A DNA stretch of 32,106 bases from an uncultured SAR86 cluster bacterium (GTDB lineage: Bacteria > Pseudomonadota > Gammaproteobacteria > Magnimaribacterales > D2472): contig CABZRR010000001.1 in assembly GCA_902528215.1 (NCBI GenBank), forward strand, positions 192,620 to 224,725, written 5' to 3'. Both the position numbers and the translations under genes were made by a program. This document shows, in pieces, positions 1-32,106 of this stretch (its first letter is position 1; the number at the start of each line of letters is the position of its first letter). The notes beneath the pieces are model-generated. The model saw only the letters and a program-made list of their open reading frames with translations. It had not been told where the DNA came from and made no database searches.

Positions 1-243
1 AAAAGAGTAATTTTTACCTCTGATGAAAATACTTTAGTTGGCTTATTATCTGACTACCCAAGGGTAGAGATAGTTATTGACTCTGAGAGTAAACTTTTAA
101 AAAAATTATTTCAAGCTGGTAATGAAAGCTTCTTTGAGGAACAAAAAATTTTTATAATTGATCCATACGGAAGAGCAGTTATGTTTTTTCCAGTCTCTCT
201 GGATCCGAAACTAATTCTTAAGGATTTAAAGGTCTTAATATGA
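1..243 (+). CDS. C-terminal part of a cytochrome oxidase-associated protein (PA0111-like), cut by the window edge
   Basis: Reading frame 1 is open from the first base for 80 codons and stops at 241-243, so only the C-terminal part is present. The visible tail ends with IIDPYGRAVMFFP and LDPKLILKDLK, resembling the 'DP.GNLMMR.P...DP.G...DL..LL' ending of the small membrane-anchored protein found between SURF1 and ctaA in Pseudomonas-type cytochrome oxidase clusters. The stop overlaps the ctaA start as ATGA, which suggests translational coupling. Its role is not established; a Sco-like or thioredoxin-like accessory fold is possible. The family call rests on a short tail plus gene order. Confidence 0.6.
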   Translation, partial: KRVIFTSDENTLVGLLSDYPRVEIVIDSESKLLKKLFQAGNESFFEEQKIFIIDPYGRAVMFFPVSLDPKLILKDLKVLI

Positions 244-1211
244 AAATAATGAAAGGATTATCATTGTTTGGAATTTGCTTTGCATTTGTTGTCATTGCAT
301 TAGGTGCTTGGACGCGTCTGGTTGATGCTGGGCTCGGTTGCCCAGATTGGCCCGGGTGCTATGGATTTGTGGTTTTTCCAACTACCGAGGCTGAAATTCA
401 ATTAGCTGAATCAAGATATCCACAATTTCCTTATGAAATCGATAAAGCAATTCCAGAGGTTGTTCATAGATATTTTGCAGCTGCGTTGGGCCTCCTTGCA
501 ATACTGTTAGTTTATTTTGCATTTAAATATCAATTACCCAAAAAAATAAAAGCAATTACTTCTTTTCTTTTATTTTTTATTTGCTGTCAGGGCTTATTTG
601 GTTATTTGACTGTAAGCTTAAAATTACTACCTATTATTGTTACAGGCCATTTATTTGGCGGCTTTATCACACTGAGCTTATTTTTTTACTTGTTCTTAAA
701 CACCACTAATGGTATTAAAAATCATAATATTAAGCATTTGAAGGTTCTAGGAGGCGTTGCTTTATTTGCATTAATTGTCCAAATATTTTTAGGCGTTTGG
801 ACTAGTACAAATTATGCTTCCTTAGCATGTGCAGATTTTCCAACTTGTCAGGGTAAGTTTATTCCAGAAATGGATTTTCGTGAGGGATTTAACCTTGCTC
901 AAGAGGTAGGCCCAAACTACTTGTATGGATTATTAGACAATGAAGCAAGAGTGGCCATTCATTACACTCATAGAATAAGCGCAATAGCATTAACGATAAT
1001 TTTTTTGATATTAATCTCAAGGCTATGGTTTTCTAGTGCAGCTCCTTTAGCTTCAACTTTGGGCGTAATATTAATTACACAAATCTCGTTAGGAATAATG
1101 AATGTTGTCTACGTTCTTCCTTTATACATCGCTATCGCGCATAATTTGGTCGCAGCATTATTACTATTAGCAACTCTAATGGTTAATCTTGTGATTTGGA
1201 AAAATGAATAG
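240..1211 (+). CDS. ctaA: Heme A synthase, COX15/CtaA family
   Basis: This polytopic inner-membrane protein (323 aa) oxidises heme O to heme A for cytochrome c oxidase. The hydrophobic profile fits eight membrane helices in two similar halves. Candidate heme ligands are H76 (VVHRYFAA), H137 (VTGHLFGG), H241/H244 (IHYTHRIS) and H301 (IAHNLVAA). A cysteine pair lies in the first periplasmic loop (C34, C40, in GCPDWPGC) and a matching pair in the second (C197, C203, in CADFPTC). The ATG at 240 overlaps the previous stop by four bases and has AAGG about nine bases upstream; an in-frame ATG at 249 is an alternative. It overlaps cyoE by eight bases. Family and function are clear. Confidence 0.95.
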   Translation: MKIMKGLSLFGICFAFVVIALGAWTRLVDAGLGCPDWPGCYGFVVFPTTEAEIQLAESRYPQFPYEIDKAIPEVVHRYFAAALGLLAILLVYFAFKYQLPKKIKAITSFLLFFICCQGLFGYLTVSLKLLPIIVTGHLFGGFITLSLFFYLFLNTTNGIKNHNIKHLKVLGGVALFALIVQIFLGVWTSTNYASLACADFPTCQGKFIPEMDFREGFNLAQEVGPNYLYGLLDNEARVAIHYTHRISAIALTIIFLILISRLWFSSAAPLASTLGVILITQISLGIMNVVYVLPLYIAIAHNLVAALLLLATLMVNLVIWKNE

Positions 1212-2067
1212 CACGATTAAAAATTACTACGAATTATGTAAACCTAATGTAGTCTTGATGATGCTAATTTGTGCATTTGTCGGTTCATTATTGGCAAGCA
1301 AAACCATGGCCCCACTTTCATTAATTGGTATATCAATGCTTGGCATTGGTTTATGTGCTTCCTCTGCCGCGGCTATTAATCAAATTATTGATAGAAAAGC
1401 AGATGCAAATATGACTAGAACTGAGAATAGACCCATTCCACAAGGAGAAATTTCTCCAATAAAAGCGTCAATTTTTGCAATATCTTTGGGCTTTTTAGGC
1501 TCAACTATACTAATTTTATATGTCAATACACTTACCGCTATTCTTACTTTAGGTTCCTTAGTTGGCTATGCGTTTATCTACACGATATATTTAAAAAGAG
1601 CCACTCCTCAAAATATTGTTATCGGAGGACTTGCTGGTGCTGCTCCTCCATTATTAGGCTGGACCGCAGTCACTAATTCAATTGATCCTAATTCACTACT
1701 TTTGGTCTTAATTATTTTTGCTTGGACACCACCACATTTCTGGGCCCTAGCTATCCATAGAAAAGATGATTATGCAAAAGAAAATATTCCAATGTTGCCT
1801 GTTACTCATGGCGTTCAGTTCACGAAGCTTCAGATCATACTTTATACAATCATTATGATCCTTGTAAGCGTATTGCCATTTGTGGTGATGATGTCTGGTT
1901 TTTTTTACCTTATATCAGCATTAGTTTTAGGGAGTATATTTTTGTATTATTCTTTTGCATTATATTTCGATGATAAAGATGAACATGCTTTTCCAACATT
2001 TGTTTATTCAATTTATTACATCTTTCTTATTTTTGCTGCCTTATTGATCGATCACTATTTAATTTAA
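1204..2067 (+). CDS. cyoE: Protoheme IX farnesyltransferase (heme O synthase)
   Basis: This UbiA-superfamily membrane prenyltransferase (287 aa) adds a farnesyl group to heme B to make heme O, the substrate of the CtaA encoded just upstream. The first Asp-rich motif, N59-x3-D63-x3-D67, is followed by MTRTENRPIP. The conserved loop YLKRATPQNIVIGG leads to GAAPPLLGW, and the second polar loop reads WTPPHFWALAIHRKDDY. About nine hydrophobic segments are visible. The start at 1204 lies inside the end of ctaA (8-base overlap), consistent with coupled translation. It could also be named ctaB; the heme A pathway context fits an aa3-type oxidase. Confidence 0.96.
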   Translation: MNSTIKNYYELCKPNVVLMMLICAFVGSLLASKTMAPLSLIGISMLGIGLCASSAAAINQIIDRKADANMTRTENRPIPQGEISPIKASIFAISLGFLGSTILILYVNTLTAILTLGSLVGYAFIYTIYLKRATPQNIVIGGLAGAAPPLLGWTAVTNSIDPNSLLLVLIIFAWTPPHFWALAIHRKDDYAKENIPMLPVTHGVQFTKLQIILYTIIMILVSVLPFVVMMSGFFYLISALVLGSIFLYYSFALYFDDKDEHAFPTFVYSIYYIFLIFAALLIDHYLI

Positions 2068-2069
2068 AA

Positions 2070-2720
2070 ATGAGTAGAAATATTAAAATTTCTTTAACTC
2101 TAATAATCTTATTTATGGCTGCAGTACTTTCTTTGTTCATTAATAAGCTAACAACTCCAAGATATTTGTCACCAAATGAATTACTAGTAAATGGGTATTA
2201 TCAATTTCCAAATCCAAAGGAATTCTCCAACTTTAAATTTTTTTCGTCTAATGATTTACTTGTAAATAAAGAGGTTTTTAGAGAAAAATGGACTTTGGTT
2301 TACTTTGGCTTCACCAGGTGTCCCGCGGAGTGTCCAGTCGCGATGTCATTAATTAAAAATTTATATTTTAAATTAGCATCTAAAGGTTTTGACTTAACTG
2401 ATAAACAGGTTCTTCTTGTCACTATTGATCCTGAAAATGACTCTTCAAATGATGTAGATAAATATGCGAAAGCTTTTAACAATTCATTTATTGGCGCAAG
2501 AGGTGATAGACCAATGCTACTAAGTCTTGCGACGCAATTAAATGTCATGGTCATTGAACCACCAAAAAATATGAATTCTAATCACATATCTCATTTAGAA
2601 AATCATTCAAATAACATTTTGCTTATTAATCCAGATGGAAAATATGCTGGCTTTTTTAGACCGCCTTTTGACGAGGATAAATTTTTGCTTACCTATCAAT
2701 CAGTTGTAACACCACGCTAA
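2070..2720 (+). CDS. SCO1/SenC-family copper chaperone
   Basis: This membrane-tethered, thioredoxin-fold protein (216 aa) helps assemble the CuA site of cytochrome c oxidase. An N-terminal hydrophobic anchor (about residues 7-25) precedes the periplasmic domain. The copper-binding motif is C84-PAE-C88, and the third ligand is H179 in LENHSNNILLINPDG, the usual Sco layout. It starts two bases after cyoE ends, so ctaA-cyoE-sco form one transcription unit, the same order as in Pseudomonas. Its stop TAA shares bases with the stop of the convergent phosphatase gene. Confidence 0.93.
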   Translation: MSRNIKISLTLIILFMAAVLSLFINKLTTPRYLSPNELLVNGYYQFPNPKEFSNFKFFSSNDLLVNKEVFREKWTLVYFGFTRCPAECPVAMSLIKNLYFKLASKGFDLTDKQVLLVTIDPENDSSNDVDKYAKAFNNSFIGARGDRPMLLSLATQLNVMVIEPPKNMNSNHISHLENHSNNILLINPDGKYAGFFRPPFDEDKFLLTYQSVVTPR

Positions 2721-3595
2721 CTCTCAAGGTATTTATTTCTAAGTTTTTGGATATCTTTATCAGTAATATTTAATCCCTCTCTAATAAAGTTCTCTAAACT
2801 TCCAAATTTTTCCTCAGCTGTTTTAAATGCTGTTTCTATATATTCCCTCTCCACACCAAGCAAAGGACGTAAAATTTCAGCATCTACTTGATATAGGCTC
2901 ATTAGCTCTATCTGATCTATGATTTCCTCAATTCTCTCTTGTGTGAATTGATTTGTTTTCATGTAATCTTGAATTACGTTTTCTTTTGAGACCCCTAAAG
3001 CAATTAGTGTAATTGCAGCAGCAAATCCTGCCCTATCTTTTCCAGCAGTACAATGAAATAGGACGGGACCGTCTTCATCGATAAGATTTCTTAAAAATTC
3101 TTCATATACGTCCGTATACTCTGACACAAATTCTTTATTTGCTTCAATGAGAAAACTTTTTACTTCATTATTAGTTTCACCTTTTAAGACAGTTTCAATT
3201 TTAGATCGCATAGCTCCATCAACACTTATTGGCATTTCAACATACCTTATGCCTTTTGGAATTAAGTTTGGGTTCTCTGCTTTCTCCTCTTTGGATCTAA
3301 AATCAATAATTTTATTGATACCAAGAATTTGTAAATATTCTTGATCAGCTTTAGAGATATCACTAAGTTTATCTGAGCGAAATAGCATACCCCATTTCAC
3401 TGATTTGCCATCATTTGTCTCATATCCGCCCAGCTCTCTTGTATTATGGGCTCCATCCATAGGAAGTAATCTGTGCTCTTCATTTTGAAAAGCATCATCA
3501 GTTTTATGTATAGGTCTTTTCATTAAATCAGTTGTTTTCGAGCATTGTGTCAAAGCTAAGCAAAAAAATAAAACACCAGTTACTTTCTTAAACAT
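2717..3595 (-). CDS. Secreted tyrosine-protein phosphatase (Y_phosphatase3 family), probable lipoprotein
   Basis: This 292-aa protein has the P-loop phosphatase signature HCTAGKDRAG with nucleophile C182 and R188. The upstream sequences GAHNTRELGGYETNDG and LFRSDKL are typical of the tyrosine/serine phosphatase family that includes Listeria LipA. The N-terminus is a signal sequence with a possible lipobox ending at C18 (LTQC). Gln at -1 is unusual, so lipidation is uncertain while export is likely. Substrates are unknown; some relatives also hydrolyse phosphoinositides. It overlaps the upstream oxidoreductase by eight bases and is the last gene of the pckA-gshA-qor unit. Confidence 0.85.
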   Translation of the reverse strand: MFKKVTGVLFFCLALTQCSKTTDLMKRPIHKTDDAFQNEEHRLLPMDGAHNTRELGGYETNDGKSVKWGMLFRSDKLSDISKADQEYLQILGINKIIDFRSKEEKAENPNLIPKGIRYVEMPISVDGAMRSKIETVLKGETNNEVKSFLIEANKEFVSEYTDVYEEFLRNLIDEDGPVLFHCTAGKDRAGFAAAITLIALGVSKENVIQDYMKTNQFTQERIEEIIDQIELMSLYQVDAEILRPLLGVEREYIETAFKTAEEKFGSLENFIREGLNITDKDIQKLRNKYLES

Positions 3596-4586
3596 CTATA
3601 ATTACCTTTCCTTTAGCTTTTCTATCTTTTACGTGAGCAATAGCCGCCGCTGATTCCTCAAGATTAAACCTATCTGATATTTCAGGATTGATTTTTCCTG
3701 CAGCATAAAGATCAAAAAGCTCTTTAAAATTTTTTTCATTTTCATCAGCAAACATCATTGTCCATGCCCCCCAAAAAACTCCAACTATCTGACAGCCTTT
3801 TAAAAGAGCAAGATTAAGAGGTAGCTTTGGTATTTCACCAGCTGCAAATCCGATCACAAGAAACCTACCTTCCCATGCTATTGATCTCAAAGCAGGTTCA
3901 CTAAAAGACCCCCCGACTGGATCATAAACCACATTAGCTCCTTGCCCTCCAGTGAGCTCTTTAATTTTATTTGAAAGTTCTTTTTGCTGCTCTTTATCTA
4001 AATTACCTGATGGATATACAAAGGCTTCATCTGCACCATGCTCTAAGCAAATCTCTATTTTTTCATTAGAAGAAGCAGCGGCAATGACCTTAGCTCCCAT
4101 TGCTTTACCAATTTCTACTGCGCTTAAACCAACACCTCCCGCAGCTCCGAGTACTAAAATTGTCTCTCCAGCTTTAAGTTCTGCTCTTTGTTTTAAGGCA
4201 TACAAAGAGGTCCCATATGTCATGGGCAGGGCAGCAGCAACTGGAAAATCCATTTCTTTTGGTATCAAGGCTATCCTTGAAGCTTGAACAACAATTTTCT
4301 CAGCAAAACATCCATTTCCAGCCATAACAAAAACATGATCGCCTACCTTGCAAGACTCAACTCCATTACCTAATTCTGATACAACACCTGAACATTCTGC
4401 TCCAGGAATAAACGGCATTGACGGCTGAACTTGGTATAGACCTTGAATCATTAAGACATCTGGAAAATTAACACTAGCAGCTTTAATCTCTATTAATACT
4501 TCACCAATACCGGGTTTTGGATCATCTAACTCAGATAAGATTAGTTTTTCAGGACCAGCTAATTCTACACACTGTAAAGCTTTCAT
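3588..4586 (-). CDS. Zinc-independent MDR oxidoreductase, NADPH:quinone reductase-like
   Basis: This medium-chain dehydrogenase/reductase has 332 aa. The N-terminal GroES-like domain contains ASVNFPDVLMIQGLY and PFIPGAECSGVV, as in quinone oxidoreductases. The Rossmann nucleotide site is GAAGGVG at residues 147-153. The catalytic-zinc ligands of alcohol dehydrogenases are absent. The substrate may be a quinone, an enoyl ketone or an acryloyl-CoA-type compound; sequence alone does not decide. An AGGAAG ribosome site precedes the ATG. It begins eight bases after gshA ends and overlaps the phosphatase gene, so co-transcription is likely. Proximity to gshA hints at a detoxification or redox role (inference). 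Confidence 0.88.
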   Translation of the reverse strand: MKALQCVELAGPEKLILSELDDPKPGIGEVLIEIKAASVNFPDVLMIQGLYQVQPSMPFIPGAECSGVVSELGNGVESCKVGDHVFVMAGNGCFAEKIVVQASRIALIPKEMDFPVAAALPMTYGTSLYALKQRAELKAGETILVLGAAGGVGLSAVEIGKAMGAKVIAAASSNEKIEICLEHGADEAFVYPSGNLDKEQQKELSNKIKELTGGQGANVVYDPVGGSFSEPALRSIAWEGRFLVIGFAAGEIPKLPLNLALLKGCQIVGVFWGAWTMMFADENEKNFKELFDLYAAGKINPEISDRFNLEESAAAIAHVKDRKAKGKVIIDV

Positions 4587-4594
4587 TATTCTTC

Positions 4595-6127
4595 CTAAAT
4601 TTTTGAATTATATAATTCTACATATTTATTTATGTCCGTGCTCGAACTTTGTTCAAGATTTCGTAAATTTTCAATTGAGGTCTTTGCAGAATTAGTTAAT
4701 GTGTAAAAATCATTTACATCTGAGGGGTTATAACTCTCAGAAATTTTTTTGCTTTGATTTAAGGCATAATCTTGAAATTCAAAACCCTTTGCACTCATGT
4801 CGGTTAATATTTTTTCACTTAGCAGCTCCTTCTTATTGACTTCCAGATGAAACGCCTTTAAATATCCTTCTGAATATTCATCTAATGCCTCTGCAGTTTG
4901 CTCTAACTCCTCCAAAAAATTTTTTCTTAGCTCAGTTAGAGAAACCATGTCTCCGTTTTTATTTAGCATTAGATTTTTCAATCTTCCTTTGCTTACCATA
5001 ATTTTTTGGTTCGCTCTAATTTCCTTATTCTCTTCATCTGAGATTAATGGACTATCAGAGATTAAAGAATGCGTGATGTATATATCAAGAAGCTTGATTT
5101 TGTTTACATCAATGCCCTCAGGTATGAATGGGTTGATATCAACTCCTCTTAATTCCAAATATTCTACGCCTCCAGTTTTTAATAATGTTGCCGGTCGAGA
5201 TCCACTTGGCCCAGTTCTTTTAGGTCTAACAATGTCATAAAGTTCATTTTCAATTTGCAATATTCCTGTAGAAAGTTGCTGAGCAATTCCAGCATCATCA
5301 AACATACCAATATCATCAAATTTTTTTATAGGAGTTTTAATTCCTTCTACTAATGCATTTATAAATTCATCTAAACTGTTATAACTGATTCTGAGAGAGT
5401 CTTGAATGTTGCTTTGATAACCTACATCACTCATCCTCAAAGAGGTTGCATGGGGCAAAAACAAATCATTGACATTATATTTTTCTAGAGAATGCTTTCT
5501 GTCAAATAAATAAGACTTATGCATTATAGGAGATGCACCAAATTGTTCTAAGATAAACCAAAAATTTCTTTTTATGTTTCTTATCATGCCAAGATATTTT
5601 TCATTTATATAGCTTTGATCTGGATTGCTATCTAGAGCTTTCCAAGAATTTTTTGAAAACGAAAAATTATAGTGGATACCAGAAACACATTGCATGATCG
5701 ATCCATATCTTAATTTGAGCCCTTTTCTATAAATATGTTTAAGCATTCCATTATTGGAGTTTCCATATTCAGCTATTCGTATTTCTTTCTCATCTGTAAA
5801 TGCACATGGCATTGAGAAGTTCCACAAAATCTCATCACCTAATTCGCTGTACAAAAATCTATGAAGAAGATTTAAGTGATCAAAGAGCTCTTCAGGTGAT
5901 TCAAAAGTTGGAGTTACAAGCTCTATAAGGGCTTCAGCAAAATCGGTAGTTATATCTTTGTTGGTAAGAGGAGAGCCTAGGTTTTTAGGATGGCTTTTTT
6001 GCGAAATTTTCCCATCCTTATTTATTCTTAAAGATTCTCTCTCGATGCCTCTAAGAATTTTTATCTCTCTAAAAAACCCTTTATCTCTATAGGCTCTTAA
6101 GGAGCTATTAAACGCATAAGAAGTCAT
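4595..6127 (-). CDS. gshA: Glutamate-cysteine ligase, proteobacterial type
   Basis: This enzyme catalyses the ATP-dependent first step of glutathione synthesis, joining glutamate and cysteine. Its 510 aa are close to E. coli GshA (518). The N-terminal nucleotide and glutamate region GIERESLRI (residues 27-35) and the later motif GGVEYLELRGVDINPF mark this class. No fused GshB-like ATP-grasp domain is present, so glutathione synthetase must be encoded elsewhere. The gene lies 15 bases downstream of pckA in the same direction and eight bases upstream of the quinone reductase gene. Confidence 0.95.
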   Translation of the reverse strand: MTSYAFNSSLRAYRDKGFFREIKILRGIERESLRINKDGKISQKSHPKNLGSPLTNKDITTDFAEALIELVTPTFESPEELFDHLNLLHRFLYSELGDEILWNFSMPCAFTDEKEIRIAEYGNSNNGMLKHIYRKGLKLRYGSIMQCVSGIHYNFSFSKNSWKALDSNPDQSYINEKYLGMIRNIKRNFWFILEQFGASPIMHKSYLFDRKHSLEKYNVNDLFLPHATSLRMSDVGYQSNIQDSLRISYNSLDEFINALVEGIKTPIKKFDDIGMFDDAGIAQQLSTGILQIENELYDIVRPKRTGPSGSRPATLLKTGGVEYLELRGVDINPFIPEGIDVNKIKLLDIYITHSLISDSPLISDEENKEIRANQKIMVSKGRLKNLMLNKNGDMVSLTELRKNFLEELEQTAEALDEYSEGYLKAFHLEVNKKELLSEKILTDMSAKGFEFQDYALNQSKKISESYNPSDVNDFYTLTNSAKTSIENLRNLEQSSSTDINKYVELYNSKI

Positions 6128-6142
6128 AGATTTTTGTTTTGT

Positions 6143-7681
6143 TTAGGAGGGGCCTGCAGCAATTATATCTTCACTTACCGAGAATTTTTTAAAATTATCT
6201 TTAAATTGTTTTATAAGATTCTTTAAATATTGTTCATATAGCTCATGATTTGACCAAGTATTTTTTGGAATCAAAACTTTGGCATCAACTCCATTAATTT
6301 CTTTAGGAACCTCTAAATTAAGACCATCAATATGAGCGGTTTCAACATTATTTAATTCGCCATTCTGAATTGCATTAATAATTCTTCTTGTTGTAGGTAT
6401 ATCAAATCTTGATCCAATACCATGAGGTCCGCCTGTCCAGCCAGTATTTACAAGAAAGACTTTAGAGTTGAAAGACTCTATCCTTTTCATTAAAAGGTCA
6501 GCATATACACCAGCTGGCCTTGGAAAAAATGGGGCACCAAAACAAGTAGAAAATGTTGTACCTATTGACTCAGTTGAACCAACTTCTGTTGATCCAATTT
6601 TTGCTGTATAACCACTTAAAAAATGATAAGCCGCTGCTTCCTTCGACAATATAGAAACTGGCGGAATAACTCCAGTAAGATCACAAGTAAGGAATATCAC
6701 TGTTTCTGGCTCACCTGCAGCATTCGACTCAATAGCATTATCAATATGTGTGCGAGGATAGCAGCAGCGTCCATTTTCAGATAATGATGTATTTGAATAG
6801 TCTGGAGTTCCTTCTTCATCTAAGAATACATTTTCAATGATGCTACCGTGTTTTATAGCTTTCCAAATAACAGGTTCATTTTTTTCTGAAAGATCTATTG
6901 TTTTGGCGTAGCAACCTCCTTCAAAATTAAATACTGTTCCCTCACCCCATCCGTGTTCATCATCACCAATTAGTGAGCATGTTGGATCAGCTGACAGAGT
7001 GGTTTTCCCAGTTCCAGATAGGCCAAAAAATAATGATACTTTACCTTCTTTATTTACATTAGAAGAGCAATGCATTGGCAGAACATTTTTTTCAGGCATC
7101 AAAAAATTTTGAGCTGAGAACATAGATTTTTTCATTTCACCAGCATATTTCATACCTGCCAATAGAACCTTTCTAGCAGCAAAATTTATAATTACACAGC
7201 CATCAGAGTGGGTGCCATCTTCTTCAGGAGTACATTCGAAATTAAGCGCACTCATTATCTGCCATTCTTTTTTAGCTTGTGGATTAAATTCAACGGGATC
7301 AATAAATATTAATTTTGAGAACATGCTATGAGCAGCACTTTCCGTTATTACGTTGACCGGTATGTAATGATCAATGTGTGCGCCTACATGAACCTTTGAA
7401 AGATAGCGATTTTTTTCAGCTAAATATGCCTCAACTTTGTCCCAAAGACGATTGAACTTTTCTGCATCAAAAGGTTTATTAATTTCTCCCCAGTCAATAA
7501 GGTTTGATGTGCTCTCTTCATCAACAATGAATCTGTCATTTGGACTTCTGCCTGTTCTTATGCCTGTCTCTAAAGAAAGAGCCCCATTGCCCGCAATTAC
7601 ACCCTCATTATTTTCAATAGCTGCCTTGATAAGTTCCTCGGTGCCCAGCTCGAATATTTCTTTTAATGCGTTGGTATCCAT
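6143..7681 (-). CDS. pckA: Phosphoenolpyruvate carboxykinase (ATP)
   Basis: PckA converts oxaloacetate and ATP to phosphoenolpyruvate, CO2 and ADP, the entry step of gluconeogenesis. With the start chosen here the protein is 512 aa. The substrate motif [12 protein letters not shown] lies near residue 40, the kinase P-loop [14 protein letters not shown] near 220-233, and the metal-binding GDDEHGW near 239-245. All are intact. I chose the ATG at 7681 ([10 protein letters not shown]) because the open frame upstream, to 7786, encodes 35 residues unlike the family and covers the predicted promoters. Regulation is probably transcriptional: two promoter candidates and a HexR-like palindrome lie upstream. 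It heads a unit with gshA. Confidence 0.96.
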
Positions 7682-7729
7682 AAAATTCTTAACTAATTCG
7701 ATTCTACAACATTCCTTGTTTGAAAAAAT

Positions 7730-7786
7730 ATTATACTTAAGTTGATTATTGTAGTGAATTTGAAAATATTTAATAAAAATTGTCAA
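7730..7786 (-). promoter_or_regulatory. Two overlapping sigma70-type promoter candidates for pckA
   Basis: On the minus strand, TTGACA (7786-7781) is followed after 17 bases by TCAAAT (7763-7758). TTCACT (7758-7753) is followed after 17 bases by a perfect TATAAT (7735-7730). Either would give a pckA leader of about 40-70 bases. They were found by matching the -35 and -10 consensus by eye. Confidence 0.45.
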
Positions 7787-7831
7787 TTAAACTAGAAATA
7801 GCTTTCTTAAGGTATTATCTGAGATTTCATA

Positions 7832-7848
7832 TTGTAGCAATACTACAA
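7832..7848. promoter_or_regulatory. HexR-like palindromic operator upstream of pckA
   Basis: On the minus strand the site reads TTGTAGTATTGCTACAA: perfect six-base arms around five bases. It matches the known HexR pattern tTGTArTnnnAyTACAa at all defined positions except one (G where the right half normally starts with A). HexR is an RpiR-family regulator of central carbon genes in gammaproteobacteria. The site lies about 90-120 bases upstream of the predicted pckA starts, a position suited to activation. No regulator gene is present in the window. Confidence 0.4.
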
Positions 7849-7859
7849 AATAACTATTT

Positions 7860-8354
7860 TTATGACTTTTTTAATAGAAAGAAAATGTTATAAATAAACA
7901 ACAAAATAAAGAATACCAGAGCCCACTCTGCAAAATTTAAGATAAATCTCCATTCATATTCAGAACAATTACCATCACCAAGAAGTATTGTTTGTATTAC
8001 TTCAAAGAATGGAAGAGTATCCATTAAAAAATCCAATGGAGGAGCACAAGTTGGAATCTGGTCAGAGGGAAGATTTTGTAAATATATTTGTCTGCCAGCA
8101 ATTATGCTTCCACAACAGGCAAATAAGCTCGCTAAAATAAACAGGACTTTTTTTAAAAATACACGTAAGCCAGGAATTGCCATTAATGCTCCACATATAG
8201 CAATTAAGATAAAAGACCATCTTTGAAGAATACAAAGTGGGCAAGGATCGTAATACCCAAAAATTTCAAAGATATAAGCGCCTATTACCAACCCTATCCC
8301 GAGAACAAAGTTGATAAGAGGCGGTAAATTTATAATCTTTTTTACTAAGTTCAT
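7860..8354 (-). CDS. dsbB: Disulfide bond formation protein DsbB
   Basis: DsbB reoxidises periplasmic DsbA and passes the electrons to ubiquinone. The protein (164 aa) has four hydrophobic helices. The first periplasmic loop holds C38-PL-C41 in YYDPCPLCILQRW, and the second holds C103 and C130, so all four redox cysteines are present. GRQIYLQNLP (from R88) corresponds to the quinone-proximal arginine region. It is divergent from polA across an 82-base gap. A dsbA gene lies about 4.6 kb away in the window. No Shine-Dalgarno sequence is obvious before the ATG. Confidence 0.94.
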   Translation of the reverse strand: MNLVKKIINLPPLINFVLGIGLVIGAYIFEIFGYYDPCPLCILQRWSFILIAICGALMAIPGLRVFLKKVLFILASLFACCGSIIAGRQIYLQNLPSDQIPTCAPPLDFLMDTLPFFEVIQTILLGDGNCSEYEWRFILNFAEWALVFFILLFIYNIFFLLKKS

Positions 8355-8436
8355 TTTTTTTAAAGCAGCATTAAATCTATGATGATTTTATATTATGCAT
8401 GGCTTATACAAAAACCTAATGACATAATAAATTTTA

Positions 8437-11136
8437 ATGAATACGCAGGCAAAAAAAATTTTTTTGATAGATGGATCTTCTTACCTATATCGAGCTTTTC
8501 ATGCAATGCCTCCGCTTTCAACCTCTAGCGGTTTGCCAACAGGTGCAGTCAAAGGAGTTGTAAATATGTTGCGTAACCTGCGCAAAGAAAATCCTAACGC
8601 ACATTACCTCTCAATTTTTGATGCCAAGGGAAAAAATTTTCGTCATGATATTTATAAAGAGTATAAAGCTAATCGTCCTCCTATGCCCAAAGATTTAAGA
8701 GAGCAACTTGCTCCATTAAAAGAAATTTGTAATGCCATGGGCATGCCGGTTATCGAGATTCCAAAAGTAGAAGCTGATGACGTTATAGCCTCTTTGGCAG
8801 ATTTAGGCTCAAAGCAGGGTATTCCTATAGTAATTTCTTCTTTAGATAAAGACCTTATGCAGCTTGTTACTGATCCTTTAATCAAGATGATGAACACAAT
8901 GAACAATCAAATTTATGACGTATTTGGAGTCCAAGAAAAGTTTGGAGTTCATCCAAATCAAATAATTGATTATTTAGCTATCGTAGGCGATTCTTCTGAC
9001 AACATTCCAGGCGTTCCAAAAGCGGGTCCTAAAACAGCGGTTAAGTGGCTTAAAGAATTTAAAAATCTTAAAGGTATAATAAAAAATGCAGATTCTTTGA
9101 CTGGTGTGGTAGGCCAAAATTTCAGAGATTCTATTCCAGATTTAGATAGAAATATTGAGCTTGTGACTTTGAAAAGGGATGTAGATATCGGAGTGTCTTT
9201 AGAAAGTTTGTTAAACGCATCAGAGGATCAAGAAGAGTTAAATAAATTATTCGCATCTCTCGAGTTTAAAACTTGGATTAAGTCATCGTCCGACTCAAGT
9301 GATGAAAAACCCAAAAATACTAATACAAAAAAAGAGTATCAATTAGTATTAAAAGAGAAGGAGTTAATAGCATGGGCTGAGAAAATTGAAAAATGTAAAG
9401 TCTTTGCCATTGATACTGAAACTTCATCCTTGGACACAATGACTGCAGATCTTATAGGTATTTCATTGGCATGCGATGAGGGTGAAGGCTGCTACATACC
9501 TATTAATCATTCATATGAGGGGATGCCAAATCAACTATCCATTGACTTAATTCAAAAAAAGTTAGGCAGCGTCATTTCAAAAAACCAAAAAAAACTAGTT
9601 GGGCAAAATCTAAAATTTGATTTACCGATGCTTAACAGACATGGAATTGATATTACTGATTTCCTAGGAGATACAATGTTAATGTCATATGTTTTAAACA
9701 GTACTGGAACTAGGCATGGTCTTGATAGAATGGCCCAGCATTATTTAAATTATGAACCAATGAAATATGAAGAGGTTGTAGGCTCAGCCTCAAAGCAAAT
9801 AAATTTTGCACAAGTTGAAATCTCTGTAGCTACATTTTATGCAGCAGAAGATGCTGATATTACCTTAAGGCTGTTTAATCACTTAAATAAAATGCTTGCA
9901 GATCAACCAAAGCTTTTGAATCTTCTAAAAAATATTGAATATCCCATGCTGAATTCACTAATTAGAGTCGAAAGAAATGGTGCAAAAATTGACGCAAAAA
10001 TGCTATCAGAATATTCAGATGTACTATCAACTAAAATTGAAGAATTATCAAAAACCGCATATAAGGTAGCTGGCGAAGAGTTTAATATGGATTCACCAAA
10101 GCAACTGGTTGAGATTCTCTATAACAAACTTGATTTGCCAGTTCTTAAGAAAACCCCTAAAGGTCAGCCTTCTACAAATGAAGATACCTTGCAAAGATTG
10201 GCTGAAGAGTTCGAACTTCCGAAAACTATTATTGAATATCGTGGTTTAGCCAAATTAAAGTCTACATATACAGATAGCCTCATTAAAATTCAGCATCCAA
10301 TCACTAATAGGATTCATACTTCTTATCAACAGGCAGTTACCTCAACTGGAAGATTGTCTTCAACAGAGCCAAATCTTCAAAATATCCCTATTAAAACTTC
10401 AGAAGGAAGGAAAATAAGAGAAGCTTTTATTGCTGAAAAAGGAAATATATTAATCTCAGCAGACTACTCTCAAATTGAGTTAAGAATAATGGCTCATTTA
10501 TCTGGAGATAAAAATTTGACTCATGCATTTAAGAATAACATTGATGTCCATTCCGCCACGGCCTCAGAAATATTTAATGTTCCATTAGAGAACGTAACTC
10601 CCGATCATCGTAGAAGCGCAAAAGCAATAAATTTTGGATTAATTTATGGGATGTCTGCCTTTGGCTTAACAAGGCAGTTAGGTATTCCAAGAAATGAGGC
10701 ACAAGCATACCTAGATACTTATTTCAAAAGGTATACCGGTGTTAAAGATTATATGGATTCAACCAAAGAGCTAGCAAAAAAAAATCTTTTTGTTGAAACT
10801 ATTCTTGGAAGAAAACTGCATGTTGCAGCCATTAATGATTCCAACGGTTTAAGACGCCAAGCCGCTGAGCGCGCTGCTATTAATGCACCATTACAGGGTT
10901 CCGCTGCTGACATAATTAAAAAAGCAATGATTGACGTTGATCAATGGATAGGTGCGAATAATCCAGATATTAAAATGATCATGCAAGTTCACGATGAGTT
11001 AATTTTTGAGGTAAAAAAAGAATTTGCAGCGGATGCACTAAATGAGATTGTTAATCTGATGGAATGTTCGGTGGAATTGAAGATACCATTAATTGTTGAT
11101 GCAAACCAAGGCACTAATTGGAATGAAGCCCATTAA
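8437..11136 (+). CDS. polA: DNA polymerase I
   Basis: This three-domain polymerase (899 aa; E. coli 928) acts in repair and Okazaki-fragment processing. The 5' nuclease begins with LIDGSSYLYRAFHA. The 3'-5' proofreading domain keeps its acidic residues: D326 and E328 in DTETSSLD, the NLKFDLP motif, and YAAEDADI, so proofreading looks intact. Polymerase motif A is ADYSQIELRIMAHLSGD (D676), motif B is RRSAKAINFGLIYG (K729 within it), and motif C is QVHDELIFEV (D853). The stop TAA (11134-11136) lies inside TTAA shared with the convergent coq4-like gene. Position beside engB, cytochrome c4 and dsbA resembles Pseudomonas. Confidence 0.98.
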   Translation: MNTQAKKIFLIDGSSYLYRAFHAMPPLSTSSGLPTGAVKGVVNMLRNLRKENPNAHYLSIFDAKGKNFRHDIYKEYKANRPPMPKDLREQLAPLKEICNAMGMPVIEIPKVEADDVIASLADLGSKQGIPIVISSLDKDLMQLVTDPLIKMMNTMNNQIYDVFGVQEKFGVHPNQIIDYLAIVGDSSDNIPGVPKAGPKTAVKWLKEFKNLKGIIKNADSLTGVVGQNFRDSIPDLDRNIELVTLKRDVDIGVSLESLLNASEDQEELNKLFASLEFKTWIKSSSDSSDEKPKNTNTKKEYQLVLKEKELIAWAEKIEKCKVFAIDTETSSLDTMTADLIGISLACDEGEGCYIPINHSYEGMPNQLSIDLIQKKLGSVISKNQKKLVGQNLKFDLPMLNRHGIDITDFLGDTMLMSYVLNSTGTRHGLDRMAQHYLNYEPMKYEEVVGSASKQINFAQVEISVATFYAAEDADITLRLFNHLNKMLADQPKLLNLLKNIEYPMLNSLIRVERNGAKIDAKMLSEYSDVLSTKIEELSKTAYKVAGEEFNMDSPKQLVEILYNKLDLPVLKKTPKGQPSTNEDTLQRLAEEFELPKTIIEYRGLAKLKSTYTDSLIKIQHPITNRIHTSYQQAVTSTGRLSSTEPNLQNIPIKTSEGRKIREAFIAEKGNILISADYSQIELRIMAHLSGDKNLTHAFKNNIDVHSATASEIFNVPLENVTPDHRRSAKAINFGLIYGMSAFGLTRQLGIPRNEAQAYLDTYFKRYTGVKDYMDSTKELAKKNLFVETILGRKLHVAAINDSNGLRRQAAERAAINAPLQGSAADIIKKAMIDVDQWIGANNPDIKMIMQVHDELIFEVKKEFAADALNEIVNLMECSVELKIPLIVDANQGTNWNEAH

Positions 11137-11657
11137 TTCTTCAAAGTACCAGACCAAATAAGTGGTTTTTTAACCATTCTTTCATCTGGAGTTAGTATCT
11201 TTATTCCATACTCTTTTCTTAAATCACAAACCCTATGATCCATCAAGTGATCAGGCGAAGCAAAAGGCCATTTTTTATTCATCTGTTTTGATCTTTTCCA
11301 TATTTTCAATTTTATTGGAATTAACTTTATAGCGGTCAATACAAGTCTAAGATAGCCTGGATCATTTCTAAAACCCTTTGTTAGTTCTTTAATTTCTGGA
11401 AGTTGGTTATAGGCTAACAATTGTTTAAGTTTCCAACTGGTAGCTGAGAGCACCCAAGAATCTAGCATTGATTCTTGTTCTATTGAGGTATCAAGACCAA
11501 ATATTACATGTGTTGCATCATGATCCCTTATAACTTGTGATCCCGGTGCGTCTGTGAGCTGTTTCTTGCCATTTGCTCTTAAATACGCTCTATATTCCTC
11601 TAGACCCTCATTTAGTGTAATTTCACAATCTTGAGATTGAAAAGATAAGCTATTCAT
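11133..11657 (-). CDS. Coq4-family protein, probable ubiquinone biosynthesis factor
   Basis: This 174-aa soluble protein carries the Coq4 metal-binding signature HDxxH-x11-E: H46, D47, H50 and E62, with the in-motif G54 and T57 that eukaryotic Coq4 also has (HD..H...G..T....E). Coq4 is needed for ubiquinone synthesis in eukaryotes and in some bacteria, and recent work links it to C1 decarboxylation and hydroxylation of the ring. E. coli has no Coq4. The rest of the protein is weakly conserved and shorter than typical Coq4, so the motif carries the assignment. Its ATG overlaps the end of engB by eight bases. The window also encodes UbiE, UbiJ, UbiB and a UbiK-like protein. Confidence 0.72.
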   Translation of the reverse strand: MNSLSFQSQDCEITLNEGLEEYRAYLRANGKKQLTDAPGSQVIRDHDATHVIFGLDTSIEQESMLDSWVLSATSWKLKQLLAYNQLPEIKELTKGFRNDPGYLRLVLTAIKLIPIKLKIWKRSKQMNKKWPFASPDHLMDHRVCDLRKEYGIKILTPDERMVKKPLIWSGTLKN

Positions 11658-12234
11658 ATTTGAATCCTATCAGAACTTTCCTTAGTTTTTCAAATCCTGT
11701 TTTGTTTAGAGAAGAAATTGCCAGGATTTCTTTGGCATTTATTGCCTCTGAAACTTGTTGAATTGTTTTTGCTGAAATATTTTTTGAAACCTTGTCCGAT
11801 TTAGTTAATACAGCAACATAGTCTGTATCAAAGCTTTCACATAATTTGATCATCTCAAGATCAATCGGTTTAAGTGGATGTCTAATGTCCATAAAGATTA
11901 AAACTCCCTTGAGAGCCTTCCTATTTGCAAAATATTCACCCAATAATGACCCCCAATCTTTTATCCTTGATCGTCCTGATTTTGCAAAACCATATCCAGG
12001 AAGATCTAAAAGTTTATATCCTTCCTCAACCTCAAAGAAATTAATTTCTGTAGTTCTTCCAGGCGTCTTACTAATTCTGGCGAGTTTTTTATTTTCAGCC
12101 AAAGAATTTAAAGCGCTTGATTTTCCTGCATTTGATCTACCGGATAATAAAACCTCTATTCCACAATCATTAGGAAGATTTTTTGCATTGGTAACACCAA
12201 ATAAAAAGGCAGTATTTTTGAAAGGATTTTTCAT
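11650..12234 (-). CDS. engB: Ribosome biogenesis GTPase EngB (YihA/YsxC)
   Basis: This Era-like small GTPase assists assembly of the large ribosomal subunit. With the start chosen here it is 194 aa (E. coli 210). The G motifs are in order: P-loop GRSNAGKSS (32-40), switch I TPGRTTEINFF, G3 DLPGYGFA (77-84), G4 TKSD (144-147) and G5 SSLNKTG (174-180). The frame is open further upstream to 12459, but that part runs antisense through the cytochrome c4 gene and matches no family, so the ATG at 12234 is preferred. It is divergent from cytochrome c4 with a 64-base gap. The gene is normally essential. Confidence 0.96.
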   Translation of the reverse strand: MKNPFKNTAFLFGVTNAKNLPNDCGIEVLLSGRSNAGKSSALNSLAENKKLARISKTPGRTTEINFFEVEEGYKLLDLPGYGFAKSGRSRIKDWGSLLGEYFANRKALKGVLIFMDIRHPLKPIDLEMIKLCESFDTDYVAVLTKSDKVSKNISAKTIQQVSEAINAKEILAISSLNKTGFEKLRKVLIGFKYE

Positions 12235-12264
12235 AAGATCATTTATCTCAGAGCACGCACGACA

Positions 12265-12294
12265 TATAATATGCGTTCTTAACCACAACGTAAA
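12265..12294. promoter_or_regulatory. Divergent promoter candidates for cytochrome c4 and engB
   Basis: The 64-base gap between the two divergent starts holds a perfect TATAAT on the plus strand at 12265-12270, facing cytochrome c4; its -35 region is weak. On the minus strand, TTTACG (12294-12289) sits 17 bases from TATTAT (12271-12266), facing engB. The two -10 boxes overlap, so the two promoters may compete. Confidence 0.4.
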
Positions 12295-12298
12295 ACTT

Positions 12299-12952
12299 AT
12301 GTTAAAAACTTGTTTAATAATTAGTTTGAGCATGGCTTCAACAGTCATGTTTGCTGCTGATACAAAGATGCCAGATTTGCTTTCCACTGGGGATGCAAAT
12401 GCTGGATCAAAGCTGGTTTCAACATGTGCATCATGCCATGGTGCTGATGGTAAAAGCATAAGCTCTGATTGGCCAAATCTTGCTGGTCAAAATCAAAGGT
12501 ATTTGTCTGAACAACTTAAATATTTTCAACAAGGTGAAAGAGAAAACGTTTTAATGATGGCTGTTATTCCATACTTAAAATCACTATCTGATTCTCAGTT
12601 GTTAGATATTGCTGCATTTTACAGTGCTCAACAACCTGCAGTTGGGCAAGCAAAAAATGATGAGGAACTTTTGGCTTTAGGCGAAAGCTTATATAGAGCA
12701 GGTGATCTTAATCGAGGAATTCCAGCATGCACAGCATGTCATTCAGTTAATGGAGCGGGTAATGCTCAGGCTGGTTTCCCAAAAGTTTCTGGGCAACAAA
12801 AAAACTACTTAATTTCTACTCTTAAGGAATATCGTTCTCTTCAAAGAAATGCTGGTGATTACTCACTGGTGATGCAATCCGCATCTCAAAATTTGAAAGA
12901 TTATGATATTGAAGCTCTCGCAAACTATATGCATGGACTATATGAAAAATGA
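12299..12952 (+). CDS. Diheme cytochrome c4, exported
   Basis: This 217-aa periplasmic electron carrier has an N-terminal signal peptide (hydrophobic residues 4-19, probable cleavage near FAA-DT). Two c-type heme sites are present, C43-AS-CH47 and C144-TA-CH148, each followed by a candidate axial methionine (M86/M87 and M192), the two-domain cytochrome c4 layout. The ATG at 12299 is chosen because it starts the signal peptide; the longer open frame upstream runs antisense through engB. Cytochrome c4 passes electrons from the bc1 complex to terminal oxidases. Its TGA overlaps the dsbA ATG (ATGA). Confidence 0.95.
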   Translation: MLKTCLIISLSMASTVMFAADTKMPDLLSTGDANAGSKLVSTCASCHGADGKSISSDWPNLAGQNQRYLSEQLKYFQQGERENVLMMAVIPYLKSLSDSQLLDIAAFYSAQQPAVGQAKNDEELLALGESLYRAGDLNRGIPACTACHSVNGAGNAQAGFPKVSGQQKNYLISTLKEYRSLQRNAGDYSLVMQSASQNLKDYDIEALANYMHGLYEK

Positions 12953-13578
12953 AAAATAAAAAAATCTTACTTATATGTATTTTTGGATATGCATTAATTG
13001 CATTTAGCTCAAACATACAAGCAAATTACAAATTGGGCAAAGATTTCGGTTCTTTATCAAGGCCATTGCCAGTGAAAGAAGACGGAGTGGTTGATGTAAT
13101 TGAGGTCTTTTGGTACGGATGTGGACATTGTTTTAATCTAGCTCCAGTTGTATCAAGATGGGCAAAGCAAAAAGATTCAACCGTAAACTTTCAAAAGATG
13201 CCAGTTACTTGGGGCCCAGTTCATCAGCTTCATGCAAAACTTTTTTATACTATCGAGGCCCTAGGGATTGGAGAAGTAGGACATATAGCAGTTTTTCAAG
13301 CTATACATAAGGAAGGTAATTTTTTATCAAGTGAAAACGCCATTATAGATTTCTTAGAAAAACTTGGTATAGAGAAGAGTGAAGTCATTAAATACATGAA
13401 TTCGTTTTCAGTTAAACAAAAGGTTAAACGTGCAATTGAAATTTCAAAGCAGTTCAAAGTAACAGCTACCCCGATGTTTTTTGTAGATGGTCAATACAGA
13501 GTCGAAGCAAAAGGTGGAAGTATGAGGATGTTACAAGTTGTCGATCATGTCATTGAGCTTCAAAAACCTTTCTCTTAA
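12949..13578 (+). CDS. dsbA: Thiol:disulfide interchange protein DsbA
   Basis: DsbA introduces disulfides into exported proteins. The protein (209 aa) has a signal peptide (about residues 1-25, ending near IQA), a thioredoxin fold with an alpha-helical insert, and the active site C58-GH-C61 in FWYGCGHCFN. The cis-proline is P175 in TATPMFFVDG. The dipeptide between the cysteines is Gly-His rather than the usual Pro-His of DsbA, which would be expected to shift redox potential. It overlaps cytochrome c4 as ATGA, an order shared with Pseudomonas. Its oxidant DsbB is encoded at 7860-8354. Confidence 0.94.
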   Translation: MKNKKILLICIFGYALIAFSSNIQANYKLGKDFGSLSRPLPVKEDGVVDVIEVFWYGCGHCFNLAPVVSRWAKQKDSTVNFQKMPVTWGPVHQLHAKLFYTIEALGIGEVGHIAVFQAIHKEGNFLSSENAIIDFLEKLGIEKSEVIKYMNSFSVKQKVKRAIEISKQFKVTATPMFFVDGQYRVEAKGGSMRMLQVVDHVIELQKPFS

Positions 13579-13591
13579 AAGCTTTATTAAT

Positions 13592-13610
13592 TATAATTTT
13601 TATTTATAAT
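13592..13610 (+). promoter_or_regulatory. Possible promoter region for the pseudoazurin gene (two TATAAT boxes)
   Basis: The 97-base, extremely AT-rich gap between dsbA and the pseudoazurin gene holds perfect TATAAT hexamers at 13592-13597 and 13605-13610. Neither has a good -35 box. In such AT-rich DNA the matches may be chance. I see no clear terminator for dsbA here. Confidence 0.22.
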
Positions 13611-13675
13611 ATATCATATTAATATTTTATTATTAATTAAATTTAGGATTTAACACTTATCAAAGTAATATCATT

Positions 13676-14269
13676 ATGAAAATAAAAAATACTTTACCCC
13701 TTTTTACAATATTATTTACTTTCATCTTATTTTTTAACGGAAAAAAGTATGATGAACTAGTTACACAAAGGCTTACAACTAATGTTGCAATATGCCTGGA
13801 AGGCGAGTCATGTGGAGCTGTAACCTCTGCAACTTCTTCTCCAAGCGCTTCATCAAGTTCAATTGTAAAGGCTCAGCTTTCAGAGGGACCAGAACATACT
13901 GTCAAGATGCTAAACAGTGGAGCTGGCGGACAGATGATATTTGAACCAGCGGTGTTGAAAGTTTCTGTAGGTGATACTATTCATTTTAAAGCTACAGATG
14001 CTGCGCATAATTCAGCCTCGATTGAAGGCATGGTTCCTGATGGAGCTAGTTCATGGGCAGGTGCACTTAGTCAAGATATCAGTGTCATAATGGATACAGA
14101 GGGCGTCTATGTTTATCAATGTGATCCTCATGTAATGATGGCAATGGTTGGTGTAATACAGGTTGGTGACGCAGTAAATTTGGATAATATCAAGGCTTTC
14201 GCTGCAGACAAAAAATCTGCATTTATGCTGAATTCTGAAAGATTGGACGAGTACTTGGCCCAACTCTAA
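13676..14269 (+). CDS. Pseudoazurin-like type I copper protein with N-terminal membrane anchor and Ser-rich linker
   Basis: This 197-aa cupredoxin has candidate copper ligands H111, C149, H152 and M157, with spacings of 38, 3 and 5, the same as in classical pseudoazurin (H40, C78, H81, M86). The C-terminal tail (QVGDAVNLDNIKAF, then ERLDEYLAQL) also resembles pseudoazurin. The N-terminus differs: a hydrophobic anchor (about 7-20), then DELVTQRL and CLEGESCG (C40, C46), then a Ser/Ala-rich linker (about 49-63). The DELVTQRL-CLEGESC stretch resembles leader regions of some cytochrome c5 proteins (from memory, unverified). It probably shuttles electrons in the periplasm while tethered to the membrane; its partners are unknown. 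Confidence 0.88.
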   Translation: MKIKNTLPLFTILFTFILFFNGKKYDELVTQRLTTNVAICLEGESCGAVTSATSSPSASSSSIVKAQLSEGPEHTVKMLNSGAGGQMIFEPAVLKVSVGDTIHFKATDAAHNSASIEGMVPDGASSWAGALSQDISVIMDTEGVYVYQCDPHVMMAMVGVIQVGDAVNLDNIKAFAADKKSAFMLNSERLDEYLAQL

Positions 14270-14288
14270 TATTTTTTAAATAGATAGC

Positions 14289-14528
14289 TTACTTCTTTAA
14301 TTGATTTTCTAGCTTTGTAATTCTCTCTTCCAATCTTGCAGCCAAGTTTTCTAGGGCGTCATATTCTTTGCTAGAAACATATCCTTGAGATTTAGCTAGT
14401 TCATCAAACTTTTCTTTCAACTCATTTTGAAAAACTTGGATGCGAGACTGATCGGTGTGCTCGGATAATTCATTTATTTTGTCTCGAATTATACTTACAA
14501 AGGCATCAAATGAATCTTTATTTGCCAT
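14289..14528 (-). CDS. ubiK: UbiK-like accessory factor (BMFP/YqiC family), short coiled coil
   Basis: This 79-aa charged helical protein ends in a coiled coil (LENLAARLEERITKLENQL) preceded by YVSSKEYDAL, corresponding to the LVSREEFD and coiled-coil ending of UbiK. In E. coli UbiK works with UbiJ in a soluble ubiquinone-biosynthesis complex, and ubiJ is present here at 30840-31334. The ATG at 14528 has GAAG about eight bases upstream; the frame extends four codons to a TTG, which I reject. It overlaps the end of the HAD gene by 11 bases. Short coiled coils are easy to misassign, so the name is provisional. Confidence 0.65.
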   Translation of the reverse strand: MANKDSFDAFVSIIRDKINELSEHTDQSRIQVFQNELKEKFDELAKSQGYVSSKEYDALENLAARLEERITKLENQLKK

Positions 14529-15225
14529 AATTTTCTTCAAGTAAATTTATGAATTCAGCCCAATTCTTAAATTGAATTGGAGGATTTCCATCAATATCCC
14601 AATTTAGATTATTAATATTAAACCACATAACATTTATTCCAAGCTCCCTAGCCCCCCAAATATCATTCATTGGATGGTCTCCAACATGAAGCGTATCTTT
14701 AAAATTTATTTGAGACAGCTCTTTAGCTTTTATAAAATGACCTTGATCTGGTTTATTACTTTTAACATCCACCGAAGATATAGAAAAATCAAATAGGTGA
14801 TTGATGCCTAATTTCTTTATATCAGCATTACCATTTGTTAGAACGCCAAGCTTATATTTTGAAGATAATATTTCTAGAACTGGAATGACGTCATCAAAAA
14901 AATTTACTTTATGCCTTTCTTCTAAAAAAAACATATAGGCTTCTTCAAGAAATTCATCTAAGTCTTGTTGGTTCACAAAATATTTATGAGTATGATAAGA
15001 AATCATTTTTTTTCTTAATAATCCGAGATCATAATCCAAGGATGGATCCTCTTTAATAAGCTTATTTCTTATTTTTAAAAAATCATCAAAAGTGCCCCAT
15101 TCTATTTTTCTATCAATTTTATCTTCGATCCATTTTCTAGAATTTATTTCTGCATTAATAATGGTGCTTTTGATATCCCAAAATGTATCATCTAGATCAA
15201 AGGTTATGAGTTTAATTTTAGACAT
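14518..15225 (-). CDS. HAD-family phosphatase, YigB-like
   Basis: This 235-aa haloacid dehalogenase-type hydrolase has motif I FDLDDTFWD (nucleophile D10, acid D12), motif II VLTNGN and motif IV HVGDHPMNDIWGA, with a helical cap between motifs I and II. Immediately downstream of xerC it corresponds to E. coli yigB, which dephosphorylates FMN and a riboflavin precursor. The actual substrate cannot be read from sequence because HAD enzymes are promiscuous. It overlaps xerC by eight bases and the UbiK-like gene by 11. Confidence 0.88.
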   Translation of the reverse strand: MSKIKLITFDLDDTFWDIKSTIINAEINSRKWIEDKIDRKIEWGTFDDFLKIRNKLIKEDPSLDYDLGLLRKKMISYHTHKYFVNQQDLDEFLEEAYMFFLEERHKVNFFDDVIPVLEILSSKYKLGVLTNGNADIKKLGINHLFDFSISSVDVKSNKPDQGHFIKAKELSQINFKDTLHVGDHPMNDIWGARELGINVMWFNINNLNWDIDGNPPIQFKNWAEFINLLEENYGK

Positions 15226-16126
15226 TTTTCTTGTGAGCCCTAGGATGAGTATTTTCGTACACCTTTATGAGATGCTGATAATCGAGTCTTGTATATATTT
15301 GAGTAGTTGATAGAGAGCTATGGCCAAGCAACTCTTGAATACTTCGAAGATCACCACTAGATTCAAGTAAATGAGTAGCAAAGCTATGTCTTAGCATGTG
15401 GGGATTTACTGGAGGCAATCCTTGCTTTAAAGCAATATTTTTTATTCTCTCCTGAACACTTCTGGTAGAAATTCTGCTACCTCTTAGGTTTACAAATAGG
15501 GCATCATTGTTTGTTAAAATTTTCTTTCTTTCACTTATCCATTCCTTAATTGCATTTTGTGCAAATCGGCCGACGGGGACTAATCGTGTCTTTGAGCCTT
15601 TGCCAATGACTCGTAAAAAATTATAATTATCTTCAAAATCAGACAGATTTGAATTTACAGCTTCGGATACTCTTAGGCCACTCGAATAAATCAGCTCAAT
15701 TATCGCAAAATCTCTCTTATCTTGAGAGTTTTTAGGCTTAAAATTCAGCAATTGCGATACCTCTTCAGGAGATAAAATATTTGGGAGATGATTTGGAGAC
15801 TTAGGCGAATTAATTAATTCAAATGGTGAGCTTTGAACCAAACCAATTTTTTTCATATAGCTAAAGAAACCCCTGGCAGAGGATATGTGTCTTTGAATGC
15901 TCCGTGCGCTTACATCATTTTGAAAAAGATCTGCAACCCAGGCTGAACATTTTTCTTCTGAAATGCTTTCTAAACTGTCTATAGCAATGGACTCTAAAAA
16001 TTTTGAAAATTTGTTTAAATCTCTTTGATATGCTTTTGCCGTATTTTCGCTCAGACCTTTAATATTTTTTAAAAAGTCTAAATAATCAAAAATTAAGACA
16101 GCAAAAAAATATTGGTTTGCATTCAT
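15218..16126 (-). CDS. xerC: Tyrosine recombinase XerC
   Basis: XerC, with XerD, resolves chromosome dimers at dif. The protein is 302 aa with an N-terminal SAM-like core-binding domain (about 10-90) and a C-terminal catalytic domain. All catalytic residues are present: R152 (GLRVSEAV), K176 (IGKGSKTR), H243 and R246 (HMLRHSFATH), H269 (LLGHSS) and Y278 (IYTRLDY). Position after dapF and DUF484 and before a yigB-like gene identifies it as XerC rather than XerD or an integrase. It overlaps the DUF484 gene as ATGA. No dif site was recognised in the window. Confidence 0.95.
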   Translation of the reverse strand: MNANQYFFAVLIFDYLDFLKNIKGLSENTAKAYQRDLNKFSKFLESIAIDSLESISEEKCSAWVADLFQNDVSARSIQRHISSARGFFSYMKKIGLVQSSPFELINSPKSPNHLPNILSPEEVSQLLNFKPKNSQDKRDFAIIELIYSSGLRVSEAVNSNLSDFEDNYNFLRVIGKGSKTRLVPVGRFAQNAIKEWISERKKILTNNDALFVNLRGSRISTRSVQERIKNIALKQGLPPVNPHMLRHSFATHLLESSGDLRSIQELLGHSSLSTTQIYTRLDYQHLIKVYENTHPRAHKKNV

Positions 16127-16752
16127 GCCTCTTTTGATTCAAGAACTTTAATAATAATATCTCGAATATACTCTATAAACGCTGTATCTCCGTCACCAAG
16201 ATATTTGGTTGGATCATTAGATCCAATCTGGAGTAGGCCAAAGTTATTCTCAAACTTCATGACACTAATTACTGCAGATTTAATTGAGTCAGTTTTAAAA
16301 AAAGCTGCCATTTTTTCTTTTGATAGAGGTCCCATGTGAATAGCATTTTTGTTCATGCCCATCTTTGTTTCATCTTCAAGAGCTTTAAGCTGACTATCTG
16401 AAAGTATCTCTAAAATGCAGGAATCGATCTTAAAGTTTTTTATGAAGAATTCTTCGACTAATTTTTTTACTGCTGCAAAATCTTTCACGGTGATTAATGA
16501 CAGTGCAAGGTCTTTAGATTTAAAAAACAGTTCTTCATTTTCTTTTCCAGTAGAAAGAAAGCCTGAAAGCATATCATTTAATTTAGATTGTTCGTCCCTT
16601 AGCTTTCGGATTTGCATTTCTAGCAAAGATGTAGCCCCATCACTGTCATGCTTAAAGCTTAATTCACTAACGAGAGATTCCCTTGTAAGAAAGAAATCAG
16701 TATTTTCTAAAAGATAGAGCTCTACTTCTTTGGCATCTATTTTTTTAGCCAT
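16123..16752 (-). CDS. DUF484 family protein
   Basis: This 209-aa soluble protein of the DUF484 family has a GAF-like C-terminal half. The N-terminal part begins with KEVELYLLENTDFFLTRESL, corresponding to the 'V..YL..NPDFF..HP.LL' start of the family, followed by a coiled-coil segment around RKLRDEQSKLNDML. The C-terminal part, with FGLLQIGSNDPTKY, matches the 'G.L.LGS.D..RF' region. The family sits between dapF and xerC in many gammaproteobacteria, as here. Its function is not established; a link to chromosome resolution or cell-envelope growth is only suggested by position. It overlaps dapF by 16 bases and xerC by four. Confidence 0.85.
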   Translation of the reverse strand: MAKKIDAKEVELYLLENTDFFLTRESLVSELSFKHDSDGATSLLEMQIRKLRDEQSKLNDMLSGFLSTGKENEELFFKSKDLALSLITVKDFAAVKKLVEEFFIKNFKIDSCILEILSDSQLKALEDETKMGMNKNAIHMGPLSKEKMAAFFKTDSIKSAVISVMKFENNFGLLQIGSNDPTKYLGDGDTAFIEYIRDIIIKVLESKEA

Positions 16753-17522
16753 ATTCCCTCACAAATAAATTCAGCTGGCCCGGTCATCTCAAGCTTATCA
16801 TTTATTTTTCTAATGCTCAGCTCACCTCCAGCAGAGATAATTTTCAAAATAGATTTGTTCTTTCCATTTAAGCTTGCACATGCAGCAGAAGCAGAACCAC
16901 AAGACAGGGTTTCACCAGCACCAGCTTCATTGGTTCTTAAAATGAGATCTCCTAAATTTTGTTTATATAAAGAAATATTTACATCTTGAAAGAAGGGTCG
17001 CCTTCTTAATTTTGAAGAGAGTTCATCCAAATCGAAAGAATATAATTTATTAGTCTTTATTATTAAATGGCGATTGCCTGCGTTAACAAAGTTATATTTT
17101 TTTAAACCACAATTTTTTAAAAACGTAGTTTCAACTTTGGGAATCATTTCTTGTATTGGGCAATCAAAGACAACTTTTATTTTTTTGCTATTTGTTGGTT
17201 TTATTAATACTGGTTTTGATTTTGTTCCTATTAAAAGAGATTTTTTTGGAGCAAGTCTGGCATCCCAAAGAAAAGCTCCAACCGATCTAACTCCATTCAT
17301 GCACATATCTGCCTGAGAACCATCTGAATTAAAAAAGTTTACATGAAAATCATAATAGGGTTTTTTTGGTGGATTAATGGTAATAAGTTGATCAAATCCT
17401 ATTCCTTTATTTCTGTCTCCTATTTTAACTATTTGAGATTTTGATAATGCATTAACTTTTGTTAAATTTTCAATGATGATAAAGTCATTACCATTGCCAT
17501 GCATTTTTTTAAATTTGATCAT
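16737..17522 (-). CDS. dapF: Diaminopimelate epimerase
   Basis: DapF converts LL- to meso-diaminopimelate for lysine and peptidoglycan. The protein is 261 aa with two similar halves. The catalytic cysteines are C74 (ADMCMNGVRS) and C208 (GETLSCGSASAAC). The usual MCGNG reads MCMNG here, an unusual change beside the first catalytic cysteine. The N-terminal MHGNGNDFI motif is intact. The gene overlaps lysA by 14 bases and DUF484 by 16, so these genes must be co-transcribed. The order lptM-lysA-dapF matches Pseudomonas. Confidence 0.95.
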   Translation of the reverse strand: MIKFKKMHGNGNDFIIIENLTKVNALSKSQIVKIGDRNKGIGFDQLITINPPKKPYYDFHVNFFNSDGSQADMCMNGVRSVGAFLWDARLAPKKSLLIGTKSKPVLIKPTNSKKIKVVFDCPIQEMIPKVETTFLKNCGLKKYNFVNAGNRHLIIKTNKLYSFDLDELSSKLRRRPFFQDVNISLYKQNLGDLILRTNEAGAGETLSCGSASAACASLNGKNKSILKIISAGGELSIRKINDKLEMTGPAEFICEGIWLKK

Positions 17523-18750
17523 CTAATCCCTCTTCTAGAGAAGTAAGTATTGAGTGGTCCTCTCTTTTCCTTATTAAGTAAAAATCTTTCCTATCGACCA
17601 GCACTTCAGCAGCTCTTGGTCTAGAATTATAGTTTGAGCTCATAACAGAACCATATGCACCAACCGTTCTCACCGCCAAAAGATCATTTTCAGAAGCATC
17701 AATCTTGATATCTTTTGCAAGAAAATCACCAGTCTCACAAATCGGGCCTACCACATTGACACTTGATGCCAGATTATTATTTTTGTCCACAGGCCAGATA
17801 TCATGATGAGCATTATATAGAGCAGGACGCAATAGGTCGTTCATTGCAGCATCTGTAATTAAGAAATCATCTTTTTTGTATTCAACTTTGGTTAGCATGA
17901 TGCCAGCATTAGCTGAGATTGATCGACCAGGCTCCAGTATTAATATTTCATCTCTGCCTTTAAAAATTTTTTCATAGCTTTGAATTAGTTCAAATGGCTG
18001 CGTAGTTTCTTCACCAACGTAGTTAACTCCTAGGCCACCACCCATATCTATAAAATCTATATTAATATTCAGCTTATCTAGCCCAATCAACAGATCTAAA
18101 GCTTGGCTAGCTGCATCTTCAAAGCCGTCTAACTCCATTATTTGTGATCCAATATGGCATGTTAGGCCAACAAGATTAAGGTTATCTGAATCATTGCACT
18201 TTTTAACTAGATTTTTTGTCGTCTCAATGCTGACGCCAAATTTATCTGATTTTCTTCCTGTTTTAGTAAATTCATGTGCTCCAGCATCCACGTTTGGATT
18301 AAATCTAATGGCAACTGGTGCAATTTTATTCATTTCTTTAGCTACACTGTTTAGCCGATCAAGCTCTGGTTCAGATTCTATATTGAATGAAAGAATATTA
18401 TGATTAATCCCAGCTGCCATTTCAGCCCTCGACTTTCCAACTCCTGAGAAAATAATTTTTTTTGGATCTGCTCCAGCTAAAACTACTCGATGAAGCTCTC
18501 CACCTGAAACAATATCAAATCCACACCCTGCTTTCTTTAATATTTTTAAAATCGATATGTTCGATAAAGCTTTTACTGAAAAACAAATAAGACCTTTCAT
18601 TGATTCAAAGGAATCTATGTAAGCTTTTGCATGCCTCTCAAGCGTTGCTTTACTATAAATATAAGAAGGCGTACCAAATTTATTTGCGATTTCTTCTAGA
18701 GAAACTTCTTCTGCAAAAAGCTTACCTTTTTTATAATTAAAATGATCCAT
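17509..18750 (-). CDS. lysA: Diaminopimelate decarboxylase
   Basis: LysA is a PLP enzyme that makes lysine from meso-diaminopimelate. The protein is 413 aa from the chosen start. The PLP lysine is in CFSVKALSN (K60), followed by HIGSQI, the substrate cysteine region GPICETGDFL, and the C-terminal GAYGSVMSSNYNSRPR. I chose the ATG at 18750 (MDHFNYKKGKLF) because it matches the usual LysA N-terminus and lies eight bases after the lptM stop. The open frame up to 18807 would overlap lptM and add residues unlike LysA. No clear Shine-Dalgarno sequence precedes it. Confidence 0.95.
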   Translation of the reverse strand: MDHFNYKKGKLFAEEVSLEEIANKFGTPSYIYSKATLERHAKAYIDSFESMKGLICFSVKALSNISILKILKKAGCGFDIVSGGELHRVVLAGADPKKIIFSGVGKSRAEMAAGINHNILSFNIESEPELDRLNSVAKEMNKIAPVAIRFNPNVDAGAHEFTKTGRKSDKFGVSIETTKNLVKKCNDSDNLNLVGLTCHIGSQIMELDGFEDAASQALDLLIGLDKLNINIDFIDMGGGLGVNYVGEETTQPFELIQSYEKIFKGRDEILILEPGRSISANAGIMLTKVEYKKDDFLITDAAMNDLLRPALYNAHHDIWPVDKNNNLASSVNVVGPICETGDFLAKDIKIDASENDLLAVRTVGAYGSVMSSNYNSRPRAAEVLVDRKDFYLIRKREDHSILTSLEEGLDDQI

Positions 18751-18758
18751 GACGGAAT

Positions 18759-18860
18759 TTATATTAAAAAAATTATCTCTTGGGGAATAGGCGCTTTCAT
18801 TCCACATCCCACAATAATTAAGGAAACTAGCATTAAAAAAAGTAACAGGCGAATTTGCAT
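18759..18860 (-). CDS. lptM: Miniature LptM (YifL/LppL-type) lipoprotein
   Basis: This 33-aa open frame encodes a signal peptide (MQIRLLLFLMLVSLIIVGC) with lipobox IVGC (C19), followed by GMKAPIPQ. The sequence after the cysteine closely resembles the CGLKGPL start of mature LptM, the lipoprotein that helps the LPS transporter LptD mature. Small lipoproteins of this type lie next to lysA or dapF in Pseudomonas and E. coli, as here. The mature peptide would be only about 15 residues and the C-terminus (EIIFLI) is hydrophobic, unlike the polar tail of longer homologues. It is easily missed because of its size. Confidence 0.8.
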   Translation of the reverse strand: MQIRLLLFLMLVSLIIVGCGMKAPIPQEIIFLI

Positions 18861-18883
18861 ACGCTTATTATGATTAATTTATT

Positions 18884-18905
18884 AAAAAAAAACTAATTGG
18901 ATCAG
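18884..18905 (-). terminator. Weak intrinsic terminator after ahcY
   Basis: At the end of ahcY the transcript can form CUGAU-CCA-AUUAG (18905-18893, five pairs including one G-U) followed by nine U residues (18892-18884). The stem is short and overlaps the ahcY stop codon. The U-run is the strongest part of the evidence. It would separate ahcY from lptM-lysA. Confidence 0.38.
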
Positions 18906-20296
18906 TATTTATATTCTTCTTCTTTAAATGGACCATCAACTGGAACATTAATGTAATCGGCCTGTTCATTAGTAAGCTTAGTTATCGTCCCACCAAAACC
19001 TTGAACCATGAGCTCGGCAACTTCCTCATCCAATTTTTTTGGGAGAACCTCGACTGTTATCATTTCATTTTGCTTATCAGCATCATTGACGTTTGCAAAA
19101 CCTTGTTTATACAAGTGCATCTGAGCTAGAACTTGATTAGCAAATGATCCATCCATTATTCTGCTAGGATGACCTGTCGCATTCCCAAGGTTGACTAATC
19201 TACCTTCAGCCAAAAGTATGACATAGTCTTTGCTTTGAAGGTCTGGTATACCTGATGGAGAAGTATCTCTAAATACTCTATGAACTTGCGGTTTAATTTC
19301 TTCCCAATACCATTTGTCTCGCATGAACTGAGTGTCAATTTCATTATCAAAGTGTCCAATGTTACATATTACAGCTGTATTTTTTACCGAGCGTAACATA
19401 GCTTCATCACAAACGTTTACATTTCCTGTGGTTGTAACTATAAGGTCAGTATCTTCAAGGACTGCTATATTGATGTCTTTTACGTCTCTGGTTACGATTC
19501 CATTGTCATAAGTAGATACTACCTCAAAACCATCCATGCACGCTTGCATAGCGCATATGGGATCAGACTCTACAACTCTTACAATCATTCCCTCTTGTGC
19601 AAGACTTAAAGCAGAACCTTTACCAACATCTCCATATCCAATCACTAATGCTTTCTTAGAAGAAAGAAACATATCTGTGCCTCTTTTAATCGCATCATTT
19701 AGACTATGTCTGCAACCATACTTATTATCATTTTTTGATTTAGTAATAGAATCATTTACATTAATTGCTGGCACTTTAAGCTCATTTTTTTCAAGCATTG
19801 CTTTTAATCTATGTACGCCAGTTGTAGTTTCCTCTGAAATTCCATGAATGTTTTCAAGCATTTCAGGAAATTTAGAGTGAACCATATGAGTCAGATCGCC
19901 ACCATCATCTAGAATCATATTTGCATCCCAAGATATGCCATCTTTAACTATTGTTTGCTCAATGCACCAATCAAACTCCTCATCAGTTTGACCTTTCCAG
20001 GCAAAAACAGGAATTCCAGCTGCGGCAATAGCTGCAGCAGCATGATCTTGAGTGGAAAAAATATTGCAACCAGACCAACGGACTTCAGCACCAAGATCCA
20101 CTAATGTTTCAATTAATACAGCTGTTTGGATGGTCATATGAATGCATCCCATAACTTTTGCACCGGCAAGAGGTTGTGCATCCTTATATTTTGTTCTTAG
20201 AGCCATTAATGCAGGCATTTCATTTTCAGCAAGAGAAATCTCTCTTCTACCGAATTCAGCAAGACTCATATCAGCAACTTTATAATCGTTTTCCAT
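18902..20296 (-). CDS. ahcY: Adenosylhomocysteinase (S-adenosylhomocysteine hydrolase)
   Basis: AhcY splits S-adenosylhomocysteine to adenosine and homocysteine, removing the inhibitor of methyltransferases. The protein has 464 aa. The NAD site is G220-YGDVGKG227. Other family motifs are [26 protein letters not shown], the [13 protein letters not shown] segment, and the C-terminal KEEEYKY that reaches the partner subunit's cofactor. A good ribosome site, GGAGTG, lies just before the ATG, unlike most genes here. It lies 80 bases downstream of metK in the same direction, pairing the making and recycling of SAM. Confidence 0.97.
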
Positions 20297-20301
20297 TATT
20301 C

Positions 20302-20307
20302 ACTCCA
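20302..20307 (-). promoter_or_regulatory. Strong Shine-Dalgarno sequence of ahcY
   Basis: On the minus strand GGAGTG lies five bases before the ahcY ATG (20296). Most genes in the window lack a recognisable Shine-Dalgarno sequence, so this one suggests independent, efficient initiation. Confidence 0.55.
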
Positions 20308-20340
20308 ATGAATTTAAGAAGGCATTCTACATAAAATAGA

Positions 20341-20354
20341 GGTGCAAGTGCACC
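20341..20354 (-). terminator. Hairpin between metK and ahcY, possible terminator or attenuator
   Basis: The RNA of this strand reads GGTGCACTTGCACC, a five-base GC-rich stem with a four-base loop, followed by TCTATTTTAT. The tail is only moderately U-rich, so partial termination downstream of metK is more likely than a strong stop. It does not match the SAH riboswitch consensus as I know it. Confidence 0.35.
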
Positions 20355-20376
20355 CTTTTAGCAACCATATCTTTGA

Positions 20377-21531
20377 TTATTCTGAAATATCAGCTGCTTT
20401 ATCTGTTTTTTCCCAAGATAGCTCAATATCTGACCTTCCAAAGTGACCATATGCAGCAGTTGGAAGATAGATAGGTCTTTTTAAATCGAGCATATTAATA
20501 AGACTTTTTGGCCTGAGATCAAATTTTTCTTTGACAATTTTGACAATTGCTTCTTTAGAGATTTTCTCACTATTAAAAGTTTCTACGTGTATTGATGTAG
20601 GTTCGGCCACACCGATAGCATATGAAACTTGAATTTCGCAATAGTCTGCAAGTCCTGCGGCAACTATGTTTTTAGCAACATATCTTGATGCATATGCTGC
20701 AGATCTGTCTACTTTGGAGGGGTCTTTTCCAGAAAATGCTCCTCCACCATGCCTTGCCATACCTCCGTATGTATCTACAATAATTTTTCTTCCAGTGAGA
20801 CCACAATCACCCACAGGCCCGCCGATAACAAATTTCCCAGTGGGATTAATAAATATATTTGTAGAGTCTAGCAACCATTCCTCAGGAACAATTGGTTTGA
20901 TAATTTTATCCATTACCTCGGTTTTTATTTCTTCCTGACTAACTTCATCATCGTGTTGAGTTGAAAGTACGACTGCAGACAAGCCTTCAATGTTCTTACC
21001 ATCATCAGAGTAAATCACACTAACTTGACTCTTAGCATCAGGTCGCAGCCATTTAATATCTCCACTCTTCATTACATCTGCTTGTTTTTTTACCAATCTG
21101 TGAGAGAGATCTATGGGAAGTGGCATTAATGATTCTGTTTCTTTGCACGCATATCCAAACATTAGCCCCTGATCTCCAGCCCCTTGTTCAAGGTTTTCTC
21201 CCTCACCTTCTGTAACACCTTGAGATATGTCCGGCGATTGCTCAAAGACAAGATTCGTGAATTCACATGTATCTCCATTAAATCCATAATCATCCGAGTT
21301 ATAGCCAATGTCGTTAATTGTTTTTCGAACAACAGGCTCGAGGTCAGGACTTCCTAAGGAAGTTATTTCTCCTGCTATATAAACCATGTTATTTTTTATC
21401 ATGGTCTCGCAAGCCACTCTGCTATTTGGATCATCTGCTAAGTATGCATCTAAAACAGCGTCGGATATTTGATCGCACACTTTATCAGGATGGCCTCCTG
21501 AAACAGATTCGGATGTGAAAATATAACTCAT
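20377..21531 (-). CDS. metK: S-adenosylmethionine synthetase
   Basis: MetK makes S-adenosylmethionine from methionine and ATP. Its 384 aa equal the length of the E. coli enzyme. The ATP motif GGHPDK is at 12-17, the signature [12 protein letters not shown] at 117-128 and the phosphate-binding GGGAFSGKD at 262-270. It is divergent from transketolase, as in Pseudomonas. The leader of about 120 bases contains a SAM-II-like fold and a small hairpin, suggesting feedback control by SAM (inference). No Shine-Dalgarno sequence is visible directly before the ATG. Confidence 0.98.
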
Positions 21532-21593
21532 AATTTTACTTTATTATTTATAACGTATTTTTCTATGGAGGAAAATTTATATTTTATTTTTTC

Positions 21594-21608
21594 CACCTCG
21601 GTAAGGTG
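21594..21608 (-). other. Small hairpin in the metK leader
   Basis: On the minus strand CACCT-TACCG-AGGTG forms a five-base stem with a five-base loop. It lies directly downstream of the SAM-II-like segment and is followed by an A-rich, not U-rich, stretch. It is therefore not a standard terminator. It may be part of a leader RNA structure. Confidence 0.35.
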
Positions 21609-21609
21609 T

Positions 21610-21650
21610 CCTATTTAGCAGTTTTAGTATGCAAGCAGGAACAAATCACT
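21610..21650 (-). ncRNA. SAM-II-like riboswitch candidate in the metK leader
   Basis: On the minus strand the segment holds the ordered elements of SAM-II aptamers: GATTT (21647-21643), then CCT (21639-21637) and TTGC (21634-21631), then TAAA, then GCTAAATAGG (21619-21610). CCT can pair with AGG, and TTGC with GC-(bulged T)-AA, reproducing the SAM-II pseudoknot as I recall it. The weak points are the P1 helix, which can form only three pairs (AGT with ACT), and the distance of 78 bases to the metK ATG, whereas SAM-II usually lies close to the ribosome site. Location upstream of metK raises the prior. Confidence 0.3.
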
Positions 21651-21675
21651 CATGTAAGTAAAAATCTTATTAGTT

Positions 21676-21705
21676 TTGTCAAATAAACACAAATTTATCT
21701 ATAAA
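21676..21705 (+). promoter_or_regulatory. Promoter candidate for the tkt-pgk-fba unit
   Basis: TTGTCA (21676-21681) and TATAAA (21700-21705) are separated by 18 bases; each matches the sigma70 consensus at five of six positions. The transketolase ATG follows about 50 bases downstream. The opposite strand carries a perfect TTGACA at 21682-21677 that could serve metK, but without a good -10 box. Confidence 0.42.
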
Positions 21706-21757
21706 AAATCTAACCCACATATTATGATTGTTATGTTCTAAACTATTTGCAAACAAA

Positions 21758-23749
21758 ATGCACAAAGAACTTGCTAATGCTATAAGGTTTCTATCAATTG
21801 ATGCTGTTGAAAAAGCTAAATCAGGTCATCCAGGAATGCCAATGGGAATGGCTGATATTGCAGTAGCTTTATGGAAATATAACTTAAAACATAATCCTCA
21901 AAATCCAACTTGGTTCAATCGAGATAGGTTTGTCCTTTCAAATGGGCACGGGTCGATGTTGTTATATAGCTTGCTTCATTTAACTGGTTATGAACTCTCA
22001 ATTGAAGACTTGAAGAACTTTAGACAATTGGGCTCTAAAACACCTGGTCATCCAGAATTTGATATAGATATTGGCGTTGAAACTACCACTGGTCCCCTAG
22101 GCCAAGGCATTGGTAACGCTGTAGGGATGGCTTTAGCAGAAAAAATGCTAGCAAGCAGATTTAATAAAAAAAATGGACTAAGACCAATTGATCATTTCAC
22201 CTATACATTTTTGGGAGACGGTTGTTTGATGGAGGGAGTATCACATGAAGCTTGTTCATTTGCAGGAACCCATGGTTTAGGAAAATTAATATGTTTTTAT
22301 GATCAAAATGGAATTTCAATTGATGGGGAGATAACTAATTGGTTCACAGATAACACATCACAAAGATTTGAAAGTTATGGATGGCAAGTGCTTGAGGTAG
22401 ATGGGCACAATGTTGAGGAAACCTTAGAAGCAATTCGAACAGCTCAACAAGATACAGAGCGTCCAACTTTGATATGCTGCAAAACAATTATTGGCTTTGG
22501 ATCGCCTAATAAATCAGGAACATCTGGTGTTCATGGCGCTGCATTAGGAGAGGACGAAGTTAAAAAAACTCGGGACGAGCTCGGATGGCAGCATGAACCA
22601 TTTCATATACCAGATGACATAAAGTCTGAGTGGGACGGCAAAGATGAGGGAGCTAAGCTCAATGCATCATGGGATCGATTAATGATGGAGTATTCCAAAA
22701 AGCATCCAAAGTCTTTTGATGAATTGATAAGGGTAATCAACAATGAACTTCCAATAAACTTTGAAAACACTTACAAAGATTTTATAAATGAATTATCTTT
22801 AGGTGATCAAAAAGATCTAGCTACTCGCAAAGCGTCTGAGCTATGTTTAAATCATTTTTGTGAAAAACTTCCTGAGTTAATTGGTGGATCTGCTGATTTA
22901 ACTGGCTCTAACAATACTTTCTCATCATTTAGCACTGAAATGCTTCCTGATTATCCACAGGGCAATCATATATTTTATGGAGTCAGAGAGTTTGGGATGA
23001 CCGCCATGACAAATGGGATGGTTTTGCATGGTGGAATAAAACCTTATAGTGGAACTTTTTTAGTTTTTATGGATTACGCTAGAAACGCTGTCCGGCTTGC
23101 TGCGCTTATGAAAATACCAAATATTTTTGTTTATACTCACGACTCAATTGGTCTTGGTGAAGATGGGCCAACTCATCAGCCAATTGAGCACCTTGTTACA
23201 TTGAGAGCTACCCCTAATTTAAATAATTGGAGACCTGCAGACATTATAGAGACTGCCGTAAGTTGGAAAGAAGCTATTTGCTCTAAAGATACACCTCACA
23301 GCTTAATATTATCGAGACAAAACCTTCCTTTCATTGAGAGATCAAAAGAACAGATAGAGATGATTGAGAAAGGAGGTTATTTGTTATCTTCTGATGATAA
23401 AGCTGATATTACATTGATTAGTTCAGGGAGTGAGGTTAAGTTAATTATTGAGGCAGCTAAAACAATTTCAAAAGAAGGTTTAAAAGCCAATGTTGTTTCT
23501 ATGCCCTGTCTTGATAAATTTGTATTACAAGATAAAGCTTACAGAGAAAGTATTATTAATCCTGAAATACCAAAACTTGTAATTGAGGCTCTTCATCCGA
23601 ATTCTTGGCATTGTTTAGTAAATCTAAATGATGTTGTAATTGGTATGGAAACATTTGGAGAAAGTGCTCCAGGAAATGAGTTAATGAATGAGTTTGGCTT
23701 CACAGTCAACAATATTGTTACCCAAGCGAAGAAGCTAACTGCAAAATGA
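21758..23749 (+). CDS. tkt: Transketolase
   Basis: Transketolase moves two-carbon units between sugar phosphates in the pentose phosphate pathway, using thiamine diphosphate. From the ATG at 21758 (MHKELANAIRFLSIDA) it has 663 residues, the same as E. coli TktA. The in-frame TTG at 21728 would add ten residues that match nothing. The thiamine diphosphate motif begins at GDGCLMEG (153-160) and includes DQNGISIDG. The catalytic-glutamate region is REFGMTAMTNG. N-terminal SGHPGMPMGMADIA and LSNGHGSML are intact. Its stop overlaps pgk as ATGA. Confidence 0.97.
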   Translation: MHKELANAIRFLSIDAVEKAKSGHPGMPMGMADIAVALWKYNLKHNPQNPTWFNRDRFVLSNGHGSMLLYSLLHLTGYELSIEDLKNFRQLGSKTPGHPEFDIDIGVETTTGPLGQGIGNAVGMALAEKMLASRFNKKNGLRPIDHFTYTFLGDGCLMEGVSHEACSFAGTHGLGKLICFYDQNGISIDGEITNWFTDNTSQRFESYGWQVLEVDGHNVEETLEAIRTAQQDTERPTLICCKTIIGFGSPNKSGTSGVHGAALGEDEVKKTRDELGWQHEPFHIPDDIKSEWDGKDEGAKLNASWDRLMMEYSKKHPKSFDELIRVINNELPINFENTYKDFINELSLGDQKDLATRKASELCLNHFCEKLPELIGGSADLTGSNNTFSSFSTEMLPDYPQGNHIFYGVREFGMTAMTNGMVLHGGIKPYSGTFLVFMDYARNAVRLAALMKIPNIFVYTHDSIGLGEDGPTHQPIEHLVTLRATPNLNNWRPADIIETAVSWKEAICSKDTPHSLILSRQNLPFIERSKEQIEMIEKGGYLLSSDDKADITLISSGSEVKLIIEAAKTISKEGLKANVVSMPCLDKFVLQDKAYRESIINPEIPKLVIEALHPNSWHCLVNLNDVVIGMETFGESAPGNELMNEFGFTVNNIVTQAKKLTAK

Positions 23750-24882
23750 GAAAATTGTCAGAGACAAATGTCTTAAATAAGACAATTGCTCTTAGAGCTG
23801 ATCTAAATGTTCCTGTTGAAAATGATAAAGTCCTTGACGATACAAGGATTCTTGCAATTATTCCTACTTTGGAATATCTATTAGATCAAAATACAAAAAT
23901 AATTTTAATTTCGCATTTTGGTAGGCCAAAATCAGGAGTATTCGATTCTAAATTTTCTCTTTTACCTATAGTTAAAAGACTTGAGGAAATTATAAATAAG
24001 CAGATTAAATTATTCTCATCTGTAGACGAAGTTAATTTCTCGTCAGATATTTCATTAATTGAAAATATAAGATTTTTTCCAGGAGAACTTGAGAATGATG
24101 AGGAGTTTGGAAAAAAACTATCTAACTTAGCCGATGTTTATGTATTTGATGCTTTTGGAACATCGCATCGTCCTCATGCATCAACTTATGGAGCCATTAA
24201 AGCCTCTGAAGTGTCATGCGCTGGACTGCTTCTGGAAAATGAGATAGATGCACTTCAACAAGCAATTAGCTCAAAAAATTCACCCATGCTTTCAATCGTT
24301 GGAGGATCAAAAGTATCTTCTAAATTAAAAGTAATTAAAAATTTATCAAAAATTTCTGATGATGTCTTGACAGGTGGAGGGATCACAAACACCATTTTGA
24401 AAGCTCAGGGACATAACATTGGACTCTCTCTGCATGAAGACTCAATGCTGAATTATGCAAAAGAATTGCTTGATACTGGCAAAATTTTATTACCCGATGA
24501 AGTGGTTGTAAGCAAAGATATTGAATCAAATAATACAAGGATCACCAAAGTTAATTCTGTGCAACACGATGAGATAATTCTTGATCAAATTTTCAGTCCT
24601 GCAATTATTAAAAAAATAATCCAAGCAAAAAAAATTATTTGGAACGGTCCTGTTGGTGTATTTGAGCGTCAACCATTTTCATTAGGAACCAAAGCCTTGG
24701 CTGAGGCAATTGCATCATCACAGGCATTTAGCCTTGCTGGCGGCGGAGAAACTCTTTTAGCCATTAAGATGTTTGTTGAAAAAAACAATATTTCCTATTG
24801 CTCAACTGGAGGAGGAGCTTTTCTTGAATTTATGGAAGGAAAAGAGCTACCATCATTGTCTGCTTTAGGCTTTAAATTTTAA
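23746..24882 (+). CDS. pgk: Phosphoglycerate kinase
   Basis: Pgk interconverts 1,3-bisphosphoglycerate with ADP and 3-phosphoglycerate with ATP. The protein has 378 aa (E. coli 387). Substrate-binding motifs LRADLNVP (16-23), SHFGRP (56-61) and FDAFGTSHRPHAST lie in the N-domain. The nucleotide domain has GGSKVSSK, WNGPVGVFE and the C-terminal GGGAFLEFMEGKELP. The start overlaps the transketolase stop as ATGA. In many gammaproteobacteria a gap or epd gene lies between tkt and pgk; it is missing here. Confidence 0.97.
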   Translation: MRKLSETNVLNKTIALRADLNVPVENDKVLDDTRILAIIPTLEYLLDQNTKIILISHFGRPKSGVFDSKFSLLPIVKRLEEIINKQIKLFSSVDEVNFSSDISLIENIRFFPGELENDEEFGKKLSNLADVYVFDAFGTSHRPHASTYGAIKASEVSCAGLLLENEIDALQQAISSKNSPMLSIVGGSKVSSKLKVIKNLSKISDDVLTGGGITNTILKAQGHNIGLSLHEDSMLNYAKELLDTGKILLPDEVVVSKDIESNNTRITKVNSVQHDEIILDQIFSPAIIKKIIQAKKIIWNGPVGVFERQPFSLGTKALAEAIASSQAFSLAGGGETLLAIKMFVEKNNISYCSTGGGAFLEFMEGKELPSLSALGFKF

Positions 24883-24891
24883 AAGGGAGAG
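24883..24891 (+). promoter_or_regulatory. Strong Shine-Dalgarno sequence of the aldolase gene
   Basis: AAAGGGAGA sits in the 13-base gap between the pgk stop and the aldolase ATG (24896). This is one of the clearest ribosome sites in the window and points to high expression of the aldolase. Confidence 0.55.
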
Positions 24892-24895
24892 AATT

Positions 24896-25906
24896 ATGTC
24901 ATTAAATACTTTAGAAGAAATAGCTAAATATATTGTTTCAGATGGAAAAGGAATTTTAGCAGCAGACGAGAGTAATCCAACATGTGGGAAGCGATTTGAT
25001 TCTATTGGTGTCGAATCAACTGAGTCTAATAGACGTGATTATAGAGAGATGCTATTTAGATCAAGTGGGATGAAAGACAATATTGGAGGTGTAATTTTAT
25101 TTGATGAAACCATAAGACAGAATGCTCAAGATGGAACTCCTCTTCTTGATTTAATCAAGAATCAGGGAGCATTGCCAGGTATAAAAGTTGATAAGGGCCT
25201 TGCACCTTTAGAGTCATCGCCAGAAGAGACACTTACACAAGGACTAGATGGTTTAGATGAGAGATGCAAAGAATATTTCACACTTGGAGCAAAATTTACA
25301 AAGTGGAGAGCGGTTATTAAGATATGTGATGATATCCCAACAGATGGATGTATCCAAGCCAACATGGAAGCTTTGGCTAAATACGCAAAAATTGTTCAAG
25401 ATAATAATATGGTGCCTATAGTTGAGCCTGAAGTTTTGATGGATGGTAATCACTCTATTGAGGAGTGTTATGAGGTTACCAGCAAATCATTGAAAATGCT
25501 TTTTAAATGTTTAAAACATGAAGGGGTGAATATAGGAGGCACAATTCTTAAGCCCAACATGGTAACTTCTGGATCAATTGCTGAGTCTCAAGCATCAATC
25601 CAACAGGTAGCAGAGATGACCGTTCAATGCCTTAATGAAAATGTTCCATCTGATCTTCCAGGAATAACTTTTCTTTCGGGTGGGCAGTCTGATGTAAATG
25701 CTACAGCTCATTTAGATGCAATGAATAAAATTGGTGGATTTTCTTGGAAACTGAGTTTTTCTTATGGAAGGGCTCTTCAGCAACCCTCTCTAAAAGCATG
25801 GCTTGGTAAAGAAGAAAATATACCTAAAGCTCAAGAGGCATTCTCTCACAGAGCCTTAATGAATAAGCTTGCTGCAAATGGAGCTTGGAACTTAGATTTA
25901 GAATAA
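24896..25906 (+). CDS. Fructose-bisphosphate aldolase, class I
   Basis: This metal-independent, Schiff-base aldolase (336 aa) cleaves or forms fructose 1,6-bisphosphate. The N-terminal GILAADESNPTCGKRF and the ILFDETIRQ motif mark the eukaryote-like class I family. The Schiff-base lysine is K219 in GGTILKPNMV. E177 and E179 (VPIVEPEV) and K142 (KWRAVIKI) complete the active site. The final residues are LDLE, without the terminal Tyr of vertebrate enzymes. Many gammaproteobacteria have a class II zinc enzyme after pgk, so a class I enzyme here is notable. It lies 13 bases after pgk with a strong ribosome site. Confidence 0.95.
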   Translation: MSLNTLEEIAKYIVSDGKGILAADESNPTCGKRFDSIGVESTESNRRDYREMLFRSSGMKDNIGGVILFDETIRQNAQDGTPLLDLIKNQGALPGIKVDKGLAPLESSPEETLTQGLDGLDERCKEYFTLGAKFTKWRAVIKICDDIPTDGCIQANMEALAKYAKIVQDNNMVPIVEPEVLMDGNHSIEECYEVTSKSLKMLFKCLKHEGVNIGGTILKPNMVTSGSIAESQASIQQVAEMTVQCLNENVPSDLPGITFLSGGQSDVNATAHLDAMNKIGGFSWKLSFSYGRALQQPSLKAWLGKEENIPKAQEAFSHRALMNKLAANGAWNLDLE

Positions 25907-25919
25907 TTTTATTAATCAG

Positions 25920-26357
25920 ATGAAAGTAATTGCTCAGAGAGTTTCATCTGCAAAAGTAAGTATTAACAAAGAAACTCATGCTTCCATAAATAAAGGCATT
26001 TTAGCTTACGTCTGTTTTGAAAGAGGCGACAAAGGCGAGGTTATTGATAAATTTATTCAAAAGATTGGAAGCTTTTCAATTTTTCGTGGAGAAAATGATG
26101 AGATGTCATTAAATCTAAAAAATGTTGAAGGTGAGTTATTAATAATTAGTCAATTTACATTGGCTGCAGTTACAAAAAAAGGTAATAAACCCAGTTTTCA
26201 TAGGGCATTGGATTCAAAGAAAGCTAATTCCCTTTATAATTTATTGTTAAAACGGCTCTCAGACTCCTCAATACGATTTCAATCAGGAGTTTTTGGAGCA
26301 GATATGGATATTCAATCAATTAATGAGGGTCCAGTTACATTCTTGTTTGAGATATAA
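25920..26357 (+). CDS. dtd: D-aminoacyl-tRNA deacylase
   Basis: Dtd removes D-amino acids wrongly attached to tRNA. The protein is 145 aa, the usual length. The N-terminal MKVIAQRVSSAKVSI, the catalytic SQFTL segment, the GNKPSFHRA loop and the C-terminal GVFGADMDIQSINEGPVTF correspond to the family, with the Gly-Pro of the chiral-proofreading motif present. It starts 13 bases after the aldolase gene and likely shares its transcript. The functional link with glycolysis genes is probably only transcriptional. Confidence 0.94.
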   Translation: MKVIAQRVSSAKVSINKETHASINKGILAYVCFERGDKGEVIDKFIQKIGSFSIFRGENDEMSLNLKNVEGELLIISQFTLAAVTKKGNKPSFHRALDSKKANSLYNLLLKRLSDSSIRFQSGVFGADMDIQSINEGPVTFLFEI

Positions 26358-26361
26358 AACT

Positions 26362-27534
26362 ATGGAAGAAAAATTAATTAGCTTTACAAAAGAAGTCGAT
26401 GCATGGATAGAAGATAATTGCCCACAGTCGATGAGAACTCCAATGCCTGTTAGTGAGCAAGTTTGGGCTTCCTCAAGTATTGAATTTCCTTCAAACGATT
26501 CTAGGGTATGGTTCGATGCTATGGTTTCAAAAGGCTGGTGCACTCCTGAGTGGCCAGTCGAATATGGTGGTGGAGGATTATCATTTGAAGAATCAAAAAT
26601 TTTAAAAAGCCGCCTCAAATTTTTTGGCTGTCGTCCAGCACAAATTAACTTCGGCATCTCAATGCTTGGCCCAGTGATCTTAGAGTTTGGAACCAATGAT
26701 CAAAAAAAAGAGTTTTTGCCTAAAATTTCAAGAGGAGAGATTTGGTGGTGCCAAGGCTTTTCTGAGCCTGGCGCTGGTTCAGATTTAGCCAACCTTTCAA
26801 CTACCGCAAAATTAATAGATGGAGAATACATTATAAATGGATCTAAAATCTGGACATCAGAGGCGAATAAGGCAGATTGGATGTATTGCTTGGTAAGAAC
26901 TGCAAAAACAGAAAAGAAACAAGCTGGTATATCTTTTATTTTAATAAATTTAAAACAACCTAAAATTGATATTAAGCCAATAAAATTACTCAGTGGACAA
27001 TCTCCTTTTTGCCAAGTTTTTTTTGATGATGTAATAGCTAGCGAGTCTCATAGAATTGCTGATGAAAATGATGGCTGGAAAGTTGCAAAAAGATTGCTTG
27101 AATTTGAGAGAACCATGATGGCAGATATGGGCAGTGAAGGAGCCGTTGATATTGAACCCATTGAAATTTTTAAAACTAGTGATGCTTTAAGTGCTCCAGG
27201 ACAACTCAACTTACTAACAAAAATAAAAAAACACGAAATGCGTAATCATTTAATTGACTTAACTATGATAAGAACTCAGATTGAATCTAAAAATGGCTTT
27301 TCACCTGCTGCGCTCTCATTGAAGTTCATCAGCACAGAAGAAACACAAGCAAGATGGGAGCTTAATGTAGCAAGTCTTGGAGCCGGCGGTCTAGAAAAAG
27401 TTGAAAACAGCAGTGGAGTTAAAAAAGAAATAGCTAAGTCATTTTTTTATTCTAAGGCTTACACTATTGCTGGGGGAAGTTCAGAGGTTCAATTGAATAT
27501 AATTTCTAAACATATTTTAGGCTTACCATCATGA
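26362..27534 (+). CDS. Acyl-CoA dehydrogenase
   Basis: This FAD flavoprotein (390 aa) introduces a double bond into an acyl-CoA. FAD and substrate motifs are WCQGFSEPGAGSDLANL and IINGSKIWTSEAN in the middle domain. The C-terminal AGGSSEVQLNIISKHILGLP is the usual end of the family. The start at 26362 follows the dtd stop closely; the longer frame from 26293 lies inside dtd and lacks family similarity. Substrate chain length cannot be read. It is followed by the LOG gene with an ATGA overlap. Confidence 0.92.
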   Translation: MEEKLISFTKEVDAWIEDNCPQSMRTPMPVSEQVWASSSIEFPSNDSRVWFDAMVSKGWCTPEWPVEYGGGGLSFEESKILKSRLKFFGCRPAQINFGISMLGPVILEFGTNDQKKEFLPKISRGEIWWCQGFSEPGAGSDLANLSTTAKLIDGEYIINGSKIWTSEANKADWMYCLVRTAKTEKKQAGISFILINLKQPKIDIKPIKLLSGQSPFCQVFFDDVIASESHRIADENDGWKVAKRLLEFERTMMADMGSEGAVDIEPIEIFKTSDALSAPGQLNLLTKIKKHEMRNHLIDLTMIRTQIESKNGFSPAALSLKFISTEETQARWELNVASLGAGGLEKVENSSGVKKEIAKSFFYSKAYTIAGGSSEVQLNIISKHILGLPS

Positions 27535-28133
27535 CAATCAAAAAAATATCTGTTTTTTGTGGTGCGCATGTTGGCAAATCCATAAATTATAAAACTGCTG
27601 GAGAGCAAATCGGGAAGCTGATCGCTGAAAAAGGTCTTGAATTAATATTTGGTGGCGGCAATGTTGGGCTAATGAAAATCGTTGCCGATACCGCAATCAA
27701 GCATGGTGGAAGTGTTATAGGAATTACTTTAAAGTCACTGCATGAATTTGAATTAACTAACCCTAACATTAATGAAATTATCATTACTCATTCGCTATTT
27801 GAAAGAAAAGAAAGATTTTTAAGTATGAGCGACGCATTTATTGTTTTACCTGGAGGAGTAGGCTCAATGGATGAGCTCCTAGAGGTTATGGTAAGCAATC
27901 AATTAGGCGGAATTAATAAACCCGTCGGTTTATTGAATACCAATGGCTACTACAATGGTTTTTTAGACTGGTTACAACGCTCAGTGGATGATGAGTTTGT
28001 ATCTGAAGAAAATCAAAGACAAATCCAAGTAAGTGAAAATCCTAAAGAGCTACTAGAAATGATTTTGTCAGCTAAAATGCCTTCATCAGATACCTGGATA
28101 GAAAGGCTCAATGTTGATTTTCCAATAGATTAA
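27531..28133 (+). CDS. LOG-family cytokinin riboside 5'-monophosphate phosphoribohydrolase-like protein
   Basis: This 200-aa Rossmann-fold protein of the LOG (TIGR00730) family has GGGNVGLMKIVADTAIKHGG and the signature LPGGVGSMDELLE (canonical PGGxGTxxE, with Ser for Thr). The ERKERF segment upstream supplies the conserved Arg-Lys. LOG enzymes release the base from nucleoside 5'-monophosphates; in bacteria without cytokinin signalling the role is unclear and may be nucleotide salvage or damage control. It overlaps the acyl-CoA dehydrogenase as ATGA and shares the TTAA stop with the convergent tatC. Confidence 0.9.
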   Translation: MTIKKISVFCGAHVGKSINYKTAGEQIGKLIAEKGLELIFGGGNVGLMKIVADTAIKHGGSVIGITLKSLHEFELTNPNINEIIITHSLFERKERFLSMSDAFIVLPGGVGSMDELLEVMVSNQLGGINKPVGLLNTNGYYNGFLDWLQRSVDDEFVSEENQRQIQVSENPKELLEMILSAKMPSSDTWIERLNVDFPID

Positions 28134-28846
28134 CTTATTGGATCTCTAGATATTAGCAACCCTATTTCAAAAAGAAGCCACATTGGTATTGCTAGAAATA
28201 ATTGAGAGAAGATATCTGGAGGAGTGAGAAACATTCCGACAACAAAAAAACTAATTATTAGATAAGGCCTCATTTTTTTTATCCGCTCTTTAGATATTAA
28301 TCCGGTGGTTATAACAAGAAATGTTGCAATTGGAATTTCGAAAGCAAAACCGAAAGCAAAAAACAATTTTAAAATAAAATCTAGATATCTATTGATGTCT
28401 GTCATCACTTGAATAGAGTCTGGAGCTGCAGAAATAAAAAAACTCAAAATAATTGGATTAACAATCCAGTAAGCAAAGACAATTCCAGCATAGAAAAGAA
28501 TGATTGAAGAGATAATTAAAGGAATAACAAAAGCTTTTTCTTTCTTATATAAACCTGGAGAGATAAAACCCCAAAGCTCAATAAAGAAGTAAGGAACCGA
28601 TATTAATAATGCAGTGTAAATAGTTATTCTTAGTGGAGCGATAAAGGGTGATGCCACTTCAGTAGCAATCATAGAGCTTCCGGAGGGTAGAAGATCAATC
28701 ATTGGAGATGAAATCAATGTGTAAATATCATTAGTAAAAGGTAAGCAACAGATTAAGATAAAACCTGCAAACAAAAACATTCTGATTATTCTGGATCGTA
28801 ATTCTTTTAAATGCTCAATGTATGACATCTCATTTGGATCGCTCAT
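28130..28846 (-). CDS. tatC: Sec-independent protein translocase TatC
   Basis: TatC is the polytopic receptor of the twin-arginine system, which exports folded proteins. From the ATG at 28846 it is 238 aa with six hydrophobic segments. The N-terminal MSYIEHLKELRSRI matches the conserved 'HL.ELR.R' signal-peptide contact site, and FGFAFEIPIATFLV matches the conserved 'F..PL' region. The longer frame to 28912 lies inside tatB and adds residues not typical of TatC. It overlaps tatB by 17 bases. Confidence 0.96.
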   Translation of the reverse strand: MSDPNEMSYIEHLKELRSRIIRMFLFAGFILICCLPFTNDIYTLISSPMIDLLPSGSSMIATEVASPFIAPLRITIYTALLISVPYFFIELWGFISPGLYKKEKAFVIPLIISSIILFYAGIVFAYWIVNPIILSFFISAAPDSIQVMTDINRYLDFILKLFFAFGFAFEIPIATFLVITTGLISKERIKKMRPYLIISFFVVGMFLTPPDIFSQLFLAIPMWLLFEIGLLISRDPIS

Positions 28847-29075
28847 CTTTATCCTTTTGAAATTCTTCCATTTTAAGTTCGTTATAAATATCTTGTTTGA
28901 GATCTTCAGCACCGATGTCTCTCTCTATAGAGGATCTAAATTCAAATAATTTATTTTGGAATCTGGTGAGAGATTTCATTGAGAATTTAATGAAGCTAGG
29001 CAGTTGATCAGGACCAATGAGAACTATCCCAATAAGAAGGATAATCAATATCTCAAGAAATCCTATTTGCAACAA
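28830..29075 (-). CDS. tatB: Sec-independent protein translocase TatB, TTG start
   Basis: This small membrane protein (81 aa) recognises twin-arginine substrates together with TatC. MLQIGFLEILIILLIGIVL matches the 'MFDIGF.EL' N-terminus of TatB, with the conserved Glu at residue 8, then GPDQLP and an amphipathic helix. No ATG is available: the tatA stop TAA at 29081-29079 is followed by CAA and then TTG at 29075. A second TTG follows at 29072. The 29075 start best fits the family. Translation is probably coupled to tatA. Confidence 0.93.
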   Translation of the reverse strand: MLQIGFLEILIILLIGIVLIGPDQLPSFIKFSMKSLTRFQNKLFEFRSSIERDIGAEDLKQDIYNELKMEEFQKDKDERSK

Positions 29076-29078
29076 TTG

Positions 29079-29258
29079 TTATTGATCTTCTTGTTTAGAT
29101 TCAGAGCTTTTGTCTTCATCTTTTATAGCTTTTTTAAATCCCTTTAGCCCTTCACCTAAATCGGAACCCATGGTTCTAATTTTTTTACCGCCAAAAAGAA
29201 TGAGTATTACAACCAATATAATTAGTATTTGCCAAAAACTTATTCCACCTATACCCAT
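29079..29258 (-). CDS. tatA: Sec-independent protein translocase TatA
   Basis: TatA forms the oligomeric pore of the twin-arginine system. The 59-aa protein has MGIGGISFWQILIILVVIL as the membrane helix, then the conserved hinge LFGGKKIRTMGSDLGEGLKG, an amphipathic helix and a short charged tail ending SESKQEDQ. The FGGKK and DLG elements are diagnostic. It is shorter than E. coli TatA (89 aa) because the tail is reduced. It lies 16 bases downstream of ubiB, three bases upstream of the TTG of tatB, and in the E. coli order. Confidence 0.95.
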   Translation of the reverse strand: MGIGGISFWQILIILVVILILFGGKKIRTMGSDLGEGLKGFKKAIKDEDKSSESKQEDQ

Positions 29259-29274
29259 AATTTACTCCTATCTT

Positions 29275-30843
29275 TCATGACAATATTGTCCCTAAAAGAA
29301 ACATAATAATACCTACAAGAGTAAGTATAGTTAGATTTTGCCATTTTCGGTGATTTTGCAGTCCAGTTTCAAGAATTTTTACGCGATCAGCATTTTTTTT
29401 GCCGTCGTTTGCTAAAAATTTTATATTATCAAGAAGATCAAAAATTTCTCCAGGAAATGAGGATGCCTTTTCCAAAATTTCATAGTGGTTGTTTTCTAGA
29501 AATTCTCTTAATTTGATTGGACTAAATTGTTTATTAATCCATTTATCTAAATAGGGCTCAGCCAGACCCCAAAAATCAAGGTCTTTATAAATTTCTCTCC
29601 CCATTCCTTCAATGTGGATAAGTGTTTTTTGAAGAAGAATCAAAGAAGGTTGAACTGACAAGCCAAATTGTCTAGTCGAATCAAATAAATAGAGCAACAA
29701 ACTTCCAAATTCTATTTCTGATAGTGGCTTCTCAAAAATTGGCTCACAGGTAGCTCTCAATGCTTGCTCTAATTCTGACATATTTGTTTGGCTAGATACC
29801 CACCCTGCTCCAATAAAAAGTTCAGATAGCTTTACATAATCTTGTTTTAAAGTTGCTTGGAGCATTCTCGCTAAATTATATTGGTCTTCTCTACTAAGTG
29901 AGCCTACTATTGCGCAATCAATAGCTATGTAACTTGGTAGCTCAATATTTTCTTTACTTACAAAAATATTGCCTGGATGCATATCTGCATGAAAGAAATT
30001 ATCTCTAAAAACTTGATCTAGAAAAATCTTTACACCATTTTCTGCAAGAGCTTTTCGATTTATACCAAGTTTATCCATAGATTCGACATCTGTGCAGGCT
30101 ATGCCATCTATCTCTTCAAGAGTTAAAATATTAACTCTTGTATGGTCCCAAAATACCTTTGGAATAAACAATAAATCTGAGTCAGCAAAGTTTTTTTTGG
30201 TAACCGTTGTATTTGCTGCTTCAACCTTTAAATCTAATTCTCTAAAAATCGTTTTCTCATAATCATCAATTACATCATTTAGATTTAATCTATTACTATC
30301 TTTATAGAATAAGTTAATCAAAAATCCTGCGGTCCTCATAACCCTCACATTTCTCTTAACTCTTTTATGAATTCCAGGCCTTAAAACTTTTATTACTACT
30401 TTTTCATTTGTTTTTTTTATCTTCGCTTTGTGGACTTGTGCTAAAGAAGCTGCAGCTAATGGCGTGTCTTCAAAATCTTTAAATACCTCATCAATTTTTA
30501 TATTAAGACTTCTTTCAATTATTTTTTTTGCATCATTTGTTGCAAATGGTTTGCATTGATCTGTAAGTTCTTTTAAATGAGAAGTTATTTTTACAGGAAC
30601 AACATCTGTTCTTGTTGATAACAATTGACCAAATTTAATAAACATAGGACCGAGACTTTCTAAAAAATTTTTTAACCTTAGTCCAGGCGGAATTTTGCGA
30701 TTAAATATATAAAAAGGATTTATGTATCCAAGAATTCGAATATGTAAAGAGTGATTATTTTCAATTGCAATATTAAGAATGCTAAATCTTATAGCTTGAG
30801 CTAAGATTTTTAGGCAGTCGATGATCGAGAGTAAAATATTCAT
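29275..30843 (-). CDS. ubiB: UbiB, ABC1-type atypical kinase/ATPase of ubiquinone biosynthesis
   Basis: UbiB (522 aa; E. coli 546) is a membrane-tethered ATPase needed for ubiquinone synthesis. The diagnostic KxGQ motif is K70-FGQ73 in LGPMFIKFGQ. The Ala-rich loop AAASLAQVHKA follows at about 130, the ATP lysine is in VVIKVLRPG (K152), and FHADMHPGNIFV carries the catalytic residues. AIDCAIVGSL occupies the DFG position, similar to IDCGIVG in E. coli UbiB. A hydrophobic C-terminal segment (LTILTLVGIIMFLLGTIL) anchors it. The start overlaps ubiJ by four bases. Confidence 0.97.
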   Translation of the reverse strand: MNILLSIIDCLKILAQAIRFSILNIAIENNHSLHIRILGYINPFYIFNRKIPPGLRLKNFLESLGPMFIKFGQLLSTRTDVVPVKITSHLKELTDQCKPFATNDAKKIIERSLNIKIDEVFKDFEDTPLAAASLAQVHKAKIKKTNEKVVIKVLRPGIHKRVKRNVRVMRTAGFLINLFYKDSNRLNLNDVIDDYEKTIFRELDLKVEAANTTVTKKNFADSDLLFIPKVFWDHTRVNILTLEEIDGIACTDVESMDKLGINRKALAENGVKIFLDQVFRDNFFHADMHPGNIFVSKENIELPSYIAIDCAIVGSLSREDQYNLARMLQATLKQDYVKLSELFIGAGWVSSQTNMSELEQALRATCEPIFEKPLSEIEFGSLLLYLFDSTRQFGLSVQPSLILLQKTLIHIEGMGREIYKDLDFWGLAEPYLDKWINKQFSPIKLREFLENNHYEILEKASSFPGEIFDLLDNIKFLANDGKKNADRVKILETGLQNHRKWQNLTILTLVGIIMFLLGTILS

Positions 30844-31334
30844 CCGTTAAGCAATGATTGCTCAATTCTATCAAGTCTTATTGAAATATCTCTAAAGGAT
30901 TTTAGAAGTTCATTAATCTGATTATTATTTGTAGACTCTTTTTCTTGAGATTTAATGAACATTTTTCTCAACATTAAAGCGGGAATATCTCCAAAATATT
31001 TATAAACGAGCAACTCAATATCAATATTAGAATTTGCAATAACACCAAAAAATACTAAAGCAGTTTCCGTATCTCCTAAAATACTTTTTGTCGGGATCTG
31101 TTTATTTTTCAAAGCATTTAATGCTTCAAAAATATCTAATCTTAATGAAAATTGAGGATCCTCATGTCTAAAAAAATTTAGTTTTTGATAATTGCTATTT
31201 AAGGTTAATGAAAAATTAGGTAAAGTAGAAATCTCAATATTAAAATTGATTGGATACAAATCCTCGATTTTTTTAATCAGAACTGGAGACAAAGAATTTA
31301 TCTCTTTGAATAGCTTGTTAAGGCAGATGCTCAT
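30840..31334 (-). CDS. ubiJ: UbiJ, SCP2-domain lipid-binding factor of ubiquinone biosynthesis
   Basis: This 164-aa protein lies between ubiE and ubiB, where E. coli has ubiJ (201 aa). The N-terminal two-thirds fits an SCP2-like lipid-binding fold: FNIEISTLPNFSLTL and the later ILGDTETALVFFGVI match the 'I.G.....L..L' pattern. The C-terminal part is a predicted coiled coil ending FRDISIRLDRIEQSLLNG. UbiJ with UbiK scaffolds the soluble hydroxylase and methylase complex. Sequence conservation is low, so the assignment depends on position plus fold. It begins two bases after ubiE ends. Confidence 0.8.
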   Translation of the reverse strand: MSICLNKLFKEINSLSPVLIKKIEDLYPINFNIEISTLPNFSLTLNSNYQKLNFFRHEDPQFSLRLDIFEALNALKNKQIPTKSILGDTETALVFFGVIANSNIDIELLVYKYFGDIPALMLRKMFIKSQEKESTNNNQINELLKSFRDISIRLDRIEQSLLNG

Positions 31335-31336
31335 GA

Positions 31337-32071
31337 TTATTTTGCTTTATGAATTGCAACAATACCATTTTGAAGATTATAAAATTTACATTTCTTAAAC
31401 CCGGCATCTATTATTATATTTTTTAATTCTTCTTGGTCAGGATGCATTCTGATTGATTCAGCAAGATATTGATAACTTTCTGTATCTTTTGCAAAAAAAC
31501 CACCCAATTTAGGGATTACATTGAATGAATACCAGTCATATATTTTAGAAAAAAAATAATTTGTTGGTTTTGAAAATTCTAAAATTAACAAGGTTCCGTT
31601 TGGTCGGAGAACTCTTTTCATCTCTTTCAATCCATTAAACTTGTTAGTGAAATTTCGAATCCCAAACCCAACTGTTACTAAGTCAAAAGAATTATCTTGA
31701 TATGGAAGTTTTTCTCCAGATGCTAGTGCAAAGTTACAATTATGAAAAAAATTCTCATTTATAGATCTTTCCCTTCCCCTGACAAGCATTGATGCATTAA
31801 TATCAGTTACATGAATTGATGCAGATTTAAATTCTTCGCTGATCAATTTTGGGATATCAGCAGTACCGCTAGCAATATCAAGCACTACAGAGTTTTCGTT
31901 AATCTCAGCAAGCTCAAGTAGGATTCTCTTCCATAGTCTATGAAGTCCAAATGACATAACGTCATTCATCAAATCATACTCTTCAGCTACTGAGTGAAAA
32001 ACATCGCCAACATGCTCAGCTTTTTTGCTTACGTCAATCTCTTGGAAGCCGAAATGTGTTTTATCATTCAT
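31337..32071 (-). CDS. ubiE: Ubiquinone/menaquinone C-methyltransferase UbiE
   Basis: UbiE is a SAM-dependent methyltransferase (244 aa; E. coli 251) that methylates C2 of the demethoxy-ubiquinone ring. Family marks are VFHSVAEEYDLMNDVMSFG near the N-terminus, the SAM-binding LDIASGTADIPKL, and VTVGFGIRNFTN. It is the first gene of ubiE-ubiJ-ubiB-tatABC and links to the MetK/AhcY methyl cycle also encoded in this window. The ATG at 32071 fits family length; an internal ATG at 32067 is out of frame. Only 35 bases upstream are visible, with no clear promoter. Confidence 0.97.
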   Translation of the reverse strand: MNDKTHFGFQEIDVSKKAEHVGDVFHSVAEEYDLMNDVMSFGLHRLWKRILLELAEINENSVVLDIASGTADIPKLISEEFKSASIHVTDINASMLVRGRERSINENFFHNCNFALASGEKLPYQDNSFDLVTVGFGIRNFTNKFNGLKEMKRVLRPNGTLLILEFSKPTNYFFSKIYDWYSFNVIPKLGGFFAKDTESYQYLAESIRMHPDQEELKNIIIDAGFKKCKFYNLQNGIVAIHKAK

Positions 32072-32106
32072 TTATTTTCTTTGACTTAAAACTATAAAAT
32101 TATTGT

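Follow-up and report, generated by a model that had tools for sequence, protein, structure and literature searches.

The leader of the S-adenosylmethionine synthetase gene (metK) of a bacterium of the SAR86 cluster, an uncultured group that is abundant in surface ocean waters, contains an RNA pseudoknot that we interpret as a cis-acting riboswitch of the SAM-II type with a P1 helix of only three base pairs. We place the probability at roughly three in four that it represses metK, or metK together with ahcY, most likely at the level of translation; SAM as the ligand, the sign of the effect and its level are inferred from what is known of related RNAs. The element was found in a stretch of 32,106 nucleotides (the window), and all of the features described here lie on its minus strand.

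The element is an H-type pseudoknot at positions 21650-21609, between metK (20377-21531, start at 21531; PF00438/PF02772/PF02773) and a divergent transketolase gene. The next gene on the same strand after metK is ahcY, encoding S-adenosylhomocysteine hydrolase (18902-20296; PF05221/PF00670). Read 5' to 3', the pseudoknot has the order AGU-GAUUUG-U-UCCU-GC-UUGC-AU-ACU-AAAACU-GC(U)AA-AU-AGGA. P1 is formed by AGU (21648-21650) and ACU (21626-21628), and P2 comprises eight pairs: an outer helix of UCCU (21637-21640) with AGGA (21609-21612), and an inner helix of UUGC (21631-21634) with GC(U)AA (21619-21615), in which U 21617 is bulged. The linker AAAACU joins the 3' strand of P1 to GC(U)AA. Loop L1, GAUUUG (21642-21647), is a conserved core block, identical to the GAUUUG given in upper case in the two Rfam SAM-II consensus lines; UUGC falls in the conserved UUGCA block of SAM-II, and the 3' strand of the inner helix is part of GCUAAA (21614-21619), conserved in SAM-II and SAM_alpha. 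The AGGA strand resembles a Shine-Dalgarno sequence and lies where the crystallised metX SAM-II riboswitch has its Shine-Dalgarno, AAAGGA (PMC5352136). A second hairpin, CACCU-loop-AGGUG (hairpin H, 21594-21608), directly abuts the pseudoknot with no gap.

Much of this had been anticipated by a sequence-only reading of the leader. The segments that it listed (GATTT, CCT, TTGC, a linker, GC(U)AA and AGG) were all found in that order on the minus strand, P1 is indeed limited to the three pairs AGU:ACU, and the hairpin that it placed right after the pseudoknot is CACCU/AGGUG at 21608-21594. The CCT:AGG pairing that it described is present, but the helix is one pair longer (UCCU:AGGA, 4 bp), and the start codon, given as 78 bases away, was measured at 77 nt past the end of the pseudoknot, which is 62 nt past the end of H.

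Upstream of the pseudoknot we recognised by eye a probable sigma-70 promoter, TTGTGT-17-TAAGAT (21664-21692; -35 at 21692-21687, -10 at 21669-21664), which is kept as TTGWGT...TAAKAT in 13 leaders of the same genus and is absent from the output of a strict consensus promoter scan. A transcript from this promoter would probably start near 21657, about 7 nt before P1. No intrinsic terminator was found on the minus strand 3' of the aptamer. A GTG frame running from H to the metK start is open in the window and stops early in two relatives (G004 and G021, read by eye), and was attributed to chance. Pairing between the 5' strand of the aptamer and the metK start, seen in some minimum-energy folds, was set aside; AAATTATG begins metK in the absence of an adjacent aptamer too.

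The metK leaders used for comparison were first gathered by protein search, independently of the motif, and a motif pattern in which the covarying positions were left free then yielded 30 contigs. By label, 24 of these were SAR86, five were assigned only to Gammaproteobacteria or Proteobacteria, and one to Alphaproteobacteria; the last encodes a MetK resembling those of SAR86 and is likely to be misbinned. The scan preselects part of the conserved blocks; the metK leaders picked by protein search alone carry the blocks as well. A model built from the element itself (R1) matched 31 of 203 genomes of the order, once in each, with 49 bits or more: 21 of the 26 genomes of the window's genus, 7 of 7 in genus g8, 2 of 2 in g10, and a single g16 genome, in which the match lies on a short contig. 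The five genomes of the window's genus with no strong match were left unjudged (metK had no match in G003, G011 and G025, the G017 contig ends within metK, and the G022 contig starts within H), and the element was thus present in 21 of 21 genomes of the genus with an assembled leader. Outside the order, a 274-genome sample of the class gave no strong R1 match besides the window's own genome, and no copies of the exact motif were found in viral contigs. The sequence-only reading had regarded such an element in a SAR86-like gammaproteobacterium as unusual; the host is SAR86, but the element is no isolated oddity, being the rule in its genus and in two related genera. A second, weaker copy (L201, 36.4 bits, with H and an ATG) is present in one genome at G009:C1:137289-137337, minus strand, where it precedes a short frame, perhaps a broken gene; the G009 assembly has other in-frame stops.

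Alignment of the leaders among SAR86 relatives, which the sequence-only reading had suggested, revealed conservation together with compensatory changes in both P1 and P2, so that the finding which that reading had named as counting against it, a lack of both, did not materialise. Among 13 same-genus leaders in which metK follows directly, mean pairwise identity was 91.7% for the aptamer and 87.5% over the opening 60 nt of the metK coding sequence, and fell to 73.8% in the 50 nt upstream of the aptamer, 63.7% in H and 47.5% in the spacer. Over 27 distinct sequences, 96.3% of structure cells were paired, whereas sliding the partner strand never gave more than 68.6%. Cells changed on both sides numbered 10, as compared to 4.3 after shuffling, and neither this count nor the covariation score was reached in any of the 500 shuffles. 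The number of pairs with two-sided changes (two) and the number of pair types were no higher than in shuffles, and since many pairs hardly vary, the covariation support falls mainly on two pairs. Counted over the aligned elements, the third pair of P1 is UA, UG or CG in 17, 6 and 4 sequences, respectively, and the outermost pair of P2 is UA in 15, CG in 6 and UG in 5, so that there is covariation in both of the crossing helices of an arrangement that runs P1 5', L1, P2 5', P1 3', linker, P2 3'. One leader (L143) has a GCCU:AGGC outer helix, one column off in the alignment and read by eye, and paired changes are retained in genomes where metK follows directly (G016, GCCU:AGGC). Because the aptamer is conserved above both the coding start and the spacer, carries compensatory changes and gives strong matches in the order but, besides the window's own genome, none in the sample of the class, we consider the element to be real beyond chance, and the proposal of a SAM-II-like pseudoknot in the SAR86 metK leader is supported by this comparative evidence.

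In all 30 contigs the next gene belongs to the methionine/SAM cycle, being metK in 17 and metF (PF02219) in 13, with metF usually followed by metK and ahcY. The start codon of metF-type leaders lies 25-30 nt past GCUAA, and the gene that follows uses the 3' arm of H as its Shine-Dalgarno (for example, ACACCUUAACUAGGUGAAAAAUG in L147); in these leaders and in G009, the Shine-Dalgarno in H lies 4-8 nt upstream of the ATG. The sequence of H varies with compensation (CACCU/AGGUG, CGCCA/UGGUG, GCGUC/GGCGC, UUGCC/GGCAA), and its basal pair among relatives is CG, GC, UA or AU. Folded alone, H has energies of -0.4 to -8.0 kcal/mol. It is weak by itself in some relatives, several of them metF-type (-0.4 to -1.8 kcal/mol), and this fits a hairpin that needs help.

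A strong methylenetetrahydrofolate reductase (MTHFR) match (PF02219) is found within the operon in seven genomes of the genus. Where metK follows the aptamer directly, the strong form is absent from the genome and weaker, divergent MTHFR-like matches occur elsewhere; one such protein (G000:C2:9999-10436), in a genome with no canonical metF, may or may not replace it. The simplest reading of these arrangements is that metF may have been lost, which would have left the aptamer and H ahead of metK. Two leaders of the metK-direct kind (L135 and L142) keep an ATG soon after H; that of L135 is in frame with metK and gives an N-terminal extension, MLKQQYKKSFKII, and that of L142 is out of frame.

We propose that abundant SAM would fill a pocket made by GAUUUG, UUGC and GCUAAA and lock the pseudoknot with its P1 and eight-pair P2, stabilising a triplex and the outer helix of the pseudoknot on the model of SAM-II and SAM-V (PMC6061858, PMC5352136), and that H would stack on the adjoining pseudoknot helix. 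With the order aptamer-H-metF-metK-ahcY, SAM would favour the state in which the Shine-Dalgarno is hidden and would stop translation of the operon, because H holds the Shine-Dalgarno. In the window's lineage, translation of metK would still be repressed from afar, with the Shine-Dalgarno-like AGGA/AGGUG denied to the ribosome as a landing site. Taken by itself, this step at a distance has about even odds, and the poor conservation of the spacer between H and metK counts against it. The sequence-only reading had raised the long distance to the start codon as an objection. The distance is real, but it is likely a product of history, namely the loss of metF, and it has a parallel in Sinorhizobium meliloti metA, where a Shine-Dalgarno-like strand in a SAM-II switch controls translation from a start 74 nt downstream, as compared to 77 nt here (PMC9373788). 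The metA case is alphaproteobacterial, has a terminator in between and has a demonstrated function, whereas function in SAR86 is inferred; by analogy, it is the closest working model for the window's arrangement with its poor local Shine-Dalgarno. The fuller account, in which a short-P1 sub-class of SAM-II, confined to SAR86 as far as seen, controls metF-metK-ahcY through a Shine-Dalgarno hairpin, and loss of metF gave control of metK from about 77 nt as a second independent case, is offered tentatively, at odds rather worse than even.

The same aptamer could act through another output, with UUUUCCUCC (21567-21575) as the intermediary by which H and its neighbours pass the signal on to the metK Shine-Dalgarno; it would pair with the Shine-Dalgarno itself or with GGUGGAAAA, which follows H. 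We consider this relay improbable, at about one chance in five. In four near relatives, G004, G006, G010 and G021, the UUUUCCUC stretch pairs with the metK Shine-Dalgarno in the minimum-energy fold (with one U change in G004), and the Shine-Dalgarno region is mostly paired, with an unpaired probability of 0.14-0.22. The pairing is, however, a property of the closest sub-group only, the other sub-group having no UUUUCCUCC; the window's own Shine-Dalgarno, AAAGUAAAA, is degraded and for the most part unpaired (probability 0.69), and blocking H in the fold still did not free the Shine-Dalgarno. It is considerably less probable that the aptamer is a relic, kept after loss of metF while regulation of metK disappeared from the window's lineage. 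The 77-nt distance, an H with no Shine-Dalgarno beside a start and the poor Shine-Dalgarno of the window's metK would all suit a relic, but an aptamer identity of 92%, higher than at the start of the metK coding sequence in the metK-direct genomes, would not, and paired changes such as those maintained in G016 are unexpected of one.

The class assignment was examined using Rfam covariance models, and here the check suggested by the sequence-only reading, with SAM-II/SAM_alpha and SAM-V, did not settle it: the SAM-II-type scores were below threshold and SAM-V gave no match. Nothing within the window scored above any Rfam gathering score. With the leader alone, SAM-II (RF01726) gave 19.7 bits and SAM_alpha (RF00521) 19.1 bits, failing cut-offs of 44 and 36, which are curation thresholds. 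These were nevertheless the two top scorers among 4227 Rfam families, with full-length alignments on the correct strand that matched GAUUUG, CUUGCA and GCUAAA. In the host genome the leader is only the second-best SAM_alpha match, behind a chance match antisense in a TonB-receptor gene, and the covariance model therefore leaves the site unsettled. At E up to 1, the SAM-II model matched 147 of the 150 genomes examined from the order as well as 7 of the 14 controls, and RF01726 exceeded its cut-off in none of the 150. Given such near-ubiquitous weak matches, and an antisense top match, we rejected the Rfam score alone as proof. No SAM-II-type element anywhere in the order reaches a gathering cut-off, the best-scoring elements of SAR86 relatives attaining 35.8 bits against 36. 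The element is of SAM-II type by topology, conserved blocks and gene context, and we claim no Rfam membership for it; its 3-bp P1, compared to five and six pairs in the Rfam models, makes it a variant.

Membership of the SAM-V, SAM/SAH or SAM-Chlorobi class is as improbable as a relic. SAM-V (RF01826), which is translational and frequent among marine bacteria, has by crystal structure the fold and ligand mode of SAM-II (PMC6061858, PMC2704228), SAM/SAH precedes metK in Rhodobacterales, and SAM-Chlorobi precedes metK-ahcY (PMC4239095), but none of the three models matched the leader at E up to 10, and SAM-V had no match in the genome at E up to 1. That the site instead binds a protein methionine regulator, as DNA operator or as RNA, is very improbable even though other gammaproteobacteria control metK by MetJ and SamR (PMC4239095), as an operator would explain neither changes that keep pairing in two crossing helices nor a core that fits the conserved blocks of SAM-II.

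The SAM-II-type riboswitch that we favour resembles SAM-II (RF01726) and SAM_alpha (RF00521) in element order, H-type topology, the GAUUUG, UUGCA and GCUAAA blocks and its association with methionine and SAM genes. It differs from them in the 3-bp P1, in scores well below the gathering cut-offs and in the separate Shine-Dalgarno-bearing hairpin that abuts the pseudoknot, as well as in its genes (metK or metF-metK-ahcY, compared to metX, metY or metA) and hosts (SAR86, compared to Rhizobiales and Rhodobacterales). The translational metX SAM-II from the Sargasso Sea metagenome (PDB 2QWY) likewise has an AGGA-type Shine-Dalgarno strand in the outer pseudoknot helix (PMC5352136); there the Shine-Dalgarno inside the pseudoknot is the controlled site, whereas in SAR86 a second hairpin bearing a Shine-Dalgarno follows. 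A search of the order for the 2QWY sequence gave no match within 3 mismatches. Known descriptions of SAM-II are mainly alphaproteobacterial. A survey of about 200 proteobacterial genomes reported SAM_alpha only in Rhizobiales and Rhodobacterales (PMC4239095), and another paper places SAM-II most often in the Alpha-, Beta- and Gammaproteobacteria (PMC2704228). We found no earlier description of SAM-II in SAR86 in the literature searched, which consisted mostly of titles and abstracts and excluded most subscription journals.

Other SAM-II-type elements, also below threshold, were observed in the order before metY, a homocysteine S-methyltransferase gene and a TonB-dependent receptor gene, and those of SAR86 metY and the methyltransferase have a 5-bp P1. 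The metY elements (L093, L094, L096, L103, L098, L104, L108, L109, L199 and L200) span three of its families; four of them (L098, L104, L108 and L109) are followed by a hairpin and T-run resembling a terminator, and in f3 genomes the hairpin and T-run after the metY elements were read as an intrinsic terminator. Elements before the homocysteine S-methyltransferase (PF02574; L092, L097, L099 and L102) have a P1 of the type GUCGU:ACGAC. The TonB elements (L091 1501-1560, L095 1501-1559 and L105 1501-1559, in G025, G008 and G020) lie 62-247 nt upstream of receptors that form one family in three SAR86 genomes.

A U-rich pseudoknot variant (GAUUUU...UUUUUUGC...GCUAAAAAA) was seen in the metK leaders L067, L019, L010, L039, L024, L017, L025, L022 and L035 (of G027, G033, G047, G030, G049, G059, G063, G084 and G067, respectively). 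This variant is reminiscent of SAM-V and has a 3-bp P1 of changing sequence, whose strand could be the target of competition by a UCAC further downstream. In SAR86 genera g3, g6 and g9 the U-rich metK leaders look more SAM-V-like, with no SAM-V match above the cut-off.

Automatic annotation overlooks the SAR86 elements because their scores fall below, and in places just below, the Rfam cut-offs, an indication that SAR86 sequences should be added to the Rfam SAM-II models. If our reading is correct, SAM and methionine supply in SAR86 would be run by SAM-II-type riboswitches that have escaped such annotation, with predictions for metK, metF, metY, the homocysteine methyltransferase and the TonB-dependent receptor. 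A receptor controlled by SAM, if true, would suggest that it takes up methionine, B12 or an organosulfur compound. The leaders that have metF and those that lack it would then constitute a natural experiment, in which an RNA switch has outlived the gene whose start site it controlled.
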